Origin: Thermodesulfobacterium thermophilum DSM 1276
Lineage (GTDB): Bacteria; Desulfobacterota; Thermodesulfobacteria; Thermodesulfobacteriales; Thermodesulfobacteriaceae
DNA: 64,000 nt
Reading direction: 5' to 3'
Assembly (NCBI RefSeq): GCF_000421605.1
Contig: NZ_ATXI01000002.1
Location: 1 to 64,000, forward strand
Below the pieces are notes generated by a model. That model did no database searches and was not told the DNA's origin. It saw nothing but the letters and a program-made list of their open reading frames with translations. Positions 1 to 64,000 of this stretch are shown here, in pieces. How positions within the stretch are numbered: position 1 is the first letter of the stretch; each line of letters begins with the position of its first letter. The position numbers were made by a program, and so were the translations under genes.

Positions 1-179
1 AATAGTTTAGAATTTACTTAGTTGGTAAGTTTTCTTAAAAAACATAAAGATGGTCTGCAAAGAACCATATATTGTCGGATATGGGGCAAAATATAAGGGT
101 AAAAAGTTTAACAAATATTCAAAAATTCATTTTTTAAGCGGTTTAACTCAAAATACTATGTCCCTGAAACAGATATTAG

Positions 180-658
180 TTAGATCATTATTCTCTCACG
201 GTAAAAGTGACCTCCATCGTGTTCTGCAAAGTCTACTTCTATATAGCCTAACCCCCCTTGAGCATACTTCCCAAAATCAGCTGAAATCGGAACTTGATGA
301 TAGATGACCAGGAACTCTTTTTAGGGTTCCAAGGGAAATAAGTTTTAGTTTCGTTGATAATATTGGTGGAATAATGTTTTAAGTGTCCTTCTTTGAGTAA
401 AGTATCAATGGTAAGAGGGACAACAGGGTAAAGTCTTTTATCACAGGGACAAAGAAGGATTTTCCAGCAGATTTTAATGATTTCTTGATGGAGGATATGG
501 TATTTGGAAGCGTTTTTTAGCAGTTTCTTTTAAGACCTGGGTGAGTTTGCCAAGTTGTGATAAAAATTGAGACTTTAACTTTTTTTGATTTAGCTCGTTT
601 GTATCAAGAGGGCTAATTTTTCAACTAACTTTATTTGAAACTCCTTTTCTGTAATCAT
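180..658 (-). pseudogene. decayed DDE-type transposase remnant
   Basis: Read on the minus strand, this stretch carries transposase-like protein sequence scattered over different frames. A start at 658 opens with MITEKEFQIKLVEKLALL. A second frame gives a Lys-rich helix (LDTNELNQKKLKSQFLSQL). A third frame contains CDKRLYPVVPLTIDTLLKEG, which recalls the pre-catalytic CGKRLxxxLPxLLxxL segment of integrase-core insertion-sequence transposases. Returning to the second frame gives VPISADFGKYAQGGLGYIEV followed by DFAEHDGG, which looks like the first catalytic Asp region (GYIEVDFxEHxGG). The frame then closes with a stop at 180-182. No single frame spans the gene and the rest of the catalytic domain is not recognisable, so I read it as a dead insertion-sequence fragment. 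Terminal inverted repeats were not identified. Positions 1-179 and 659-744 hold nothing else I can support. Confidence 0.6.
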
Positions 659-780
659 TTTTTTCCTCACTGTGCTTTAAAAATTGGGGTGTCAGGGAGG
701 AAATTTTAATTTAAGGGACATTTTTATGATCTAATGCCGTTGACTTGACTCATTTCAAAAATTTTTCTAAAATTTTTTAT

Positions 781-1824
781 ATGGAAGGGTTAGTTTTTTA
801 TCCTGAAAAACTTCCCTTTTATCCTTCGATCTTGAATTTTCTGGAGCATACCTTTTTTCTCGTCCATATCTTGCTTGTTAATCTTATTTTAGGATGGGCG
901 CTGTTTTTTGCATACCAACAGTTTAAAAAAAACTTCCTTCCGGAAATTGCTCTCCTTTTTCTTAAGAAAAAACCGATTCTGTTTGCCTTAGCTATCAACA
1001 TGGCCATCCCTGCCCTTCTTTTCCTTCAGGTAGTCTATGGACCTCTATTTTTTACAAGTTCTATCATACTTGCTAACCATTGGATGCTTATCATCCCTTC
1101 TGTTATCTTGGTCTACTATCTTTCTTACCTCATCTCTAAAAAAATTTCTTTACAAAAATTCTTTAAACCCTTTATTTTTATTCAGGTTTTTATCCTCCTC
1201 TATATAGCCTTTATTTTAGTAAACAATCTCACCCTTATGGAAAATCCCGAAAAATGGAATGTCTATTTTACTAACAGAAAGGGCACCTATCTGCCCTTAG
1301 ACATACCTTATCTATATTTTAAATATCTGCACTTTTTAGTAGGGTCTTTGGCTGTAAGTGGTTTGAGTTTGGGGATTTTAGGACATTATAAAAAGGATAA
1401 AATGTGCCTTATAAAGGGACTAAACCTATTTTTTAGCTTAACCCTGTTGCAAATAGTAGTAGGAATAGCTTTTCTATTATCTCTACCTTCAGAGATAAGA
1501 GGCTTATTTTTAGGCAATGCCCCAAAAGTTGCTTTCTTTTTTTACTTAAGCATTGTTTTTGCCCTCACTTCTCTATATTTTAGCAAAAAGCATCACTTAA
1601 AACTAACCACATCGTTTTTTATACTTACCCTTATTTTTATGGTAGTAAATAGGTTTAACTTGAGAACCCTTCAGTTGTCTTCTTACTATCAAACAAATTT
1701 GTTGCAAGTTTCTCCTCAAATGGGTGTTTTCTTGTTGTTTTTACTGTTTTTGGGGTTAGGGATTGTTACGGTGTATTACTTTTTAAAACATAGTTTCTCT
1801 AAGCAGGGAGAAAGAAAAATATGA
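781..1824 (+). CDS. cytochrome bd-like membrane subunit (partner of the multihaem protein)
   Basis: A 347-residue polytopic membrane protein with about nine hydrophobic segments. Histidines in the first segment (LEHTFFLVH) and at the start of the fifth (YLHFLVG) sit where cytochrome bd subunit I proteins carry haem-b ligands. It overlaps the next gene by four bases (ATGA), so the two are translationally coupled and probably form one complex in the inner membrane. An upstream TTG at 745 is in frame, but the ATG at 781 gives a normal N terminus (MEGLVFYPEK); neither has a strong ribosome binding site. Family assignment comes from the pairing and the His pattern rather than a diagnostic motif. 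It likely anchors haem b or quinone chemistry for the adjoining c-type cytochrome. It could instead be a structural CydB-like subunit. Confidence 0.55.
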   Translation: MEGLVFYPEKLPFYPSILNFLEHTFFLVHILLVNLILGWALFFAYQQFKKNFLPEIALLFLKKKPILFALAINMAIPALLFLQVVYGPLFFTSSIILANHWMLIIPSVILVYYLSYLISKKISLQKFFKPFIFIQVFILLYIAFILVNNLTLMENPEKWNVYFTNRKGTYLPLDIPYLYFKYLHFLVGSLAVSGLSLGILGHYKKDKMCLIKGLNLFFSLTLLQIVVGIAFLLSLPSEIRGLFLGNAPKVAFFFYLSIVFALTSLYFSKKHHLKLTTSFFILTLIFMVVNRFNLRTLQLSSYYQTNLLQVSPQMGVFLLFLLFLGLGIVTVYYFLKHSFSKQGERKI

Positions 1825-4493
1825 ACTATCCTGTTTGGGAAACTTATTTTATAAATCCTGGGCTTTGGGTAGCAATTATTGCGGTTTTTCATGTTTTTAT
1901 TTCTCACTTTGCCGTAGGAGGAGGAATCTATCTCTGGTATACAGACAGACTTTCTGTGTTAAACAACGATCAAGACTTACGAGAATTTGTGCGTAAACAT
2001 ACCTGGTTTTTCCTTTTGATCACGATGGTTTTGGGCGGGGTTTCTGGAGTAGGTATTTGGTTTATCATAGGGATTGCAAGCCCTGAGGCTACCTCAATCC
2101 TTATAAATCAGTTTGTTTTCTTCTGGGCTATAGAATGGGTGTTTTTCTTTGTAGAAATAGTAGCTCTTTTGATATATCACTACAAGTTCGATGAACTGTC
2201 TGACAAACTGCGTCTTAGGGTAGCGATGATATATGCTATCTCTGCTTGGATGAGTTTATTTGTCATAAACGGGATTATTTGTTTTATGTTAACTCCTGGA
2301 AAATGGTTAGAAACCAGAAATCCTTGGCACGGTTTTTTTAATCCTTCAAGTTTTCCAAGCCTATTTTTTAGAACAGGTATCTCTCTTATGTTAGCTGGTC
2401 TTTTTGGAATCTTCAGTACCTTATTTTTTGCCCCCAAAGAAAAAAGACCCTTTCTTTTAAAATATAACGTAAAATGGCTTTACGTAGCCTTTCCCTTTAT
2501 ATTTTTTTCAAGTATCTGGTACTTTCTAACCGTCCCAGAACTATCTAAAGTGTTTAACTTTGTGTTTAACAGACAGGTTCTGATGGCTAAAAAACTTCTT
2601 TATGTTTCCTCTGCGTTGATTTATTTAATTTCTCTTGCTTTTTTAGTAAAAGTCAATCCTGGTTTACAAAGGGTATTAGCTTTTCTCCTTCTTTTTATAG
2701 GGTTGCTATGGTTAGGAAGTTTTGAACATATAAGGGAGTATGCACGAAGACCTTATGTAATATATGGTTATCTTTATTCTTTTGGGATAAGGATTGAGGA
2801 GGAAAAGAAACTTAACAGCAAAGGTTTTTTAAAACATGCAAGATGGGCTATGGTTAAAGAAGTTACAGAAGACAATAAAATTTTGGCAGGAAAAGAAATT
2901 TTCAACCTACAATGTCTATCCTGCCACACCATAAAAGGGCTAAGAAACAATGTGGTTGAAAAAGCCCGGGGGTTTACCTACTTTGGGATGATTTCCCAGT
3001 TATATGGACAAGGAAAAGTTCTTGGTTATATGCCTAAATTTATAGGTACAGAAAAAGAGAGAGAAGCTCTTGCTGCCTTTATTACCAAAGAACTTTTAGG
3101 AAAACCTGAAAATCCTCCAGAACTTAAACCTGCTATCAGGGAACTTAAGGCCCAGCCTTTTACCTTTGACCCACAAAAAGACCAATACGTTGTGTTTGTT
3201 TTTAGTCCTCTGGGCATGAAATGTATTACCGATGCAGACAGGTGGTTTAGCTTTTTATATCCGGGAAGCACTTTTGAAGCTGTGGTTATTAAAAGAGGGT
3301 CTAAACCTGAAATTCTTGACAACACAAAAGTTCAATTAGTTTACAAAGTTGAACCTGGTTTTGAAACACCCTCTAAACATGTCCTTTTCTGGGATTATGC
3401 TAGAGAATTTTTTAATAAGACTATTCCTAAAGATTTAGGTTTAACTGGGAAAGGACTTAACGGTACTTTCGATTGGGATGAAAAAAGAAAAATTTTTATA
3501 GCTAAGGGGATCCCGGTTTTACCTTATAAAAAAGACGGTACATATAACCCTTATCCTGTTTTTGAGATAGAAGCTGTAGATAAAGTTTCAGGCAAAGTTT
3601 TACAGCGCACCAAAGCCGTTTCTCCTGTAGCGACTGAGTTCCGTTGCTATGTGTGTCATGAAGGAAGCCCAAGATGGAATGGTGTAGCCGGTATCTCTGA
3701 TCAAACAGCCATTAACATACTTAAAGCCCATGATAAAAACCATCAAACCAACTTCTATAAATCTGCTCTTCAAGGGAAACCTGTTTTCTGTCAAAAATGT
3801 CATGCCGATTTTATCGTAGGGAATGAGGGAATAAAGGGTCATAATAGTTTTTCAGCAGCCATCCATGGATGGCACGCAAACTATATGCCATATAAAGATG
3901 TAAAAGCTTGTTATTTATGTCATCCTGATCATCCTAAAGGCAATACAAAATGCTATAGAGATATACATAAAAAATTAGGGTTAGAGTGTGTCGATTGCCA
4001 TGGGAACATAGATTTTCATGCTACCTCTCTTCTTAAGGAAACCAACACAAAAACTTCCAAATTTTTGCTTGCTCATCTCAACCCCCCAATACCTAAAGAC
4101 CAGATAACACCAAGAAAGCCCTGGGTACAGCAACCTGACTGTCTTAACTGCCATAAAGGCTTTCAAAAACCAGTAAAAGAGGCTAAGGGTTATAATAACT
4201 GGACTGAAGATGTCTCAGGCCTTTTCCGGGTAAGGAAAGATAACACACAAAAACTACCTTGTCTTGTCTGTCATGGCTCTCCCCATGCATTATATCCAGC
4301 TTTTAACCCTTATGGTATGGGTAGAGATAACCTGCAACCTTTACAGTACCAGAAAAACATCCTACCTATAGGTGCAAACTTAAAATGTGAAGTATGTCAT
4401 GTAAAAAAGATGAAGGTCCCTTTCCATCATCCAAACCTGATAAGAACCTTTAGAAACAGTAAACTTTTACCTTCCCAGACGGACTTAGAATAA
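1821..4493 (+). CDS. cytochrome bd-type subunit I fused to octahaem c-type cytochrome tail
   Basis: An 890-residue fusion. Residues 1-330 contain about eight membrane segments of the cytochrome bd subunit I type, with His residues in the first (FHVFISHFAVGGG) and a quinol-loop-like ARRPYVIYGYLYS near residue 312, comparable to the GRQPW motif of CydA. After it come eight CxxCH haem-binding motifs: CLSCH (about 365), CYVCH (610), CQKCH (657), CYLCH (696), CVDCH (723), CLNCH (774), CLVCH (814) and CEVCH (856). Residues 430-600 form a soluble domain with no motif I recognise. The c-type tail should face the periplasm. The arrangement suggests electron exchange between menaquinone and c-type haems, as proposed for CydA-like proteins carrying fused cytochrome c. 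Whether it reduces O2 or merely links quinol to periplasmic cytochromes cannot be told. The 3' end converges on kup with a four-base gap. Confidence 0.7.
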   Translation: MNYPVWETYFINPGLWVAIIAVFHVFISHFAVGGGIYLWYTDRLSVLNNDQDLREFVRKHTWFFLLITMVLGGVSGVGIWFIIGIASPEATSILINQFVFFWAIEWVFFFVEIVALLIYHYKFDELSDKLRLRVAMIYAISAWMSLFVINGIICFMLTPGKWLETRNPWHGFFNPSSFPSLFFRTGISLMLAGLFGIFSTLFFAPKEKRPFLLKYNVKWLYVAFPFIFFSSIWYFLTVPELSKVFNFVFNRQVLMAKKLLYVSSALIYLISLAFLVKVNPGLQRVLAFLLLFIGLLWLGSFEHIREYARRPYVIYGYLYSFGIRIEEEKKLNSKGFLKHARWAMVKEVTEDNKILAGKEIFNLQCLSCHTIKGLRNNVVEKARGFTYFGMISQLYGQGKVLGYMPKFIGTEKEREALAAFITKELLGKPENPPELKPAIRELKAQPFTFDPQKDQYVVFVFSPLGMKCITDADRWFSFLYPGSTFEAVVIKRGSKPEILDNTKVQLVYKVEPGFETPSKHVLFWDYAREFFNKTIPKDLGLTGKGLNGTFDWDEKRKIFIAKGIPVLPYKKDGTYNPYPVFEIEAVDKVSGKVLQRTKAVSPVATEFRCYVCHEGSPRWNGVAGISDQTAINILKAHDKNHQTNFYKSALQGKPVFCQKCHADFIVGNEGIKGHNSFSAAIHGWHANYMPYKDVKACYLCHPDHPKGNTKCYRDIHKKLGLECVDCHGNIDFHATSLLKETNTKTSKFLLAHLNPPIPKDQITPRKPWVQQPDCLNCHKGFQKPVKEAKGYNNWTEDVSGLFRVRKDNTQKLPCLVCHGSPHALYPAFNPYGMGRDNLQPLQYQKNILPIGANLKCEVCHVKKMKVPFHHPNLIRTFRNSKLLPSQTDLE

Positions 4494-4497
4494 AAGC

Positions 4498-6297
4498 TTA
4501 CATTTCTATTCTGGTTAATACTCCGTGAAGTTTAGCAGGAGGAAGGTTAAGAAATTTGACAAAATGGGGGCTGATTTGCTTGATAAAGGCATAAATTTTC
4601 CAGATAGGATGTTGAGTCTCGATATCCTCAAGACCATAAAAGATAACCCGTTCGTTGATACCATGTTCTTTTAAAATGTCTTCAACCTTGAGCCTTTCCA
4701 TATAACCGTAAGCAATCTCAAAAAACTTAGCTCCAGGGCAGATTTCTTCTAAAAAACTGGTGGTAATACCATAAGGCTCGTTTTTTCTTATTAGGGAAAC
4801 AAAGATGTTTTCTTCATAGAGAATCCCATGAACAAAGATGTTTTCGATAACATAGGGGGGGAAATGTTCAGGGTCACGGATAAAATAAAGTGCCTTGCCT
4901 TGGATTTTAGGATTTTCTCTATAAAATTTAGTAAAATTAGTCACAAATTCTTTCTGATTGAAAAACCTCAGGCTTTTATATAGTCTTTTTTGTCCTTGGG
5001 TATAAATAAGGATTACAGAAAAAGGGATTCCAGCAAGCACCAAAGCCCAAAATCCTCCATGAGGGAGCTTAAAAAGAGTTGCGGTAAAGTATAAAAAGGT
5101 GACAGAGGTGGTTAAGACTGCAAGAAATAAAAAAGAATATCGTTTTTTAAGACAAAAAATCGTGATGAGAAAAAGTCCTGTGATGGTCATATCTCCTGTA
5201 ACTGCAAGACCATAAGCTGCTGCTAAATTGGTAGAGCTTTGAAACTCAAACATGATAAAAACCACAGCAAAGAAAAGAAACCAATTGATCGTTCCTATGT
5301 AAATCTGAGAATGTAGCTCAGGAGAAGTATACTTTACCCTCATTAAGGGCAAATATCTGGCAGACATCGCCTGATAAACTACACTAAACATACCGCTTAT
5401 CATCGCTTGAGAGGCGATTACCGTTGCCATCAACGCTAAACACAAGAAAGGCACATAAGCTGAAGCAAAGGTATTTAAACACATCTCAAAAAGAATGCTT
5501 TTTGACTCAGGATGTCTTAAAAGAAAAGCCCCTTGGCCAAAATAATTCACCACCAGGGCTGTTAGAACTAAATACCAAGCCCTTTTTATAGGTTTTGCCC
5601 CGAGATGCCCCATGTCAGCATACATAGCTTCACTACCTGTAGCACAAAGGATAACCTCTCCTAAGATCAGGTAGGCCTTCCAACCGTTTTGTTTAAAAAA
5701 CTCAAAGGCATACCAGGGATTTATCGCTAAGATAACCTCAGGACTCAAAAACAAGTTTAAAAAACCAAGGATAAAAAGACTTAAAAACCAAAGGCTCATG
5801 ATAGGGCCAAAGGCCCCTGAAACCTTTTCTGTCCCTCTTTTCTGAAAATAAAACAAACCTAATGCAATTAACACACTAAGTAAAACTACCTCTGTTTTTT
5901 CTAAAGGCCTTAAACCCGGTATATAAGAAATTCCTTCCACCGCACTCATTATACTTATAGCAGGGGTGATAACACCATCTCCCATAAGAAGGGAAATACC
6001 TATAAAAGACAAAAAAACAACCAACCCTAAAAGTCTCTTACGACCTCTTAATAACGTACGCAATATCTCAGAAAGAATTAAAGTCCCTCCTTCTCCTCGC
6101 AAACTAAGACTCATGGCTAAGACGGTGTATTGAATGGTAGGGATGATAATCAAAGTCCAAAAAATCAAGGATAATACGCCTAAAACATTTTCTTTTGTGG
6201 GTGGCAGAAAAAGGAAAATAACAGGTAAGGTATAGATAGGGCTTGTTCCTATGTCTCCAAAAACAAGCCCTATAGCCTTGACAATTTTTTGGATCAT
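4498..6297 (-). CDS. kup: KUP-family potassium transporter
   Basis: A 599-residue protein with the KUP/HAK/KT layout. It opens with VFGDIGTSPIYTLPVIF, the family's N-terminal signature, followed by about 12 membrane segments and a cytoplasmic C-terminal domain of about 140 residues. GDGVITPAISIMSAVEG, also typical of Kup, is present near residue 107. It imports K+ by proton symport across the inner membrane. The start follows the proS stop directly (proS ends at 6298), making it the last gene of a seven-gene minus-strand run that begins at 13676. Length is close to the usual 600-630 residues. No regulatory element is visible ahead of it, so it probably depends on upstream transcription. Confidence 0.93.
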   Translation of the reverse strand: MIQKIVKAIGLVFGDIGTSPIYTLPVIFLFLPPTKENVLGVLSLIFWTLIIIPTIQYTVLAMSLSLRGEGGTLILSEILRTLLRGRKRLLGLVVFLSFIGISLLMGDGVITPAISIMSAVEGISYIPGLRPLEKTEVVLLSVLIALGLFYFQKRGTEKVSGAFGPIMSLWFLSLFILGFLNLFLSPEVILAINPWYAFEFFKQNGWKAYLILGEVILCATGSEAMYADMGHLGAKPIKRAWYLVLTALVVNYFGQGAFLLRHPESKSILFEMCLNTFASAYVPFLCLALMATVIASQAMISGMFSVVYQAMSARYLPLMRVKYTSPELHSQIYIGTINWFLFFAVVFIMFEFQSSTNLAAAYGLAVTGDMTITGLFLITIFCLKKRYSFLFLAVLTTSVTFLYFTATLFKLPHGGFWALVLAGIPFSVILIYTQGQKRLYKSLRFFNQKEFVTNFTKFYRENPKIQGKALYFIRDPEHFPPYVIENIFVHGILYEENIFVSLIRKNEPYGITTSFLEEICPGAKFFEIAYGYMERLKVEDILKEHGINERVIFYGLEDIETQHPIWKIYAFIKQISPHFVKFLNLPPAKLHGVLTRIEM

Positions 6298-7995
6298 CTA
6301 AACTCCCTTTTTCGCAAACCCTTGAACATAGTTTTCTATTTCCTCAGGCTTAAGATATACCCTTTCTCCTGTCTTCCTTTGCTTGATTTCTACCTCTCCT
6401 TTTTCTTCAAAAGCCTTACCTAAGATGATTTGCAGAGGCACCCCTATGAGATCAAGGTCGTTAAACTTTACCCCTGGGCGTTCATCTCTGTCATCAAGCA
6501 AAACATCCCACTTTTGACTTAAACCCTGGTATAAACTTTCTGCCTTTTCTTTAAAACTATCTTTTAAAGGTATAATTCCTATTTGAAAAGGTGCTATTTG
6601 CCAGGGGAAAATGATACCTTTTTCGTCATGGTTCTGTTCTATGGTTGCCGCAAGCACCCTGCTAACCCCTATACCATAACAACCCATGATAAAAGGTTTC
6701 ATCTGGCCGTCTTTATCAAGAAACATGGCTTTCATGGAAAGGCTGTATTTAGTGCCAAGCTTAAAAATATGTCCTACTTCAATCCCTTTCAAAAAACTTA
6801 ATGGTTTTCCACAACGAGGGCAAAGGTCTCCTTCCGTTGCTTTTCTGACATCAGCTATTATGTCTGGTTTAAAGGTTTCTCCAAGGTTAGCGTTGATATA
6901 GTGATATTCGTCTTCGTTAGCACCTATAACAAAGTTAGGATATCCAACTAAACTTTTATCGGCAATTATCTTTATCTTTAATCCCTTAGGACCAATAAAA
7001 CCAGGACTTGCTCCTGCTATTCTTCTTATTTCTTCATCCTTTGCCATCCTAAAGGGTTTACCACCTAAAATCTTCTCAAGTTTTATTTCGTTTACCTCAT
7101 GGTCTCCTCTTATACAAACTGCTACAGCCTCGTTTTCTTCTACGATATAGATTAGGGTTTTGGTAATTTTTGCCACAGGTAAACCTAAGAAATCTGCTAC
7201 CTCCTTAGCTGTCCTTACCCCTGGGGTATAAACCTTCTCTAAAGGCTTAGAAGGTTCTTGAGAATAGGTTTCTGAAGTTTCGGCAGGGGTTAACTCTATG
7301 TTTGAAGCATAACCACAGGCTTCACAAAAGGCTATGGTATCTTCTCCAGTTTCTGCAAGTACCATAAACTCGTGAGAAACATCGCCTCCTATAGCTCCGG
7401 TATGAGCCTCTACAGCCTTAAACTTAAGACCACAGTTTTCAAAGATCCGATGATAGGTTTCGTACATTTTCTGATAACTTTTTTCTAAACCTTCTTCGTC
7501 AGCATCAAAACTGTAGGCATCTTTCATGATAAACTCTCGTGCCCTCATGATACCAAACCTGGGGCGTATTTCATCTCTAAACTTAACCGCAATCTGATAA
7601 AGGATTAAAGGTAGGTCCTTATAAGACTTAACATCCCTTCTCACGATATCGGTTACCACCTCTTCATGGGTAGGCCCAAGACAAAAATCATGGTCCTTTC
7701 TGTCTTTTATCCTCAGAAGCTCTTTTCCATAAAGCTCCCATCTCCCTGTTTCTTGCCAAAGTTCAGCAGGCTGGACCAAAGGCATAAGTATTTCAAGAGC
7801 ACCTGCCTTATTCATTTCCTCTCTCACTATTTGTTCTATCTTCTTTAAGGCCTTAAAACCTAAAGGTAAAAAGTTATAAATTCCAGAGGCTAACTTTCTT
7901 ATCATTCCGGCCCTTAAAAGCAACTTATGACTAACTGTTTCAGCCTCTGAAGGGTCTTCGCGAAGGGTAGGCATAAAATATCGGCTTAATCTCAT
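6298..7995 (-). CDS. proS: prolyl-tRNA synthetase, bacterial type
   Basis: A class II aminoacyl-tRNA synthetase of 565 residues that charges tRNA-Pro. Motif 2/3-type segments are visible: FRDEIRPRFGIMRAREFIMK near residue 138 and a late GIGVSRVLAATIEQNHDE. Between them lies a YbaK-like insertion domain (about residues 250-390, including LGLPVAKITKTLIYIVEENE), the editing domain that clears mis-charged Ala-tRNA-Pro and marks the bacterial form of ProS. The C-terminal anticodon-binding domain follows. The start at 7995 (MRLSRYFMPTLREDPSEAE) matches the family's N terminus, with an AGGGAGTAA ribosome binding site upstream. It lies 14 bases after the phosphoesterase gene and directly before kup. 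Confidence 0.96.
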   Translation of the reverse strand: MRLSRYFMPTLREDPSEAETVSHKLLLRAGMIRKLASGIYNFLPLGFKALKKIEQIVREEMNKAGALEILMPLVQPAELWQETGRWELYGKELLRIKDRKDHDFCLGPTHEEVVTDIVRRDVKSYKDLPLILYQIAVKFRDEIRPRFGIMRAREFIMKDAYSFDADEEGLEKSYQKMYETYHRIFENCGLKFKAVEAHTGAIGGDVSHEFMVLAETGEDTIAFCEACGYASNIELTPAETSETYSQEPSKPLEKVYTPGVRTAKEVADFLGLPVAKITKTLIYIVEENEAVAVCIRGDHEVNEIKLEKILGGKPFRMAKDEEIRRIAGASPGFIGPKGLKIKIIADKSLVGYPNFVIGANEDEYHYINANLGETFKPDIIADVRKATEGDLCPRCGKPLSFLKGIEVGHIFKLGTKYSLSMKAMFLDKDGQMKPFIMGCYGIGVSRVLAATIEQNHDEKGIIFPWQIAPFQIGIIPLKDSFKEKAESLYQGLSQKWDVLLDDRDERPGVKFNDLDLIGVPLQIILGKAFEEKGEVEIKQRKTGERVYLKPEEIENYVQGFAKKGV

Positions 7996-8009
7996 GGTTT
8001 ACTCCCTCC

Positions 8010-8501
8010 TTACAGAAGGTCTAATTTTTCCCAAGTCTTAGAGGTTAAATCAAGGACTACCATAGTAGGAACACCTTCTTTACCCAAAACCTCTCCTGGG
8101 TTCACCACCAAGGCCTTTCCTATCTCTTTTACTTCAAACTTATGGGTATGACCACAAAAAACATAATCAAACTCCTGACTTTTTGCTAAAACATAGGCAA
8201 GTTTAGGGTAATGCACCATCGCTACATTAAAACCCTTTATCTCCAAAAACGCCTGATCTCCGTGAAACTTAACCCACGGATATTTTTTAAGATGTTCATA
8301 CATCAAGGCTATATCTCCTCGATTATTTCCAACGATAAGATGTACCTCTTTCTGAAAAGAAGCTAACAGAGGTATCATAAAAGGAGAAATAAGGTCTCCA
8401 CAGTGGAAAAGGATTTCACAGCCTTTTTGTTGAGCAACCTTTATAGCCTTTTCTGTGTTAAAAATGTTGTCATGGGTATCACTGATAACCCCGACCAACA
8501 T
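8010..8501 (-). CDS. YfcE/MJ0936-family metallophosphoesterase
   Basis: A 163-residue calcineurin-like phosphoesterase. The dimetal-site motifs are all visible: GVISDTHDN (residues 4-12), HCGDLI (about 34-39), GNNRG (58-62), and GHTHKFEV near residue 117. Size and motif order fit the YfcE/MJ0936 group of small phosphodiesterases that use Mn2+ or Ni2+ in vitro; the physiological substrate of this group is not settled. It sits one base after the UbiD-type gene and 14 bases before proS, so it is cotranscribed with housekeeping genes, which gives no further clue to function. Confidence 0.88.
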   Translation of the reverse strand: MLVGVISDTHDNIFNTEKAIKVAQQKGCEILFHCGDLISPFMIPLLASFQKEVHLIVGNNRGDIALMYEHLKKYPWVKFHGDQAFLEIKGFNVAMVHYPKLAYVLAKSQEFDYVFCGHTHKFEVKEIGKALVVNPGEVLGKEGVPTMVVLDLTSKTWEKLDLL

Positions 8502-8502
8502 C

Positions 8503-9969
8503 TTACTTTATCCTCCTCATCTGTTCCTCGATTTTTTTCCAAACCTTTTCAACCTTAGCTTTGACTTCATCAGACATAACCGCCTCTTCTGGCCATTCCC
8601 TTAAATATCCCTCTTCTCTCCATTTTCTGGTAGCATCGATACACATCTTAGACCCATAGGCTGGATAAGGGCTTGCATGGTCAAGGGCATCAACCGGTCC
8701 TTTAACTATCATGATATCCCTTTCTGGGTCTACGTTGCCTGACATGTAAAACAGCACCTCACTTATATTCTGAACGTTTACCTCTTTGTCAACCACCACG
8801 ATTATTTTGGTAAACATCATCTGCCCAAGGCCCCATAAGGCTGAGGCTACTTTAAAGGCATGACCTGGATACCTTTTATCTATTGATACAAAGGCTAAGT
8901 TATGAAAAACTCCTTCCCAAGGAAGATGAATATCTATTATTTCAGGGAGCACCTTTTTAAGCAGAGGTAAAAACAACCTTTCTGTAGCCTTACCAAGAAA
9001 ACAATCCTCTTGAGGAGGTTTACCTACGATGGTAGCCGGATAGATAGCATCCTTTCTTAAGGTGATACAGGTAACTCTAAACACAGGGTAATAGTCTGGA
9101 GGGGTGTAATAGCCAGTATGATCTCCAAAAGGGCCTTCAAGCCTTCTTTCGAAGGGCTCTACATATCCTTCAAGGACGATCTGACTTTCTGCAGGCACCT
9201 CAAGGGGCACAGTCAAACATTTTACCAGTTCAACCGGAGACCTTCTTAAAAATCCTGCTAACAAAAACTCGTCTATGTCTTCAGGTAAAGGAGCTGTGGC
9301 TGCATAGATAATTACAGGGTCAGGGCCTATAGCTACAGCTACCGGCAACCTTTCTCCTTTTTTTTCTGCTTTTCTATAGTGCTTAGCCCCGGTCTTATGT
9401 ATTTGCCAGTGCATACCGGTTTCGTTCTTACTAAACACCTGCATCCGGTACATACCTACGTTATAAGTCCCGGTTTCAGGATCCTTGGTGATCACACAAG
9501 GAAGTGTTATAAAAGGACCTCCGTCCTTAGGCCAGCATTTAAGTATGGGAAGTTTGTAGAGATCTACCTCATCTCCCTCCCAAACTATCTCCTGACAGGG
9601 GGCTTTTTCAACCCTTTTAGGAAAAAGATTGGAGGCACGTAAAAGCTTAGGGACAAGCTTCAATTTCTCAAAAAAAGACCCAGGTTTTGTTATTTCTATA
9701 AACTCAGCAACCTCTTTTCCAAGCTCATCAAGATCCTTTACCCTCAGGGCTAAACATATCCTTTTATAACTTCCCATAAGGTTGGTAACCACAGGGATTT
9801 TATGGCCCTTTACTTTTTCAAACAAAAGAGCTGGGCCAAATTTTTTACAAACCCTGTCGGTAATCTCGGTTATCTCAAGTTCAGGAGAAACCTCTTCTTT
9901 AACCCTTATCAACTCCTTTTCCTGTTCCAGCACCTGTAAAAACTCTTGTAAACTTTTAAAACTTGCCAT
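8503..9969 (-). CDS. UbiD-family decarboxylase (likely menaquinone pathway)
   Basis: A 488-residue prFMN-dependent UbiD-type decarboxylase. Family features include LPILKCWPKDGGPFITLP, YNVGMYRMQVF, MHWQIHKTGAKHY and the catalytic-region stretch EGPFGDHTGYYTPPDYYPVF. UbiD enzymes decarboxylate aromatic acids in quinone synthesis, and related copies serve the futalosine menaquinone route. An anaerobe with no ubiquinone would use it for menaquinone, but that is inference. I place the start at ATG 9969 (MASFKSLQEF), preceded by an AGAGG site inside purF. A longer in-frame version from 10008 would overlap purF by 38 bases and adds a non-conserved leader. The flavin prenyltransferase partner UbiX is not in this window. 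Confidence 0.85.
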   Translation of the reverse strand: MASFKSLQEFLQVLEQEKELIRVKEEVSPELEITEITDRVCKKFGPALLFEKVKGHKIPVVTNLMGSYKRICLALRVKDLDELGKEVAEFIEITKPGSFFEKLKLVPKLLRASNLFPKRVEKAPCQEIVWEGDEVDLYKLPILKCWPKDGGPFITLPCVITKDPETGTYNVGMYRMQVFSKNETGMHWQIHKTGAKHYRKAEKKGERLPVAVAIGPDPVIIYAATAPLPEDIDEFLLAGFLRRSPVELVKCLTVPLEVPAESQIVLEGYVEPFERRLEGPFGDHTGYYTPPDYYPVFRVTCITLRKDAIYPATIVGKPPQEDCFLGKATERLFLPLLKKVLPEIIDIHLPWEGVFHNLAFVSIDKRYPGHAFKVASALWGLGQMMFTKIIVVVDKEVNVQNISEVLFYMSGNVDPERDIMIVKGPVDALDHASPYPAYGSKMCIDATRKWREEGYLREWPEEAVMSDEVKAKVEKVWKKIEEQMRRIK

Positions 9970-9970
9970 T

Positions 9971-11347
9971 TTATGCCTCTGCGATGTCTTTTTTAAAACT
10001 AAAATCAACCTCTATCGGATATTCCCCGGTAAAACAGGCTAAGCACAGCTTGTTTCTTAGATCACCTAACGCATCAACCAACCCTTCTATACTGAGATAA
10101 TAAAGGGTATCTATGTCTAAAAACTTTCTTATCTCTTCCACACTATGTTTAGCTGCGATAAGTTCTGACCTTGAAGGAAAATCTATCCCAAAAAAGCAAG
10201 GGAACCTTATCGGGGGACAAGAAAGCAAAAAATGAACCTTTTTTGGCCCAAGCTCCTTTATCCCTCTAAATCGATTTTTACTGGTTGTTCCTCTTACCAA
10301 GGAATCGTCTACTATAATAATTTCTCTATTTTTGATAAGTTCCTTTACCGGGTTTAATTTCATCTTTACAGAAAGGTCCCTAAGACGCTGTGAAGGTTGG
10401 ATAAAAGTTCTTCCTATGTAATGATTCCTTATCATTCCAAACTCAAGAGGGATACCACTTGCCTGTGAATACCCGATGGCTGCGTAAGTACCTGAATCAG
10501 GAAAGGGCATCACAAAATCTGCCTCTAAAGGACATTCTTTATAAAGATTTTTTCCTAACTGTTTTCTTACAGGATATACGGTTTTGCCAAAGATATGGCT
10601 ATCAGGCCTGGCAAAATAGATAAACTCAAAAACACAGTGGCTCTTGGGAAGCTTTTCTTTTTTAAAAGGAAAATAAGATTTTGGCCCTTCTTGAGTTATA
10701 ACCAAAATCTCCCCTGGGGCTACCTCTCTTAAATACTGAGCCCCGATAAGGTCAAACGCGCAGGTCTCAGAGGCTATCACATAACCTCCGTTAATCATCC
10801 CTAAACAAAGGGGACGAAAACCCCAAGGATCTCTAAAGGCAACCAAGGTGTCATCGTAAAGAAGAAGGACAGAATAGGCTCCCTTTATTTTTTTTATAGT
10901 CTCAGCAATAGCCTCTACCAGACCTTTTTTAAGATTTCTCACTATCAGATGGACGATAACCTCACTATCCATCGTGGTTTGAAAGATATGTCCTTCTTCC
11001 TCGAGGGAGCACCTGATCTGATAGGCGTTGACTAAATTTCCGTTGTGAGCTATGGCTATCTTTTTTTTAGCAAAACTCACACAAAAAGGCTGAGCATTTT
11101 GTACTATACTTGACCCTGTGGTAGAATATCTCACATGACCGATAGCTACCTTTCCTTTAAGACCTTTCAAAATCTCCTCATTAAAAACCTCACTTACCAG
11201 TCCTAAGGCCTTCCACTCTCTTATGGTTTCTCCGTCATAAACTGCAATCCCAGCACTTTCTTGACCTCTGTGTTGAAGTGAATAAAGTCCAAAATAGGTA
11301 TAGTTAGCAGCTTCTTCTACACCAAAAATCCCAAAAAGTCCACACAT
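9971..11347 (-). CDS. purF: amidophosphoribosyltransferase
   Basis: The first committed enzyme of purine synthesis: it transfers glutamine ammonia to PRPP to give phosphoribosylamine. The N-terminal nucleophile is Cys2 (MCGLFGIFG), so no propeptide precedes it in this reading. The glutaminase domain continues through HVRYSTTGSS and AHNGNLVNA, and the PRPP-binding loop reads IIIVDDSLVRGTT (about residue 336). Cysteines in HCVFEF, PCFFGID and the C-terminal CLACFTGEYP match the four ligands of the Bacillus-type [4Fe-4S] cluster, so this is probably the Fe-S form of the enzyme. The stop overlaps the ribosome-binding region of the UbiD-type gene. It lies 15 bases after tldD. Confidence 0.95.
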   Translation of the reverse strand: MCGLFGIFGVEEAANYTYFGLYSLQHRGQESAGIAVYDGETIREWKALGLVSEVFNEEILKGLKGKVAIGHVRYSTTGSSIVQNAQPFCVSFAKKKIAIAHNGNLVNAYQIRCSLEEEGHIFQTTMDSEVIVHLIVRNLKKGLVEAIAETIKKIKGAYSVLLLYDDTLVAFRDPWGFRPLCLGMINGGYVIASETCAFDLIGAQYLREVAPGEILVITQEGPKSYFPFKKEKLPKSHCVFEFIYFARPDSHIFGKTVYPVRKQLGKNLYKECPLEADFVMPFPDSGTYAAIGYSQASGIPLEFGMIRNHYIGRTFIQPSQRLRDLSVKMKLNPVKELIKNREIIIVDDSLVRGTTSKNRFRGIKELGPKKVHFLLSCPPIRFPCFFGIDFPSRSELIAAKHSVEEIRKFLDIDTLYYLSIEGLVDALGDLRNKLCLACFTGEYPIEVDFSFKKDIAEA

Positions 11348-11362
11348 CTTGTCTCACCTCTT

Positions 11363-12688
11363 TTATTCTTCTACTGTACCTCCGACAGTCAACTCAGGAA
11401 TTCTTAGAGTAGGTTGGCCGTCTGAAACAGGAACCCCTTGACCGTCTTTTCCACAAACCCCAGGTTCAAAATGCAGATCCTCTCCTACCATGTCTGTGAT
11501 TTCTAATACCTTGGGACCATTTCCTACTAAAGTAGCCCCTTTAACAGGATAGGCTATCTCTCCTTTATCTATGTAATAACCCTCTCTTACTTCAAACACA
11601 AAATCTCCTGTTAAAGGGTTGACCTCTCCTCCGCCCATCTTTTTTACCAAGATTCCTTTTTCTATGCTTTTAAGGATATCTTCAGATTTATGAGGCCCTT
11701 TAGCTATATAGGTATTGGCCATGCGAGGTATAGGGATGGACCTATAATCTTGTCTTCTCCCGTGTCCATTAGGTGTTTTCTGGTACTTAAATGCGGTTAA
11801 CCTGTCATAAAGATAGGTTTTAAGCCTTCCGTTTTCTATCAAAACTACCGGTTGAGCATAAACCCCTTCGTCATCCACCTGATAAGAACCATAAAGACTT
11901 TCTATCGTTGGGTCGTCAACCACCGTAATCAAAGGACTGGCTACTTTTTCCCCAATCTTACCTGAATAAACCGAAAGTCCCTCTTCTGCATGGTCTGCCT
12001 CAAGACCATGTCCTACAGCCTCATGTATCATCGTTCCTCCTGCCTGACCTGCTAAAACTACAGGCATAACCCCAGCAGGAGCCTTCTTAGCTGAAAGCAT
12101 CGTCATGGCCAACCTTGAAGCTCTTTCAGGAAGAAGTAAAAACTCTTCTGAATCCTTTACCTGTTCAAAGTTTATCTTTCTCCCTGCGACCTCATAACCT
12201 CTCTCAAGCCTACCGTCCTTTTCTGCAACCACTATCACTCCTAACTTGGTATATTCCCTTTTATCAGACAAAAATTTCCCCTCTGAGGTAAAAATCCACA
12301 CCTCTTTTACAACCTCGCTAAAAAAAAGACGATAGTGTTTTATCTCTTTCGTAGACCAAACCTTCCTTTTTAATTCTTCTAAATATTCAAGCCTGGTGGT
12401 TAGTTTTTTAGAAACCTCTTCCTCACAAGGTCTTTTTGTCTGTAAAATCAACTCTCTTAAACCTTTCTCAAAAAATCCATTAGAAAAATAGAGTTTGTTG
12501 GTAAACTCTGGGGTGATTTTTCTTATGGCTGAGCCTTCTTCTACTCCCCAGTTGACCTCGTCTATTCTGTCTGGCTCAACCACTATTTTAAGAGTTTCAA
12601 CCCTTTCTAAGTAAAGGTCTCCATAAAAAGCGTCTTTAAACCATTCTTGAGTAAGACTTTTTAAATATTTTAGGTCAACTTCTGACAT
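11363..12688 (-). CDS. tldD: TldD-family metalloprotease
   Basis: A 441-residue member of the TldD/PmbA family. The zinc-site motif HEAVGHGLEAD is present near residue 223, identifying the catalytic TldD-type subunit. GHGRRQDYRSIPIPRMANT and the C-terminal GVCGKDGQGVPVSDGQPTLR are also typical of TldD. In E. coli TldD works with TldE/PmbA to degrade unfolded peptides and mature peptide modifications such as microcin B17. No TldE partner is in this window, so it may lie elsewhere or the protein may act alone. It is 28 bases after the PfkB-type kinase gene and 15 before purF. Confidence 0.9.
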   Translation of the reverse strand: MSEVDLKYLKSLTQEWFKDAFYGDLYLERVETLKIVVEPDRIDEVNWGVEEGSAIRKITPEFTNKLYFSNGFFEKGLRELILQTKRPCEEEVSKKLTTRLEYLEELKRKVWSTKEIKHYRLFFSEVVKEVWIFTSEGKFLSDKREYTKLGVIVVAEKDGRLERGYEVAGRKINFEQVKDSEEFLLLPERASRLAMTMLSAKKAPAGVMPVVLAGQAGGTMIHEAVGHGLEADHAEEGLSVYSGKIGEKVASPLITVVDDPTIESLYGSYQVDDEGVYAQPVVLIENGRLKTYLYDRLTAFKYQKTPNGHGRRQDYRSIPIPRMANTYIAKGPHKSEDILKSIEKGILVKKMGGGEVNPLTGDFVFEVREGYYIDKGEIAYPVKGATLVGNGPKVLEITDMVGEDLHFEPGVCGKDGQGVPVSDGQPTLRIPELTVGGTVEE

Positions 12689-12716
12689 TTTAATACCTTC
12701 TTAAATTTTTCATCTG

Positions 12717-13676
12717 TTATTTTAACAAACTTACATAATTTTGAAACTCCTTTTTGTTTAAGCAACCCCTTCTTCCGTAATCCCTGAGGCTTATTCCTGC
12801 GGTATAAATCCCAAGGTTTAAAGCTCTTTCGTCAGGCAATCCTAAGGCTATACCTGCAAGCACCCCAGCGTTAAAATAATCGCCTGCCCCGGTATTATCT
12901 ACCACCTTTTCTATCTTTAGACTTGAGGCTGTGATAACCCTATCCCTACTCACCAAGGTTGCTCCCTTTTTGCCTTGTTTTAAAAATATCTTTTCTATCC
13001 CTAATTCTAAAAGGTCATAAGGAGTTTTGTTTAACATGCTCAGTTCTTCCTCTGTGATAAAAAGATATTTAGTCTTTTTTAGCCAAGGCAAAAGGAAATC
13101 CCATCCCAAAGAAGTGTATATTCTACCTGGGTCAAAACAAAGAGGAGTAACCTTGCTAAGAAGATTCAGCTGAAAATTTCTTCCTTCTTCAGAGGCAAGG
13201 GAAGAAAGGTGATAAATCCCTGTAGGTAAGACCTTGGTTGATAAAAGGGAAGGGAGATATTTTTCTGCATCCCCTGGACTTACGAGGATAAACCTGTCAC
13301 GATATGGGCTTAAGATTATCAAAGCTAAACTGGTAGTTTCTTTTTTTATGATATACTCAGAAACAAGGTTTACCGAAGAAAATTCTTCTAAAATCTTCTT
13401 GCCAAAAGTGTCTTCTCCCACCGCCCCTAAAAAACTACACCTAAACCCCCAAAGACTAAGGGCATAAAGGGTATTAGCTGCAGACCCACCTCCTCCTTCA
13501 AACAAAAAGTTGCCTTTTTTCTCTAAAAAATTAAGCACCTCTAAAAATTCCTTTCTTTCTAAGGCTATTTCACCTCCTGGTATAGCTGGTATGTTTTTTT
13601 CCTTTAAAACCTCAAGGTCTTCTACCTCAAAAAAAATATCCCAATTAAGCGCCCCACAACCTACGAAATCAAACAT
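12717..13676 (-). CDS. PfkB-family carbohydrate kinase
   Basis: A 319-residue ribokinase/PfkB-fold kinase. The N-terminal substrate region contains FEGGGGSAANTLYALSLWGF and FLGAVGEDTFGK. The C-terminal ATP and catalytic motif is DNTGAGDYFNAGVLAGIALG, with Asp of GAGD as the catalytic base. The family phosphorylates sugars or nucleosides such as adenosine, ribose, fructose or tagatose phosphate. The N terminus (GCGALNWDIFFEVEDL) resembles archaeal-type nucleoside or sugar kinases, but substrate cannot be assigned. It is the first gene of the minus-strand run down to kup, with a GGAGG ribosome binding site ahead of the ATG. Confidence 0.85.
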   Translation of the reverse strand: MFDFVGCGALNWDIFFEVEDLEVLKEKNIPAIPGGEIALERKEFLEVLNFLEKKGNFLFEGGGGSAANTLYALSLWGFRCSFLGAVGEDTFGKKILEEFSSVNLVSEYIIKKETTSLALIILSPYRDRFILVSPGDAEKYLPSLLSTKVLPTGIYHLSSLASEEGRNFQLNLLSKVTPLCFDPGRIYTSLGWDFLLPWLKKTKYLFITEEELSMLNKTPYDLLELGIEKIFLKQGKKGATLVSRDRVITASSLKIEKVVDNTGAGDYFNAGVLAGIALGLPDERALNLGIYTAGISLRDYGRRGCLNKKEFQNYVSLLK

Positions 13677-13769
13677 TAAGCCTCCTTATGAAACAGTTTT
13701 ATAGGTAATTTTAACGTAGAGTCTATTTTTTGGATAGGATCAAACTTTGAAAAGCCGGGTCAGTTCTGG

Positions 13770-13797
13770 TTGAAAAATTTTAAAAAGAACCTATGTT
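13770..13797 (+). promoter_or_regulatory. sigma-70-type promoter for RNase P RNA
   Basis: TTGAAA (13770-13775), a 16-base spacer and TATGTT (13792-13797) end about ten bases before the first paired base of the RNase P RNA, which fits a transcript starting near 13804-13807. Confidence 0.5.
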
Positions 13798-13806
13798 TTT
13801 AATATT

Positions 13807-14202
13807 GAGGGCAGGGTTTAAGAGGTGATTGCTCCAGGGATTAATTCCCTGGGGAGGAAAGTCCGGGCTCCACAGGGGAGGACGCCGGGTAACACCCGGA
13901 GGGAGTAATCCCTGGAAAGGGCCACAGAAAACAGACCGCCAGCGGCCAGAAAGGATTTTTTTCCTTTCTGGTGCGGGCAAGGGTGAAAAGGTGGGGTAAG
14001 AGCCCACCGCACCGGGTGGTAACACCTGGTGGCACGGCAACCCCCGTCCGGAGCAAGGCCAAACAGAGCCATGGGTGCCCCGCCCGCTAAGGCTCAGGTA
14101 GGCCGCTTAAGAAGAGGGGTAACCCTCTTCTCAGAGAAATAATCACCGCCTGGGTAATTTTTACCCAGGTAACAGAACCCGGCTTACTTAAACCCTGCCC
14201 TC
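13807..14202 (+). ncRNA. rnpB: RNase P RNA, bacterial class A
   Basis: The catalytic RNA of RNase P, which removes 5' leaders from tRNA precursors. The outer helix pairs GAGGGCAGGG at 13807-13816 with CCCTGCCCTC at 14193-14202. The universal GAGGAAAGTCCGGGCTCC core lies near 13853-13870, the conserved segment GAGCAAGGCCAAACAG near 14051, and the 3' strand CAGAACCCGGCTTA near 14173. GC content is far above that of the flanks, as expected for a structured RNA in an AT-rich, probably thermophilic genome. Minus-strand open frames across it are artefacts of this high-GC RNA. Confidence 0.96.
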
Positions 14203-14225
14203 GTAATCTTAAAACAAGATTGACT

Positions 14226-14819
14226 ATGTTTAAACATATCGAGTTTGTTAAAAGTGTTTTTAAGTTGGAGGACCTGCCTCCTCCAGAATTTCCTGAAATT
14301 GCCTTTTTAGGAAGGTCAAACGTAGGTAAATCCTCTTTAATCAATGCCTTTTTAAACCGTAAAAAGGTAGCCAAAGTGTCCTCTACTCCTGGCTTTACCA
14401 AAGCCTTAAACTTTTTTAGGATAGATTTTAAGTTTTATTTAGTAGACCTACCTGGTTACGGGTTTGCTAAAGTCCCTGTTGAGGTTAAAAAACACTGGCA
14501 ATACCTGGTAGAGGGATATTTAAAAGCAGTGAGAGACTTTAGAAATCTTGTACTTATTTTTGATATAAGACGTAATCCCGATGAAGCAGACATCCAGCTG
14601 GTTGAGTTTGTAAAACACCTTAAAAAACCTTACTGTATAGTTCTAAACAAGATAGATACCTTATCCCTTAGAGAAGTAGAACGTCAAGCCTCTGTTTATC
14701 AAAAAACATTCAAACCTAATCCAGAAACTTCTCTTTTCCTAATCTCTTGTAAAGAATCTAAGGGAATACCCCAGTTAAGATCTTATCTCTTGTCTTGTTT
14801 GGGCTTAAAAAATAATTGA
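14226..14819 (+). CDS. engB: ribosome biogenesis GTPase EngB/YsxC
   Basis: A 197-residue small GTPase needed for large-ribosomal-subunit assembly. G1 is GRSNVGKSSLINAFL, the G2 region includes SSTPGFTKALNFF, G3 is DLPGYGFA, G4 is LNKID and a G5-like SCKES lies near the C terminus. Length is typical of the YihA/EngB group. The ATG at 14226 is preferred over an in-frame TTG six bases upstream. It follows rnpB by 23 bases, so it may be expressed from the rnpB promoter by read-through. A hairpin overlapping its stop codon ends the unit. Confidence 0.94.
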   Translation: MFKHIEFVKSVFKLEDLPPPEFPEIAFLGRSNVGKSSLINAFLNRKKVAKVSSTPGFTKALNFFRIDFKFYLVDLPGYGFAKVPVEVKKHWQYLVEGYLKAVRDFRNLVLIFDIRRNPDEADIQLVEFVKHLKKPYCIVLNKIDTLSLREVERQASVYQKTFKPNPETSLFLISCKESKGIPQLRSYLLSCLGLKNN

Positions 14820-14845
14820 GGAATTTTTCCTCAAAGTTTTTACTA
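14816..14845 (+). terminator. intrinsic terminator after engB
   Basis: TTGAGGAA (14816-14823) pairs perfectly with TTCCTCAA (14827-14834) across a TTT loop and is followed by a short T-rich stretch. It includes the engB stop codon and separates engB from the sigma-54-type promoter downstream. Confidence 0.6.
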
Positions 14846-14893
14846 TTTTTGGTGTTTCTCCATCTAATCATTGATAATTCTATATTCTTTGTT

Positions 14894-14911
14894 TTGGCAT
14901 AACTATTGCTA
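14894..14911 (+). promoter_or_regulatory. sigma-54-type promoter for the acetate-symporter operon
   Basis: TTGGCATAACTATTGCTA has GG at 14896-14897 and GC at 14908-14909, exactly ten bases apart, matching the RpoN consensus TGGCAC-N5-TTGCW at all key positions. Transcription would begin near 14921, giving a leader of about 36 bases with an AAGGAGGTG ribosome binding site before the ATG at 14957. It implies control by an enhancer-binding activator. Confidence 0.75.
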
Positions 14912-14956
14912 TCTATTTTATCAGAAAATAAATCTCAAAAAAGGAGGTGTTTAAAT

Positions 14957-15250
14957 ATGAAAGAGGTGTTAAGTTCTCCTAAGTTTCAAACGTTAATGTC
15001 TCAAAAAAACAAGGTAGCTTTTGCTTTAACTTTTATTCAGTTGTTAATCTATTATGGTTTTATCTACCTTTTAGCGTTTAAAAAAGACTTTTTAGCCATT
15101 AAGGTTACCGGATCAATACCTTTAGGAATTCCTCTGGGGATTTCAGTAATAATTTTTTCCTGGCTGTTAACTGGGGTTTATACCCTTTGGGCAAACAGCG
15201 TCTATGACAGGTTGGTTGAAGAGATTAAAAGAGAAATAGGAAAACATTAA
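14957..15250 (+). CDS. DUF485 small membrane protein
   Basis: A 97-residue protein with two membrane segments (about residues 22-41 and 54-76) and a charged C-terminal helix (YDRLVEEIKREIGKH). It belongs to the DUF485/YjcH group, which is almost always encoded next to ActP-type acetate/solute symporters; its exact role is unknown. The ATG at 14957 follows a strong AAGGAGGTG site at 14941. An upstream in-frame start at 14906 lies inside the sigma-54-type promoter and is unlikely. It is the first gene of a five-gene operon and lies 18 bases ahead of the symporter. Confidence 0.85.
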   Translation: MKEVLSSPKFQTLMSQKNKVAFALTFIQLLIYYGFIYLLAFKKDFLAIKVTGSIPLGIPLGISVIIFSWLLTGVYTLWANSVYDRLVEEIKREIGKH

Positions 15251-15268
15251 AATAAGGAGGGATGTAAG

Positions 15269-16813
15269 ATGGAAATGCAGACAACCTTAGGGCAACCTAA
15301 CGTGGTTTCTATTTTGTTTTTCTTTTTATTTACTTTAACTACTCTTTATATTACCTACTTGGCAGCTAAACGGACTAAAACAGCTTCTGAGTACTATGCA
15401 GCAGGAAGAAGTATCACTGGATTTCAAAATGGACTTGCGTTGGCTGGAGATTTCATGAGTGCAGCCTCTTTCCTTGGGATTGCTGGGTTGGTAGCGTTAA
15501 AAGGTTATGATGGTTTGATTTATTCCATCGGATTTTTGGTAGGCTGGCCGATAGTGATGTTTCTTATAGCTGAGCAATTAAGAAACCTTGGTAAGTATAC
15601 CTTTGCAGATGTGGTAGCTTACAGGCTTAAGCAAAAGCCTATAAGGATTGCCTCTTCTTTTGGGTCTTTGGCTACCGTTCTTCTTTACCTTATTGCTCAG
15701 ATGGTAGGAGCTGGTTCTCTTGTAAAACTTTTGTTTGGATTACCCTATGAGTTGGCGGTTGTTTTAGTAGGGACTATAATGATTATCTATGTTCTTTTCG
15801 GTGGCATGATTGCTACTACCTGGGTTCAGATTATCAAGGCTTGTCTTTTGCTTGGTGGAGCTACGGTGCTTGCCATTCTCACTCTGGTTAAGTTTGGTTT
15901 TAGCTTTAATGAATTGTTTAGTTTTATCAGTGAAAAGTATGGAGAAAAAAGGCTTCTTCCAGGAGGCCTTGTAGCCAATCCATGGGATGCTATTTCTCTT
16001 GGTATAGCCCTTATGTTTGGAACAGCAGGGCTCCCTCACATACTTATGAGATTTTATACCGTTCCTGACGCTAAAGAAGCCAGAAAGTCGGTTTTTTATG
16101 CTACAGGATTTATCGGATATTTTTACATTCTTACGTTTATCATAGGTTTTGGTGCGGCTGCCATAGTAGGAGAAAACTTGATTAAAAGTATAGAAAAAGG
16201 CGGAAATATGGCAGCTCCTCTTTTGGCAGAGGCTGTGGGAGGGACGATATTTTTAGGATTTATTGCTGCGGTAGCCTTTGCTACCATCCTTGCGGTGGTT
16301 GCAGGACTTACTTTAGCAGGAGCAGGAGCCCTTTCTCATGACTTATACACCAACGTAATAAAAAAAGGAAAAGCTACAGAAGAAGAACAGGTAAAAGTGG
16401 CAAGGTTAGCCACCCTTATCTTAGGTATCCTTGCGATTTTTCTTGGTATAGCTTTTAAGGGACAAAACGTGGCTTTTATGGTAGGACTTGCCTTTGCTAT
16501 AGCTGCCAGTGCTAACTTTCCTTCTCTGCTTCTTTCTATCTTCTGGAAAAAAATTTCTACTGCAGGTGTGGTAGCAGGCATCTTGACAGGGGTTACCCTT
16601 TCTGTGGTTCTTATCATCTTGAGCCCCACTGTTTGGGTAGACATTTTTAAAAACCCTGCTCCCATCTTTCCTTGGAAAAATCCTGCTCTTATTTCTATGC
16701 CAGCAAGTTTTATCATGGCTATCTTAGTATCTCTTTTGACACCAGAAAAAGAAGCTCAAGAAAAGTTTGAAGAGGAAAAGGTTAGAACCTATCTGGGTGT
16801 GGGGATAGAATAG
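15269..16813 (+). CDS. actP: sodium:solute symporter, acetate permease type
   Basis: A 514-residue SSS-family transporter with about 13 membrane segments. ActP-type features include [20 protein letters not shown] near the N terminus, [20 protein letters not shown], and [20 protein letters not shown] (about residues 249-268). ActP homologues import acetate and other short monocarboxylates with Na+. Together with the DUF485 neighbour this suggests acetate, pyruvate or lactate uptake, but substrate specificity is inferred. The start has a strong AAGGAGGG site. The next gene begins one base after the stop, so symporter and regulator are cotranscribed. Confidence 0.85.
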
Positions 16814-16814
16814 C

Positions 16815-18629
16815 ATGCTTGATGCAGAAAGGTTTATAAGGGAAGTGCCCCCTTTTAGGGGGCTCCCCTCATCTGTTATATCTACTTTAGTAGAAAAAAT
16901 AAAGGTAAAAGTCTATCCTAAAAACGAGGTTATCTACCGGGAAAAAGACCTCTCTGAATATTTATATCTTATAAGGAAAGGATATGTAGTCTTAGAAAAA
17001 AAAGGTACTATCTTAGACCAACTTCAAGAAGGAGAAACCTTTGGTTATTTACCCTTAATAACTGATCAGGAACTTGACCATTCAGCCCGTGCGGTAGAAG
17101 ATACCGTGGTATTTTTAATTAAAAAAGAAGATTTTTTAAAACTTTTTCAAAACTATTCAGTAGTCCAGAGTTTTTATACCCAAAAACTGGCTCAAAAACT
17201 GGCAGAAGCTTTAAACCAGAAAAAAGACCAGTGGGGAACTTTTAGCTCTGTCCCTCTCTCAAAATTGAACCTAAAAACCCCTGTCATCGTAGATGGAGAA
17301 AACTCCGTAGAAAAGGTTATTCAGGAGATGGTAGAAAAAAACGTCACCGCTTGTTTAGTTAAATTAGAAAAAGGATATGGGATTATAACTGAGCGAGACG
17401 TTATAAAAAAACTTCTATATCAGGGGTTGGATAAAAAAGAAACTAAAGCCAAAAATATAGCTTCTTTCCCTTTGGTGTATTTAGAAAAAGAAGCCCCCTT
17501 ATCTCAAGCTATGCTTCTTATGACACAACACCGTATAAGAAAAATTGTGGTGGTTGATGAAGGAATACCTGTGGGTATTTTAGAGGATACCGACATCATC
17601 TCTCTTGGCAGCAAAAACCTTATTACCATAACCAAAGAAATAGAAAGAACCAACTCTTTAGAAGAACTAAAAAAAATTTATTACCACTGTTTTTATTCTG
17701 CCATAGATTTTGCCATAAAAGAAAAAGACCCAGAGTTGATAGGAAGATATCTTTCTGAAATAAGGGATGGGATCATCAAAAAGGTATTTCTTCTAACCCT
17801 ATCTGAAAGAAACCTTTCTCTTCTACCAAGCCTAATGGTTATCGGAGCCCATGGGAGAAGAGAAGCCAGTTTTAAAACAAAACTAAAAATTTTTCTAATT
17901 AAAAACAGCTCAGAAGAAGCTTTTGAGGTTGCTTTATTATTGGTCAAAAATCTGAAGTTTTTAGGGGTTGAAATAGAAGAGGAATATCTTACCCAACCTT
18001 ACTGGATAAAAACCATAGACGAATGGGAAAAAACCTTTTCTCATTGGATAGCCTATCCTGACCTAAAAGATATAGGTAAAAAAGCTAATTTCTTTGACCT
18101 TCGTTTCATAGGTATCCAACCTGAAAAGGCAGACTTTTTTTACCAAAATATTTTACAAAAGATTAAAAAAAACGACCGTATTTTACCATATTTAGCCTTG
18201 GACGCAGTTAAACTCAAACCACCTTTAGGTTTGTTTAAAGAACTCCTGGTAGAAAAATCTGGTCCTTTTAAAGGTAAATTAAACCTGTTTAAATCAGGGG
18301 TTTTACCTTTGGTTTGTCTGGTAAGGGTACTTAGTTTAGAACAGGGAATTACAAACGTAAACACGTTTAAACGGATTTCTCATTTAGAATCCTCAGGAAG
18401 TATTAGACCTGAAACAGCTAAAGACCTGAAGGAGGCCTATAAATTTCTTACCACCTTACGTTTTAAAATTCAGATAGATAATTTTAACCGAGAACAAGAA
18501 CCTCACGATTATTTAGACCCATCTGAGTTAGAAAAAGGAGACCTAAACCTTTTAAAAGAAGTCTTTAAATTCATAGAAAATTTGCAAAAAATGATTTTTG
18601 AAAAATACCGTCTAAGCTATTTAAGATAA
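16815..18629 (+). CDS. cNMP-binding/CBS/DUF294 regulator with degenerate nucleotidyltransferase site
   Basis: A 604-residue signalling protein. Residues 10-130 form a cyclic-nucleotide-binding-like domain (YLIRKGYVVLEKKG). A CBS pair follows at about 150-265 (GIITERDVIKKL; VGILEDTDIISLG), then a DUF294 nucleotidyltransferase-like domain at about 290-430, then the DUF294 C-terminal helical domain. In the usual GlnD-like site the motif is GSEGRxEQ followed by TDQDNALI. Here the equivalent reads GAHGRREASFKTKLKIFLIK, so the metal-binding aspartates are gone and catalysis is unlikely. The paralogue two genes downstream keeps them. It is cotranscribed with the acetate-type symporter, suggesting control of acetate uptake or use by nucleotide sensing. 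Confidence 0.8.
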   Translation: MLDAERFIREVPPFRGLPSSVISTLVEKIKVKVYPKNEVIYREKDLSEYLYLIRKGYVVLEKKGTILDQLQEGETFGYLPLITDQELDHSARAVEDTVVFLIKKEDFLKLFQNYSVVQSFYTQKLAQKLAEALNQKKDQWGTFSSVPLSKLNLKTPVIVDGENSVEKVIQEMVEKNVTACLVKLEKGYGIITERDVIKKLLYQGLDKKETKAKNIASFPLVYLEKEAPLSQAMLLMTQHRIRKIVVVDEGIPVGILEDTDIISLGSKNLITITKEIERTNSLEELKKIYYHCFYSAIDFAIKEKDPELIGRYLSEIRDGIIKKVFLLTLSERNLSLLPSLMVIGAHGRREASFKTKLKIFLIKNSSEEAFEVALLLVKNLKFLGVEIEEEYLTQPYWIKTIDEWEKTFSHWIAYPDLKDIGKKANFFDLRFIGIQPEKADFFYQNILQKIKKNDRILPYLALDAVKLKPPLGLFKELLVEKSGPFKGKLNLFKSGVLPLVCLVRVLSLEQGITNVNTFKRISHLESSGSIRPETAKDLKEAYKFLTTLRFKIQIDNFNREQEPHDYLDPSELEKGDLNLLKEVFKFIENLQKMIFEKYRLSYLR

Positions 18630-18646
18630 ACGAGGATCTTAAGAAG

Positions 18647-19294
18647 GTGTGGAAAGTGTTAACCACAACTTTAAAGAGAACTTACTATACTTTTTTTCGA
18701 AAAGAGAAAAACTTAAGTTGGGAGGTCGACCTAGATAAAAAAGTAAAAGATACCACCTTCGTGGTGATAGACACCGAAACCACAGGGCTTGATGTTAAAA
18801 AAGACGAGGTTATCTCTGTAGGTGCTTATAAGATTGTTGATCTTACCCTTTCTTTTTCTGAAAAACTAATTTTATATTTTAAAACAGACCTGTTCAGGGC
18901 TGAAGACTCTATCAAGATTCACGGGATTACACCAGACAAACTTAAAAACGGTCTTGAAAGAAAAGAGGCCTTGCATCAATTTTTAGAGTTTACCAAGGGT
19001 GCAGTATTGGTAGGATATTTTTTAGAGTTTGACTTAGAAATGCTAAAAAAACATCTCAAAGAAGAACTAAACCTAAACGTCTCTTTTTATGGGTTTGATG
19101 TCTTAGACCTTTATCCTAAAAAGACCTTAGATAGAATTCCTAAGCTTAACGAACTGTTAGCAGAATATGATTTACCTACCACCAGTTTTCACAATGCTTT
19201 AGAAGATGCCTACATGACTGCTTTGCTTTTTTTAAAATTAGTTTATTCTTACAGGAATAAAAAACTGAAAAAACTACCGCTAAAAATTATTTAA
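18647..19294 (+). CDS. DnaQ-family 3'-5' exonuclease
   Basis: A 215-residue DEDD-type exonuclease resembling the epsilon proofreading subunit. ExoI reads VVIDTETTGLD, ExoII includes GYFLEFDLEML, and ExoIII is HNALEDAYMTALLF (the DEDDh form). The GTG start at 18647 follows AAGAAG closely; a second GTG nine bases later is possible. It lies between the two CBS/DUF294 genes. This symporter-DUF294-exonuclease gene order recurs in other proteobacteria (from memory) and its purpose is unknown. A role in degrading a nucleotide or nanoRNA signal sensed by the CBS domains is conceivable but only a guess. No polymerase partner is nearby. Confidence 0.85.
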   Translation: MWKVLTTTLKRTYYTFFRKEKNLSWEVDLDKKVKDTTFVVIDTETTGLDVKKDEVISVGAYKIVDLTLSFSEKLILYFKTDLFRAEDSIKIHGITPDKLKNGLERKEALHQFLEFTKGAVLVGYFLEFDLEMLKKHLKEELNLNVSFYGFDVLDLYPKKTLDRIPKLNELLAEYDLPTTSFHNALEDAYMTALLFLKLVYSYRNKKLKKLPLKII

Positions 19295-19295
19295 A

Positions 19296-20735
19296 ATGCT
19301 CCAGAATTCATTTTTTGATCAACCTTTAAAAAATCTACCCTTAAAAACTCCTCTTATTGTGGGGGAAGAAGATTCCTTAGATAAAGTAATTAAACTTATG
19401 GTAGAAAAAGAGTACAGTTTTGTTGTGGTGCAAGGAAAAGAAGACTTAGGGATTATCACTGAAAGGGACATTTTACAAAAAGTGGTATATCAACGGAAAG
19501 ACCCTTTTGGAATAAAAGCTAAAGAAATAGCCACCTTTCCTCTTGTCAGCCTTTCTACAGACCACCGTTTGTTTGAAGCCATCCTCCTTATGGCAGAAAA
19601 AAGGCTAAGAAAAGTAGCGGTTTTTGATAAAGGAATCCTTCAAGGAGTACTTGAAGACACTGATATCATAAGTTTTCAAAGCAAAAACCTGGTTTCTCTT
19701 CTATATCAAGTGGAGTTGGCCCACGAGTTAGAGGAGTTAGCCAAACTTTACAGCCTGGTAAAAGAAGCATTGTTAAATCAAATTTACGAAGGTTTTAACC
19801 CGGAGTACTTAGGGAAATACCTTGCAGAAATAAACGACAGGTTTATAAAAAAAACCTGGGAGATAACCTTAAAGGAGATAGAGCTTCATTTTCCGGCTAA
19901 GTTTGGATTCTTTGTACTTGGAAGTGAAGGAAGAAAAGAACAAAGTTTTAAAACCGACCAAGATAATGCCTTAATCTATGAAGATTTACCAGATAGAAAA
20001 AAAGAGGTAGACCTTTTTTTTGAACGCTTTTCTTCTACTTTTATCGAAAATCTTTTAAAAGTAGGATTTCCTCCTTGTCCTGGTGGGGTTATGATTTCTA
20101 ATCCCCTTTGGCGAGGAGATCTGCAAACCTGGAAAAAGCGGCTTTCTAACTGGATGGACTGTTCTCAAAAAGAGGCTTTGCTTAATCTTTGTATTTTTTT
20201 AGATTTTCGAATGGTTTATGGGAATGAAGAGATAGAAAAGGAGATCAGAGATTGGATAAAAGAAAAAATAAGTAAAAATAAAGGACTTATCGTGTGTCTT
20301 GCGGCAGAAGCCATAAGGTTTGAACCACCTCTTAATTTCTTGGGAAGGTTTATAACCGAAAAAGAAGGCCCTAACAAAGGTAAATTAGACCTTAAAAAAA
20401 CAGCCATTTTCCCCATAGTCCAGGGGATTAGAGCTCTGGCTTTAGAGTACAACCTTTGGCATACAAACACTTTTGATAGAATCGATGCTCTAAAAGAGGA
20501 AGGGATTCTCTCTGTAGACTTTGCCTCTGAATTAAAAGAAGGATACAGGTTTATCCTTTCTCTTCAATTTTTGCATCAAGCCAAAAAACTCCAAACCGAC
20601 CCCCCCCCTGACAACTATTTAAACCCGCAAGAACTTTCTAAAAAAGACAGAGATCAACTAAAACAGGTTTTCAAAACGATCAAAACCTTCCAAGAATTCC
20701 TTTTCAGAAAATACAACTTAAGGTTTTTTACCTAA
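19296..20735 (+). CDS. CBS/DUF294 putative nucleotidyltransferase, intact site
   Basis: A 479-residue paralogue of the protein at 16815 that lacks the cyclic-nucleotide-binding domain. Residues 10-130 form a CBS pair (GIITERDILQKV; GVLEDTDIISFQ). The nucleotidyltransferase-like domain carries the complete motif GSEGRKEQSFKTDQDNALIY near residue 208, and the DUF294 C-terminal domain follows (about 330-479). The intact aspartates suggest it can transfer nucleotidyl groups, perhaps to a protein, as GlnD does to PII; the target is unknown. It ends the operon. The 187 bases downstream up to 20922 hold no gene and only a weak, imperfect sigma-54-like element. Confidence 0.8.
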   Translation: MLQNSFFDQPLKNLPLKTPLIVGEEDSLDKVIKLMVEKEYSFVVVQGKEDLGIITERDILQKVVYQRKDPFGIKAKEIATFPLVSLSTDHRLFEAILLMAEKRLRKVAVFDKGILQGVLEDTDIISFQSKNLVSLLYQVELAHELEELAKLYSLVKEALLNQIYEGFNPEYLGKYLAEINDRFIKKTWEITLKEIELHFPAKFGFFVLGSEGRKEQSFKTDQDNALIYEDLPDRKKEVDLFFERFSSTFIENLLKVGFPPCPGGVMISNPLWRGDLQTWKKRLSNWMDCSQKEALLNLCIFLDFRMVYGNEEIEKEIRDWIKEKISKNKGLIVCLAAEAIRFEPPLNFLGRFITEKEGPNKGKLDLKKTAIFPIVQGIRALALEYNLWHTNTFDRIDALKEEGILSVDFASELKEGYRFILSLQFLHQAKKLQTDPPPDNYLNPQELSKKDRDQLKQVFKTIKTFQEFLFRKYNLRFFT

Positions 20736-20922
20736 CTAACAAAACCTTTTGTAACGCTCTGTCCTTAATGGGACAACCCCCTGCGCTTAAAGGTCCAAAG
20801 AATAAAAAACTTATATATTTTTAATCTTTTAAACCTCTTAATTCTTTTAATCTTTATAGTTTTTTGTTCAGGCATGATCCTTGATAAAGCCATCAAAAAA
20901 ATCCAAAGGAGGGAGGCAGGTT

Positions 20923-22197
20923 ATGCGGTACAAGTTTAAGTTAAACTTATGGTCTTTTCTTTTGTTTTTCTTTTTATTAGTTTTTTCTAAAAACCTTTTA
21001 GCTCAGCCACAGGGGAATACTACCAAACCTGAGGCTGAAGCACCACCTTTAAAGATTGAGTTAAAGGCTGACAAAACCTCTTTCAAAGGTGGTGAAAAGA
21101 TCAAACTTACAGGTAAAGTCCCTGAGGGCTACAAAGTAAACTTCATCGAAATCACTTCAAAAGAAAAAGTTCAGGTAAGTAGACTTGATAGAAAAGAGTT
21201 TAAATTTTATTTAAGTAAAGAAATACCTGCTTTCTATCAAATTTGGATTAATGAGGAATATATAGCTAAGATAGACAAAAACGGTACGGTAGAAGAAAAA
21301 CCGGTAAAGGAAATCTATCAAAAGTATAAACAAAATAAGAAATGGAAAATAGGAGAATTTTTAAGAGAAAGCAACGCTAATGTTGCCTTTATCACTCCTC
21401 CCAAAGAAATCAAACAAATCGATGTGTGGAAATCTACAGTTCTAAGAGCCATTATAGGTTCAAGAGGTATTAAATTAGATCCCCTTACTGATAAAAAAGA
21501 GATAAGTAAAGAGGCTGCCAGATTAATTCAAGTCAGGTTTAAGAAATTTGAAAAAATCTTTGTGCTTACTAAAATCAAGAATAATCCTGATGGGACCTTT
21601 GAAGCAGAGATAACCCTTCCTGGTAATGCCCCTAAGGGAGATTTTACTGTTTTAGCTGTAGCTAGCAAGGAAGTAAAAAGCGATCCGATTCAACTAACCC
21701 ATCAAATTTCCTTTCCTACTGTATATTTTCCTGTAGCTGGAACTTCTACCAACATTTTTGGGCCCCTTATTTTATCCTTTGCTATTTGTACGTTCGGAGT
21801 AATCATGGGAGCAGGTGGTGGTTTTATCTTAAATCCCTTATTGATTCTCATCTATGGATTGCCTCACGGTGTGGTTGCTGGTTCAGTTATGCCAACAGTT
21901 CTCTTTAGTCAAGCCGCAGGAATCTATAACTATTCAAAGATAGGATTTATCAACTGGAAACTTGGTATAGGAGTAGGTATTTTTATGCTAATCGGTGGGT
22001 TCATAGGGCCTCTATTGAACCAGTTTGTGACTTTAGAAGAGTATAAGTTCATCTTCGGGGTAATCCTGTTGATCCTTGCTGCCCTTCTCTTCTGGCAGAC
22101 AACACCAGGATATCTTGAAAAGAATAAGAAGGAAAGGGCTATACTTCAGGAGTACCTAAAACGTGCTAAAGAAGCTAAGGAAAAAAAATCTAGTTAG
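20923..22197 (+). CDS. TauE/SafE half-permease with N-terminal signal peptide and Ig-like domain
   Basis: A 424-residue protein. A signal peptide (about residues 1-28) is followed by a periplasmic beta-rich domain (about 45-270) that resembles an Ig or Big-type fold. Four membrane segments follow (about 285-405), containing the TauE/SafE glycine motif MGAGGGFILNPLLILIYGLP. A normal TauE/SafE permease has two such repeats and about eight segments; this protein has only the first repeat. The second repeat is encoded by the next gene, so the functional exporter is probably a two-subunit complex. TauE/SafE proteins move sulfite, sulfoacetate or related organic anions out of the cell. The start at 20923 has a strong GGAGGGAGG site. 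Confidence 0.75.
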   Translation: MRYKFKLNLWSFLLFFFLLVFSKNLLAQPQGNTTKPEAEAPPLKIELKADKTSFKGGEKIKLTGKVPEGYKVNFIEITSKEKVQVSRLDRKEFKFYLSKEIPAFYQIWINEEYIAKIDKNGTVEEKPVKEIYQKYKQNKKWKIGEFLRESNANVAFITPPKEIKQIDVWKSTVLRAIIGSRGIKLDPLTDKKEISKEAARLIQVRFKKFEKIFVLTKIKNNPDGTFEAEITLPGNAPKGDFTVLAVASKEVKSDPIQLTHQISFPTVYFPVAGTSTNIFGPLILSFAICTFGVIMGAGGGFILNPLLILIYGLPHGVVAGSVMPTVLFSQAAGIYNYSKIGFINWKLGIGVGIFMLIGGFIGPLLNQFVTLEEYKFIFGVILLILAALLFWQTTPGYLEKNKKERAILQEYLKRAKEAKEKKSS

Positions 22198-22209
22198 GAG
22201 GTGAAAACC

Positions 22210-22608
22210 ATGAAGTTAAGAATAGAATTTTGGGGACAAGAGTTTTATGCTAACATGATAATAGGTGCCATAGGAGGTTTCATCATAGCAGTTGCCTCCA
22301 GTTTAGGTGGTTTTGGAGGAGGACCTTTTGTAGTTCCCCTTATGACAGTAATCATGGGTCTTCCGATTTATGTGGTGGTCGGTAGTTCTCTCTTAGCCAT
22401 TTTCTTCAACACCTTGATGGCAAGCTCACGTTACTTCTTTTTTGGACAAACTGACCTTTTATTGTTTGTAGTCATGGCTGTGGGAGCAATTACTGCCGGA
22501 TTCGTAGGTCCCAGAATCGCCAAAAAATTAAGCCCTATCTGGGTTAAAAGAGTGGCTGCTGTAGGAGTAACTGTCTTGGGGCTAAAACTTTTAAACGTTC
22601 TGGGTTAA
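22210..22608 (+). CDS. TauE/SafE half-permease, second repeat
   Basis: A 132-residue membrane protein with about four segments and the second TauE/SafE glycine motif (SSLGGFGGGPFVVPLMTVIM). It complements the half-permease encoded just upstream. The upstream stop lies in the TAGGAGG ribosome binding site of this gene, so the pair is coupled. I prefer ATG 22210 to the in-frame GTG at 22201. The last codons were altered by a 61-bp tandem duplication. Without it the protein would end LLNVPFIP; the duplication shifts the frame and ends it LLNVLG. The change is only a few residues long and probably tolerated. Confidence 0.75.
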   Translation: MKLRIEFWGQEFYANMIIGAIGGFIIAVASSLGGFGGGPFVVPLMTVIMGLPIYVVVGSSLLAIFFNTLMASSRYFFFGQTDLLLFVVMAVGAITAGFVGPRIAKKLSPIWVKRVAAVGVTVLGLKLLNVLG

Positions 22609-22660
22609 AAGAGTGGCTGCTGTAGGAATAACTTACTTGGGGCTAAAACTTTTAAACGTT
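22539..22660 (+). repeat. 61-bp tandem duplication at the end of the half-permease gene
   Basis: CTGGGTTAAAAGAGTGGCTG begins at 22539 and again at 22600, and each unit runs 61 bases to TTTAAACGTT. The copies differ at only a few positions (GAGTAACTGTCTT versus GAATAACTTACTT), so the event is fairly recent. Because 61 is not a multiple of three, the second unit is read out of frame and supplies the stop at 22606-22608. Confidence 0.93.
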
Positions 22661-22690
22661 CCGTTTATTCCTTAATCTAAAATCTTTACA

Positions 22691-22752
22691 CCTAAGGGCT
22701 GACCTAACTTAGACTAAACAGGTTTCAGGTCAGTCCTTAGGTTTTCTTTTTC
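22691..22752 (+). terminator. terminator for the split TauE operon
   Basis: CCTAAGGGCTGACCT (22691-22705) pairs with AGGTCAGTCCTTAGG (22727-22741) with one G-T wobble, followed on the plus strand by TTTTCTTTTTC. The right arm lies inside the 3' end of hydE. On the minus strand it may act as a weak terminator too, but its T-tract there is poor. Confidence 0.65.
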
Positions 22753-23751
22753 AAAAAACCGAAAATATTCCTCTAAATTTATCCGGTAACTTCCTTTTCC
22801 TGGATATATTTCATAATGGAGTTTATACCGGTCTGGGGTTAAATCTGGCATAAGCACATTGGCACCAGCCAGGAAAGCCTTAAACCTTAAATCAGGTGCT
22901 AAAACGTTTAAAGCTGTAGTTGCAGGAATGTTAGCTTTTGGAAGAATCATCCTGGTTAAGGCTATCAGTTTAAGGGTTAACCAGGGGTCTCCCGAAGGGA
23001 AAAAAGCCAGAGGAGTTTGAGGATGAGGAATAAATGGGCCATGCCCTACCATCTCTAGGTTAATTTCTTGTAAAAAAAGAAGGTCTTCGACCAAGGTCTC
23101 TATTCTCTGTCCTGGCAACCCTACGATACAACCTGTACCAACTTCATATCCAAGCTTCTTCAACCAGTTTAAACAACGAACCCTCTTTGTTAAACTAGTA
23201 TCTGGCTTTAACCAACTAAAAAGTCTTTTGTCTATCGTTTCATGTTTGAGTAAAAATCTGTCAGCTCCAGCCTCTTTTAAAACCTTATAATCCTCATAAT
23301 CCATTTCACCTACAGATAGGGTAACTGCCACCCCTAATTTTTTAATTTTTTTAATTAAATGACTCAGCCTCTTAGCATCCCAAAAAGGGTCCTCACCAGA
23401 TTGTAAAACTATGGTCTTAAAACCTTGTTTGCTTATTTTTTCTGCTATTTCTAAAATTTCTTCTTCCTTCATGCGATAACGTTTGAGTTCCCTGTTATCT
23501 CTTCTTATGCCACAATAAAGGCAGTTGTTTCTACAATAGTTGGAAAACTCGATGATCGCTCTTAAATAAACTACATTTCCCTTTACTCGTTTCTTTATCT
23601 CATTAGCTATTTCATATACCCACTCAGGGTCGGCTTCTAAAAGAAGAAAGGCAATTTCTTCTTTTGAAAACTTTATCCCTGATAAAGCCTTTTCTATCAG
23701 GTTGTTTTCGGTTAGTTGTTTGTTCTTTTTAAAAAGAAAGCTTTTATGCAT
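22714..23751 (-). CDS. hydE: [FeFe]-hydrogenase maturase HydE
   Basis: A 345-residue radical SAM protein. The cluster motif is CRNNCLYCGIRRDN (about residues 73-86), and GTGCIVGLPGQRIETLVEDL and FIPHPQTPL are family segments. HydE acts with HydG and HydF to build the 2Fe subcluster of the [FeFe]-hydrogenase H-cluster. The assignment is backed by the adjacent hydF and hydG and by two structural hydrogenase genes in the same unit. The start at 23751 overlaps the hydF 3' end by 40 bases; no better start exists before the conserved region. Confidence 0.93.
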   Translation of the reverse strand: MHKSFLFKKNKQLTENNLIEKALSGIKFSKEEIAFLLLEADPEWVYEIANEIKKRVKGNVVYLRAIIEFSNYCRNNCLYCGIRRDNRELKRYRMKEEEILEIAEKISKQGFKTIVLQSGEDPFWDAKRLSHLIKKIKKLGVAVTLSVGEMDYEDYKVLKEAGADRFLLKHETIDKRLFSWLKPDTSLTKRVRCLNWLKKLGYEVGTGCIVGLPGQRIETLVEDLLFLQEINLEMVGHGPFIPHPQTPLAFFPSGDPWLTLKLIALTRMILPKANIPATTALNVLAPDLRFKAFLAGANVLMPDLTPDRYKLHYEIYPGKGSYRINLEEYFRFFEKENLRTDLKPV

Positions 23752-24992
23752 TTAAAGTCATCTGCGATTTTTTTATAATCTCTGATTTCAGAAACAATCA
23801 ACCGTTGCAAATGAGGAAAAGGAGAAAGAGCTCTTTTTAAAATCCCATGCATGTAGGCCAACATTACCCCATAATTTACGATAGGAACCTTGGCACTCTT
23901 AGCCTGCATAATCCTTGAAAGCATTTCTTTTCTGTTGAGCATGCAAGCTCCGCAATGAACGATCAGTTTATATTGCTCAAGGTTGTCAGGTAGAGGACCT
24001 CCTCCTGCTTTTACCTCTATTTCAAGGTCTTGTCCTACCTGAGCCCTAAGCCATCTGGGAATTTTTACCCTACCTATGTCATCTTCTACAGGATGATGGG
24101 TACAAGCCTCTGCGATCAACACTTTATCTCCCGGCTTAAGCATCTTTACAGCAAGAACCCCTTCTACCAGGGTTTGCAAATCCCCCTTATATCTTGCAAA
24201 AAGGATAGAAAAAGACGTAAGCCTTATGTCTGGTGGAGTGTCTGCAGAAACTTTGGTGTAAACCGAGGCATCCGTTATCACCAGAGTTGGTTTAACCTTG
24301 GTCTTTTCAAAAACAAACCTAAGCTCCCTTTCTTTTACCACCAAGGCGATAGCTTCATTATCTAAAATGTCTCTTATAACCATCTGTTGAGGCAAAATAA
24401 GTCTACCTTTAGGAGCTGCTTTATCTACCGGGACTACACATACCACAAAATCTCCAGGTTTTATCAAATCTCCTACTATAGTTGGAAGAGACCAGTCTTT
24501 GGGTGCATGCTTTATGATCACCTGTTTTAACTCGTCTATCCCTTCTTTAGTCTTAGCACTTACGAAAACCTTAGGTTCTGGAAATTTTTGTGTTTTAGCC
24601 TGAGGATAGAGGTCTATTTTATTTATCACGCACACTAACGGAGTATCATACTCCTTAGCCTTCTTTACCACCTCTTCCTCAAATTCTCCGAAACCTGTCA
24701 TAGGGTCTATTATCAATAGAATTAACTCTGCTTTATTGAAAACTTCGTAAGACTTTTTCTTTCTTAACTCCCCAAGTTTACCTACATCGTCAATTCCAGC
24801 TGTATCTATGATTACCACAGGCCCTAAAGGAAGAATTTCCATGCTTTTTTCTACAGGATCGGTGGTAGTTCCTGGGACGTCCGAAACAATCGCAAGTTCT
24901 TGTCCGGTTAAAGCATTAATCAAGGAGGATTTTCCCACGTTTCTCCTTCCAAAAAGGGCTATGTGAAGCCTTTGTCCCTTAGGTATATTCAT
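23712..24992 (-). CDS. hydF: [FeFe]-hydrogenase maturation GTPase HydF
   Basis: A 426-residue scaffold protein that receives the 2Fe precursor and delivers it to apo-hydrogenase. The GTPase domain has G1 GRRNVGKSSLINALTG, G3 DTAGID and G4 NKID. The C-terminal cluster-binding part contains CTHHPVEDDIGRVKIPRWL and HCGACMLNRKEM, giving the CxHx(n)HCGxC ligand pattern of HydF. The ATG at 24992 overlaps the stop of the preceding small gene as ATGA, indicating coupled translation. A longer in-frame version from 25058 would overlap that gene extensively and is unlikely. Confidence 0.95.
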   Translation of the reverse strand: MNIPKGQRLHIALFGRRNVGKSSLINALTGQELAIVSDVPGTTTDPVEKSMEILPLGPVVIIDTAGIDDVGKLGELRKKKSYEVFNKAELILLIIDPMTGFGEFEEEVVKKAKEYDTPLVCVINKIDLYPQAKTQKFPEPKVFVSAKTKEGIDELKQVIIKHAPKDWSLPTIVGDLIKPGDFVVCVVPVDKAAPKGRLILPQQMVIRDILDNEAIALVVKERELRFVFEKTKVKPTLVITDASVYTKVSADTPPDIRLTSFSILFARYKGDLQTLVEGVLAVKMLKPGDKVLIAEACTHHPVEDDIGRVKIPRWLRAQVGQDLEIEVKAGGGPLPDNLEQYKLIVHCGACMLNRKEMLSRIMQAKSAKVPIVNYGVMLAYMHGILKRALSPFPHLQRLIVSEIRDYKKIADDFKCIKAFFLKRTNN

Positions 24993-25249
24993 TTTAAAAG
25001 ATCCTCTTTTAAAAAACTTATCAGTTGTTTTCTTTCTTCCTCTGGGATTTTCTCCCACTCGTTAGAAACAACCGCAAATCTGTCGTTAAGGTATATAGGT
25101 TCTGGAGGCAAAAAGCTATCTTCTTTGTGGCCAGCTACATAAGAATGCCTTTTTCCAAGCACCTCAACCAACCAAAGATTTACTCCATAAGTTTGTTTTA
25201 TCCTTTCAGCTAAGGCTGTAAACTTAGAAATAAAGGTCTCTCTCTCCAT
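24989..25249 (-). CDS. small unknown protein in the hydrogenase maturation operon
   Basis: An 86-residue soluble protein, not recognised. It starts at ATG 25249 with an AGAGGA site six bases upstream, inside the last codons of hydG, and its stop overlaps the hydF start as ATGA. Its position between hydG and hydF, coupled on both sides, points to a role in hydrogenase maturation. Visible features are an amphipathic N-terminal helix (FTALAERIKQTYGVNLWLVE), a basic stretch GKRHSYVAGHKED and a predicted beta segment ending EPIYLNDRFAVVSNEW, then a charged C-terminal helix. No Cys residues are present, so it does not bind an Fe-S cluster by itself. Confidence 0.75.
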   Translation of the reverse strand: MERETFISKFTALAERIKQTYGVNLWLVEVLGKRHSYVAGHKEDSFLPPEPIYLNDRFAVVSNEWEKIPEEERKQLISFLKEDLLK

Positions 25250-26732
25250 TCTCAATCCTCTGATAATACTCTAAAAGTTTTTGATAAACCCCTTCAGGAA
25301 CCATACCCTTAAGTTCTTCCATCTCTTTTTCTATAACCCTTTGGGCTACCTTCTTGGTTTCTTCTGAGGCAAAATCATCAAGCCATTCTTTAAAGGTAAG
25401 GACAGCATTTAACTTGCAAAAGATTCGTTCTTTCCCCTTAACCAGGAGGTCCATTATCCTTTCTCCTGTTCTTCCACAACGATAACCTGCGGTACAAAAG
25501 CTTGTGATGTACCCCATCTCAGCAAGTTCCCTTATTACCTCTTCAAGACTCCGAGGATCTCCTATCTGAAACTGCTGTCTTTCTAACTCTTGTTCTGTAT
25601 ACCTATCAGAATAAGCTCCTATTCCTATCTTGGTTGAGGCATCCGTTTGGGTCACAATTCCTAACCCCAAGATTTCTCTTCTTATATGAGCAGGTTCTCT
25701 TGCGGTAAGTATCATACCCGTATATGGTACAGCCAGCCTGATTAAACAGATTACTTTTTTAAAATCCTCGTCTGAAACTTTATATTTTGTCTCCTGCACA
25801 AAGGGGGTATTAGCCGCAGGTTCAAGCCTGGGAAAGGAAATGGTATGTGGGCCTATCCCAAACTTTCTCTCAAGGTCTCGTGCATGGTATAAAAGCCCCA
25901 TCAACTCAAACCTCCAGTCATAAAGACCAAAAAGCACCCCCAGTGCTACATCATCTACACCTGCCTCTAAAGCTCTGTGATGACAATAAAGCCTCCACTG
26001 ATAATGATGTTTTACCGTTCCTTTGGGATGGATTTGGGCATAGGTTTCGTGATGATAGGTCTCTTGAAACACCTGATAAGTTCCTATGCCTACTTCCTTA
26101 AGCATCTTAAGCTCGTCTATAGACATAGGGGCAGCGTTAACGTTTACCCTCCTGATCTGTCCATATCCCCTTCGGGTCTTCACCTTTACCGAATAGATAG
26201 CCTCTATCGTATCTCTAATATATTCAGCCCCGGTAGCAGGATGCTCTCCATAAACCACTATCAGCCTTTTATGCCCTATCTCTCCTGCTAAAACCTCTGC
26301 TTCTCTTTTAACCTCTTCTATGGTAAGTACCCTTCTCTTGATTACCCTATTTTCTCTTCTAAAACCACAATAAAGACAATTGTTGATGCAAAGATTTCCA
26401 CAATAAAGTGGCGCAAAGGTAACAATCCGGTTGTCGTATACCTTCTTTTTAATCTCTCTTGCCGTAGCAAACATTTCTTCCCCAAGTTCCGGGTCTTTGA
26501 CGTTTATCAAAACAGCCAGTTCATCAGGTTCAAGGGTCTCGATAGCAAGAGACTTAGCTAAAATTTCTCTTACCCTAACCGGGTCTGGCTCAACATGTTT
26601 GTTTAATTTTTCCCAAATTTCCTCGTCGTTGATAAAGTCCCTTCCCTTCTCTAAATACCGTTCTATTTCATTTTCTTTTATTATCTGATCTGCCAGACTT
26701 TGTGTCTCTACCGTTTCAAAATTTAAAAACAT
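25224..26732 (-). CDS. hydG: [FeFe]-hydrogenase maturase HydG
   Basis: A 502-residue radical SAM tyrosine lyase that makes the CO and CN ligands of the H-cluster. The N-terminal SAM cluster motif CINNCLYCGFRREN is near residue 118, and TYQVFQETYHHETYAQIHP is a HydG/ThiH-type segment. The C-terminal extension with FCTAGYRCGRTGERIMDLL carries the second cluster motif that separates HydG from ThiH. The start overlaps the aspA stop by ten bases. The next small gene starts within its last 26 bases. Confidence 0.95.
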   Translation of the reverse strand: MFLNFETVETQSLADQIIKENEIERYLEKGRDFINDEEIWEKLNKHVEPDPVRVREILAKSLAIETLEPDELAVLINVKDPELGEEMFATAREIKKKVYDNRIVTFAPLYCGNLCINNCLYCGFRRENRVIKRRVLTIEEVKREAEVLAGEIGHKRLIVVYGEHPATGAEYIRDTIEAIYSVKVKTRRGYGQIRRVNVNAAPMSIDELKMLKEVGIGTYQVFQETYHHETYAQIHPKGTVKHHYQWRLYCHHRALEAGVDDVALGVLFGLYDWRFELMGLLYHARDLERKFGIGPHTISFPRLEPAANTPFVQETKYKVSDEDFKKVICLIRLAVPYTGMILTAREPAHIRREILGLGIVTQTDASTKIGIGAYSDRYTEQELERQQFQIGDPRSLEEVIRELAEMGYITSFCTAGYRCGRTGERIMDLLVKGKERIFCKLNAVLTFKEWLDDFASEETKKVAQRVIEKEMEELKGMVPEGVYQKLLEYYQRIENGERDLYF

Positions 26733-28165
26733 TCTTTATCCCCCCTTTTTTGTATTATTTCTTTTAGCTTTTCTAACCCGGCAATTCCTGGGGTAGTAAG
26801 CTCCTGAGGATCAAGTATCAACCTTAACTCTTCTTCAGTAAAATAACCTCGAGCCAACAAGATCTCTTCTACCCTTTTACCTGAACTCACAGCCTCTTTA
26901 AAAACTTCTGCACAAACTTCATAACCTAAATAGGGACTAAAGGCTGTGATCACACAAGCACTTTGATCAAACAATTCTTTACATCGTTCTTGATTCACAG
27001 TTATGCCTGAGATACATTTTTCTCGAAAGATGTTACAACTTTTCTTAAGAAGCTTTAAGCTTGTGATAAGTTCTTGAGAGATAAGCGGTAAAAAAGGGTT
27101 TAACTCTAAATTACCAAGGCTACATCCTAAGGTTATGGCATGGTCTGCTGCTATCGTCTTTATACCTACTTGAATTACCATCTCAGGAACAACCGGGTTC
27201 ACCTTTCCTGGCATGATAGAGGAACCAGCCTGCAACTCTGGAAGTTTAATTTCTCCTATACCTGCCTTAGGTCCAGAAGAAAGAAATCTTAGGTCTCCTG
27301 CTATTTTCATAAGGTTTGCTGCCAAGGTTTTCAAAAACCCAGAAACTTCACAAAGACCATCCAGGTTTTGTGTAGCCTCAAAGAGGTTTTCTGCTTTTGC
27401 CACCGGAAGTCCTGTAATCTCTCTCAACTTTTCTATGGCTATTTCTCCGAATTCCTTAGGGCAGTTCAGACCTGTACCTACAGCTGTTCCTCCAAGGTTT
27501 ACCTGTCTTACCCTTTCTGAGGCTTTATTTAACCTCCACCAATCTCGATTTAAAGCTTCAGCCCAAGCTCCAAATTCTTGCCCTAGAGTTACAGGGCAAC
27601 CATCTTGCATCTCAGTCCTACCAACCTTTAAGACTTGGGCAAAATCTTTTTCCTTTTTCTGAAACTCTCCTTGAAGAAGTGCTACCTCTTGAGCCAACTC
27701 CTTCAAAAGTCTTAAAACTGCTACCTTCACCGCCGTGGGAAAGACATCGTTGGTTGACTGATGTAGGTTTACGTCTTCTATAGGATGCACGATCTCATAC
27801 CTTCCTTTAGGATGACCCAGAATTTCAAGAGCACGATTAGCAATGACTTCGTTAACGTTCATGTTAAACGATGTACCTGCCCCTCCTGCCAGAGGATGGA
27901 TTAGAATTTGGTCATCAAACCTTCCGTCAGCAAGTTCTTCACAGGCCTGTAAAATAGCATAAGCTTTTTTTTCCTCTAAAAATCCCAGTTCTTTATTGGC
28001 AAAGGCACAAGATTTTTTAACCAAACCTATAGCCCAGACAAGCTCTCTATGAACCCTTTCTTCAGATAAAGGAAAATTTTCTGAGGCCCTTAAAGTATGG
28101 ATACCATAGTATACTTCTTGTGGAACAAGTTTTTCTCCAAGAAAATCAACCTCTTTTCTAAACAA
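26723..28165 (-). CDS. aspA: aspartate ammonia-lyase
   Basis: A 480-residue aspartase/fumarase-superfamily enzyme converting aspartate to fumarate and ammonia. The superfamily signature GSSIMPGKVNPVVPE is near residue 316, and GRTEMQDGCPVTLGQEFGAW and NLHQSTNDVFPTAVKVA are further aspartase segments. It begins with TTG at 28165, ten bases after GGGAGG. It sits directly upstream of hydG. Aspartase genes occur in other hydrogenase clusters (from memory), possibly supplying ammonia or linked to the bridging amine of the H-cluster, but no role has been proven here. Fumarate from this reaction could also serve respiration. Confidence 0.9.
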   Translation of the reverse strand: MFRKEVDFLGEKLVPQEVYYGIHTLRASENFPLSEERVHRELVWAIGLVKKSCAFANKELGFLEEKKAYAILQACEELADGRFDDQILIHPLAGGAGTSFNMNVNEVIANRALEILGHPKGRYEIVHPIEDVNLHQSTNDVFPTAVKVAVLRLLKELAQEVALLQGEFQKKEKDFAQVLKVGRTEMQDGCPVTLGQEFGAWAEALNRDWWRLNKASERVRQVNLGGTAVGTGLNCPKEFGEIAIEKLREITGLPVAKAENLFEATQNLDGLCEVSGFLKTLAANLMKIAGDLRFLSSGPKAGIGEIKLPELQAGSSIMPGKVNPVVPEMVIQVGIKTIAADHAITLGCSLGNLELNPFLPLISQELITSLKLLKKSCNIFREKCISGITVNQERCKELFDQSACVITAFSPYLGYEVCAEVFKEAVSSGKRVEEILLARGYFTEEELRLILDPQELTTPGIAGLEKLKEIIQKRGDKECF

Positions 28166-28181
28166 GTTTTTTAAACCTCCC

Positions 28182-28254
28182 TAAAAACACCCCTTGGGGA
28201 AGGAGGGGAAGGGTATGCAGAGATGGCCTCCCAAATAGTTTTTACCCCCAAGGG
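28182..28254 (-). terminator. possible attenuator hairpin between hydB and aspA
   Basis: On the minus strand CCCTTGGGG (28254-28246) pairs with CCCCAAGGG (28199-28191), enclosing a GC-rich loop with GGGAGG and CCCTTCCCC that can extend the fold, followed by GTTTTTAG. It lies in the only long gap (96 bases) between structural and maturation genes and may lower read-through into aspA-hydGFE. Confidence 0.45.
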
Positions 28255-28261
28255 ATTGAAG

Positions 28262-28588
28262 TTATCCTCTTTTCTTATAGTAAGTATGTAAAAGTCTTTC
28301 GCTTATTCCACTTAAAGGATGATGGGCAAACTTTGTATAAAATTCTTTAATCATCGGATTTTGATGGCTTGCAACTATTTTAAATTTTTCTCTTACTATC
28401 TTATCGTCTTTATACTGAGCAGACTGTCTTGCTTTAATAAGCTCAAGCTTTTCTCTACCTACAGAGGTTTCAAAAAAGTTTTCTTTAACCTTCTCCTGAG
28501 AATAAACTGCCTTAGGCACCCCTATGGTAAAGGCTACATAGCTTATACCTAAAAACTTTATAAAATCTCTTCTGTTTACTTTTTGCAT
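28262..28588 (-). CDS. hydB: periplasmic [FeFe]-hydrogenase small subunit, Tat-exported
   Basis: A 108-residue protein whose N terminus is a twin-arginine signal (NRRDFIKFLGISYVAFTIG). It is followed by the small-subunit domain with SARQSAQ-like helices, ending HPLSGISERLLHTYYKKRG. In Desulfovibrio this subunit wraps around the large subunit and corresponds to the C terminus of single-chain enzymes; the HndD-like protein encoded at 30025 keeps the equivalent tail (LLHTHYTPRG). The large subunit has no signal, so the two must be exported together by Tat. It follows the large-subunit gene by 33 bases. Confidence 0.92.
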   Translation of the reverse strand: MQKVNRRDFIKFLGISYVAFTIGVPKAVYSQEKVKENFFETSVGREKLELIKARQSAQYKDDKIVREKFKIVASHQNPMIKEFYTKFAHHPLSGISERLLHTYYKKRG

Positions 28589-28621
28589 AGTTTCCCTCCT
28601 GTGTTCTAACTTAGTTTATGT

Positions 28622-29998
28622 TTAAGCCCTACCCAGCTTATAAAATACTTTTTGAATAAACCCTATACTCATCGCCTGCTTGGGCTGACCTCCTCCATTA
28701 ATACAGCCCCCTGGACAGTTCATAACCTCTATAAATTGATAAGGGCTTTTTCCTTTAAGTACTTCTTCAACCACTGGCTTTAAATGGGCCCCGTTATGGC
28801 CAATACCGTTTACTACACAAACCTTAAGCCTTATAACTTTATCATTAAAAACTTTTTGATATTCAGGTCTCAAAGGTATGGTCACTGTAGCTCTGACCAC
28901 AGGGTTAGTAAGCCCTCTTACATCATGAAACTCCCATTCTGAAGCAGTAGGAGAAGGAGATTTTCCAGAGAGAACATGAAAAGCAAACCTTATCGCAGCC
29001 TCCATCACCCCTCCACTTACACCAAAAATGGTAGCACCTCCTGAATACCACATAAAATTTTTAGGATCCCTTTCCTCTGGTAAGCTCATAAAATCGATGT
29101 TAAGTCTTCTAAAAATTTCTGCCAAATCTCTGGTAGTAAGTACCGCGTCTACATCCCTTATATTCTCATTTTTATGATATTTACCGGCAGAATTAAACTC
29201 AGGCCTAAAAGCCTCAAAAATCTTAGCTGTACATGGCATAACCCCTACGGTATAAACTTTTTCTACCGCAACTTTCCACACATCTTTAGCTCCATAGGTC
29301 TTAGCCGTAGCTCCAGCCATCTGCTGAGGAGATTTACAGGTTGAAAGGTATGGAATAAGATCAGGATAATAAAGCTCTGCATACCTTACCCAAGCAGGAC
29401 AACAAGAGGTAAACTGTGGTAAAGGTTTGTGTTTATATTCCTCTACCTCTAATACCAATTTTTTATCCCATAAATAAACAGGCAGTTCCTTTAATCCTGC
29501 ATGTGCGGCAATCCTTGCTAAAAGTTCTGTACCTTCCTCTAAGATAGTCTGGTCAGCCGCAAAGTTGTTGTCATAAATCTCAAATCCAGCCTTTTTAAGC
29601 GCAACCCAGAGTTTTTCTAAGGCTAAGGTCCCAGGCCTTGCACCAAACTCCTCTGCTATAGCTACCCTTACCGCAGGAGCCACTATCGCCACCACCTTGG
29701 TTTGCTTGTCTTTTAGTTTGGCCAATACATCCTCCACAAAGCTCATCTGCTCAACAGCATCAAAAGGACAGTTAACCAAACACTGCCCACATACCACACA
29801 TTTGTCTAAGTTGATCTTATGCTTTTCTCCTACAGAACCTTCTATAGCCTCAGCAGGACAAACTCCTCTACAAGTATCACATCCTACACAAACTTCTTCG
29901 TTTATCCGAATGACACCTCTAAGTTCTCCTCTTCTGTAAGTACCTACATCCTGAGATAACCCTTTTTCTGATTTGAAAGTTCTAACTTTACTAACCAT
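28622..29998 (-). CDS. hydA: periplasmic [FeFe]-hydrogenase large subunit
   Basis: A 458-residue catalytic subunit. Two ferredoxin-type [4Fe-4S] sites near the N terminus (CVGCDTCRGVCP, CVVCGQCLVNCP) lead to the H-cluster domain with L1 FTSCCPAWVRYAE, L2 VMPCTAKIFEA and L3 VMNCPGGCINGGGQP. This is the two-subunit Desulfovibrio type, which normally oxidises H2 in the periplasm and passes electrons to c-type cytochromes. It carries no signal sequence and relies on the small subunit for export. The start at 29998 has a GGAGG site. It lies 26 bases after the HndD-like gene. Confidence 0.95.
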   Translation of the reverse strand: MVSKVRTFKSEKGLSQDVGTYRRGELRGVIRINEEVCVGCDTCRGVCPAEAIEGSVGEKHKINLDKCVVCGQCLVNCPFDAVEQMSFVEDVLAKLKDKQTKVVAIVAPAVRVAIAEEFGARPGTLALEKLWVALKKAGFEIYDNNFAADQTILEEGTELLARIAAHAGLKELPVYLWDKKLVLEVEEYKHKPLPQFTSCCPAWVRYAELYYPDLIPYLSTCKSPQQMAGATAKTYGAKDVWKVAVEKVYTVGVMPCTAKIFEAFRPEFNSAGKYHKNENIRDVDAVLTTRDLAEIFRRLNIDFMSLPEERDPKNFMWYSGGATIFGVSGGVMEAAIRFAFHVLSGKSPSPTASEWEFHDVRGLTNPVVRATVTIPLRPEYQKVFNDKVIRLKVCVVNGIGHNGAHLKPVVEEVLKGKSPYQFIEVMNCPGGCINGGGQPKQAMSIGFIQKVFYKLGRA

Positions 29999-30024
29999 GG
30001 TTTCTCCCTCCTGCTAACGTATTT

Positions 30025-31788
30025 TTACCCTCTTGGAGTGTAATGGGTATGGAGAAGCTTATGAGATTTTTCTCCAAGAGGTTCCTTTAAAAACTCTTGG
30101 TAAATTGCTTTTATTTCAGGGTTTTCATGGCTTTTTCTTATAGGTAACTTTTTATCCCTTTCATATATTCCTTTAATACGCTCCTCCCTTGCCTCAACTG
30201 TGGTAGGAATGGGCTGACCACCACCTCCGATACATCCACCAGGGCAACACATTATCTCTATAAAATGATAATCCTTTAATTCTCCGGATCTTATCTTATC
30301 CATCAGCTTTCTTGCAGCCCCTAAGGAATGGGCTACCAACACCTTAACGGTTATCCCATTCATCTCTACAGCCGCTTCCTTAATATCCTTCATCCCTCTT
30401 ACTTCCTCGAAATCAAGTCTTGGTAAAGTCTTCCCTGTGACTACCTCATAAGCTGTTCTTAAGGCTGCCTCCATAACTCCTCCAGTTGCCCCAAAAATTT
30501 GAGCAGCTCCTGTACCTTCCCCCATAATAGGGTCATAAGGACTATCTGGTAGATTGGCAAAGTCTATCCCAGCCTCTTTTATTATCCTGATAAGCTCTCT
30601 TGAGGTTAACACCACATCTACATCTCTGGTGATATTAGGGTTATTCCAGTACTTTTGGGCAGAAACCATTTCAGGACGAGCAGCTTCATATTTTTTTGCA
30701 GTACAAGGCATGATGGAAACCACAAAAATGTCTTCAGGATTGATACCCTTCTTTTCTGCATAATAAGTTTTGGCTACAGCTCCAAACATCTGTTGAGGAG
30801 ACTTGCAGGTTGAAAGATGAGGTATTAGGTCTGGGTAGAACTCCTCAACAAACTTAATCCATCCAGGAGAACAGGAGGTAAACTGAGGAAGGACTCCATT
30901 GTTTTTAATCCTGTGGATCAACTCATACCCCTCTTCCATGATGGTAAGATCCGCCGACCAGTTAGTATCAAAAACCGCATCAAACCCAAGCATTTTCAAA
31001 GCTGTAACCATTTTTCCGGTAATGTCTGTCCCTCGAGGTAACCCAAAGGCCTCACCTATGGTTACATGGGTAGCAGGTGCTGTCTGAACAACCACATGTT
31101 TCTTAGGATCACTTAACGCCTCCCAGACAAGAGACGTGTCGTCTTTTTCTACGATAGCCGCGGTAGGACACACCAAAGCACACTGCCCACAGGCAACACA
31201 CTTAGTCTCTATAAGAGACTTGCCACCCACCGGCCTTACTATGGCCTCAAACCCATTCCCATAAAGTTCTAACACATCAACCGTCTGTAAAACCTTACAA
31301 GCAGTGATACATCTCTGACAGACAATACACTTGTTAGGATTTCTAACGATCGAAGGAGAAGAACTGTCTATCTCATAAGTCTTCATCTCCCCTTTAGGTC
31401 TTATGCTTCTTATGTTAAGCTCAGCACATAAACTTTGGAGCTCGCATATCCCATTTTTAGGACAGGTAGGACAATCCAAATGATGGTCGCTTAACATAAG
31501 CTCAAGGTTCAATTTTCTGGTAGAAAGAACCCTTGGAGTATGTGTGTAAACCACCATACCTTCTTCTACCAAAGTATTGCAAGAAGACAACAAATCGTTT
31601 TTACCTTGAACCTCTACCACACAAACCCTACAAGCCCCCACATCATGTTTGATATGGTTTAACCCTACTCCGTTTAAATAACACAACGTAGGAATTTTTA
31701 TCCCCACTTTTTTAGCAGCCTCCAATATAGTAGTCCCCTCAGGAACTTTAACGCTTATACCATCGATGGTTAACTGAACCTCTTTCAT
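30025..31788 (-). CDS. HndD-like cytoplasmic [FeFe]-hydrogenase catalytic subunit
   Basis: A 587-residue subunit of the modular M3 type. A [2Fe-2S] domain (CxxxxC...C pattern, residues 35-65) is followed by the His-ligated cluster segment HHLDCPTCPKNGICELQ, two [4Fe-4S] motifs (CIVCQRCITACK, CVACGQCALVCP) and the H-cluster domain. L1 reads FTSCSPGWIKF, with Ser after the first Cys as I recall for many HndD-type enzymes. L2 is IMPCTAKKYEA and L3 IMCCPGGCIGGGGQP. There is no signal peptide, so it is cytoplasmic. HndD normally pairs with NuoE- and NuoF-like subunits using NAD(P); neither is here. The gene upstream encodes an MvhD/NuoF-C fusion instead, suggesting a different electron partner. 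Confidence 0.92.
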   Translation of the reverse strand: MKEVQLTIDGISVKVPEGTTILEAAKKVGIKIPTLCYLNGVGLNHIKHDVGACRVCVVEVQGKNDLLSSCNTLVEEGMVVYTHTPRVLSTRKLNLELMLSDHHLDCPTCPKNGICELQSLCAELNIRSIRPKGEMKTYEIDSSSPSIVRNPNKCIVCQRCITACKVLQTVDVLELYGNGFEAIVRPVGGKSLIETKCVACGQCALVCPTAAIVEKDDTSLVWEALSDPKKHVVVQTAPATHVTIGEAFGLPRGTDITGKMVTALKMLGFDAVFDTNWSADLTIMEEGYELIHRIKNNGVLPQFTSCSPGWIKFVEEFYPDLIPHLSTCKSPQQMFGAVAKTYYAEKKGINPEDIFVVSIMPCTAKKYEAARPEMVSAQKYWNNPNITRDVDVVLTSRELIRIIKEAGIDFANLPDSPYDPIMGEGTGAAQIFGATGGVMEAALRTAYEVVTGKTLPRLDFEEVRGMKDIKEAAVEMNGITVKVLVAHSLGAARKLMDKIRSGELKDYHFIEIMCCPGGCIGGGGQPIPTTVEAREERIKGIYERDKKLPIRKSHENPEIKAIYQEFLKEPLGEKSHKLLHTHYTPRG

Positions 31789-31815
31789 CTTTTCACCTCC
31801 GACAGATTCTTATTT

Positions 31816-32640
31816 TTATAAAGGCACTACTTTATCCCACCCAGGATGTCCCGGGATGGTTTCTTTACATCTACCTTGCTTATGAGAAAGGAGATCTTCA
31901 TAACAACATTCAAGGGCATACTTAACCGATTTGCCAGCAAGCCTCCCAAGGTCACATTTGCTTGAATATCCTATGTCTTCTGCCAAAAGTCTTAACAATC
32001 TTTCGCCATCTTCATCGATACTACCTGCTAAAATCTCTGATAAAACCTCTTGCATTCTTTTAGTTCCTATCCTGCAAGGAATACATTGGGCACAAGAATT
32101 TTTTTGAACAAACTCAAGAAAAGAAAGAATAACATCGGTCATACATTTTGATTCATCCCAGAAGACCTTACCTGCAGAACCAACCCCAGCAACCACCCTA
32201 CTAAGTTCCTTCCAATCCAGCTTATCCTTAAGCTCTATCTTGACAGGACCTAAGGACTTAATTTTTTCGGTAAATTCCGTAGCTACCTGAGCAAACTTTA
32301 ATCCCTCTGCTCCAGATATCCATTCAAGCCTAAGCCTCTCTTTTTCGATCCCTATAACCTCTAAAAACCTCTGCAAAAGGTTATACCTGCGATGGGCATA
32401 ATAATTACCATAGCGATAGTGACAATCCCCAGGATGACACCCGCCTATAAGTACCCCATCTGCCCCGCTAAAAAAAGCATGAAAAACAAACTCTGGCTCT
32501 ACTCTTCCGCTACAAGGAACCCTGATGAGATAAACGTTAGACGGATAAGCATACCTTAAAGACCCAGCCAAATCAGCTCCAGCATAAGTACACCAATTAC
32601 AAGCAAAAACAATAATCTTGGGTTCAAAACCTTGACACAT
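31816..32640 (-). CDS. MvhD / NuoF C-terminal fusion protein
   Basis: A 274-residue cytoplasmic iron-sulfur protein and the first gene of the hydrogenase locus. Residues 8-130 are an MvhD (hydrogenase-to-heterodisulfide-reductase) domain with CNWCTY, PCSGR and GCHPGDCHYRYGNYYA. Residues about 160-265 match the C-terminal [4Fe-4S] domain of NuoF, with SCAQCIPCRIGTKRM and a fourth Cys in SSKCDLGRLAG. The FMN- and NADH-binding part of NuoF is absent. The protein could carry electrons between the HndD-like hydrogenase and an Hdr-type complex encoded elsewhere. I choose ATG 32640, which follows AAGGAGGAGG; an in-frame TTG 18 bases upstream lies ahead of that site. Confidence 0.82.
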   Translation of the reverse strand: MCQGFEPKIIVFACNWCTYAGADLAGSLRYAYPSNVYLIRVPCSGRVEPEFVFHAFFSGADGVLIGGCHPGDCHYRYGNYYAHRRYNLLQRFLEVIGIEKERLRLEWISGAEGLKFAQVATEFTEKIKSLGPVKIELKDKLDWKELSRVVAGVGSAGKVFWDESKCMTDVILSFLEFVQKNSCAQCIPCRIGTKRMQEVLSEILAGSIDEDGERLLRLLAEDIGYSSKCDLGRLAGKSVKYALECCYEDLLSHKQGRCKETIPGHPGWDKVVPL

Positions 32641-32678
32641 TTCCTCCTCCTTAACCAAGGCATTTATGTTTTACTATC

Positions 32679-32691
32679 TTAGTAATACTAA
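32679..32691. promoter_or_regulatory. palindromic operator candidate at the hydrogenase promoter
   Basis: TTAGTAATACTAA is a perfect 13-bp inverted repeat (TTAGTA, centre A, TACTAA). It lies just downstream of the putative -10 element at 32697-32702, over the expected transcription start, a usual repressor position. The cognate regulator is not identifiable. Confidence 0.45.
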
Positions 32692-32696
32692 TTTTA

Positions 32697-32725
32697 GAAT
32701 TATGTTATTAAATTTTAAAAGTCAA
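32697..32725 (-). promoter_or_regulatory. sigma-70-type promoter of the hydrogenase locus
   Basis: On the minus strand, TTGACT (32725-32720), a 17-base spacer and TAATTC (32702-32697) precede the MvhD-fusion gene by about 50 bases. The gap up to 32935 is extremely AT-rich and otherwise shows nothing I can support. Confidence 0.45.
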
Positions 32726-32935
32726 ATATTTTTATTCGAAGTTTTTCCTAAAAAATTTTGATTTTTCTCATATTTTTAAAAAATTTTTTATTTTTTTACA
32801 CTTTTTTAAATTTGATAACAAAAAACATCATAAAGAACCTTTTAAAAAAGTTTAGTTTTTTAGACTTCTAAAAAGTGTTTAACGGTTTATGGATGAATCA
32901 AAAAGTCTGAAAATAACTGTTAAGAACTAAGGTCT

Positions 32936-32964
32936 TTGTGGTTTTCTATAAAAAGGTTTATAAT
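32936..32964 (+). promoter_or_regulatory. promoter for yihY-type gene, possibly leaderless
   Basis: TTGTGG (32936-32941), a 17-base spacer and a consensus TATAAT (32959-32964) end only seven bases before the ATG at 32972, so transcription would begin at or next to the start codon. Confidence 0.5.
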
Positions 32965-32971
32965 AGAAAGT

Positions 32972-34102
32972 ATGCCTAAAAGACCTCTGTTTTTCTTTAA
33001 AACATTTTTGCAAAAAATATTAAAAGACGAGGTTTTGGTATATGCCCAAGGACTTTCTTTTAACACCATACTTACCCTCATTCCCCTTTTGGGGCTAATT
33101 TTATCTATAGCTAAAGTTTTTATTCCTCAGGAAAAGATAATAGACGAATTTCTCCTACAGGTTACCAAGTACCTTACCCCTGAAGCCACCCAAAAGGTCA
33201 CTCAGGTGCTGATCAAACTTATCAAAAAGCTTGAGACCTTTCCCTTGGGAAAGTTTAGCGTTTTGTTCTATTTCATAATGAGTGTGGGACTTTTGTTTCA
33301 AATAGAAGATGTTTTAAACAAAATATTTGAAAGTACCAAAAGAAGAAGTTTCTATCAAAGGTTGCTTTTCTTCTGGCTTTGTATCACCCTTACCCCTTTT
33401 ATCTTTCTTGTACCCTTTATTTTTTCTTCCTACGTAGGAAAATTTTTTATTTTTTTAAATTTTTTGTTTATGGTCTTTTTCTTTTTGTTGATCTATCTTT
33501 TTTTTCCTGCCAAAGACGTCCCTAAGAAAGAGGCTCTGGTTGGTGCGGTTTTTTCTACCTGTCTTTGGTTTACCAGCTCTTATCTATATTCATTTTATGT
33601 AAAATATGCCGTAAGTTACTCTAAAATCTATGGTTCATTAGCGGCTTTTCCGCTTTTTTTGCTTTGGATCTTTTTAAACTGGGTGGTGTTTTTGATAGGG
33701 GCAGAACTTATCGTTTTTTTAGAAAAAAAGGCCTGGGAGTCAGAACCCTCAAACATCCCTAAAAACCTTTTTGCGCTTTTTGTGATGTATCTTTTAGGAA
33801 AAAATTTTTACTCTGAAGGTCCTATAGAGGTTTATACTCTTTGTCAAAGATTAAAAATTTGTCCCATTGAATTTGAGACCCTTTTACAACAGCTTGAAAA
33901 CCAGGGTCTGGTGGTATTAAAAGAGGGTAAGATTTACTTAATTAAAGCCCCTGAAAAAATAAGCCTTTTCGAAATTCTAACCTTAGAAAATAAACCTGAT
34001 TTAAAAGACCTAAGCAAGGTTTTTCCTGAAGATTTTATCCAAAAACTCTCCTCCATAATGGATCAAACCTCAAAATTCACCTTAAAAGACCTTTTAAACT
34101 AA
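32972..34102 (+). CDS. YihY/BrkB-family membrane protein
   Basis: A 376-residue member of the YihY/virulence factor BrkB (UPF0761) family, earlier mislabelled RNase BN. The N-terminal core contains AQGLSFNTILTLIPLLGLIL, with about six membrane segments to residue 260 (VSYSKIYGSLAAFPLFLLWI, LNWVVFLIGAEL). A C-terminal winged-helix-like cytoplasmic region follows (LCQRLKICPIEFETLLQQLE). Function of the family is unknown. I start at ATG 32972 because a consensus -10 element lies just upstream; the in-frame TTG at 32936 is itself the -35 element. Confidence 0.85.
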   Translation: MPKRPLFFFKTFLQKILKDEVLVYAQGLSFNTILTLIPLLGLILSIAKVFIPQEKIIDEFLLQVTKYLTPEATQKVTQVLIKLIKKLETFPLGKFSVLFYFIMSVGLLFQIEDVLNKIFESTKRRSFYQRLLFFWLCITLTPFIFLVPFIFSSYVGKFFIFLNFLFMVFFFLLIYLFFPAKDVPKKEALVGAVFSTCLWFTSSYLYSFYVKYAVSYSKIYGSLAAFPLFLLWIFLNWVVFLIGAELIVFLEKKAWESEPSNIPKNLFALFVMYLLGKNFYSEGPIEVYTLCQRLKICPIEFETLLQQLENQGLVVLKEGKIYLIKAPEKISLFEILTLENKPDLKDLSKVFPEDFIQKLSSIMDQTSKFTLKDLLN

Positions 34103-34159
34103 AATCAGAACCTCATTTATAGCTTTACTTATTTGGGTTTTGTATTATATTTAGTGATT

Positions 34160-34249
34160 GGAGGAGTGCCCGAGTGGACGAAGGGGGCGGCCTTGAAAGC
34201 CGTTGAGGGAGTTCACCTCCCTCCGGGGGTTCGAATCCCTCCTCCTCCG
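34160..34249 (+). tRNA. tRNA-Ser (anticodon TGA)
   Basis: The acceptor GGAGGAG (34160-34166) pairs with CTCCTCC (34242-34248), with G as discriminator. The anticodon loop is CTTGAAA, giving TGA. A long variable arm (GAGGGAGTTCACCTCCCTC region) and the GGTTCGAATCC T-arm confirm a class II serine tRNA. No CCA is encoded. Confidence 0.97.
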
Positions 34250-34277
34250 CTTATAAAATCCTTTTAAACCTTGCCTA

Positions 34278-35330
34278 ATGTTTAATTTCTTCAAGAGAAA
34301 AAAAGAAGAAAAAAGAGAAGCCCAAGAACAAACTCAAAATCTTATTACCTCTTCTCAAGAAGTTTCTCAACCAGAGCCTGAAGAAGAAAAATCTGGGTTT
34401 TTAGGTTTTTTTAAAAAAGAAAACCTGATAGAAAAATTTAAAAAAGGTCTTTCTAAAACTAAAGAAAAGCTTTCTGAGTCCCTCTCGGATCTTTTTGAGG
34501 TTGAAAGGGTAGTAGACCTTAAAACCTTAGAAGAAATCGAAGAAAACCTTATCCTTTCAGACCTCGGAGTCGAGACTACTTTGGCTCTTATCGAACCTTT
34601 TAAAGATCGAGTAATAAACGGAGAAACCCTAACCACCAAAGAGCTTAAAAAGTTTCTTAAATCTCAAATGTTGTCTTTTTTAAAAGAGGCAGAAGCCCCT
34701 TTTCCTCCTCAAGGACATCCCTCTGTGCTTTTTTTTCTCGGGGTTAACGGGGTAGGTAAAACCACTACCATCGCCAAAATAGGTAAAAAACTCAAAGAAA
34801 ATGGATTTTCTGTGGTGCTGGTTGCTGCTGACACCTTTAGAGCTGCAGCCATAGACCAGTTAAAAACCTGGGGGGAACGGATAGGAGCACCTGTTATAGC
34901 CCTTCAAGAAGGCTCTGACCCGGCAGCTGTTATCTATCAAGGTATAGAGTATGCTAAAAAAAACAACATCGATGTAGTTTTAGTAGATACAGCTGGAAGG
35001 CTTCATACTAAATACAACCTTATAGAAGAGCTAAAAAAAATGGTAAGGGTGATGCACAAATTAGTTCCACCTGATGCCTGTGAAAACATCCTGGTGCTTG
35101 ACGCAACCACAGGGCAGAATGCTCTAAGTCAGGCCAAACATTTTACCGAAGCTGTGCCAGTAAACAGCGTAATCATTACCAAGATGGATGGAACCGCTAA
35201 AGGAGGTATTGCCATAGCCCTTTCTTATCAATTTAACCTACCTATTAGATTTATAGGATTAGGGGAGAAGGCCGAAGACCTCGTCCCCTTTAACAAAGAG
35301 AGTTTCGTAGACGCTATCCTTCCAGATTAA
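34278..35330 (+). CDS. ftsY: signal recognition particle receptor FtsY
   Basis: A 350-residue SRP receptor GTPase that docks ribosome-nascent chain complexes at the membrane. A charged, Lys/Glu-rich N-terminal region (about 1-55) is followed by the NG domain. G1 is GVNGVGKTTTIAKIGKKL (about residue 154), AADTFRAAAIDQLKTWGER is a family segment, G3 is DTAGRLHTK and G4 TKMDGTAKGG. The family ending LGEKAEDLVPFN is present. It converges on the cytochrome b gene downstream, with the two 3' ends overlapping by 17 bases. Confidence 0.97.
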   Translation: MFNFFKRKKEEKREAQEQTQNLITSSQEVSQPEPEEEKSGFLGFFKKENLIEKFKKGLSKTKEKLSESLSDLFEVERVVDLKTLEEIEENLILSDLGVETTLALIEPFKDRVINGETLTTKELKKFLKSQMLSFLKEAEAPFPPQGHPSVLFFLGVNGVGKTTTIAKIGKKLKENGFSVVLVAADTFRAAAIDQLKTWGERIGAPVIALQEGSDPAAVIYQGIEYAKKNNIDVVLVDTAGRLHTKYNLIEELKKMVRVMHKLVPPDACENILVLDATTGQNALSQAKHFTEAVPVNSVIITKMDGTAKGGIAIALSYQFNLPIRFIGLGEKAEDLVPFNKESFVDAILPD

Positions 35331-35985
35331 CCTTTCCCTTTATTTTTTCATACCAAAGATGATGTCTCTTTTTTACATATTCTTCGTCCACATATCCGGT
35401 GATCATGGCTTTAAGTAAAGGCCAGTTAGGTTTTACCGCTAAAACAAAAAATACATGAATTATAAACATCAGGATAAAAATCCCCCCACTTATGGTATGA
35501 GTAAGGTTAAGGAGAGTTTCTGCTTTCGGGGAAAAGACCACCCATTCTAAGTTTTTAAGCACCTTTAAAAAGCCTGTACCTCCTACCACCAAGATGTTTA
35601 ACCCGATAAACAAATAAGCTACCCTTTGTTCTGGAAGCCATTTATCACAAGGAGGCTCCTTACCTATACCAAAAGAAGCAAGTATTACCTTAAAGGAATC
35701 TATAAAATCCCTTGGTCTCGGAATAAGGCCGAAGTCTTTTCTCAAGCCATGATAAAAGAGATGAAAAAGGACTCCCATCACAAAAAAGATGGCAGCTATA
35801 TAATGGATCTTAGTTACCGTATAAAAATCAGCCGTCCAGCCAAATCCTGGTAGTTCAATGATATAATACCGCTTAAAGAGAGGAAGACACCCAAGGCCTG
35901 TAAAGATAAGAGCTATGCCTGATAAAGCCACTGTCCAGTGTTCAAGCCTAACCAAAATACCATATCTTTGGATTCTATTCTTCAT
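35314..35985 (-). CDS. cytochrome b subunit of FDH/hydrogenase-type complex
   Basis: A 223-residue di-haem cytochrome b561-like protein with four membrane segments. Histidines at RLEHWTVALSG (segment 1), KIHYIAAIFFVMGVLFHLFYH (segment 2) and LTHTISGGIFILMFIIHVFF (segment 4) fit FdnI/HyaC-type haem ligation. Such subunits pass electrons from a periplasmic Fe-S subunit to menaquinone. It is encoded immediately after the Tat-exported Fe-S protein, overlapping it by 11 bases, so the two form a membrane electron-transfer module. No catalytic subunit is next to them. Confidence 0.82.
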   Translation of the reverse strand: MKNRIQRYGILVRLEHWTVALSGIALIFTGLGCLPLFKRYYIIELPGFGWTADFYTVTKIHYIAAIFFVMGVLFHLFYHGLRKDFGLIPRPRDFIDSFKVILASFGIGKEPPCDKWLPEQRVAYLFIGLNILVVGGTGFLKVLKNLEWVVFSPKAETLLNLTHTISGGIFILMFIIHVFFVLAVKPNWPLLKAMITGYVDEEYVKKRHHLWYEKIKGKVNLEG

Positions 35986-36949
35986 CTCTATCTACCTCCT
36001 TTTGCTTCGAATCATCCTGTGATCTATTCATCAAAGCCCCAGCTATGCCAGCTAAAGAGGAAAGCACGGCAGTAGCTACCATCCCTTTGCCTATAGGATT
36101 AATTTCTTGATGATACCTGTTAGGTATGTTTACAGGCATCCGGAACCTTGCTTTGGTTTGAGCAAGATATTGGTCTATCCTTTCAAAAGGAACAGGAGAA
36201 AGATATAAGGTTGAAGTACCTCCGTTTTGTTTATCACCATAGATATACAACCCTTCTTTTTTAGCTCTTTCGTAGGCCATCTGATATACTTCTTTTCTTT
36301 CTCCAAAATAAAAGACCTGATTTTTACAGGCTATGACACAAGCTGGGATTTCTCCTTTTTTAATCCTGCTATCGCAGAGATCACACTTATACATCACCCC
36401 TCCCCCAGCATACTTGGGAAGAAATTTAAGATAAAGCCCAACCCCTGCCTGACGTTGAGGGATATGCCAAGGACATACATCTCTACATTTTGCTCCACCA
36501 AAGCAAAGGTTGTGGTCGATTACGCTGTTACCTTCAGGCTGTCTGGTTAAAGCACCGAAGGGGCATCCCTTTACACATGGAGGAGAATCACAGTGCATAC
36601 ATCGTCTTGGGAGGTAAAGAGTTTTGCCTTCTACCTCTACTTTTTGTACAAAAATCCAGTTGTAAGGGGTAAGAGTGGTTATTAGCTCTTTTTTGTCTGA
36701 CCAGTCTTCGTAATTCTTACGAGGCCAGTAAGGTAAAATTGGCTTTTTGGGATTAGGAAACCTTTCTTTGTTTTCTTCTCTACAGGCCCTGACACAAAGG
36801 GGAATTTTTTCTCCCTGGCAGCCATCACATCTGGTTATGTCGATAAGGGTGGCATATTTTTTGGCGTTAGCATAGGACTCACGAGGTATGATTGCTGCCC
36901 CAAGTAAACAACCTCCCAATTCAAAAAACTGTCTTCGTGTAAGCTTCAT
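35975..36949 (-). CDS. Tat-exported ferredoxin-type electron-transfer subunit
   Basis: A 324-residue FdnH/HybA-like iron-sulfur protein. A Tat signal (TRRQFFELGGCLLGAAII) precedes four cluster motifs: CDGCQ...CVRAC; CMHCDSPPCVKGCPFGAL; CFGGAKCRDVCPW; CDLCDSRIKKGEIPACVIAC. A C-terminal hydrophobic stretch (GMVATAVLSSLAGIAGAL, about 285-305) can anchor it in the membrane from the periplasmic side, as in FdnH. It would carry electrons from a periplasmic dehydrogenase or hydrogenase to the cytochrome b encoded next. The partner enzyme is not adjacent; formate dehydrogenase or the HydAB hydrogenase at 28262-29998 are candidates. Confidence 0.85.
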   Translation of the reverse strand: MKLTRRQFFELGGCLLGAAIIPRESYANAKKYATLIDITRCDGCQGEKIPLCVRACREENKERFPNPKKPILPYWPRKNYEDWSDKKELITTLTPYNWIFVQKVEVEGKTLYLPRRCMHCDSPPCVKGCPFGALTRQPEGNSVIDHNLCFGGAKCRDVCPWHIPQRQAGVGLYLKFLPKYAGGGVMYKCDLCDSRIKKGEIPACVIACKNQVFYFGERKEVYQMAYERAKKEGLYIYGDKQNGGTSTLYLSPVPFERIDQYLAQTKARFRMPVNIPNRYHQEINPIGKGMVATAVLSSLAGIAGALMNRSQDDSKQKEVDRDEE

Positions 36950-37080
36950 CCCTCACCCTCCGTTGACGTTTTAATATAAATATAAATTGTTTACTAAAAA
37001 ATTCAACTAAACTCAAACTAAAAAATCTTTTAAAAATCTAAAAAGGTAGTAGAATTATAACTAACCTTTAGTTTTTTGTT

Positions 37081-37152
37081 GCCGGCGTAGCTCAGTGGTA
37101 GAGCAGTGGATTCGTAATCCACAGGTCGAGGGTTCGAAACCCTCCGCCGGCT
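37081..37152 (+). tRNA. tRNA-Thr (anticodon CGT)
   Basis: The acceptor GCCGGCG pairs with CGCCGGC (37145-37151), discriminator T. The D-arm is GCTC...GAGC. The anticodon stem GTGGA/TCCAC encloses loop TTCGTAA, giving anticodon CGT. The T-arm is GGGTTCGAAACCC. No CCA is encoded. Confidence 0.97.
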
Positions 37153-37207
37153 CTTTTTTTAAATTACTTTAGGTGTCTAACAAATTTCAATAGAAAGGAG
37201 TTTACCG

Positions 37208-38020
37208 ATGGAGGCCTTACAAAACTTAAGAGGGTTAGATAAAATCCTTGTTCCTGTTAGACTTACAGGGAAATCCAAATTCGTCTTTCAATGTAACCCT
37301 GGAGTTCCTTGTTTTAAACTCTGTTGTTCTGACCTGTTTTTACCCCTTACCCCCTATGATATCATAAGGATTAGAGATAAACTTGGGCTTACCACAGATG
37401 AATTTTTACTTCAATATACAGAGCCTTTTATCCTTCCTAAATCTGGGCTTCCTATCGCAAGGCTAAAGATGAGTGAAACCGAAGAAAAAACCTGTCCTTT
37501 TTTAGGAGACGGTGGATGTAACATCTATGAAGTAAGGCCTCTTGCTTGTCGCTATTATCCTTTAGGTTTTGGGCTTTTTCGCAACAAAGACGAAAGAAGA
37601 AACGAAGAAATCTATTACCTGGTGAAAGAAGGTTTTTGCCAAGGCCTTGACTCTGGGGAAGAGATGACTGTGGATGAATACAGAGAGTCTCAGGGCATTC
37701 CTGAGCTTGAAAAACCTATCGTAGAATGGGCAGAAATCATCATGAAAAAAGAATCTCTTGGGCCTATTTCTGTCCCAGAAAAAAGTCTTCAGTTATTTTT
37801 TATGGTAAGCACCAACCCAGAGCGGTTTAGAAGTTTTGTTTTTGAAAGTAAGTTTTTAGATATGTTTGAGGTGGATGAGAAAACCTTAGAAGAAATCAAG
37901 AAAGATGACCTAAAACTCCTTCAATTTGGGTTTAAGTGGCTTAAGACAGTTCTTTTTGGAGAAAACCTGATAAAAAGAAGGAAGGAAAGCCCAGCAGTTA
38001 AAAAGGTCAAACCCTTTTAA
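37208..38020 (+). CDS. YkgJ-family cysteine-cluster protein
   Basis: A 270-residue protein of the YkgJ/UPF0153 type, which binds zinc or an Fe-S cluster through a conserved Cys set. Visible are FQCNPGVPCFKLCCSDLFLP (about residues 28-47) and CPFLGDGGCNIYEVRPLACR (about 97-116), giving the CxxxxxCxxxCC...CPFL...C...RP..CR pattern. The C-terminal half is helical and not recognised. Function is unknown. The start has an AAAGGAG site, and ispG starts two bases after the stop, so the pair is cotranscribed. Confidence 0.85.
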   Translation: MEALQNLRGLDKILVPVRLTGKSKFVFQCNPGVPCFKLCCSDLFLPLTPYDIIRIRDKLGLTTDEFLLQYTEPFILPKSGLPIARLKMSETEEKTCPFLGDGGCNIYEVRPLACRYYPLGFGLFRNKDERRNEEIYYLVKEGFCQGLDSGEEMTVDEYRESQGIPELEKPIVEWAEIIMKKESLGPISVPEKSLQLFFMVSTNPERFRSFVFESKFLDMFEVDEKTLEEIKKDDLKLLQFGFKWLKTVLFGENLIKRRKESPAVKKVKPF

Positions 38021-38021
38021 C

Positions 38022-39125
38022 ATGTATCCCAGGATCAAAAGAAGACCCACACGTAAGGTCTGGGTAGGGAACGTTTCTGTAGGTGGAGACAGCCCTATAA
38101 GGGTCCAAAGTATGACCAACACCCCTACCACAGACCTTTCTGCCACACTTTCTCAAATCCAAAAACTGGTTGAAGCAGGTTGCGAAATCGTAAGGGTAGC
38201 TATCCCTGATGAAAAAGCCGTTAAAGCCTTAAAAGATGTGGTGAAAGAAAGCCCTATTCCTGTAATCGCTGACCTGCATTTTGCTACCTCTTTAGGGGAA
38301 AAGGCTGTCAAGGCAGGATGTGCAGGTATAAGGATAAACCCAGGGACTTTTAAAAATAAGGCTAACTTAGAAAGGTTACTTAAGGTTTGTAAAGATTATA
38401 ACTGTTGTGTAAGGATAGGGATCAACGCCGGTTCTCTTGAGCCAGAGATTTTAAAAAAATACAAAACACCTTCTTATCGTGCGATGGTAGAAAGTGCCTT
38501 AAGATGGGTAGAATACGTGGTAGAAAAAATAGACTATTACAACCTTAAGGTGTCTCTTAAGTCCTCTAACTGGTGGGAAACAGTCAAAGCTTACCTTGCT
38601 TTTTCAAAAAAATCTGATTTTCCTTTGCATGTAGGGGTTACAGAGGCAGGGGGCCTTATTCCAGGGACCATAAAAAACACGATGGCCATCTCTTACCTTT
38701 TGTTAAAAGGTATCGGGGATACCTTGAGGGTTTCCTTAACAGGCGACCCTACGGAAGAGGTTTACGTGGCTTACGAAATACTTAGAAACTTAGGGCTTAG
38801 AACCCTTCATCCTGAGATAATCGCCTGTCCTACCTGCGGAAGGTGTGAGATAGACCTCTCTTCTCTTTACCAAAAGGTAGAAACCTGGGCTAAAAAGGTT
38901 AAGGCAGATATAAAGCTTGCTGTGATGGGTTGTGTGGTTAACGGTCCAGGGGAGGCTAAGATGGCTGATGTTGGTATCGCCGGAGGTAAAGGAGTAGGGG
39001 TGATTTTTAGAGAAGGTAAAATCGTTAAAAAAGTGCCTGAAAAAACCTTACTTGATGAGTTTTTTAAAGAGGTGGAAGCCTTTTTACAAGCCCATCCTGA
39101 AAGGGTAATCAACCCTCGACAATAA
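38022..39125 (+). CDS. ispG: 4-hydroxy-3-methylbut-2-enyl diphosphate synthase
   Basis: A 367-residue [4Fe-4S] enzyme of the non-mevalonate isoprenoid pathway that reduces MEcPP to HMBPP. Characteristic segments are RPTRKVWVGNVSVGGDSPIR at the N terminus, MTNTPTTDLSATLSQIQKLV and the cluster ligands in ACPTCGRCEIDLSS and GCVVNGPGEAKMADVGIAGG. The single-domain length is that of the bacterial enzyme. The 3' end overlaps the convergent rsmI gene by 17 bases. Confidence 0.97.
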   Translation: MYPRIKRRPTRKVWVGNVSVGGDSPIRVQSMTNTPTTDLSATLSQIQKLVEAGCEIVRVAIPDEKAVKALKDVVKESPIPVIADLHFATSLGEKAVKAGCAGIRINPGTFKNKANLERLLKVCKDYNCCVRIGINAGSLEPEILKKYKTPSYRAMVESALRWVEYVVEKIDYYNLKVSLKSSNWWETVKAYLAFSKKSDFPLHVGVTEAGGLIPGTIKNTMAISYLLLKGIGDTLRVSLTGDPTEEVYVAYEILRNLGLRTLHPEIIACPTCGRCEIDLSSLYQKVETWAKKVKADIKLAVMGCVVNGPGEAKMADVGIAGGKGVGVIFREGKIVKKVPEKTLLDEFFKEVEAFLQAHPERVINPRQ

Positions 39126-39951
39126 GCTGATAAACCTCTTTTACAGGTATGTTATATTCTTCGGCGATTATTTTAGCCATTTCCTTAGGTTTTAGCCCTT
39201 CTTTTTTAAGTTCCTTTATCCTTTTTTTTATACCAGCAAGCTTTTTCTTAACTAACGGTTTTTCTTCTGTTTTTGGGTTAGGAAGAATGATAAGGGTAAT
39301 TTCACCTAAAAACTCCTCTCTGTTAGCTAAGGTTTGCAGATCTGTCCAGGTAAGCTCTTCATGAAATTTGGTTAGTTCTCTTGCTAAAAAGCATTCACGA
39401 TTTCCAAGGATTTCAAGTAGATTTTTAGCTGTTTTCTCCATCCTGTGCGGGCTTTCAAAGATGATGAAAGGAAGATTTTCTGGTAAGTTTTCTAATACCT
39501 TTTTTTGTTCTGTCTTTTTTCTGGGTAAAAATCCTAAAAAGATGAAACCAGAACTCAGGTCAACCCCTGAGGCACTAAGGGCACAGGTAAGGGCAGAAAC
39601 ACCAGGCACAGGAACTATCTTAATCCCCCTTCTATGGGCTTCTCTAACCAAATAAGCCCCTGGGTCTGAAATCAAAGGACAACCTGCCTCACTGGTAAGG
39701 GCAACCTCTTTCCCTTCTTCTAAGAGCTTTAACACCTTATGGGTTTTTTCAACCTCTACATCTTTATAAAGACTTATAAGTTTTTTAGGTCCACATCCAT
39801 AATGGGTAAGAAGTTTTCTTATAGACCTTGTATCTTCAGAAACGATAATTTCAGTATTTTTTAATACCTCCAAAGCCCTGAAGGTAATGTCTCCAAGGTT
39901 CCCTATCGGCACTCCAACTACATAAAGTATCCCTTTAGGCTTTTCCATCAT
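39109..39951 (-). CDS. rsmI: 16S rRNA 2'-O-ribose C1402 methyltransferase
   Basis: A 280-residue SAM-dependent methyltransferase of the tetrapyrrole-methylase fold that modifies C1402 in the 16S decoding region. Typical segments are GILYVVGVPIGNLGDITFRA (residues 7-26), IVSEDTRSIRKLL, LTSEAGCPLISDPGAYLV, GFLPRKK and FESPHRMEKT. It stands alone between convergent ispG and the BtuB-like receptor gene. No promoter was resolved. Confidence 0.95.
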   Translation of the reverse strand: MMEKPKGILYVVGVPIGNLGDITFRALEVLKNTEIIVSEDTRSIRKLLTHYGCGPKKLISLYKDVEVEKTHKVLKLLEEGKEVALTSEAGCPLISDPGAYLVREAHRRGIKIVPVPGVSALTCALSASGVDLSSGFIFLGFLPRKKTEQKKVLENLPENLPFIIFESPHRMEKTAKNLLEILGNRECFLARELTKFHEELTWTDLQTLANREEFLGEITLIILPNPKTEEKPLVKKKLAGIKKRIKELKKEGLKPKEMAKIIAEEYNIPVKEVYQLIVEG

Positions 39952-40004
39952 TCATCCAAGTTTTTTAAACTTGTTTTAAAAGCCAATTAATTTTAATTTT
40001 TATC

Positions 40005-40044
40005 ACAAACCACAGAAAGGGCAACCAACCAGTTGGTTGCCCTT
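40005..40044 (-). terminator. terminator after the BtuB-like receptor gene
   Basis: A 13-bp perfect inverted repeat, AAGGGCAACCAAC (40017-40029) and GTTGGTTGCCCTT (40032-40044), lies 12 bases beyond the receptor stop. On the minus strand it is followed by TCTGTGGTTTG, a weak T-tract. Confidence 0.6.
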
Positions 40045-40056
40045 AAAACTTATAAC

Positions 40057-41907
40057 TTAATAGCTAAAACTTACTCCTGCATAAAAAGACCTGTCAGGGG
40101 TGTTATAATTTTCCACTTCTTGGTAGTTAGCGTTTAATAGATTATCTATTTTAAAGTAAATTTTCAGGTTTGAGGATACATAGTAGTTGGCAGAAAGGTT
40201 TACCAAAGAGTAGGGTTTTAGCCTTTGGGAGTTATCAACGTTAGCAAATCTCTGGCCTGTATATGTGTAGTCAGCTAAAAAAGCAAGTTTTTTCAGGGAA
40301 TATTCTAAGGTAGCTCCTACCTTGTGGAAAGGTCTATAAATAAGATACTTGTCTTTGTCTCTATCTTCTGGGTCTAAGTAAGTATAATTAGCCTTTAACC
40401 TCAGGTTTTGAGTAAGTTTAAAACTCAGATTAGCCTCAGCCCCTTTAATCACAGCCTTACCAACATTTTGAGGTTTCCAAGTTTCCAAATTAAACTGTAT
40501 TAGGTCTTTATACTTTTGATAAAACATACCTGCTCCCAAAACCAACCTTTCTTGTAAAAGATCTTTTTCCAGGTAAAGGTCCCATCCCTTAGACTCTTCT
40601 GGTTTAAGATTAGGATTATTATAACCAGGATAAAAAAGATCATCAAAAGTTGGCACTCTAAAGGCAGTACCGTAATTTCCCTTTAAAACCAAGTTTACCT
40701 TTGGGATTAAGTACCTAAAACCTATCCTGTAGGTAGTTTTCTCACCAAAGTTTTTGTAATCATCATGCCTTAATCCTGCGTTTAAAATCAGCGTATCATT
40801 TAAGAGAGAAACTTTGTTATTTAAAAATACCCCTAAATGTTCTCTTTTTTTGTCGTAAAAATCATTAGAAAAACTACTCTCATAATAACTTTCTACTTTT
40901 TCTCTCTTAAAGTCTAAACCAAAGACAATAGAATAAGCTTTGTTTAAGTTCAAAAGATTTTCCCAGGAAAAACCCTCTGTAGAAGGATTATACCGAGTAT
41001 AAGTAAACCAGCCCTTAGGTGTATAGTCTTTTCTCTGATAGTTATTTTTATAAAACGAAAAGGTTTGCTTATAGTTATCCAAGAAAGACAGATCAAGCTT
41101 TGCTCCTACCAAATAGCTGTGAGATTTTTTAACAGCTTCTTTATCATTATAATCATCGTATTCCACTCTTCCGTAGTTATAACTTCCTAAAAATTCAAGT
41201 CTTACTTTGGGATGAAGATTAAATCCTATTTTAGAAGAAAAGGAAGTGTTCTTAAAGCTGTCCTTTTCATTTTCTTTTTCATTCTTAGCAGAAAAACCTT
41301 CGGTATAATAATGTAAGGCATTTATTCTGAAATCGATAATTTTAGCTTCTCCTGAGAGTTCAAAAGAGGTTTTAGAGGTTCCATAAGACCCTCCTGCAAC
41401 TAAGAGTCCTGCCTTAGGTTTTCCCTTTCCCTTCTTGGTTATGATGTTTATCACCCCACCTACAGCTTCAGACCCATAAAGAGTGCTTTGAGGGCCTTCT
41501 ATGATCTCGATCCTTTCTATGTCATCCACAGATAAACTACCAAAATCAAACATCCCTGAAGATGGGTCGTTTACCTTAAAACCATCTATTAACACCAAAG
41601 TATGGGCTGATTTTGTCCCTCTACCAAGAATAGCTCCTGCTGTCTGTCCAGGGCCTCCGTTTGCTGTTAGGTATATTTGAGGAAGACTTCGTAAGACATC
41701 ACCAACAAACATAAAGTTTTTCTTTTCTAATTCTTCTTTAGTGATAACCGTCACTTTGGCTGTAGTTTCTTTTAGTGGCTCCTCGATCCTGTCTGCTGAT
41801 ACCACTACCTCTGGGACTGCTTGACTGTTTTCTGCACAAAAACCAGTAGAGGCTGCAAGTCCTAAGATTAAAGACAAGCTAAGGTTACAAAGAAACTTTT
41901 TCTCCAT
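40057..41907 (-). CDS. btuB: TonB-dependent receptor, BtuB-like
   Basis: A 616-residue outer-membrane receptor. A signal peptide (about 1-25) is followed by a TonB box-like EVVVSADRI and a plug domain (DVLRSLPQIYLT, RGTKSAHTLVLIDGFKVNDP, IEIIEGPQSTLYGSEAVGGV). The 22-strand barrel then ends with aromatic-terminal YAGVSFSY. BtuB receptors import vitamin B12 and related corrinoids. The length and plug match BtuB, and the cobalamin riboswitch directly upstream supports the substrate. No BtuFCD transporter is in the window. A GAGGGGGTGA ribosome binding site precedes the ATG. Confidence 0.88.
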   Translation of the reverse strand: MEKKFLCNLSLSLILGLAASTGFCAENSQAVPEVVVSADRIEEPLKETTAKVTVITKEELEKKNFMFVGDVLRSLPQIYLTANGGPGQTAGAILGRGTKSAHTLVLIDGFKVNDPSSGMFDFGSLSVDDIERIEIIEGPQSTLYGSEAVGGVINIITKKGKGKPKAGLLVAGGSYGTSKTSFELSGEAKIIDFRINALHYYTEGFSAKNEKENEKDSFKNTSFSSKIGFNLHPKVRLEFLGSYNYGRVEYDDYNDKEAVKKSHSYLVGAKLDLSFLDNYKQTFSFYKNNYQRKDYTPKGWFTYTRYNPSTEGFSWENLLNLNKAYSIVFGLDFKREKVESYYESSFSNDFYDKKREHLGVFLNNKVSLLNDTLILNAGLRHDDYKNFGEKTTYRIGFRYLIPKVNLVLKGNYGTAFRVPTFDDLFYPGYNNPNLKPEESKGWDLYLEKDLLQERLVLGAGMFYQKYKDLIQFNLETWKPQNVGKAVIKGAEANLSFKLTQNLRLKANYTYLDPEDRDKDKYLIYRPFHKVGATLEYSLKKLAFLADYTYTGQRFANVDNSQRLKPYSLVNLSANYYVSSNLKIYFKIDNLLNANYQEVENYNTPDRSFYAGVSFSY

Positions 41908-41933
41908 GACTTCACCCCCTCGGGTTTTTTTTA

Positions 41934-42186
41934 GGGTTGAGGCGGTCTTCCGGCTTCCGGATCAACCTACTTGCCGCACCTTCCCAGTGCCTTTCGGCAC
42001 CAGTGGTGTGTCAGCTAAAGGCTATTAGCTTCAAGCCTTTAGCCCAAGGAAGGAAGCCTCCTTTCGGGAAATCCCTACTTGGGACCTCCTCCCCCAGAGG
42101 TCAGGTAAACCTCCAAGCGGCTTTCGTCCCCGGTCACGGCTGCGGGGCAGCGGGGGATTTTCACCCCTCTTCCACAACCTCAACCC
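41934..42186 (-). promoter_or_regulatory. cobalamin (AdoCbl) riboswitch upstream of btuB
   Basis: On the minus strand, a closing helix pairs GGGTTGAGG (42186-42178) with CCTCAACCC (41942-41934). Inside it are the conserved GAAAATCCCCC...GCTGCCCCGCAGCCGTGA region followed by GACGAAAGCCGC, a GCACTGGGAAGG element, and the B12 box AAGCCGGAAGACCGCC at 41956-41941. These are the core elements of AdoCbl riboswitches. It ends 27 bases before the receptor start, so ligand binding probably blocks the ribosome binding site or triggers termination. Plus-strand frames across it are artefacts. Confidence 0.93.
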
Positions 42187-42262
42187 GACAGATTATTTTA
42201 AACAGTCAGATTCAAAATGCAACCAATTTTATTTTTAATTCAATCTTTAAGACATCCGATCC

Positions 42263-43294
42263 TTAAGACATCGGAAGCTCTATCAAGACCTCAAGCCCTC
42301 CTTGCGAAGGCAAACTAAACTTGACCTTACCATTATGAGCCTCTACTACTTTTTTGGTGATAAAAAGTCCAAACCCCAACCCTTTGTCAGCGCTTGACTT
42401 AAAAAAAGGCATTCCTAAAAAAGGAAGGTCCTTGGGGTTCACTCCAGGGCCTTCATCTTTTATGAGGATGTTTATCATTTGATTTTCTCTTGTATAGGCC
42501 TTAACTGTTATTTTGCCGTTCTTAGGGGTAAACTTTACGGCATTTTCTAAGGGATTCAAAAAGGCCTGCATAAGCCAGTCTTTGTCTCCCTCTATCCAAA
42601 CACTTTCTGGAAGGTCCACCTCTAAACTTATGTTTTTATCTTCACAAAGAGGCCTTATCCAGAAAATTACATCCTCTAAGGCTAAACTTAAGTCAAACCT
42701 TTCTTTTTTAAGAGGAAGTTCCTTCACAAGATATTCAAGAGAGGTAAAAAGTTTAGACACCAACCGTTCAATACGTTCTAAGGCATTTTTAAAAGTCACA
42801 AAATAGTCGTGGATTTGAGTATATTGGTTTAAGCTAAGGATTTCACCCTCCAGTTTTTCTGCATAACCCCGTAGAATGGTAAAAGGCGTCTTGATTTCAT
42901 GAGAAAGATAAGAAAGGGCTAAGGTATAACTTTTTTTAAACATCTCCTTTTCGGACTTATCTATAAAAACATAAACCTGTTTCCCCTCTTTTAATAAATA
43001 AGTTTTCATCTCCCAGTTTTTTGTTATCATCTCTTCTAAGACTGTATCAAATCTTTTTCCTCTCAAGTCCCCAAAAAGGCTTAAAGAGATTTTGTTTTGC
43101 CAAAAGATTTCTTCTGTTTGGTCTACGATAAAAACCGGGATTTCTAACTGATAAAGAGTTTCTTCCCAAAAAACTTGCTTTTGTCTGATCTCTTCTTCCT
43201 TTTGTTTGTTCTCTTTTAATTTTTTTAACAACCAGAACAGGATTAAACATAGAAAAATGTTGAGCAAAATAGAAAATGCGAGAACAAAATTCAT
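42263..43294 (-). CDS. phoR: PhoR-like sensor histidine kinase
   Basis: A 343-residue membrane sensor. One N-terminal membrane segment (residues 1-22) precedes a coiled stretch rich in Lys/Glu and a small PAS-like domain (IPVFIVDQTEEIFWQNKISL). The HisKA box is LSHEIKTPFTILRGYAE (His near residue 133). The HATPase has N-box NPLENAVKFTP, G1 KDEGPGVNP and G2 GLGFGLFIT. It lies three bases after the regulator gene. Facing the pst operon across the intergenic TTAACA box, it is most likely the phosphate-starvation kinase PhoR; the symbol is inferred from context. Confidence 0.85.
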   Translation of the reverse strand: MNFVLAFSILLNIFLCLILFWLLKKLKENKQKEEEIRQKQVFWEETLYQLEIPVFIVDQTEEIFWQNKISLSLFGDLRGKRFDTVLEEMITKNWEMKTYLLKEGKQVYVFIDKSEKEMFKKSYTLALSYLSHEIKTPFTILRGYAEKLEGEILSLNQYTQIHDYFVTFKNALERIERLVSKLFTSLEYLVKELPLKKERFDLSLALEDVIFWIRPLCEDKNISLEVDLPESVWIEGDKDWLMQAFLNPLENAVKFTPKNGKITVKAYTRENQMINILIKDEGPGVNPKDLPFLGMPFFKSSADKGLGFGLFITKKVVEAHNGKVKFSLPSQGGLEVLIELPMS

Positions 43295-43297
43295 CGC

Positions 43298-43972
43298 TCA
43301 CGCAGGCTTTTTTAGTCTATATCCAAAGCCTCTTACGGTTTCTATTAACTGTCCATATTTCCCAAGTTTATCCCTTAGACGGCAGATATAAGCATCAAGT
43401 ACTCTCGAATAATATTCTCTTTCTAAAGCCCAAATATGATTAGAGAGCTCCTCTCTGGAAAATACCTTTTCAGGGTTTTCCATAAAAACTTCTAAAATTT
43501 TGTATTCTGTTGGGGTCAAGTTTAAGGGATTATCTTCTAAAAAGATGGTCTTTTTTTCTTTATCAAGGAGTAAAGGGCCTACCCTAACCTGAGAAATAGG
43601 GTAATCTTTGGTTTTTAAAATTTTTTTAATCCTAATAACCAGCTCTCTCAAACTAAAAGGTTTAACCACATAATCATCAGCCCCTAACTCAAGCCCTAAT
43701 ACCCGGTCTAATTCTGCACCCCTGGCTGATACGATCACCACAGGAATGTTAGAAAATTTGGAGGAAAACCTAAGATATTTCAGAAGTTCTATACCGTCTC
43801 CATCCGGAAGTATCAGGTCAAGCACAACCAGGTCTACTAAAGACTGTATTAAAAATGAATAAGCCTGAGCAAGAGAGGTAACTAAATAAGTTTTAAACCC
43901 TTGAGAAGTTAGAGCTTCTGAAATAAGATTGGCTATGTCTTTGTCATCCTCTACTATAAGTATCTTTTTCAT
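43298..43972 (-). CDS. phoB: PhoB-like response regulator
   Basis: A 224-residue OmpR/PhoB-family regulator. The receiver has acidic pair EDD, phosphoacceptor Asp in LVVLDLILPDGDG and Lys in VVKPFSLRELV. The C-terminal winged helix includes LTPTEYKILEVFMENPEKVF, RVLDAYICRLRDKLG and a final VRGFGYRLKK. I start at ATG 43972 (MKKILIVEDD); an in-frame ATG 15 bases upstream has no better ribosome binding site. It is encoded upstream of the kinase and divergently from pstS, fitting PhoB control of phosphate uptake. Confidence 0.88.
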   Translation of the reverse strand: MKKILIVEDDKDIANLISEALTSQGFKTYLVTSLAQAYSFLIQSLVDLVVLDLILPDGDGIELLKYLRFSSKFSNIPVVIVSARGAELDRVLGLELGADDYVVKPFSLRELVIRIKKILKTKDYPISQVRVGPLLLDKEKKTIFLEDNPLNLTPTEYKILEVFMENPEKVFSREELSNHIWALEREYYSRVLDAYICRLRDKLGKYGQLIETVRGFGYRLKKPA

Positions 43973-44144
43973 GTTGTTATAAACCATAAAAGTTTTTACA
44001 AATATGTCAACCCATCTGACAGGGTTTTATGTTGAAGGTTTCGGATGTTGGGCTTGTAGGTTGAACCAAAAGAAAGCGTTCAAACTCTTTTTTCGATGTC
44101 TAAATCGTAAAAATTTTCTAAAGTTTTTAGGTTTAAACCAAAGA

Positions 44145-44196
44145 TTAACAAAATTTTAACAAAATTTTAACAAAAGAGTTTTAAGTTAGTTATAAA
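44145..44196 (+). promoter_or_regulatory. Pho box and promoter of pstS
   Basis: Three perfect TTAACA copies at 44145, 44156 and 44167 have an exact 11-base period (one helical turn), separated by AAATT. This is the TTAACA direct-repeat pattern of Bacillus-type PhoP boxes rather than the E. coli CTGTCAT form. The third copy serves as a -35 element, 18 bases before TATAAA at 44191-44196. The gap 43988-44144 shows no other element I can support. Confidence 0.75.
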
Positions 44197-44217
44197 AAAA
44201 TTAAGGGGGGTTTTGAG

Positions 44218-45237
44218 ATGAAAAAGAAATGGTTTAAAAAGGTGATTGCGTTATTCCTTGGTATTGGATTTTTCACTACCTCTGGAGCTAAAGCTGCTGA
44301 GATTACTGGAGCTGGTGCGACCTTTCCTCAGCCAGTTTTTCAAGCCTGGGCTCATGAATACCATAAAGCTACAGGGGTCAAAGTAAACTACCAAGGGATA
44401 GGTTCTGGAGGTGGTATCAAACAAGCTCAGTCTAAAACCGTTGATTTCGGAGCAAGCGATAAGCCTTTGACCTCTCAGGAACTTAAACAATACAATTTGG
44501 CTCAGTTCCCTGCTATCATAGGTGCGGTAGCCTTGACTTATAATTTACCTGGATTTAAAAATATATCTTTAAATCTTGACGAAAAGGCAGTTTGTGGTAT
44601 ATATCTTGGCAAAATTACCCGGTGGAATGACCCATATCTACAAAAACTTAATCCAGGGGTCAAACTCCCAGACGTTCCTATTACAGTAGTTAGAAGGTCA
44701 GATGGTTCAGGAACCACCTGGCTTTTTACCACCTATCTTTCTAAGGCTTGCCCTGAATGGAAAGAAAAAGTTGGAGCAGGTACTTCTGTAGACTGGCCGG
44801 TTGGAATAGGTGCTAAAGGTAATCCAGGGGTCACCAACTATGTAAAGCAAAACACCGGTTCTATAGGCTACGTAGAATATACTTATGCTAAAGAGAACCT
44901 TCTCCCGGTAGCACGATTACTTAATAGAGATAAAAATTATTACTTATTACCAAGTATAGAAACTATCCAAGCAGCAGCTTCTAACGCTAAATGGTCGATG
45001 GAAAAGGACTTCTATGAAGATTTAACTTATCAACCTGGTAAAATGTCTTATCCTATCGTAGGGGTTTCTTTTGTTCTTTTAGTAAAAGATAGCCCCCGTG
45101 CTAACGAGGTAACCAAATTTTTTAAATGGGCCTTTGAAAATGGAGACCCTATTGCCCAAAAACTTTACTACATACCTCTTCCTAAAAATCTAAAAACTAT
45201 GATTTATAAGTACTGGCAAAAACATAAGGTCAATTAA
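44218..45237 (+). CDS. pstS: phosphate ABC transporter substrate-binding protein
   Basis: A 339-residue periplasmic phosphate-binding protein with an N-terminal Sec signal (about 1-26, ending GAKAAE). Binding-site segments typical of PstS are ITGAGATFPQPVFQAW, QGIGSGGGIKQ, DFGASDKPL and RRSDGSGTTWLFTTYL. It captures inorganic phosphate for PstCAB. An AAGGGGGG site precedes the start. A strong hairpin separates it from pstC, consistent with more PstS than permease being made. Confidence 0.96.
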   Translation: MKKKWFKKVIALFLGIGFFTTSGAKAAEITGAGATFPQPVFQAWAHEYHKATGVKVNYQGIGSGGGIKQAQSKTVDFGASDKPLTSQELKQYNLAQFPAIIGAVALTYNLPGFKNISLNLDEKAVCGIYLGKITRWNDPYLQKLNPGVKLPDVPITVVRRSDGSGTTWLFTTYLSKACPEWKEKVGAGTSVDWPVGIGAKGNPGVTNYVKQNTGSIGYVEYTYAKENLLPVARLLNRDKNYYLLPSIETIQAAASNAKWSMEKDFYEDLTYQPGKMSYPIVGVSFVLLVKDSPRANEVTKFFKWAFENGDPIAQKLYYIPLPKNLKTMIYKYWQKHKVN

Positions 45238-45258
45238 ACCCTTCTTATAACCTCTCTT

Positions 45259-45305
45259 AAAGAGGACTTCCTCCTTTCTGAGGAGGTCCTCTTTACTTTT
45301 TTTTA
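45259..45305 (+). terminator. partial terminator between pstS and pstC
   Basis: AAAGAGGACTTCCTC (45259-45273) pairs with GAGGAGGTCCTCTTT (45280-45294) with one wobble, followed by ACTTTTTTTTA. It probably lets only part of the transcription continue into pstCAB. Confidence 0.85.
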
Positions 45306-45360
45306 CCCTTTTTATCTATAATTTTTATGTTAAAATTACTTAAACTAATAAGGACGGTAT

Positions 45361-46302
45361 ATGGGAAAAAGCTTCTCTTACTTAATAGAAATCCTTACCA
45401 AATATTTCTTAGGTTTTTGGGCGGTTTTTACAGGTCTTCTTTTCCCGTTTGTTGTCTTTTTAATACTGCTTTACGAATCTAAACTTGCCATCCAAAATTT
45501 TGGTCTCATAAACTTCCTAATGTCTACAAAATGGGACCCTGTTAGAGAAAGTTTTGGTGCCCTTCCGATGATAGTAGGTACTTTGATCAGCACCTTTATA
45601 GCCATCCTTCTTGCTGCCCCAATCTCTATAGGTATCGCTATCTTTATTACCGAACTTGCCCCTTCATGGCTTAAAGGAATTTTTACCACAGCTATAGAGC
45701 TTCTGGCTGCCATCCCAAGTATAATATATGGGATGTGGGGCTTCTTAGTGTTTGCCAAGTATATGCGAGAAGATATAGAACCAGCATTACAAAAAATCTT
45801 TTCTCCTTTCCCTATATTGTCGCAACTCTTTTCAGGAAACCCAACGGGGATTGATGTCCTTACCACCTCTGTAGTTCTTTCTATCATGATAATTCCCTTT
45901 ATGTCTTCAGTAGTGAAAGATGCCTTTAACCTGGTACCTTCGGTGATGAAGGAGTCTGCCTATGGGCTTGGAGCTACCAAATGGGAGGTAGTAAAAGATG
46001 TAGTTATTCCTTATACTGCGTCAGGAATCGCAGGAGGACTTATCCTTTCTACAGGAAGAGCCTTAGGAGAAACCATGGCTGTTACCTTTTTGGCAGGCAA
46101 TGTTCCTCAAATCCCTAAGTCTTTACTCGAACCCTTTACTACGATTACCGTAGCCTTAGCCAATCAGTTTACTGAGGCTGACACCCCCTTATATCTTTCT
46201 TCACTTTTTTATCTTTCTTTGTTTTTGTTTGTAATATCCTTTGGGGTGTTGATCTTAGCTAAACTTATGATATTGAGGATTGAAAAAAGATGGAAAAAGT
46301 AG
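45361..46302 (+). CDS. pstC: phosphate ABC transporter permease PstC
   Basis: A 313-residue inner-membrane permease with about six membrane segments. The EAA-type coupling loop reads KESAYGLGATKWEVVKDVVIPY (about residues 199-220), and GTLISTFIAILLAAPISIGIA begins the conserved permease core. PstC pairs with PstA to form the phosphate channel. It overlaps pstA by 13 bases. It is longer at the N terminus than MalF-type permeases, as usual for PstC. Confidence 0.94.
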   Translation: MGKSFSYLIEILTKYFLGFWAVFTGLLFPFVVFLILLYESKLAIQNFGLINFLMSTKWDPVRESFGALPMIVGTLISTFIAILLAAPISIGIAIFITELAPSWLKGIFTTAIELLAAIPSIIYGMWGFLVFAKYMREDIEPALQKIFSPFPILSQLFSGNPTGIDVLTTSVVLSIMIIPFMSSVVKDAFNLVPSVMKESAYGLGATKWEVVKDVVIPYTASGIAGGLILSTGRALGETMAVTFLAGNVPQIPKSLLEPFTTITVALANQFTEADTPLYLSSLFYLSLFLFVISFGVLILAKLMILRIEKRWKK

Positions 46303-47174
46303 TCCTTTACAGAAGAAAACTTATAAGCAAAGTGATGCTTTTCTTATCCTTTATAGCAGCCATTTATGGACTTTTTTGGCTTTTTTGGATCCTTGGCACA
46401 CTTTTTTTAAGCGGATTTAAACACTTAACCCTTTCTCTTTTTATAGAAGACCCCGGTCCCCCTGGTATAGAAGAAGGAGGGTTAAGACATGCCTTTATAG
46501 GGCATGCTATCATCACTTTTATAGCCAGTGTCATCGGTGTACCTATAGGTATTTTTTCTGGAATATACTATTCTGAATATGGAAGAGACTCAAAATTTTT
46601 CAAGGTTTTAAGGAACATTACAGACGTTATGGTAAGCACCCCTTCTATCATCATGGGTGCGGTGATGTATGCCCTGCTTGTGGTTCCTTTTAAACACTTC
46701 AACGCTCTTGCAGGATGTTTAGCCTTAGCGATGCTTATGGTTCCTGTAATCAGTAAAACTACAGAGGAGATGCTTAAATTAGTCCCCTTTACTTTGAGGG
46801 AAGCTGCTTATGCTTTAGGGGCTTTTAAATGGCAGCTGATAAAAGACGTGGTTCTGAGATCAGCTAAAATTGGAATTTTAACAGGTGTTTTACTTGGTAT
46901 GGCAAGGATCTCCGGAGAAACCGCACCTTTATTGTTTACTGCCTTTAACAATCATTATCTTTCTTTTGATGTTTTCAAACCTATGGCGTCTCTTACAGTC
47001 ACCATTTTTGACTATGCCATGAGCCCATATGAGTTTTGGCACAACCAAGCTTGGGCAGCCTCTTTCTGTTTAGCCCTTTTTGTGCTAATTCTTTCTATTT
47101 TTGCTAAAACTTTGGTACATTCAAACTTTGGTTGGGTAAAAATCTTTAAGCGAAAAAAAGGACAGAGGAATTAG
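46290..47174 (+). CDS. pstA: phosphate ABC transporter permease PstA
   Basis: A 294-residue permease with six membrane segments and the coupling loop [20 protein letters not shown] (about residues 170-189). [20 protein letters not shown] and [20 protein letters not shown] are PstA-type segments. It begins inside the end of pstC and ends two bases before pstB, so the three subunits are tightly coupled. Confidence 0.94.
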
Positions 47175-47176
47175 GT

Positions 47177-47938
47177 ATGGAAGATAAAAAAGTAGAAATA
47201 GAAGTTAAAAATTTAAATTTTTATTATGGCAAAGACTTAGCCCTTAAAAACATAAGCATGAAGGTTTATCACAACAAGGTTACTGCTCTGATAGGTCCTT
47301 CAGGTTGTGGAAAAACTACCTTCCTTAGATGTCTAAACAGGATGCATGACCTTTATGTAGGAAATCGTTATGAAGGAGAGATAATCTTTGAAGGAAAAAA
47401 TATTTTAGATAAAAATATAGACCTGATTGAGCTTAGGTCTAAAATAGGTATGGTTTTTCAAAAACCTACTCCCTTCCCTATGAGTATTTTTGATAACGTA
47501 GCCTATGGTTTAAAGCTAAAGGAAATAAAAGGTTCTGAGCTAAAAGATAGGGTTGAAGCTGCCCTTAAAGATGCTGCCCTCTGGGATGAGGTTAAGGATA
47601 GACTTAAAGAAAGTGCCTTTTCTCTTTCAGGAGGTCAACAGCAAAGACTTTGCATTGCAAGAGCTATCGCTGTTGAACCAAAAGTATTACTTTTTGACGA
47701 ACCAACCTCAGCCTTAGATCCAATTTCTACTGCTAAAATCGAAGACCTCATAGTTGAGCTTAAGAAAAAAATTACCATAGTTATAGTTACACATAACATG
47801 CAACAAGCAGCAAGAACTTCAGACTACACTGCTTTTATGTATCTTGGCGAACTTATAGAAGTTGGTCCCACAGAAAAAATCTTTACCAATCCCGACAAAA
47901 AACTTACAGAAGACTATATTACAGGAAGGTTCGGGTAA
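47177..47938 (+). CDS. pstB: phosphate ABC transporter ATPase PstB
   Basis: A 253-residue ATP-binding subunit. Walker A is [17 protein letters not shown], the Q-loop [18 protein letters not shown], the ABC signature [19 protein letters not shown], Walker [14 protein letters not shown] and the switch His is in [13 protein letters not shown]. The [12 protein letters not shown] segment is diagnostic for PstB. No phoU follows; argJ begins six bases later, so the regulatory PhoU gene is absent or elsewhere. Confidence 0.97.
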
Positions 47939-47943
47939 AAGCC

Positions 47944-49092
47944 ATGAAGACACCAGAAGGTTTTTTCTTTTCTGCGGTAAAATGTGGTATCAAAAAACCT
48001 GATAGGTTTGACCTTGGGTTGATTTATTCACCAAATAGACTTACTGCCTGGGGGGTTTTCACCCAAAACACCGTTCAAGCAGCCCCTGTAGTCTTAGGAA
48101 AAAAGCTTATAAAAGAGGAAAATCTACATGGTGTAGTAGCAAACAGCGGAGTAGCCAACGCCTGCACCGGAGAAGAAGGAATTCAAAGAGCTACCAAACT
48201 TTTAGAAGAGGTAGCCAAAGGATTAGGAGTTAGTCTAAGGAGTTTATTGCCAGCTTCAACCGGTGTGATAGGAGAACAATTGCCTCTTGAAAAAATGCTT
48301 CCCAAAGTCTCAGAACTTGTATCCAACCTTTCTCCAGAGCGTTATTTAGACTTTACGAAGGCTATCATGACCACCGATACCTTTCCCAAGATAGCCTATA
48401 GAAGTTTAGAAAACGGGATTTCTATCCTTGGGATAGCCAAAGGGGCAGGGATGATAGCCCCAAACATGGCAACGATGCTTGGTTTTATCCTTACAGATGC
48501 AAAGGTTGCTAAAAACACCTTGAAAAAGGTCCTTCCCAAGATAGTAGACCATAGCTTTAATCAGATAACCGTTGACGGAGATACCAGCACCAACGATACG
48601 GTTTACATGCTTTGTAGCAACCAGAAAGACCTTAAAAACTGGGAAGATTTTGAAAAGGCCTGCTTAGAGATAGCTCAAGAACTGGCCTATCTTATCGTAA
48701 AAGACGGTGAAGGTGCAAGTAAGGTTATAAAAATTATGGTAAAAGGAGCTAAAACCAAAGAGGATGCCAAGACTTTTGCCTTTTCTGTGGCCAACTCTCC
48801 TTTAGTAAAGACTGCAGTTTATGGAGAAGACGCAAACTGGGGAAGAATTTTTGCTGCCCTTGGGAAAACGACCATTCCTTTTGATTTCGAAAAGGTTGAA
48901 ATCTATCTTAATGGAATTCCCTGGGTAAAAAACCTCCAGGTAATGACTGACGAGGAACTTTTAAGAAAAGAACTACAAAAAGAGGTAGTTGAAATACAGA
49001 TCAAGTTAAAAGAGGGTAAAAAAGGGTTTGAGGTCTGGGCAAGTGATTTTACCGAAGAATACATCAAAATAAACGCCCATTATCGCACATAG
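47944..49092 (+). CDS. argJ: bifunctional ornithine acetyltransferase / N-acetylglutamate synthase
   Basis: A 382-residue ArgJ, which recycles acetyl groups from acetylornithine to glutamate in arginine synthesis. The self-cleavage site lies in KGAGMIAPNMATMLGF (Thr near residue 183), where the precursor splits into two chains. VVANSGVANACTGEEG and SVANSPLVKTAVYGEDANWG are further family segments. Its position right after pstB seems to be simple gene packing. It is followed by surE after seven bases. Confidence 0.95.
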   Translation: MKTPEGFFFSAVKCGIKKPDRFDLGLIYSPNRLTAWGVFTQNTVQAAPVVLGKKLIKEENLHGVVANSGVANACTGEEGIQRATKLLEEVAKGLGVSLRSLLPASTGVIGEQLPLEKMLPKVSELVSNLSPERYLDFTKAIMTTDTFPKIAYRSLENGISILGIAKGAGMIAPNMATMLGFILTDAKVAKNTLKKVLPKIVDHSFNQITVDGDTSTNDTVYMLCSNQKDLKNWEDFEKACLEIAQELAYLIVKDGEGASKVIKIMVKGAKTKEDAKTFAFSVANSPLVKTAVYGEDANWGRIFAALGKTTIPFDFEKVEIYLNGIPWVKNLQVMTDEELLRKELQKEVVEIQIKLKEGKKGFEVWASDFTEEYIKINAHYRT

Positions 49093-49099
49093 CTTAGGG

Positions 49100-49864
49100 A
49101 TGAAACTTCTCTTAACCAACGACGACGGGATCTATGCAGAAGGTCTTTGCTCGCTTTATAACGCACTTTCTCTTGAACATGAGGTCTACATCGTAGCACC
49201 TGAGGCAGAGAGAAGCGCTGTAGGACATGCCATAACCATACATTATCCCCTTAGAGTAACCAAAGTAAAAAGAGGCAAAAAATTCTGGGGATATGCGGTC
49301 AGTGGGACCCCTGCTGACTGCGTAAAGTTAGCTTTGTATGAACTTATTGGCCCTGTAGATTTGGTAATCTCAGGAATTAACCGAGGGGCAAACGTAGGGA
49401 TTAATCTAGTATATTCAGGGACAGTTTCTGCCGCAACAGAAGCCAAAATTTTAGGTTATCCCTCTTTAGCGGTTTCTATAGATGCCTACGAAGACGTAGA
49501 TTACTGTTTTGCTGCAAACTTTATAGCCAAATTCTTGAACGTCCTAAAAGATTTACCTTTAAACAAACCCTTCTGCCTAAACATAAACATCCCTAACGGT
49601 AATCCCTCAAAAATAAAAGGAATAAAGTTTGTAAAACAATCTAAAGCAAGGCTTAAAGAGGTCTTTGAAAAGAGATTTGACCTCCATGGGAAGGCCTATT
49701 ACTGGCAGGGTGCAGAAGAACATACAGAAACAGATGAAGACACAGATGTCCTCGCTTTAAAACAGGGGTACATCACCATTACTCCCATTCATTTTGACCT
49801 AACCAACCACAACTCCCTAAAAATTCTTAAAAAGCATAACTTAAACTTTAATTTAGACTTCTAA
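49100..49864 (+). CDS. surE: 5'/3'-nucleotidase SurE
   Basis: A 254-residue metal-dependent nucleoside monophosphatase. The metal-site motif is LLTNDDGIYAEGL (residues 3-15), and VSGTPADCVKLAL, SGINRGANVGINLVYSGTVS and DTDVLALKQGYITITPI are SurE segments. The family dephosphorylates nucleotides during stress. It ends the plus-strand run; the 348-base gap after it holds a large palindrome and a sigma-54-type promoter but no gene. Confidence 0.95.
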   Translation: MKLLLTNDDGIYAEGLCSLYNALSLEHEVYIVAPEAERSAVGHAITIHYPLRVTKVKRGKKFWGYAVSGTPADCVKLALYELIGPVDLVISGINRGANVGINLVYSGTVSAATEAKILGYPSLAVSIDAYEDVDYCFAANFIAKFLNVLKDLPLNKPFCLNINIPNGNPSKIKGIKFVKQSKARLKEVFEKRFDLHGKAYYWQGAEEHTETDEDTDVLALKQGYITITPIHFDLTNHNSLKILKKHNLNFNLDF

Positions 49865-50030
49865 AATCACCTTTCAAACAGTCTTACCTTTAAAAATTTA
49901 CAAAAGAAAAAGACATAACATTTAAACTTGAATATAAGATATGATATGACATTTATAACAAAATCAAAAAAGATAATAAACTTTTTTCTTATAAACTTAA
50001 AAATTATATATATTTTATTGTATTGTATTG

Positions 50031-50072
50031 TTTAATGTTTTAAAATGTTTTAAAACATTTTGAAACATTAAA
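50031..50072. repeat. 42-bp palindrome upstream of the sigma-54-type promoter
   Basis: Twenty-one base pairs of dyad symmetry around TTTTAAAA, with one G-T mismatch (positions 50041/50062); arms read TTTAATGTTTTAAAATG and its complement. It lies about 75-115 bases before the -24 element, a normal enhancer site for sigma-54 activators. It is not followed by a T-tract on the plus strand, so it is a poor candidate for the surE terminator. AT-rich TATTG repeats precede it at 50020-50032. Confidence 0.7.
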
Positions 50073-50127
50073 AGGGGTTTTGTCTTTTAAAAAGGCTTAG
50101 AAAGTCTATTTTTCAAAAAAGACAGAT

Positions 50128-50145
50128 TTGGCATAATAGTTGCTT
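50128..50145 (+). promoter_or_regulatory. sigma-54-type promoter of the receiver/TauE/Usp operon
   Basis: TTGGCATAATAGTTGCTT has GG at 50130-50131 and GC at 50142-50143, ten bases apart, and is nearly the same as the element at 14894 (TTGGCATAACTATTGCTA). Transcription would start near 50155, about 58 bases before the receiver gene. Confidence 0.75.
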
Positions 50146-50212
50146 CAATTGTTTAAAAGTTAACAAGCCTTTTTTAAAAGAGGTATTAGAGACTAAAAAT
50201 TAAAAAACAGGT

Positions 50213-50611
50213 ATGAAGGTAAGAAACGTACAAGTGCTTATAAAGACTGAAGATAAAGACTTAGAGGAGAGATTAAAAGAAATGATAATCAAAATAGGGG
50301 CGAAGGTGGTTGAAACCGAAAATCTTTCTAAGGATGAGTTTAAAAAGATAGAGCTATTAATCATAGATACCCGTGAGATGGAATATGAAAGCATGTTTGA
50401 GTTTATTAGTGAAATAAGAAAGTTAAACCATAAAATAAAAATTATGTGGTTAACCTGTAAAGATAACATTAAGTCTTCTCTCTTGGCTATGAAGGTTGGG
50501 GTTACCGAAGAAGTTTTCTTTCCTATAGATGTAAAAACTTTAAAAAATAAAATTAAGGTTTTATTAGAGCTATCTCAAAGAGAAAAAAGAGAACAAACCA
50601 GAGCGTGTTAA
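50213..50611 (+). CDS. degenerate response-regulator receiver protein
   Basis: A 132-residue CheY-like fold with no output domain. The phosphoacceptor-like Asp is in LLIIDTREME and the switch Thr in IMWLTCKDN, but the acidic pair normally at the end of strand 1 is missing (VQVLIKTED) and the Lys before Pro is replaced (EEVFFPIDV, normally xxKPxx). Phosphorylation by a kinase is therefore doubtful; it may act as a pseudo-receiver or protein-interaction module. It is the first gene after the sigma-54-type promoter and precedes a TauE-type permease and a Usp gene by about 200 bases. Confidence 0.7.
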   Translation: MKVRNVQVLIKTEDKDLEERLKEMIIKIGAKVVETENLSKDEFKKIELLIIDTREMEYESMFEFISEIRKLNHKIKIMWLTCKDNIKSSLLAMKVGVTEEVFFPIDVKTLKNKIKVLLELSQREKREQTRAC

Positions 50612-50623
50612 AGATGGAGAAAA

Positions 50624-50652
50624 TTGACTTTGTTTAAAAATTTAACTAAAAT
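50624..50652 (+). promoter_or_regulatory. secondary sigma-70-type promoter
   Basis: TTGACT (50624-50629), a 17-base spacer and TAAAAT (50647-50652) would allow transcription of the micro-frames and the permease gene independently of the receiver gene. Confidence 0.4.
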
Positions 50653-50680
50653 TAAAAATATAAACAGGGAGGTGATGCTT

Positions 50681-50807
50681 ATGGGAAAAAGGTGAAGCAT
50701 TTTGGGGTTAATTTAGGTGTTTTCGTTTTTATCGTTACCAGAAAAGGTAAGAGGAAACTATGAAAAAGAAAATTAGTAAAACAAATGTAAAAATCAAAAG
50801 GAGGTAG
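50681..50807 (+). other. chain of three overlapping micro-ORFs in the leader of the TauE gene
   Basis: Three tiny frames overlap at stop/start codons: MGKR (ATG 50681, after a strong GGGAGGTGA site), a 23-residue hydrophobic peptide beginning at GTG 50692 (core FGVNLGVFVFIV, ending KGKRKL) and a basic 15-mer from ATG 50760 (MKKKISKTNVKIKRR). Junctions are GTGA and ATGA. The last frame stops three bases before the permease start and includes its AGGAGG site. They could encode a small membrane peptide or act as a translational leader. They could also be remnants: MGK echoes the permease N terminus MGKLRF. Evidence is limited to frame and ribosome-site geometry. Confidence 0.35.
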
Positions 50808-50810
50808 ACA

Positions 50811-52070
50811 ATGGGTAAGTTAAGATTTCTTTATGAATTTATGATGAGTGCTTCTTTGGCTCATGCACGTTGGGAAAAAGAAATGGCAGACAACATTTTT
50901 CGAAACAAAAAGCGTTTATTACTTTTGTTGGTGCTCTTATCTCCTATTTTGGTAACCTCTCTCTTAGGGGCTGCTGACATACTCGGAGGTAAAAGTGCAT
51001 ATGCTCCCGCTCACTATACACCTATAGTTTTTTGGGTTTCTACTGTGGTGGGCTTTGCCGCTGGGTTGATTACTGGATGTATCGGTGCAGGAGGTGGATT
51101 CATAATCGCCCCAGCCCTTATGTCTGTAGGGGTAAAAGGTATAATGGCTGTAGGAACAGACCAGTTTCATATTTTTGCTAAAGCTATCATGGGAACGGTG
51201 TTGCACAAAAAATTAGGGAACGTAAGTGTAGCTTTAGCCATCTTTTTTATCTTAGGATCTATTGTAGGGGCTACTACCGGTGGTTATATAAATAGATTGC
51301 TATATTCTAAAGATCCTGTTCTTAGTGATGCTTTTATAAGTATAGTCTATGCAGTAATCCTGGGATTTTTGGGTTTTTATGCCATGTATGACTATTTTAG
51401 TACAAGAAGAAAAATAAAAATAGGGCGAGCTTCTTCTTCGGAAGGTGCTCACGGTGGAGTGGTTGGAACCACTAATTTAGCCATACAAATTCAAAAGATC
51501 AATGTTCCTCCTATAATTAAGTTTGACGAAGACTTTGGAGGTAGACAGATTTCAGCTTGGTTTATCATTGTAGGTGGTTTTGTGGTTGGTTTCTTGGCTG
51601 CAATCATGGGAGTGGGAGGTGGTTTTGTTACCTTCCCGATGTTTGTTTATGTTTTTGGGGTATCTACTCCTACTACTGTTGGTACTGACATCTTCCAAAT
51701 CATCTTTACAGCAGGCTACTCCTCCCTTACCCAGTATGCTATATATGGTTATGTTTTTTATACCTTAGCTATGGGACTTCTGATAGGATCTTTGATAGGA
51801 ATTCAAATAGGAGCACTTACCACCAAAGTTGTCCCTGGAACTACAATCAGAGCTTTTTATGCCTTAACCATTATGGCAGGATTTTTTAACAGAGTATCTG
51901 TTTTACCTGACAAATTTAGGTCTTTAAACCTTGTTTCCATCTCTAAAGATGTTTGTGAAACCTTTATTTTTATAGGTAACATTTTGTTTTGGGGAGCTGT
52001 AGGTTTGTTTGGGGTTTGGGTCTTACTCAGTTTCTTTAAAAACATAAGAACTTTAAGAGAGGAGGGATAA
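50811..52070 (+). CDS. TauE/SafE-family permease
   Basis: A 419-residue membrane protein with about nine segments and both TauE/SafE repeats: GCIGAGGGFIIAPALMSVGV (about residue 92) and IMGVGGGFVTFPMFVYVFGV (about 265). An N-terminal extension of about 60 residues (HARWEKEMADNIFRNKKR then a membrane segment) precedes the core. The family exports sulfite, sulfonates or related anions, which fits a sulfur-metabolising anaerobe, but the substrate is not proven. An AAGGAGG site precedes the ATG. It overlaps no neighbour; the next gene starts three bases later. Confidence 0.85.
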   Translation: MGKLRFLYEFMMSASLAHARWEKEMADNIFRNKKRLLLLLVLLSPILVTSLLGAADILGGKSAYAPAHYTPIVFWVSTVVGFAAGLITGCIGAGGGFIIAPALMSVGVKGIMAVGTDQFHIFAKAIMGTVLHKKLGNVSVALAIFFILGSIVGATTGGYINRLLYSKDPVLSDAFISIVYAVILGFLGFYAMYDYFSTRRKIKIGRASSSEGAHGGVVGTTNLAIQIQKINVPPIIKFDEDFGGRQISAWFIIVGGFVVGFLAAIMGVGGGFVTFPMFVYVFGVSTPTTVGTDIFQIIFTAGYSSLTQYAIYGYVFYTLAMGLLIGSLIGIQIGALTTKVVPGTTIRAFYALTIMAGFFNRVSVLPDKFRSLNLVSISKDVCETFIFIGNILFWGAVGLFGVWVLLSFFKNIRTLREEG

Positions 52071-52073
52071 GCC

Positions 52074-52814
52074 ATGGGAGCTACAAGAAAAAAAGAGTTA
52101 ACCCTTGGAGTAGTTTTTACACTGGTGTTTGTAGGGATTCTGTTTTTAATGTTTCAACCTTATTTTGGTAGAGGTCAAAACTTTTTAGCTTATGCTGACG
52201 AACTTTTCAACAGCTTGGCTAAAGGGTCTGCATATTTTATACCCCAAACAAAAACTAAAGTAGAAAAGTTTAAAGGGAAAATTTTAGATATCGAAATCAA
52301 TCTTAAGAAACCCACCGATACCCCACAAGACCTTCAAACAAGAATAGCCTTAAACACCAAACTTTATACCTTGGCAGGAGCACAAGTAGAAGATAAAGGA
52401 AATGGTAAAATCAAAATAGTAGGAGATTTGGGTCAGATACTAAGCTCTGCCTTAGAAGATGCAGATGCTATGTATTGGAATAAGGGAGATTTTATCAAAG
52501 AAAAGTATGGATATCAAGACGAAAAAAAGATGTTCAGACAATGGCATAACAGTTTGAGTGCTATTAATAAAAAGCTTGTTTTGGAAAAAAAGGTAGAAAT
52601 GGCTCAAATAGTAAATGAGGTTGTCACAAAAGCCATCGAGCCTGGCTATAACTTTTATGGAATTACTCCTGAAAGTGTTAAGAGTAAAACTGGATTGCTT
52701 ACAGGTCTACTTATTTTTTATGTATTTTACACGGTATGGTGGGGCTTTGCTATAATGTATCTAATGGAAGGGCTTGGACTTTCTACCAAAAAAGGTAAAA
52801 AGAAGGAGGTGTAA
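52074..52814 (+). CDS. unknown two-segment membrane protein coupled to the TauE permease
   Basis: A 246-residue protein, not recognised. An N-terminal membrane segment (LTLGVVFTLVFVGILFLMF, about 9-27) and a C-terminal one (GLLTGLLIFYVFYTVWWGFA, about 202-221) flank a soluble, probably periplasmic region. That region has an alternating beta-like stretch (KFKGKILDIEINLKK; QVEDKGNGKIKIVGDLGQIL) and a helical part containing MYWNKGDFIKEKYGYQDEKK. Its position between the permease and a Usp, three bases after one and one base before the other, suggests an accessory subunit of the permease. No cysteines or binding motif are evident. Confidence 0.7.
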   Translation: MGATRKKELTLGVVFTLVFVGILFLMFQPYFGRGQNFLAYADELFNSLAKGSAYFIPQTKTKVEKFKGKILDIEINLKKPTDTPQDLQTRIALNTKLYTLAGAQVEDKGNGKIKIVGDLGQILSSALEDADAMYWNKGDFIKEKYGYQDEKKMFRQWHNSLSAINKKLVLEKKVEMAQIVNEVVTKAIEPGYNFYGITPESVKSKTGLLTGLLIFYVFYTVWWGFAIMYLMEGLGLSTKKGKKKEV

Positions 52815-52815
52815 A

Positions 52816-53607
52816 ATGGAAAAAATACTTATCACCACCGACGGCTCTCAAGCAGCTGAAAAGGCTGCAAAATTAGGGGTAAAGTGGGCTAAAATCTTTA
52901 ACAGTAAACTGTATGGCTTAAGTGTAGCAGAGGTGATTCCTCTTGGGCCTGAATTGATGGAAGTTTACCCTAAACTGATAGAAATTTTAGAGAAAAAGGC
53001 CTATGAGGCAGTAGACTTTATCAAAAAAGAGGCAAGTCAAGAGGGATTAACTTGTGAAACCTTTGTTTTAAGCAGTTCAGACCCTTTAGAAATAATTTTG
53101 GATAAAGTACAAAGATTGGGAATTTCTATGTTAATGATGGGAAGAAAGCATACCTTAGGAAGAGTAAGTAGAAGTCTTATCGGTAAGTCTCCGTCACCGG
53201 TTACGGTGGTTCCGGCAGAGGCTTCTACTACCTCAGAAAAGATACTTTTAGCTACAGATGGGTCTGTTTATAGCCAAAAAGCTACCTCTTGGGCGATCGA
53301 TTTTTGTAAAAAAGTAGGAAGCACTTTGTTTGTTATATCAGTAGCTAAAACAGACAACGATGTTGCTTTTGCTGAAGAATGTATAAATGCGGCAGAAGAA
53401 AAGGCTAAAAATCAGGGAATCAAGGTTGAAATCTCTTTAGTCAAAGGTGAGCCCTTTGAGAAGATTTTAGAATTTTCTTTTCAAAAAGAGACAGACCTTA
53501 TTATAATGGGATATAAAGGGAAAACCGGTTTAGAAAAAATCTTAGTAGGAAGCGTAGCAGAAAGGGTGGTAGAAAACTCTAAAGCTCCTGTAGTGTTAAT
53601 AAAATAA
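52816..53607 (+). CDS. tandem-domain universal stress protein
   Basis: A 263-residue protein of two UspA domains. Each starts with a beta strand and ATP-loop-type segment (ILITTDGSQAAEKAA; ILLATDGSVYSQKAT). The second ends with the nucleotide-binding motif MGYKGKTGLEKILVGSVAER, matching Gx2Gx9G(S/T); the first has MGRKHTLGRVSRSLIGKSPS. It probably binds ATP or AMP and regulates its operon partner, the TauE permease complex, as Usp proteins beside transporters often do. The start at 52816 follows AAGGAGGTG. A terminator follows the stop. Confidence 0.88.
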   Translation: MEKILITTDGSQAAEKAAKLGVKWAKIFNSKLYGLSVAEVIPLGPELMEVYPKLIEILEKKAYEAVDFIKKEASQEGLTCETFVLSSSDPLEIILDKVQRLGISMLMMGRKHTLGRVSRSLIGKSPSPVTVVPAEASTTSEKILLATDGSVYSQKATSWAIDFCKKVGSTLFVISVAKTDNDVAFAEECINAAEEKAKNQGIKVEISLVKGEPFEKILEFSFQKETDLIIMGYKGKTGLEKILVGSVAERVVENSKAPVVLIK

Positions 53608-53636
53608 CTCCGTAAATCCTTCTAAGGTCAAACTTT

Positions 53637-53668
53637 AGGGCAACCTATTCAAGGTTGCCCTTTTATTA
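53637..53668 (+). terminator. intrinsic terminator after the Usp gene
   Basis: AGGGCAACCT (53637-53646) pairs perfectly with AGGTTGCCCT (53652-53661) over a five-base loop, followed by TTTTATTATTT. It ends the receiver-permease-Usp operon. Confidence 0.85.
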
Positions 53669-53728
53669 TTTCAAGCTTCGTTCAAGGTTGACTAAAAATA
53701 AAAAACGTTTAAAGTTTATTTATAAAAA

Positions 53729-53820
53729 GGAGGAGTGCCCGAGTGGACGAAGGGGGCCGACTCGAAATCGGCTGAAGGGGTATTAAACCTCTTCCGGGGG
53801 TTCGAATCCCTCCTCCTCCG
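53729..53820 (+). tRNA. tRNA-Ser (anticodon CGA)
   Basis: The acceptor GGAGGAG (53729-53735) pairs with CTCCTCC (53813-53819), discriminator G. The anticodon stem CCGA/TCGG encloses CTCGAAA, giving CGA. A long variable arm and a GGTTCGAATCC T-arm are present. Acceptor, D- and T-arms are nearly identical to the tRNA-Ser(TGA) at 34160. No CCA is encoded. Confidence 0.97.
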
Positions 53821-53833
53821 TGTTTTAACTGCT

Positions 53834-54805
53834 ATGCGTAACTATAATGTTAAAAAACTTAAAATTTTAGAACTGTTAGCTCAAACTTCCTGTATCTCAG
53901 GGGAGGTTTTGGCACAAAGAATTGGAATTTCAAGGACTGCAGTCTGGAAATACATTCAAGCTTTGAAAGACGAAGGATATCCTATCGTTACCACCAAAAA
54001 AGGTTATAGCCTCTCTACTACCTCAGACTTAATCTTGCCTGAAAACATCACAAAAGCCTTAGAAACATGTAAGATTGCTCTTGTAAACAAGGTTTACTAT
54101 TTTAGGTCTGTAGCCTCAACGATGGAAATAGCTAAAGAACTTGCCGAAAAAGAAAAAAATTTTTTAGTTATAGCTGAAAAGCAAACCGCAGGAAGAGGGA
54201 GACTGGGAAGGCACTGGATTTCAAACGAAGGTGGGATATGGATGAGCCTACTGATTCGCCCCTCCATTTCTTTAAGAGAAAGTTTTATTCTTACCTATCT
54301 TGCAAGTCTCTGCGTATGCAAAGCCCTTAGACAGATAACCAACCTTTCTTTCTATCTAAAGTGGCCCAATGATGTAGTCTTTTTAACAAACGACGAGATA
54401 AAAAAGGTAGCAGGTATTCTGCTTGAACTAAAAGCAGAAGTAGATAAGATTGACTACGCTATCATAGGCATAGGAATAAACGTAAACAATCAGATAAACT
54501 CTTTTGAACCTACGGGAATTTCTTTAAAAGAACTTACCAACAGGCTTTGGAACAGAACAGACATAATCATAGAAATCTTGAAAAATTTTTATCACTATTT
54601 TCAGGTTAAACCAGAAGAAATATTAAACGAATGGAAACAACTTTGTTTAACCTTGGGGAAAAAAGTTAAAATCATAAGACCTCAAGGAGAATTAATCGGA
54701 AAAGCCCTTGATATAGCAGAAGATGGCGCCCTTTGGTTAGAAGCTGAAAACCAAAGGGCGGTTAAAATCTATTCAGGAGACTGTATTCACTTAAGAGTGG
54801 CTTAA
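53834..54805 (+). CDS. birA: biotin-protein ligase / biotin operon repressor
   Basis: A 323-residue BirA. An N-terminal winged-helix domain (LLAQTSCISGEVLAQRIGIS, RTAVWKYIQALKDEGYPI) precedes the ligase domain with AEKQTAGRGRLGRHWISNEG, YLKWPNDVVF and KVAGILLELKAE. The SH3-like C-terminal domain follows (QGELIGKALDIAEDGALWLE). It attaches biotin to acetyl-CoA or pyruvate carboxylase and may repress biotin genes. The ATG at 53834 is taken because an in-frame reading farther upstream would run through the tRNA gene. It converges with the Usp gene downstream, with one base between. Confidence 0.95.
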   Translation: MRNYNVKKLKILELLAQTSCISGEVLAQRIGISRTAVWKYIQALKDEGYPIVTTKKGYSLSTTSDLILPENITKALETCKIALVNKVYYFRSVASTMEIAKELAEKEKNFLVIAEKQTAGRGRLGRHWISNEGGIWMSLLIRPSISLRESFILTYLASLCVCKALRQITNLSFYLKWPNDVVFLTNDEIKKVAGILLELKAEVDKIDYAIIGIGINVNNQINSFEPTGISLKELTNRLWNRTDIIIEILKNFYHYFQVKPEEILNEWKQLCLTLGKKVKIIRPQGELIGKALDIAEDGALWLEAENQRAVKIYSGDCIHLRVA

Positions 54806-54806
54806 C

Positions 54807-55729
54807 CTATAGGTTTACTATCGCAATCGTAGGTTCTAAACATTCGTTTATTACTGCTGAACTTACCCCACCTAAAACAAGGTCTTTAAAGGCTGAACGT
54901 CCTTTTCTCCCCATGATTATTAGGTTATAACCCACTTGATTTATTTCTTTAACCACCTCGTCTTTAGGGAACCCGACAGAGATTTTTGTCTCGACCAACT
55001 CCTCCTTAATTCCTTGTTCTAAAAATCTTTTTTTAGCCTTATCAAGGATTTCTTTGGCTTCCTCTTCTGGGTCTATGCCTGCCTGTACTCTTTCAAGGTA
55101 AAGAGAAAGATTGATAACCCTTAACAGGGTTACCTTCCTTATATCCTTGATGTACTTGGTGATACACACTGCATGCTCTACTGCCTTCATTGAATACTCG
55201 GAACCATCCACAGGAACTAAAATGTCAAGAACAGGCCCTTCTTTTTCTCCTACCAGATAGATGTTTCGATTGGTCAACCCATGTAAAATTTTGTTGGATA
55301 CACTTCCAAGAAAATAACTTTTTATTTCCGACATACCTCTTCTTGCAAGGATTACGGTCTGAAAATTTTCTCTTTCTGCAAATTCGATTATCTTATTCCC
55401 CGGATCTCCTTCCTCAACTTTTTTTCTATCAAACCGGTTATACCAGCCTTTTTAAGCACACCTTCATACTCAGATAAAAAGGGCATTATGTTTTCTTCCA
55501 CGTGTTTCTTTTTAATTTTTGTTATGATTTCTGAATTTTTTATAAGTTCTGCCCTAAAATCGAGGTTTTTCATGTGTTCACTTAAATATCCACCTGCCAT
55601 CACATAAAAAAGGGTTATGTTTTCAACCCGAAAGTTTCTAAGAAAGTTTCCTGCAAACTTAACAGCTCTAAAAGAATTCTCACTTTTATCAACAGGTAGT
55701 AAAACCTTCTTGAGACCGCAATTTACCAT
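54807..55729 (-). pseudogene. tandem universal stress protein gene broken by a one-base frameshift
   Basis: On the minus strand a start at 55729 (MVNCGLKKVLLPVDKSENSF) gives the N-terminal part of a Usp domain, stopping at 55388. The missing end of that domain (EEGDPGNKIIEFAERENFQT, ARRGMSEIKSYFLGSVSNKI) continues in another frame and leads into a complete second Usp domain (DILVPVDGSEYSMKAVEHAV to IIMGRKGRSAFKDLVLGGVS), ending at 54807. The frame change falls in a run of seven A residues (plus-strand T run at 55419-55425); one more A would restore one frame of 307 residues. A new start at 55334 could still give a 175-residue protein. It could be real decay, a sequencing error at the homopolymer, or slippage. 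Confidence 0.8.
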
Positions 55730-55746
55730 AGTTTTCCTCCTACGTT

Positions 55747-57467
55747 TTAATAAAAAAGCAACAACCAGATATTACTAATTATGATAGTAATTAACATATA
55801 AACAAACGCATATTTCATAAAGCCAAAAAAGCTTATTTTATAACCTGCAGATTCTGCAATTCCTATGGTTACTACATTGGCAGAAGCACCTATTATAGTC
55901 CCATTTCCTCCCAAGCAAGCTCCTAAAGCCAAGGCCCACCAGAGTACATTACTTTCAGCTCCAGGTATTACCTTTGTAAGATAGGCAACTATAGGTAACA
56001 TCGTCGCTGTAAAAGGTATGTTATCCACAAAGGCGCTCATTATGGCAGAGACCCATAAAATAAGACATATGGCCACTGTAAGATTACCTGCTGAAAGATT
56101 ATGCACCCAGTCGGCGATAATCGCAAGTAATCCTACCTCTTCTACAGCCCCGACTATTATAAAAAGAAAGATAAAAAATAAGAGAGTTGTCCATTCTATG
56201 TCTTTTTCGATCAACTCAAGCATTTTTACTTTTTTAGTAAGCACTGCATAGGTAAAAAGAATCCCTGCACCAAACAAAGCCGGGATACTTACCTCCATAT
56301 GTCAGTATCCATGTGTAGCAAAAAATCCAACTACTATCAACATCACGATAAGTCCATAGGTGAGAAGGGTTTTATCTGTAATTTTATATTCTTCCCTTAG
56401 ATAACTCAGGAAAGCATCCACATCATCAACTTTTCCTTTTTTGTATTCCTTTGAATAGAAAAATTTGTTGTATATAATAAGCGCTATCATGCATATTAGT
56501 ACCACCGGTGTTAATGCATAGACAAACTGCATAAACGTAAGCCCTGTGTAGGAACCAATCATGATGTTTGGAGGGTCACCTATGAGAGTGGCAGTTCCAC
56601 CAACGTTTGAGGCCATTATACCTGGTATTAAAAGAGAAAGAGGATTAATTTTTAGTGCTATAGATATCTCGATTAAAACCGGTGTATAAAGGAGCATAGT
56701 CGTCACATTGTCAAGAAGAGCAGAAGTTATGGCTATGAAATGCTAAGAGCCATTACATTACCACGAGCAAGTTTATAGAACATGTAAGCGCACCACTGGA
56801 AAACCCCTGTGTGTTTAAGAACCCCGATGATTATCATCATCCCCATAAGCAGGAATATCACGTTCATGTCTATGGCTTCTATGGCCCTTTCAAAAGAAAT
56901 GATGTGAAAATCAGGATTTATGGTGCCTAAGGTATAAGTAAGGATAAGCATGGTTACAGCTCCAAGCATGGCTGCAACCGTTCTGTGAAGAAGTTCAAAA
57001 GATATAAGCGCATAAGTTATTATAAAAACTATGGTAGCAATCCAGAAAGCAGGGCCTATATATCGCTCAAGGATGATATTTTTGTTGGCATAAAACTCAT
57101 TACCTTTTACGGCAAAATCTTCCTTTTTAATCTCAACCACAGTTTTTTTTTTAAACGAAGTTTTGGAAATCTCAAGTTGAATCTTTCCGGTTTCAATTAA
57201 ACCCTTTGGCAGTTGAAACTCAAGCTGAAAGGTCCCATGAGAAGAACTAATAACTTTATCAAGCTTACCATATTCTTTAAGTCTCTTATAAGGCTTTCCA
57301 TTAACTAACAGTTTTATTTCTGCCTCTTTAACCGGCTCTTTATGATTATCAAGGATTATACCTGAAATATGAAACTTATCCATGTTTTGCTGAGAATTAT
57401 CCTCGGCAAAAGCCAAAAAAGGTAAAATTAAAACAAAAAGGGCAAACAAAAAGAATATTTTTTTCAT
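55747..57467 (-). pseudogene. NhaD/ArsB-type permease gene broken by a frameshift and an in-frame TGA
   Basis: Three successive minus-strand frames make up one protein of about 570 residues. From 57467: a signal peptide (MKKIFFLFALFVLILPFLAFA), an Ig- or transthyretin-like domain (FHISGIILDNHKEPVKEAEI) and the first membrane segments, ending LARGNVMALSIS at 56733. The next frame supplies AITSALLDNVTTMLLYTP and the SNVGGTATLIGDPPNIMIGS motif of the ion-transporter superfamily. The third continues in frame after a TGA at 56305-56307 (FATHGY, stop, HMEVSIPALFGAG) through FVDNIPFTATMLPI to 55747. The first break looks like loss of one T near 56740. Family members move Na+, arsenite or organic anions; the present gene is probably inactive. 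Confidence 0.78.
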
Positions 57468-57482
57468 GAAAACCCCCTAAAT

Positions 57483-58193
57483 CTAAATTTTTATTTCTTT
57501 CTTTTCACCGTTAACCACTACATAAGATTCGTCAGGAATGATGTAGTTTTCCTCTGGTCCATGCACCTGAATTCCTGAAATAACGGCATAATCAGCCTTT
57601 TTAGTATCCACAACCTTTTCTATTATATGCTCAAGATCTTCTACGATTACCTTAAGGGTTTTTTTGGTAAGAGTAAGAAGGTCTGGGATCTCTCCGTATT
57701 TCAATTCTCTAAGCAATCTTCTTTTTAAAAGACTTTCTTCGATATCCTCTTCATCAAGTCTTATACTTATCTTTCCTGACTTAAGTTCATTAAGAAAAAG
57801 ACACAAAGCCCCACAAGCATGAGATTTTTCAAGCCCTTTCCTTTTGCATACTCCCATGTTTCCCTTTTCATCGATAGCAATGTGAGAAAAAGCATAAAAA
57901 ATATATCTTTCTTTACCATCTACTTGAGGAGCGTGGCTTATAAAAGCTTTCATACCAGTCTTGCCGGCTGTAAAAAGCCCAGCAAGACTGGAAAAATTAA
58001 AGGCTTCTCCCCACATTCTTTTTATATGACTTCTTACTGTCTGGGAAATCTCATCCCTACATACACAAACAGAGGCTATGGAATTTCCATCGTTAAAACC
58101 AAAATCTTTTAATGTCTCATATGACATCTTTATAAAATCATACTCTCTAAAAAACCTTCCAAAAATTTTCTCTAAAATAGGCTTAATAACCAT
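57483..58193 (-). CDS. LCIB-type (theta-class) carbonic anhydrase
   Basis: A 236-residue protein resembling algal LCIB and bacterial relatives. Family segments are GFNDGNSIASVCVCRDEISQ (about residues 32-51, with the CRDE motif), FNFSSLAGLFTAGKTGMKAF, ISHAPQVDGKERYIFYAFSH and ACGALCLFLNELKSGKI. Cys45, His87 and Cys127 are the likely zinc ligands by comparison with the LCIB family; Arg46 and Asp47 match the active-site pair. It has no signal peptide, so it should hydrate CO2 in the cytoplasm. The gene lies 20 bases after a DASS permease gene and 15 before the broken permease gene, pointing to a role with anion or bicarbonate transport. The family match is from memory of the motifs. Confidence 0.7.
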   Translation of the reverse strand: MVIKPILEKIFGRFFREYDFIKMSYETLKDFGFNDGNSIASVCVCRDEISQTVRSHIKRMWGEAFNFSSLAGLFTAGKTGMKAFISHAPQVDGKERYIFYAFSHIAIDEKGNMGVCKRKGLEKSHACGALCLFLNELKSGKISIRLDEEDIEESLLKRRLLRELKYGEIPDLLTLTKKTLKVIVEDLEHIIEKVVDTKKADYAVISGIQVHGPEENYIIPDESYVVVNGEKKEIKI

Positions 58194-58213
58194 ATTCTAC
58201 CTCCTCCTTTTTT

Positions 58214-59698
58214 TTATTTTAATAGTATTGGCATTCCCAAAAATGGCCAAATTGTGACAACAAAAAATGCAATGACTAAAATAAGAACTATACTCATTAA
58301 AATACCGTATTTAAAAAATTCTCCTGGAGTAAACTGTCCTGACTGATAAGCAATTGCGTTTGGAGCTGCTCCAATCAATAGTAAGAATGGCATGCCAGCT
58401 GCAACCAAAGAAACATAAAAAATAACATCAGGAGAAACACCAAGATACTCAGCGATAACCATAGATACGGGTAAAGATATAGCTATTGCAGCAACGTTCA
58501 TGATAAAATTGGTCATTATCAACACAAAAACGGATACACCCAAAACAAAGATAATCCAAGGTGCATCCTTAAACATTGCAAGCCAATTAACAGCGATCCA
58601 ATGAGCTGCACCTGTTTTCCACAAACAAAAACCAATACTCATAGCTCCACCGAAGAGAAGGATTATATTCCATGGAATTTCTTCAAGTTCTTTCACAGTA
58701 AGAATTCCCAGGAGAAAAAACAGCAAGGTAGAGCAAAGCATAATAGCTGCACGATCTAAGGGTTGTAATGCAGGGACAAAAGATTGAGCTGACATAAACA
58801 AAACAACTGCAATTATTATAATAATAACCAATTTCTCTTGGATAGTCATAGGCCCAATTTCTTTCATCATGTGTTTTACCTTTTCTTTTAATCCCTTAAT
58901 AACGGGTTTTTCTGGCTTAAGCACGATAATAAAATAAAGCCAGATAAGGAAAACCATCAACCAACCAATCAAAAACATATACTTAGTTAGTTCAAAAAAT
59001 CCTATATCTCTTCCTGTAAACTCTTTAAACATACCTGCAGCTGCAGGGACTCTTGCTGCTCCTAAAAAAGTAACAATACTTCCTGCTCCAGCAGCATAAG
59101 CCATCCCTATAAACAAGGCTTTTCCAAACTTCGTTGGTTTTTCAGATTCCCCATATAAAGAATTTATAGCCAGTAAAATCGGAAAAACTGTTGCAGCGGC
59201 TGCGGTGTGTGCCATAAAATGAGTTAACACTGCTGTGACTACAAAAGCTCCTAAAAGGATCATGCTTGTTCTTTCACCTACTATTTCCAGCATCTTGTAA
59301 GCAATTCTTTTAGTAAGTCCTGTTTTGGTGAAGGCAATCCCGATAACCACAGAACCAAAGATAAACATAACAGAAGGATCCATAAAATCACGAAAAGCAT
59401 CTTTGGCAGAACGAATAGCAAATAGAGCCTGGAAAACTCCTATTGCGATGCTTGTAATCCCTATAGGAACGACCTCAAAAACCCACCAAATACCTGCCAT
59501 AAGAAATAATCCTATAGCTCCCTTTGCTTGTTGAGATAAGGGGAAATGTTTTCCTAATGGATCCACTGCATCTGGCCATGGAGGTGAAAAATAAACAGCA
59601 AAAAAACAGGCTAAACCAAGAAAAATAAAAAAGATTCTTTTCCAATTAATCTTTCTTTTTTTCTCACCAACATAAATCTCCTTTGGTGGTTCAGGCAA
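58214..59698 (-). CDS. DASS/SLC13-family anion:Na+ symporter
   Basis: A 494-residue transporter with about 12 membrane segments. DASS features include WWVFEVVPIGITSIAIGVFQ, FMDPSVMFIFGSVVIGIAFT, LTHFMAHTAAAATVFPILLA, the late MTNFIMNVAAIAISLPVSMV and LLLIGAAPNAIAYQSGQFTP. The family imports sulfate, dicarboxylates or similar anions with Na+, and in sulfate reducers some members are candidate sulfate importers. The cotranscribed carbonic anhydrase also makes bicarbonate a possibility. The start is uncertain: I use TTG 59698, with no ATG in frame nearby. The start lies at the edge of a truncated gene on the other strand, so the natural N terminus may be lost. Confidence 0.82.
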   Translation of the reverse strand: MPEPPKEIYVGEKKRKINWKRIFFIFLGLACFFAVYFSPPWPDAVDPLGKHFPLSQQAKGAIGLFLMAGIWWVFEVVPIGITSIAIGVFQALFAIRSAKDAFRDFMDPSVMFIFGSVVIGIAFTKTGLTKRIAYKMLEIVGERTSMILLGAFVVTAVLTHFMAHTAAAATVFPILLAINSLYGESEKPTKFGKALFIGMAYAAGAGSIVTFLGAARVPAAAGMFKEFTGRDIGFFELTKYMFLIGWLMVFLIWLYFIIVLKPEKPVIKGLKEKVKHMMKEIGPMTIQEKLVIIIIIAVVLFMSAQSFVPALQPLDRAAIMLCSTLLFFLLGILTVKELEEIPWNIILLFGGAMSIGFCLWKTGAAHWIAVNWLAMFKDAPWIIFVLGVSVFVLIMTNFIMNVAAIAISLPVSMVIAEYLGVSPDVIFYVSLVAAGMPFLLLIGAAPNAIAYQSGQFTPGEFFKYGILMSIVLILVIAFFVVTIWPFLGMPILLK

Positions 59699-60347
59699 CC
59701 CACATGCCGTTCCTCTTTTAGCAGGTATACCGGTAGGAATTTTAATCCTTGATATAGAAGGAGGGTTAAAAGAAGGAATTAAAAAAGCTACACCAGAAGA
59801 TATTCTTTCTATTCCCTTTAAGGCTATTCTTAAGGGAATGCAATCTATGAAATGGCCTGAACCTCCTCCTGTGGATGCTAAGGGCTTTCTTGGGATGATA
59901 GCTCATACAGCAACCATCCCAGAAGAAGAGCTTCAGGAAACTGGGAAAAAAAGTTTTTGTGTGGTCACCAAAAACTACATGAATTTTAGTCTTCGGCTTG
60001 GATACCATTTTTCCATGATCGAAGCCTATGTTGGTGAAAACATAAACGATAACTATGTTAAATTTTTCTTTAAAGGAGGGGGGGCAGCCCTTGATAGAAG
60101 GTTACGAAGGGTAAATTTAATAACCAAAATCCTAAAAGATTTGAGATTTAGGGTAAAAGTAAAAGAAGATTTAATAGATGCCGTGTTGTTTAAATATGAT
60201 AGTCCTACGATTGAAAAAACTCTTGAAATCTTAGGCAAATTAACTGCTTTTACTAAACAACTTGATATGGTACTTTTTAACGATGCCATAACCCAAATGT
60301 ACTTGGATGAGTTTAGAACAAAATATATAAAAGAACTAATAGATTAG
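59690..60347 (+). pseudogene. truncated PEP-synthase-like protein, C-terminal remnant
   Basis: A plus-strand open frame without a plausible start (stop at 59673) encodes NPHAVPLLAGIPVGILILDI, KWPEPPPVDAKGFLGMIAHT, CVVTKNYMNFSLRLGYHFSM and FFFKGGGAALDRRLRRVNLI, ending at 60347. These match, from memory, the C-terminal part of the large PEP/pyruvate-binding proteins of sulfate reducers; the ATP-grasp and swivelling domains that should precede are gone. The reading frame breaks where the minus-strand DASS permease begins, so a deletion or inversion probably joined the two. An internal ATG at 59838 could give a 169-residue protein, but without a good ribosome binding site. The 3' end overlaps the response-regulator gene by four bases. 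Confidence 0.65.
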
Positions 60348-60763
60348 GTTTGAGATTTTAGTTTTTCTTTTAGCATCTTATTTTCTCTTTGGACTTTTTG
60401 CCATTTTATAGCTTTTTCGATGGTAAACAAAATTTGTTCCTTTTTAAATGGTTTTGTTATAAAATCAAAAGCCCCTATTTTCAGCGCTTCTGTAGCAGCA
60501 TCGATCGTTCCATATGCGGTGAGTATAATTACCGGAATATCTTCATCTTTCTTTTTTACTTCTTCAAGAAGTTGTAGACCATCAAGCCCTGGCATTTTAA
60601 GGTCGGTGATGACAACGTCAAACTCCCCTGTTCTTACCAGTTCAACCGCTTCCACTGGATTGTTGGTTACAGTAATTTCATAAGGTGTTTTTTCTTTTAA
60701 AATCATGGATAAAAGCTTAAGCATATCTGGTTCATCATCAACGATTAAAATCTTCTCAGGCAT
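60344..60763 (-). CDS. single-domain response regulator
   Basis: A 139-residue CheY-like receiver without an output domain. The acidic pair is in KILIVDDEPDML, the phosphoacceptor Asp in VVITDLKMPGLDG, Thr in VIILTAYGT and Lys in FITKPFKKEQIL; all key residues are present. It overlaps the sensor-kinase gene by eight bases and is likely its phosphotransfer partner. With no effector domain it must act through another protein, perhaps the sigma-54 activator encoded divergently at 63189. That activator has no receiver domain at its own N terminus. Confidence 0.9.
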   Translation of the reverse strand: MPEKILIVDDEPDMLKLLSMILKEKTPYEITVTNNPVEAVELVRTGEFDVVITDLKMPGLDGLQLLEEVKKKDEDIPVIILTAYGTIDAATEALKIGAFDFITKPFKKEQILFTIEKAIKWQKVQRENKMLKEKLKSQT

Positions 60764-63011
60764 TCTTTGTCCCCCTTGTTTGATCTTTTGCCACCGGTAA
60801 CTTTACTATAAAAGTTGTGCCCGTTTGTTCAGACTCTTCTTTTGTTTTTGTTACAAAGGTAATTATTCCATTATATTTTTTCACTATATTATACGACACC
60901 CATAACCCAAGTCCAGTCCCCTTTCCCACTTCTTTTGTGGTAAAAAAGGGGTCAAAAATCCTATGCCTATATTCTTTAGGAATCCCACAACCAGTATCAG
61001 AGATGCTAATTTCAACCCACTCTCCTTCATCTTTAGTAGAAACTGTAAGTATCCCCCCACCTTTCATCACGTATATAGCATTATTGATGATGTTAAACAA
61101 AACCTGCTGTATTTCACCAGGATCTACCTTTACAAACGAGATATTTTCCTGTAAAAATTTTCTAACTTCAATGTTATTTATAACAAACATGTTTTTCATA
61201 ATCTCAAGCACTGTGTTTACACATTCATTAATATTAACCAGTTGTTCTTGATGTTCTTTATGTCTAACAAAACCTAACAAATTTTCTACGATTCTTTTAG
61301 TATCTGTTGCGTGTTTTTCTATAATTTTTAAAATTTCGTATTCTGGAGATTCCTTTGGTATTTTTTCGAGCAAAATATCTGTAAACCCTAGAATTATGGC
61401 AATAGGATTGTTGATTTCATGAGCTACACCTGCAGCTAGAGTCCCTAGGGATGCCAACTTTTCTGTATAATAACTTTGCTCTTCCAGCTTTCGGCGTTCG
61501 GTAATGTTTCGTGAAATACCTAACACAGAATATATATTGCCTTTTTCGTCTTTTAAACCTCTCAAGTTGGTGTTAAACCAGAAATCTTTATCATCTACCC
61601 CTATTTTATGAATAACCTGTTGGCTTTCTCCTGTTTCAAATATTTTTTTAATACTCCCCATCAAGATTTCTCCATCTGGGACAAAAACCTCTACCATACT
61701 TTTTCCAATTATCTCTGATTCAGAACGGTTAAAAAAATTTTTGCCAAAGGTATTCATCGATAGGATTTCTCCTCTTAAATTTGCGGTAAATATTATATCC
61801 TCTGCGTTTTCTACCAAAGACCTATATCTTTCTTCTGATTTTCTTAACTCAGCGGTTTTTTTAGCCACCTCTTTTTCAAGAATGTTTGACCAAGTAACAA
61901 GAATAAAATTTATAAAAAGCCCCACCGATAAAATAATAACGATGACCATTCCTTGCAAGACCAATTGTTGAAAATGGATGGTTTTTATAGCTCCTTCTAC
62001 TTCACTTATAGGAGCCACCACCGCAATAGACCAGATTAAAGGTTCCGGTTTTTCTTTTAATTTTATCGGAGCGTACGCAATAAGCTTCTTTATTTCACCT
62101 TTAACCCCTCTATGCCACCCTGAAATATACCAACTTGTCCCTTCTTCTCCTTTAAGCATTTTTTCTCTTTGGATTTCGTTAATTCTTGTAAAAGCTATGG
62201 TTGGTTTTTTACCTTTTCGGGCCTCAAAGGCATTTTGACCTATAAAAGACTTTTCTTCATGATAAAGAAAAATGCCTTTGTTAGAGATTACCCATGCATA
62301 TCCTGTTTTTCCTGATCTTATGTTAAAGGCAACCTTACCTACCAAATAAGTCACGTCTACAGTAAAAACCAAAGCCCCTGAGAACAAATTGGTTGCCACA
62401 GGGTGAGATTCATCTATCGATACCTGCCATACCGGTGTTACCATTTTCATGATAAGCTTTGGAGGGTTTTCTTCGGGAGTATTGGGACATCTTACTATTT
62501 CACTAAATAATATTTCTCCTTTATTTGAAGGAAGGGCTGCCCATTTTAAAAATTTTTTGTCTTCGCTATCACATTTTTCTATAACATAGTTTGGGTTCTC
62601 CATAACTTTATAAATTTTACCAGTCTTAGCCTCGATAAACTTTATCTCTTTAACCCCCTCATACTTTACACTTAAAAAAGTTATGTTCATTCTGTTCAAT
62701 AAAGCAGGTTTTTCAGAATACTGAATCGCAGGGGAAAGACTAAGAAGGGTGAGTTCTCTTTCTAATAGTTCTATAGAATTCTCTATTTGACTCGCAGCAT
62801 GCTTGGCAAGCATGAGTTGCTGCTGGTTAAAATCCTCTATCACAATCTCTCTAATCTTCCTGGTAGAAAACCATCCAAACATTAACGCTATGGTAAGAAG
62901 AAAAAGCATCACAAAACTAATGGTTATTTGAAAGTATTTCAGATTAAAAGTAAATGGATGATATTTTTCTATTAGAGCTATTATTTTACTTACGATTGTT
63001 TTAGAAAACAT
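60756..63011 (-). CDS. dCache-PAS sensor histidine kinase
   Basis: A 751-residue membrane sensor. A membrane segment (about 28-48) precedes a periplasmic dCache-type domain (about 50-330, with GKTGYAWVISNKGIFLYH near residue 237). A second membrane segment follows (about 350-372), then a PAS domain with PAC (YRSLVENAEDIIFTANLRGE; NISVLGISRNITERR-like end). The HisKA box is LAAGVAHEINNPIAIILGF, and the HATPase carries DTGCGIPKEYRHRIFDPFFT and GKGTGLGLWVSYNIV. Cache domains usually bind small organic ligands such as carboxylates or amino acids. Its ligand is unknown. The response regulator gene follows directly. Confidence 0.92.
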   Translation of the reverse strand: MFSKTIVSKIIALIEKYHPFTFNLKYFQITISFVMLFLLTIALMFGWFSTRKIREIVIEDFNQQQLMLAKHAASQIENSIELLERELTLLSLSPAIQYSEKPALLNRMNITFLSVKYEGVKEIKFIEAKTGKIYKVMENPNYVIEKCDSEDKKFLKWAALPSNKGEILFSEIVRCPNTPEENPPKLIMKMVTPVWQVSIDESHPVATNLFSGALVFTVDVTYLVGKVAFNIRSGKTGYAWVISNKGIFLYHEEKSFIGQNAFEARKGKKPTIAFTRINEIQREKMLKGEEGTSWYISGWHRGVKGEIKKLIAYAPIKLKEKPEPLIWSIAVVAPISEVEGAIKTIHFQQLVLQGMVIVIILSVGLFINFILVTWSNILEKEVAKKTAELRKSEERYRSLVENAEDIIFTANLRGEILSMNTFGKNFFNRSESEIIGKSMVEVFVPDGEILMGSIKKIFETGESQQVIHKIGVDDKDFWFNTNLRGLKDEKGNIYSVLGISRNITERRKLEEQSYYTEKLASLGTLAAGVAHEINNPIAIILGFTDILLEKIPKESPEYEILKIIEKHATDTKRIVENLLGFVRHKEHQEQLVNINECVNTVLEIMKNMFVINNIEVRKFLQENISFVKVDPGEIQQVLFNIINNAIYVMKGGGILTVSTKDEGEWVEISISDTGCGIPKEYRHRIFDPFFTTKEVGKGTGLGLWVSYNIVKKYNGIITFVTKTKEESEQTGTTFIVKLPVAKDQTRGTKNA

Positions 63012-63188
63012 AATGTCGGTCTTTTTTAGTATTCAAGTTTAGAATTAAATTAATCTGTTTTTTTAGCTAAGTCAAGCAACTCTTTTTTCAAACCACAGGT
63101 TGATTTTTCTAAAGAAGTTTTTAAAATTAAATTTTTAGATGGAAAATATACTTTTTGGTTCATCTATTCACATAAAATTTGGTTAACC

Positions 63189-64000
63189 ATGAAGGCCAAG
63201 TATAATGAATCTTTTATAAAAATTAAAGATATTTTAGAAGCAATCCCTTATGGAACTGCTTTTTTAGACGAAAACTTTCGGGTGGTATTTATAAATTCAT
63301 TTTTAGAAGCTTTAACCGGATACAAGTCTGAGGAAGTTAAAGGGTTAGATATAAATCAAATAATAAAAACCAACGTTTTTAAAGAATTAATAGCTAGGTT
63401 AAGAAAAGAAGAAAAATTTTCGATAGAAGGAGACATAATAAACGTTCACCGACGCAAAATACCGGTAAAGATTACTGTAACGAGCCTTTCTCAAGGAAAA
63501 AATAGATGGTTCATGTTGGTGCTTGAAGATCTTTCACTTTTAAAGGACAAATCTCTTTTCTTGCCTCAATTTGGAATGGATTTCATTTTAGGCAACAGCC
63601 CGGCTATTTTAAAAATAAAAGAAATGTTACCTATTTTTGCGAACTCTAACGCCACTCTCTTGATAGAGGGAGAAACAGGCACAGGAAAAGATTTGTTAGC
63701 AGAGGTAATACATAAACTTTCTCCGAGGGCAAACCATCCTTTCATCAAAGTAAATTGTGGGGCTCTTCCGGAGCCTCTGTTAGAGTCAGAACTTTTTGGC
63801 CACGTAAAAGGTGCCTTTACCGGAGCTAATGCTGACAAACCAGGAATGATAAAATTAGCCAATGGAGGGACTCTTTTCCTTACAGAAATAGGAGACCTAC
63901 CCTTTACCCTTCAGGTAAAACTACTAACTTTTTTAGACGATAAAGAGTTTTATCCGTTAGGTAGTTCCCAAAAAGTAAAAGTAGACGTAAGGGTGATTGT
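63189..64000 (+). CDS. PAS-AAA+ sigma-54 activator, cut by the window end
   Basis: An open frame from ATG 63189 runs to the end of the window (about 270 codons) without a stop. A PAS domain (about residues 10-115; YGTAFLDENFRVVFINSFLE) precedes a sigma-54 AAA+ domain with Walker A GETGTGKDLLAEVIH and the sigma-54 contact loop GAFTGA. The Walker B segment reads GGTLFLTEIGDLP, where nearly all relatives have LDEIG, so the first Asp is Thr. A Fis-type DNA-binding domain would be expected beyond the window. It is divergent from the sensor-kinase gene (178 bases apart) and lacks its own receiver. The region 63012-63188 shows no other feature I can support. Confidence 0.88.
   Translation, partial: MKAKYNESFIKIKDILEAIPYGTAFLDENFRVVFINSFLEALTGYKSEEVKGLDINQIIKTNVFKELIARLRKEEKFSIEGDIINVHRRKIPVKITVTSLSQGKNRWFMLVLEDLSLLKDKSLFLPQFGMDFILGNSPAILKIKEMLPIFANSNATLLIEGETGTGKDLLAEVIHKLSPRANHPFIKVNCGALPEPLLESELFGHVKGAFTGANADKPGMIKLANGGTLFLTEIGDLPFTLQVKLLTFLDDKEFYPLGSSQKVKVDVRVI

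Follow-up and report, generated by a model that had tools for sequence, protein, structure and literature searches.

A bd-type core followed by eight haem c motifs

We analysed a window of 64,000 nucleotides from Thermodesulfobacterium thermophilum DSM 1276, a heat-loving anaerobe, near the start of which two consecutive genes lie on the + strand. The first (781..1824) encodes a protein of 347 amino acids with about nine membrane helices and no CxxCH motif, referred to below as the partner. Its start was set at the ATG at position 781; the mechanical open reading frame opens at a TTG at position 745, and in a homologue (L003) the called frame opens at the ATG equivalent to 781. The second gene (1821..4493) encodes a fusion protein of 890 amino acids in which four parts follow one another. 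A CydA-type membrane core (1821..2786; residues 1–322) has eight membrane helices and the di-haem site residues H24, E105, E112, E306 and R309. A class-I-type monohaem cytochrome c domain follows (2856..3110; residues ~346–430), with a CxxCH at 365–369 and M404 as candidate Met ligand. A beta-rich domain, for which secondary structure was taken from the AlphaFold2 model (3168..3629; residues ~450–603), opens a heptahaem c module whose remainder (3630..4490) carries CxxCH motifs at residues 609, 657, 697, 723, 774, 814 and 856 and free His residues at 637, 682, 685, 716, 822, 869 and 870.

The fusion thus contains eight CxxCH motifs, each predicted from the motif to bind haem covalently; 2000 shuffles of the protein gave a mean of 0.011 motifs and a maximum of one. 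Pfam matched Cyt_bd_oxida_I (PF01654) to residues 17–231 (E 1.8e-8) and Cytochrome_C7 and Cytochrom_c3_2 to residues ~714–818, all above cut-off, and Cytochrome_CBB3 to residues 354–421, below cut-off. The AlphaFold2 model of the fusion, built from a 65-row alignment, has a mean pLDDT of 92.2 and a pTM of 0.89. A chance or assembly artefact was ruled out by recurrence: the arrangement is found at 80 loci, kept as the best from a scan of named genomes, with 38–95% identity over the best segment. Most of these 80 are full-length and they come from many phyla; the 67 among them that end at a stop codon and have no internal stop all encode eight CxxCH motifs.

Oxygen-site and quinol-site positions, and the partner subunit

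The N-terminal ~320 residues of the fusion superpose on CydA chains from ten PDB entries (VIA-align; Z 27.9–30.1, rmsd 2.9–3.5, 312–318 residues). Canonical CydA has nine membrane helices, one more than the fusion core. H19, E107 and R448 of E. coli CydA, which we take to be active-site residues, align to H24, E112 and R309 of the fusion, and E99 and E445 align to E105 and E306. Active-site roles of E99 and E445 in bd oxidase are described in sections of PMC6853902. E445 sits in the motif AE-YGRQPW, and its equivalent, E306, is kept. Each of the five fusion residues is invariant in 65/65 aligned fusions and in 14/14 aligned monohaem relatives. By fold (Pfam and VIA-align) and by active-site residues, the core belongs to the cytochrome bd superfamily, as the sequence-only reading had proposed in describing a CydA-type membrane core joined to eight CxxCH sites.

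The quinol site gave a different picture. The quinol loop (Q-loop) of canonical CydA, which bears K252 and E257, was absent from the fusion core when looked for by alignment with E. coli CydA. In the same alignment H186, a b558 ligand together with M393 according to sections of PMC6853902, falls on F183, and T187 falls on R184; in another alignment M393 falls on I267, as read by eye in a weakly aligned stretch. The fusion is therefore missing the quinol site of canonical quinol oxidases (qOR), although it may have a new quinone site. The sequence-only reading had envisaged a quinone-to-multihaem conduit; in such a scheme menaquinol would be oxidised at the membrane core and its electrons passed to the octahaem tail and to periplasmic cytochromes. 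The combination of membrane core and multihaem tail does resemble Geobacter-type quinol:cytochrome modules, and a bd-like relative from Nitrospina was once proposed, in the portion of PMC3578206 that concerns it, as a possible complex-III-like quinone enzyme. However, the quinone end of such a conduit found no support, and the loss of the quinol loop and of the b558-ligand positions led us to reject it as the leading view; moreover, the oxygen-site residues are invariant although a conduit would have no use for them, and some lineages have oxygen-defence neighbours (see below). We consider a conduit unlikely.

The partner also has a bd-oxidase fold. Its AlphaFold2 model (pLDDT 91.8, pTM 0.89) matched bd-oxidase chains with Z scores of 22.1–25.0 for the ten best entries; these include CydA and CydB chains, which match about equally, so that fold alone cannot decide the type of the partner. 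A profile of 51 partners aligned to the fused core with a probability of 95.5 over 273 columns (hhalign), as against 0.3 for a canonical CydB profile, made from 27 CydB candidates chosen by size and helices, and 0.2 for canonical CydA. The profiles suggest that the partner is a paralogue of the CydA-type core of the fusion (CydA'-like) and not CydB, the subunit with which a canonical qOR is paired. The smaller bd-like partner that had been predicted is thus present. It is the upstream neighbour at 71/80 fusion loci and is not adjacent at five loci that have at least 1 kb of upstream sequence; the two proteins are predicted to pair.

In a tree of the superfamily, the fusions are separate from the OR-N-like rows and from the canonical CydA rows of the same genomes, with long stems and bootstrap values that had not settled; the genome of the window itself also carries a canonical CydA. 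The placement among ordinary oxygen-reducing bd enzymes that had been named as refuting the sequence-only reading was accordingly not observed. The same tree bears on the possibility that the fusion is an ordinary quinol oxidase of the bd type whose cytochrome tail is mere decoration. Such an enzyme would have the bd fold seen in the core, but the position of the fusions in the tree, the loss of the quinol-site positions and the profile of the partner all argue against it, and we regard it as highly improbable.

The haem tail and its relatives

The CxxCH at 365 and the nearby M404 are each present in 65/65 fusions and 14/14 monohaem relatives, and ligation of haem 1 looks to be His/Met; the class-I-type domain is also found in shorter relatives, which stop after it. 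The seven free His residues are invariant in 65/65 fusions and correspond in number to the seven C-terminal haems, from which we infer bis-His ligation. Residues 430–600, previously called unrecognised, can be assigned by homology: a stand-alone protein of 423 amino acids (L020) aligns to residues 427–890 of the fusion over 407 columns with 33% identity (E 3e-63), identifying this segment at the sequence level as the opening, beta-rich portion of a heptahaem cytochrome module, which is found on its own as well. L020 and other stand-alone heptahaem cytochromes share the beta domain with the fusion but are separate proteins without a bd core. The best fold matches of the beta domain, read from VIA-align of the whole fusion, were weak (Z 6.4 or less).

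Related cores bear 1, 2, 3, 4 or 8 haem c motifs (14 hand-picked loci, each with a 9-helix-type neighbour judged by eye to be a partner). Because the same core bears such different numbers, the haem c tail behaves as an exchangeable input. With an outgroup root, monohaem forms nest among octahaem forms (96/92), on stems of 3–5 changes per column and with bootstrap values not settled; on this tree the haem tail may have been either gained or lost. In a second tree, the five haem-number labels require six changes, the minimum possible being four.

We compared the fusion with described groups of the superfamily. The OR-C family, which is reportedly due to Murali, Gennis and Hemp (2021), has members that carry haem c. 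Passages of PMC10839748, PMC13189123 and PMC11707229 describe OR-C as having a bd-type core without the quinol loop. The fusion is like OR-C, as compared by description, in having such a core with haem c: its bd subunit has a haem c site and lacks a quinol site. OR-N-like or Nitrospina-type bd-like oxidases also resemble the fusion in that they combine a bd-type active site with the lack of a quinol site, and are suggested in parts of PMC3578206 and PMC10839748 to be cytochrome-linked. However, the OR-N traits of extra helices and no haem c in the subunit were not found in the fusion, with its eight core helices and eight CxxCH motifs; three OR-N-like proteins (L141–L143, labelled by judgement) have 617–728 amino acids and no CxxCH, and their genes neighbour those of separate monohaem and dihaem cytochromes. 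Canonical CydAB of E. coli and Geobacillus shares the core fold and the five active-site counterparts with the fusion, and differs from it at the quinol site, in the partner and in the eight haem c sites. Among listings from an open-access library, and passages of some papers, no paper was recognised as a description of an octahaem CydA fusion, and we do not claim that it is absent from print.

Cable bacteria have a lone 'CydA homologue', described in sections of PMC10030654, PMC12093952 and PMC11247825, with a CydA-type core and a C-terminal haem c motif as in the fusion. It is not the octahaem fusion in 13 putative cable-bacteria genomes, where the matches extend over nothing but the core and the first haem (model positions 9–434; best E 5.5e-44, most ~1e-19 to 1e-27). 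The label rests on a truncated-haemoglobin match in 12 of the 13, seven of them in a frame of 500–879 amino acids; the remaining genome (G145), which lacks this match, was counted for its position in the list and its CydA, and the count leaves out further genomes of the order in which the haemoglobin frame is short. One CxxCH was present at 11 of the 13 loci, two at L181 and none in the frame read of L186. We found no partner in the flanks read at these 13 loci, nor in 5/5 of these genomes that were searched.

Gene neighbourhood and direction of electron flow

Among 76 parsed loci, read four ORFs to each side, flavodiiron genes were found at six and ODP genes at four; the other 66 had neither, and none was found among the neighbouring ORFs of the copy in the window. 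In 44 genomes, from a list that is not random, nine such cases were observed as against ~0.24 expected by chance; these neighbours come from a few related lineages and not from many independent events. Where the partner stands apart from the fusion, a flavodiiron gene lies only a few kb from it in 3/3 genomes searched, and one such pair sits in a run that opens with cydB. Rubrerythrin genes also occur near some loci. Flavodiiron proteins act on O2 or NO, and rubrerythrin acts on peroxide. Where the neighbourhood is informative, its theme is oxygen defence.

We consider it probable that the locus encodes a two-subunit inner-membrane O2 reductase from that branch of the cytochrome bd superfamily which bears haem c and does not use quinol, fed by cytochromes through its own octahaem wire. 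The CydA-type core would hold two active-site haems and pair with its paralogue in place of CydB, and quinol would not be the electron source. Electrons would enter from low-potential periplasmic cytochromes such as c3, pass through the seven bis-His haems to the class-I haem, which has His/Met ligation and lies next to the core, and reach the di-haem site, where O2, and possibly peroxide or NO too, would be reduced with protons drawn from the cytoplasm; c3-type cytochrome matches are present in the genome of the window. In these anaerobes the role would be oxygen removal. What the analysis shows is the architecture, its conservation, the loss of quinol-site and the retention of active-site residues, the breadth of the family and, in some lineages, neighbours that serve oxygen defence; we infer how the haems are loaded and axially ligated, which way electrons run, the donor and the substrate, the path of the protons and the pairing with the partner. 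Three observations weigh against this reading: the 66 loci, the copy in the window among them, that have no flavodiiron or ODP neighbour, the canonical CydA that the genome of the window already has, and the five loci at which the partner is not adjacent. Flow from the haem wire to the oxygen site, opposite to that of a quinol-to-cytochrome conduit, is the likeliest direction, because the quinol site is lost, the oxygen-site residues are kept and oxygen-defence genes are neighbours at some loci; the direction was also argued from ligand types.

The natural substrate could possibly be peroxide or NO as well. A scavenger with the same wire but with H2O2 or NO in place of O2 as its natural substrate would suit the flavodiiron and rubrerythrin genes near some loci, and canonical bd enzymes are reported, in passages of PMC10839748, to work in O2 and NO detoxification. 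However, the oxygen-site residues are kept, and the sequence holds nothing that separates reduction of H2O2 or NO from that of O2; we think such a scavenger quite unlikely and retain O2 as the favoured substrate.

For strict anaerobes the removal of O2 is a necessity, and the membrane enzymes generally cited for it are quinol oxidases and haem-copper oxidases. If our reading of the fusion is correct, O2 removal would draw directly, with no quinone step, on periplasmic H2, formate or extracellular electrons, and the family would have swapped its input module repeatedly on one conserved catalytic core and paralogue unit. If the octahaem wire is real, we know of no enzyme in the bd superfamily whose built-in electron input would be longer. 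The wider proposal, that anaerobes of many phyla use low-potential electrons of the periplasmic, or even the extracellular, cytochrome pool through a quinone-independent bd-type O2 reductase with a covalent octahaem wire, seems to us evenly poised between right and wrong. Relatives of the fusion include the puzzling lone CydA homologue that cable bacteria carry. The fusion is open to testing because copies sit in the genomes of cultured organisms, including Thermodesulfobacterium hveragerdense and Desulfonema magnum.

A two-gene unit and its distribution

In the 1.79 Mb genome of Thermodesulfobacterium thermophilum, a 347-aa membrane protein with 8-9 helices and no CxxCH (the partner; positions 781-1824) is encoded on the same strand as an 890-aa protein with eight CxxCH motifs (the fusion; 1821-4493). 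The two genes overlap by 4 bases, and a convergent gene behind them appears by eye to be potassium transporter-like. The closest match bearing a record title was that of Thermodesulfobacterium hveragerdense DSM 12571 (L061; 95%). Fusions occur in 4 of the 14 genomes of the genus, the window genome counted, and several other genera of the family carry a shorter relative of ~440 aa with one CxxCH. The window genome also encodes a canonical CydA, that of the quinol oxidase CydAB. In two other genomes of the genus, canonical cydA was seen only as pieces with stops (G009:C14) and only as a short fragment (G003:C17), respectively.

One scan of a named genome collection returned 467 loci encoding a relative, and we kept the best 80, reading each from the match to the next stop. 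Among these best 80 of 467, all 67 that reached a stop without an earlier one have exactly eight CxxCH; L075 and L130, counted here, lack the N-terminus as read, and since the ranking favours full-length copies the set is no measure of the abundance of shorter forms. The remaining 13 show 3 to 8 motifs; seven run off the contig (L064, L076, L106, L113, L126, L139, L140) and six have a stop inside the stretch (L066, L085, L097, L100, L111, L128). In L066 (Thermodesulfovibrio sp. N1) the end of the fusion lies in another frame, carried by a 98-aa ORF, so either the gene is disrupted or its assembly is at fault. Record names in the best 80 include Thermodesulfovibrio, Bacteroidales, Calditrichaceae, Melioribacteraceae, KSB1, Verrucomicrobia, Gemmatimonadales, Cloacimonadota, Spirochaetes, Krumholzibacteriia and many Desulfobacterota, and the majority of loci are metagenome-assembled. 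A single order was scored on the three best candidates per genome, and 156 of its 257 genomes matched at least part of the fusion.

The fusion frame was parsed in 76 of the 80 loci, and the partner is the upstream same-strand ORF in 60; tblastn added 11 of the other 20, with the partner immediately upstream, giving 71 of 80. For four of the nine loci without an upstream partner (L099, L107, L128, L130), the fusion starts <170 bases from the end of the stretch. In the other five (L087, L091, L093, L115, L137), the partner is not adjacent despite at least 1 kb of upstream sequence. The genomes of L091, L093 and L115 each have one fusion and one partner, at different places.

The CydA-type core

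The sequence-only reading that the fusion joins a CydA-type core to eight CxxCH motifs was borne out. The fused core matched 30 canonical CydA proteins of relatives by hhalign (local probability 90.1; a global alignment was also made), and 2000 shuffles of the 890 residues gave a mean of 0.011 CxxCH and a maximum of 1. AlphaFold2 models of the fusion (pLDDT 92.2, pTM 0.89) and the partner (pLDDT 91.8, pTM 0.89) both have a bd fold; the best structural matches of the fusion core are CydA chains, and for the partner CydA and CydB chains score close together, with no Foldseek E-value ≤ 0.001. The partner profile scored 95.5 against the fused core (91.8 in another comparison), versus 0.3 against canonical CydB and 0.2 against canonical CydA. 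Being kin to the fused core rather than to either oxidase subunit, the partner appears to be a duplicate copy of the core of this family.

We numbered residues by E. coli K-12 CydA, in which H19, E107 and R448 belong to the active site and K252 and E257 to the quinol loop. The roles of E99, E445, H186 and M393 are those given in PMC6853902. E. coli H19, E99, E107, E445 and R448 correspond to H24, E105, E112, E306 and R309 of the window fusion. We aligned 65 fusions, the window's and those of 64 of the 80 loci, omitting the 13 incomplete loci, the near-identical L061, and L075 and L130 with their missing N-termini. H24, E105, E112, R305, E306 and R309 are each conserved in 65/65 and H29 in 63/65; all seven are present in 14/14 monohaem relatives, shorter proteins with the core and one CxxCH. 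H29, the second histidine of helix 1, occupies the position of E. coli P24. The sequence-only reading had also proposed a conduit from quinone, and that end of it was not supported: the fusion has no counterpart of the loop bearing K252 and E257, H186 aligns to F183 in the alignment with E. coli CydA, and M393 aligns to I267 (read by eye in a weak stretch of the global alignment with canonical CydA).

That reading had further proposed placing the fusion in the CydA superfamily tree. A 69-row tree combined 38 of the 65 aligned fusions and three others from the window's genus with 14 monohaem relatives, 11 of the 30 canonical proteins and three OR-N-like proteins, which are bd-like without CxxCH. 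In it the fusions do not lie inside the canonical rows, with the root and direction unsure because bootstrap is unsettled and stems between the large groups are long. A single branch separates off each of the canonical, OR-N-like and monohaem sets, but no branch does so for the fused rows, since the monohaem rows sit inside that set. The four rows of the window's genus group with L062 (Nitrospiraceae) and L063 (Thermodesulfovibrio), with support of 100/99. These nearest kin outside the genus belong to another phylum, which suggests a lateral transfer.

Two further sets of relatives were noted. L141-L143 (G056, of the window's phylum) each encode a bd-like protein that lacks CxxCH (617-728 aa; called OR-N-like by judgement), and genes for mono- and dihaem cytochromes adjoin them. 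The CydA homologue of putative cable bacteria (L176-L188, G136-G148) has a C-terminal CxxCH domain in 12/13 loci, and its E107 counterpart is missing by eye in the three sequences inspected in full. No partner lies beside it in the loci read or anywhere in 5/5 genomes searched, and a truncated-haemoglobin match was found in 12/13 genomes. This homologue looks, by sequence, like a haem-c type rather than a quinol type.

An exchangeable c-haem tail

Relatives of fusion residues 455-868 exist as separate heptahaem cytochromes. A stand-alone cytochrome sharing the fusion's beta domain and heptahaem part is encoded at L020:1297-2568, and similar matches were seen in G016, G019, G063 and G065, the last with three separate frames. 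In 14 loci hand-picked from the matches in the 257-genome order, the haem motifs behind the core number one (L160, L161, L167), two (L166), three (L154-L156, L158, L159), four (L157) or eight (L162-L165), and a partner-type membrane protein, judged by eye, adjoins the core gene up- or downstream in 14/14. On a 56-row core tree that takes in 28 of the 65 fusions, the five haem-number labels require 6 changes, against a possible minimum of 4.

The domain around haem 1 (C365) is of class-I type, and its M404 is invariant in 65/65 fusions and 14/14 monohaem relatives, suggesting His/Met ligation. Beyond residue 600, seven histidines outside CxxCH (637, 682, 685, 716, 822, 869, 870) are present in 65/65 fusions, and H733 in 61/65. 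Seven haems with seven free invariant histidines suggest bis-His ligation of the C-terminal haems. Bis-His haems generally have lower potentials than His/Met haems, so electrons would flow from the tail to the core.

Oxygen-defence neighbours and a proposed electron route

We clustered by blastp the four ORFs on each side of the 76 parsed loci. In one cluster are flavodiiron-type proteins, encoded upstream of six fusions (L085, L095, L100, L101, L132, L140), and ODP-type proteins, encoded downstream of four (L062, L063, L066, L079). Pfam, run on three of these ten loci (L062, L085 and L132), agreed with the identities; it also confirmed that L062 has a chemoreceptor-type neighbour and that L085 has one encoding a HEAT protein. 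In the other 66 of 76 loci no flavodiiron or ODP gene occurs within this range, nor does the fusion of the window have any such oxygen-defence neighbour. Single Pfam-supported neighbours are rubrerythrin (L115), rubredoxin (L076) and a ferritin-like protein (L118). In 44 of these genomes, 53 PF19583 matches of at least 56 bits predict 0.24 loci with a match within 7 kb by chance, versus nine observed (coordinates read by eye); that list was drawn up after the neighbours were seen, and short stretches are the source of six of its nine loci (L063, L095, L100, L101, L132, L140), which makes 10 of 76 a fairer count. Since the lineages are related, these are not ten independent events.

The strongest neighbour result is the flavodiiron gene beside separated partners: in 3/3 such genomes searched, the partner has a PF19583 match no more than ~4 kb away. 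In L201 and L203, flavodiiron, HEAT-type and partner genes form a run (by eye, with only PF19583 identified by Pfam), and L202 has the same run with one extra gene between. By eye, the L201 run has a further small gene, L203 opens with the terminal part of a canonical-type cydA and a cydB, and all three runs, far from the fusion, include an FMN-reductase-like gene.

The O2 site is intact and the quinol site lost, a probable His/Met haem adjoins the core, the c-haem input is exchangeable, and some loci have oxygen-defence neighbours. The simplest account of these features is a cytochrome-fed O2 reductase, which fusion and partner would form together. The c-haem tail would pass electrons to haem 1 and then to the O2 site of the core, which, judging from sequence and models, is how the fusion most likely operates. 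Accounts of bd families without a quinol site in PMC10839748 and PMC13189123 agree with a cytochrome-fed reading. The window genome has c3-type cytochrome matches on two contigs, and these cytochromes are candidate electron donors.

Follow-up and report, generated by a model that had tools for sequence, protein, structure and literature searches.

Sigma-54-dependent operons that encode TSUP/PSE permeases are known from Desulfovibrio vulgaris, DVU0132-DVU0133 among them (PMC4641369), and in the ORP system of D. vulgaris a cognate activator acts with sigma-54 on divergent operons (Fievet 2011, cited in PMC4641369). Loss of the Desulfovibrio nitrate cluster, DVU0251-DVU0245 or Dde_0597-0605, leads to nitrate resistance, and thiosulfate import has been suggested for it (PMC4001038). 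TauE of Cupriavidus necator is a sulfite exporter (Weinitschke 2007, cited in PMC5840216). With regard to the sulfur-oxyanion carriers of sulfate reducers, TSUP members could not be assigned (PMC5840216), and D. vulgaris in which three annotated permeases had been deleted still reduces sulfate (PMC7531388).

Here we analyze an operon in a 64 kb stretch of DNA from a thermophilic sulfate reducer, referred to throughout as the window, in which a TauE-type permease gene is followed by the gene for a membrane protein without a Pfam name, which we call MP. Our main reading, to which we give a probability of roughly 0.6, is that the operon depends on sigma-54 and encodes a two-subunit permease for sulfur oxyanions, with the activator encoded at 63189 as its switch.

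A four-gene operon with TauE and MP

The window belongs to a genome of 1.79 Mb, and G006 is a neighbor from the same genus. The operon comprises four co-directional genes (Table 1), encoding in order a degenerate receiver, the TauE/TSUP permease, MP and a universal stress protein (Usp), of which the last three are nearly contiguous. The 200 bp between receiver and TauE contain no terminator. A sigma-70-like match in this gap, at 50624-50652, may be an internal promoter, and the small ORFs found there are conserved in near-identical genomes only.

Table 1. Positions of the operon, its predicted control elements and its predicted regulator in the window
Feature	Position	Strand	Basis and remarks
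42-bp palindrome	50031-50072	none	TGTTTYAAAA half-sites in a 10-bp register; predicted enhancer (UAS) for the 63189 activator
Sigma-54 promoter, TGGCATAATAGTTGCT	50129-50144	+	-24 GG at 50130-50131, -12 GC at 50142-50143
Stand-alone pseudo-receiver, 132 aa	50213-50611	+	PF00072 below cut-off, residue comparison, model
TauE/SafE (TSUP) permease, 419 aa	50811-52070	+	PF01925, 1.8e-39, 136 bits (cut-off 32.6)
MP, TauE-partner membrane protein without Pfam name, 246 aa	52074-52814	+	two terminal transmembrane helices, alpha/beta domain
Tandem universal stress protein, 263 aa	52816-53607	+	PF00582, two stretches, 148 bits
Intrinsic terminator, 10 pairs	53637-53661	+	terminator scan; closes the operon
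PAS-AAA+-HTH_8 sigma-54 activator	63189-64000, runs past the window end	+	453 aa in L049:3189-4550

The receiver reaches 24 bits against PF00072, for which the cut-off is 30.2. Its phospho-acceptor Asp and its Thr are retained, the acidic pair has become K-T and the conserved Lys has become Phe, and the protein lacks the full residue set of a phosphorylatable receiver (acidic pair, Asp, Thr/Ser, Lys). The same changes are present in the orthologues of G013, G010 and G005, and in a single-sequence model (pLDDT 69) strands and helices follow one another much as in a receiver. In Usp, PF00582 scores above the cut-off over two stretches, and the C-terminal half retains G-2X-G-9X-G-S as read from its sequence. 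A degenerate receiver and a Usp had been named in a preliminary description of this DNA, and both identifications stand.

That description had also called the third product an unrecognised two-segment protein, which agrees with what we find for MP: no family in Pfam or NCBIfam lies above its cut-off, and an AlphaFold2 model (pLDDT 87.5) places terminal helices at 6-27 and 203-233 around an alpha/beta domain. Because both ends are rich in Lys and Arg, the middle domain is probably periplasmic (extracytoplasmic). Comparison of MP with solved structures using Foldseek and VIA-align gave no match at E <= 0.001, and the best Z, 6.3, was to helical proteins. Three other identities were considered and rejected. 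PF13953 (PapC_C) reached 18.5 bits against a cut-off of 27; DUF4881 did not match MP, and the DUF4881 protein of locus L036 could not be aligned to it; and a BON-like order of elements in the domain, taken from the DSSP string, was backed by no match.

Spread of TauE-MP and its tie to dsrA

TauE lies directly before MP in 95/95 scorable loci, a count that, like those of neighboring genes below, describes the surroundings of MP and not of TauE generally, the loci having been gathered via MP. A strong sigma-54 site lies ahead of TauE or of its operon in 37 of these loci, compared to 1 of 95 reversed sequences; in the remaining 58/95 operons the sigma-54 score is below 14.5. Where there was enough flank to score neighbors (60 loci), Usp was found in 48, a histidine kinase in 44, a receiver in 38, a sigma-54 activator in 37 and a PPDK-like gene in 30. 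The expectation that the four-gene order would be conserved proved correct for five sister genomes; beyond them, however, the receiver-containing order is absent, and the widespread core is TauE-MP, often accompanied by Usp and signaling genes.

Across 296 Desulfobacterota genomes, full dsrA is present in 69/70 that carry MP compared to 77/226 that do not (Fisher 7e-25, phylogeny ignored), G301 being the sole MP genome of the phylum without it. The same tie is seen in Nitrospirota (n=197 genomes), where dsrA accompanies MP in 43/45 genomes and occurs in 50/152 without MP (Fisher 6e-15, again ignoring phylogeny). Among named MP genomes from several phyla, 47/50 have dsrA, and one of the exceptions is a 0.9 Mb assembly. 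MP almost implies dsrA, and dsrA does not imply MP; since about half of the dsrA genomes are without MP, TauE-MP is not essential for sulfate reduction. Because TauE-MP is almost confined, across phyla, to organisms with dsrA, it is probably a transporter of sulfite, sulfate or thiosulfate, the co-occurrence pointing to sulfur oxyanions in general. We put at slightly short of an even chance the broader reading that, in organisms of several phyla that have dissimilatory sulfite reductase, TauE and MP form a transporter dedicated to sulfur oxyanions, that MP is its unrecognised obligate subunit, and that the pair is one of the carriers still missing for sulfate reducers.

We regard as rather doubtful the explanation that the operon exports sulfite, or a sulfonate-derived anion, as protection against sulfite build-up, with Usp marking a stress regulon. 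A stress-regulated exporter was what the preliminary description had proposed. PF01925 is named after sulfite exporters, which account for all studied TauE proteins mentioned in the literature searched (cited in PMC5840216), organisms with dsrA make sulfite inside the cell, and the frequency of Usp (48/60 loci) would fit a stress response. A related Desulfovibrio TSUP cluster, however, acts like a way into the cell: strains that have lost it resist nitrate and are mildly sick on thiosulfate (PMC4001038).

It is also unlikely that TauE-MP carries a different substrate, for example a carboxylate or bicarbonate, and that the sulfate-reducer lifestyle accounts for its tie to dsrA. Neighbors in the window include DASS and CitMHS-type transporters and an LCIB-type carbonic anhydrase, which recur in L033, L110 and L141, and the PPDK-like genes found in 30/60 loci encode PEP/pyruvate enzymes. 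Over the 60 loci, though, DASS occurs in 7 and carbonic anhydrase in 3, and the presence of dsrA in 69/70 and 43/45 MP genomes is a closer link than lifestyle by itself would readily produce.

Promoter, palindrome and the activator at 63189

In the candidate promoter TGGCATAATAGTTGCT, GG and GC are 10 bases apart and the letters fit TGGCAC-N5-TTGCW; the form TGGCAY-N5-TTGCW has two exact matches in the window, at 50129 and 14895. The promoter letters are identical in L026 and L027, and the genome has a single rpoN gene. The palindrome upstream is gapless, with 21-nt arms and one mismatch; no other near-perfect palindrome in the window is as long. An arm of 21 was reached by 0/2000 dinucleotide shuffles of the intergenic region (largest 18), and the 22-base core, allowing up to two mismatches, matched its own genome only at this site, with no match in reversed controls. 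It is conserved in L026 and L027; in L028 and L029 the half-site clusters are rearranged and lie upstream of the same operon. We rejected a rho-independent terminator of the upstream gene as an identity for the palindrome: the stem is almost all A-T, there is no T-run and the terminator scan did not return it.

The palindrome lies 57-98 bp upstream of the first base of the promoter and about 83-124 bp upstream of the expected start near 50155, so the earlier estimate of 75-115 bases was about right. Both elements exceed chance, and the palindrome is a predicted enhancer-like site, which supports the proposal of a sigma-54 promoter of GG-N10-GC spacing preceded by such a site.

The protein encoded at 63189, one of 12 full sigma-54 activators in the genome, has a PF00158 AAA+ domain with an intact GAFTGA loop and a C-terminal PF02954 HTH_8. 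Its orthologues in G010 (L028) and G005 (L029) are divergent from the receiver-TauE-MP-Usp operon and adjoin it. Against the 63189 protein these orthologues score 706 and 640 bits, at 76 and 68% across the whole length, whereas the next activator of its own genome reaches 306 and 286 bits against them. Within the genus, orthologues of at least 69% identity occur only in G000, G005, G006, G010 and G013, the same five genomes that carry the operon (Fisher 5e-4, relatedness ignored). Furthermore, the densest cluster of TGTTTYAAAA half-sites in each of the window, L026, L028 and L029 is the one upstream of the operon, at a density reached by 1, 0, 0 and 18 of 1000 shuffles, respectively. No half-site cluster was seen before the 63189 gene itself; a Nitro_FeMo-Co (NifX-like) gene directly follows it.

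Orthologue adjacency, matched occurrence and conserved half-sites give good support to the 63189 protein as the predicted regulator of the operon, the role first suggested for it in the preliminary description. That the palindrome is instead the operator of another regulator and that another of the 12 full activators drives the promoter is very unlikely: the 63189 gene is 9.6 kb from the operon in the window and not adjacent to it, and other activators are at hand, but the adjacency in two sister genomes, the matched occurrence and the half-site conservation all argue against it.

A different activator subtype stands before TauE-MP-Usp in G009 (L031) and in the Thermodesulfovibrio-type loci L105-107 and L139. 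A degenerate receiver that scores under the Pfam cut-off forms its N-terminus (L031, L105 and L107 examined), and the recognition helix of this subtype differs from that of the 63189 type. Upstream of the sigma-54 site, a palindrome TGCAAC-N5-GTTGCA is found in L031 and L106 and in weaker form in L107; in L105 it is not clearly present. The differences in recognition helix and palindrome suggest that activator type and upstream site change together.

Proposed model and comparison with described systems

In our model, the PAS-type 63189 activator would sense a cytoplasmic signal, bind the TGTTTYAAAA repeats of the palindrome and activate sigma-54 polymerase at the promoter, a step suggested by the adjacent orthologues, the matched occurrence and the conserved sites. 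From the operon would come the TSUP permease and its obligate partner MP, whose alpha/beta domain is predicted to be periplasmic. Together they would move sulfite, sulfate or thiosulfate in organisms that have a dissimilatory sulfite reductase, the class of substrate being suggested by the co-occurrence with dsrA. Usp and the pseudo-receiver would serve as regulatory or energy-state accessories, and the latter may act on the activator, since Thermodesulfovibrio-type loci fuse a degenerate receiver to the activator that precedes TauE-MP-Usp. Uptake is slightly favored, since the Desulfovibrio nitrate cluster, the nearest analogue with genetic data, points that way; the pair may, however, export sulfite.

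With its obligate partner and its tie to dsrA in two phyla that were sampled independently, the TSUP permease is a concrete, testable carrier candidate, and a sigma-54 switch with a named activator would offer a handle on when the permease is used. If the model is correct, TauE-MP is an overlooked sulfite, sulfate or thiosulfate carrier of sulfate reducers.

Cupriavidus necator TauE belongs to the same Pfam family, PF01925, but an MP partner is not described for it in the literature searched; nor did we find a description of MP in that literature, which consisted of open-licence papers. Sigma-54-controlled TSUP operons are already known, whereas the obligate MP partner and the tie to dsrA appear undescribed in the literature searched. 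Like DVU0132-DVU0133 of D. vulgaris (PMC4641369), the operon has a TSUP gene whose control would involve sigma-54 together with an enhancer-binding protein, and a conserved site upstream. The D. vulgaris activators DVU0110 and DVUA0057 are of receiver type (PMC4641369), whereas the activator here is of PAS type. The ORP system is similar in combining sigma-54 with a cognate activator and divergent operons, and here a Nitro_FeMo-Co gene lies directly behind the activator; unlike in the ORP system, the target is a permease operon. We take ORP itself to belong to the Nitro_FeMo-Co (NifX-like) protein family.

The Desulfovibrio nitrate cluster resembles the window operon in having a TauE-type permease gene followed by that of a small protein, and in the genes close by, which include receiver, histidine kinase and PPDK-like ones (PMC4001038). 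Its TauE (963 bp gene) and the partner (588 bp) are both shorter, however, and from size and context we infer that DVU0250 is a DUF4881 protein. The window operon lacks the short TauE and DUF4881 partner that mark the nitrate-cluster module in L036. In that locus, a set of short TauE, DUF4881 and a 266 aa protein lies directly upstream of TauE-MP-PPDK, an arrangement which indicates that nitrate-cluster-type and TauE-MP modules can share a locus.

Genes downstream of the operon

Downstream of the operon, the genes for a Usp and a CitMHS-type transporter are broken into several ORFs in the window. Both are whole, at 307 and 576 aa, in the related loci L026 and L027, and the split ORFs are frameshifts or assembly errors in the window genome. 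An LCIB-type beta carbonic anhydrase gene has DASS and CitMHS-type transporter genes on either side, and this set also occurs near the TauE-MP pair (permease and partner membrane protein) in three other loci, L033, L110 and L141. A further fragment is 29-38% similar to part of the PPDK-like proteins adjoining TauE-MP in other genomes; searched alone against Pfam it gave no match, and it is probably a gene remnant.

Coordinates of features (window positions unless a locus is named)
Feature	Position	Strand
Second sigma-54 match	14895-14910	
Usp and CitMHS-type ORFs	54807-57467	minus
Carbonic anhydrase (PF18599)	57483-58193	
PPDK-like fragment	59838-60347	
NifX-like gene, window genome	L049:4552-4863	
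NifX-like gene, L028	L028:12431-12742	
NifX-like homologue, L029	L029:7060-7380	

Small genes in related loci

Directly 3' of the PAS activator gene, the window genome and L028 carry a NifX-like gene (Nitro_FeMo-Co, PF02579), of which L029 has a clear homologue in the same position. In the Thermodesulfovibrio-type loci (L105, L106, L107 and L139), the stretch between the sigma-54 site and TauE contains a conserved short reading frame (M[RK]KVWKKMKDLLVSITFSKPKEFDRL...) that encodes about 45-60 aa; its counterpart in G009 (L031) has decayed, with stops interrupting the frame.

A second sigma-54 consensus site

The sigma-54 consensus is matched exactly at one more place in the window, by TGGCATAACTATTGCT. 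Downstream of this site lie the gene for a small membrane protein and an ORF of 514 aa whose sequence reads like that of a sodium:solute symporter.
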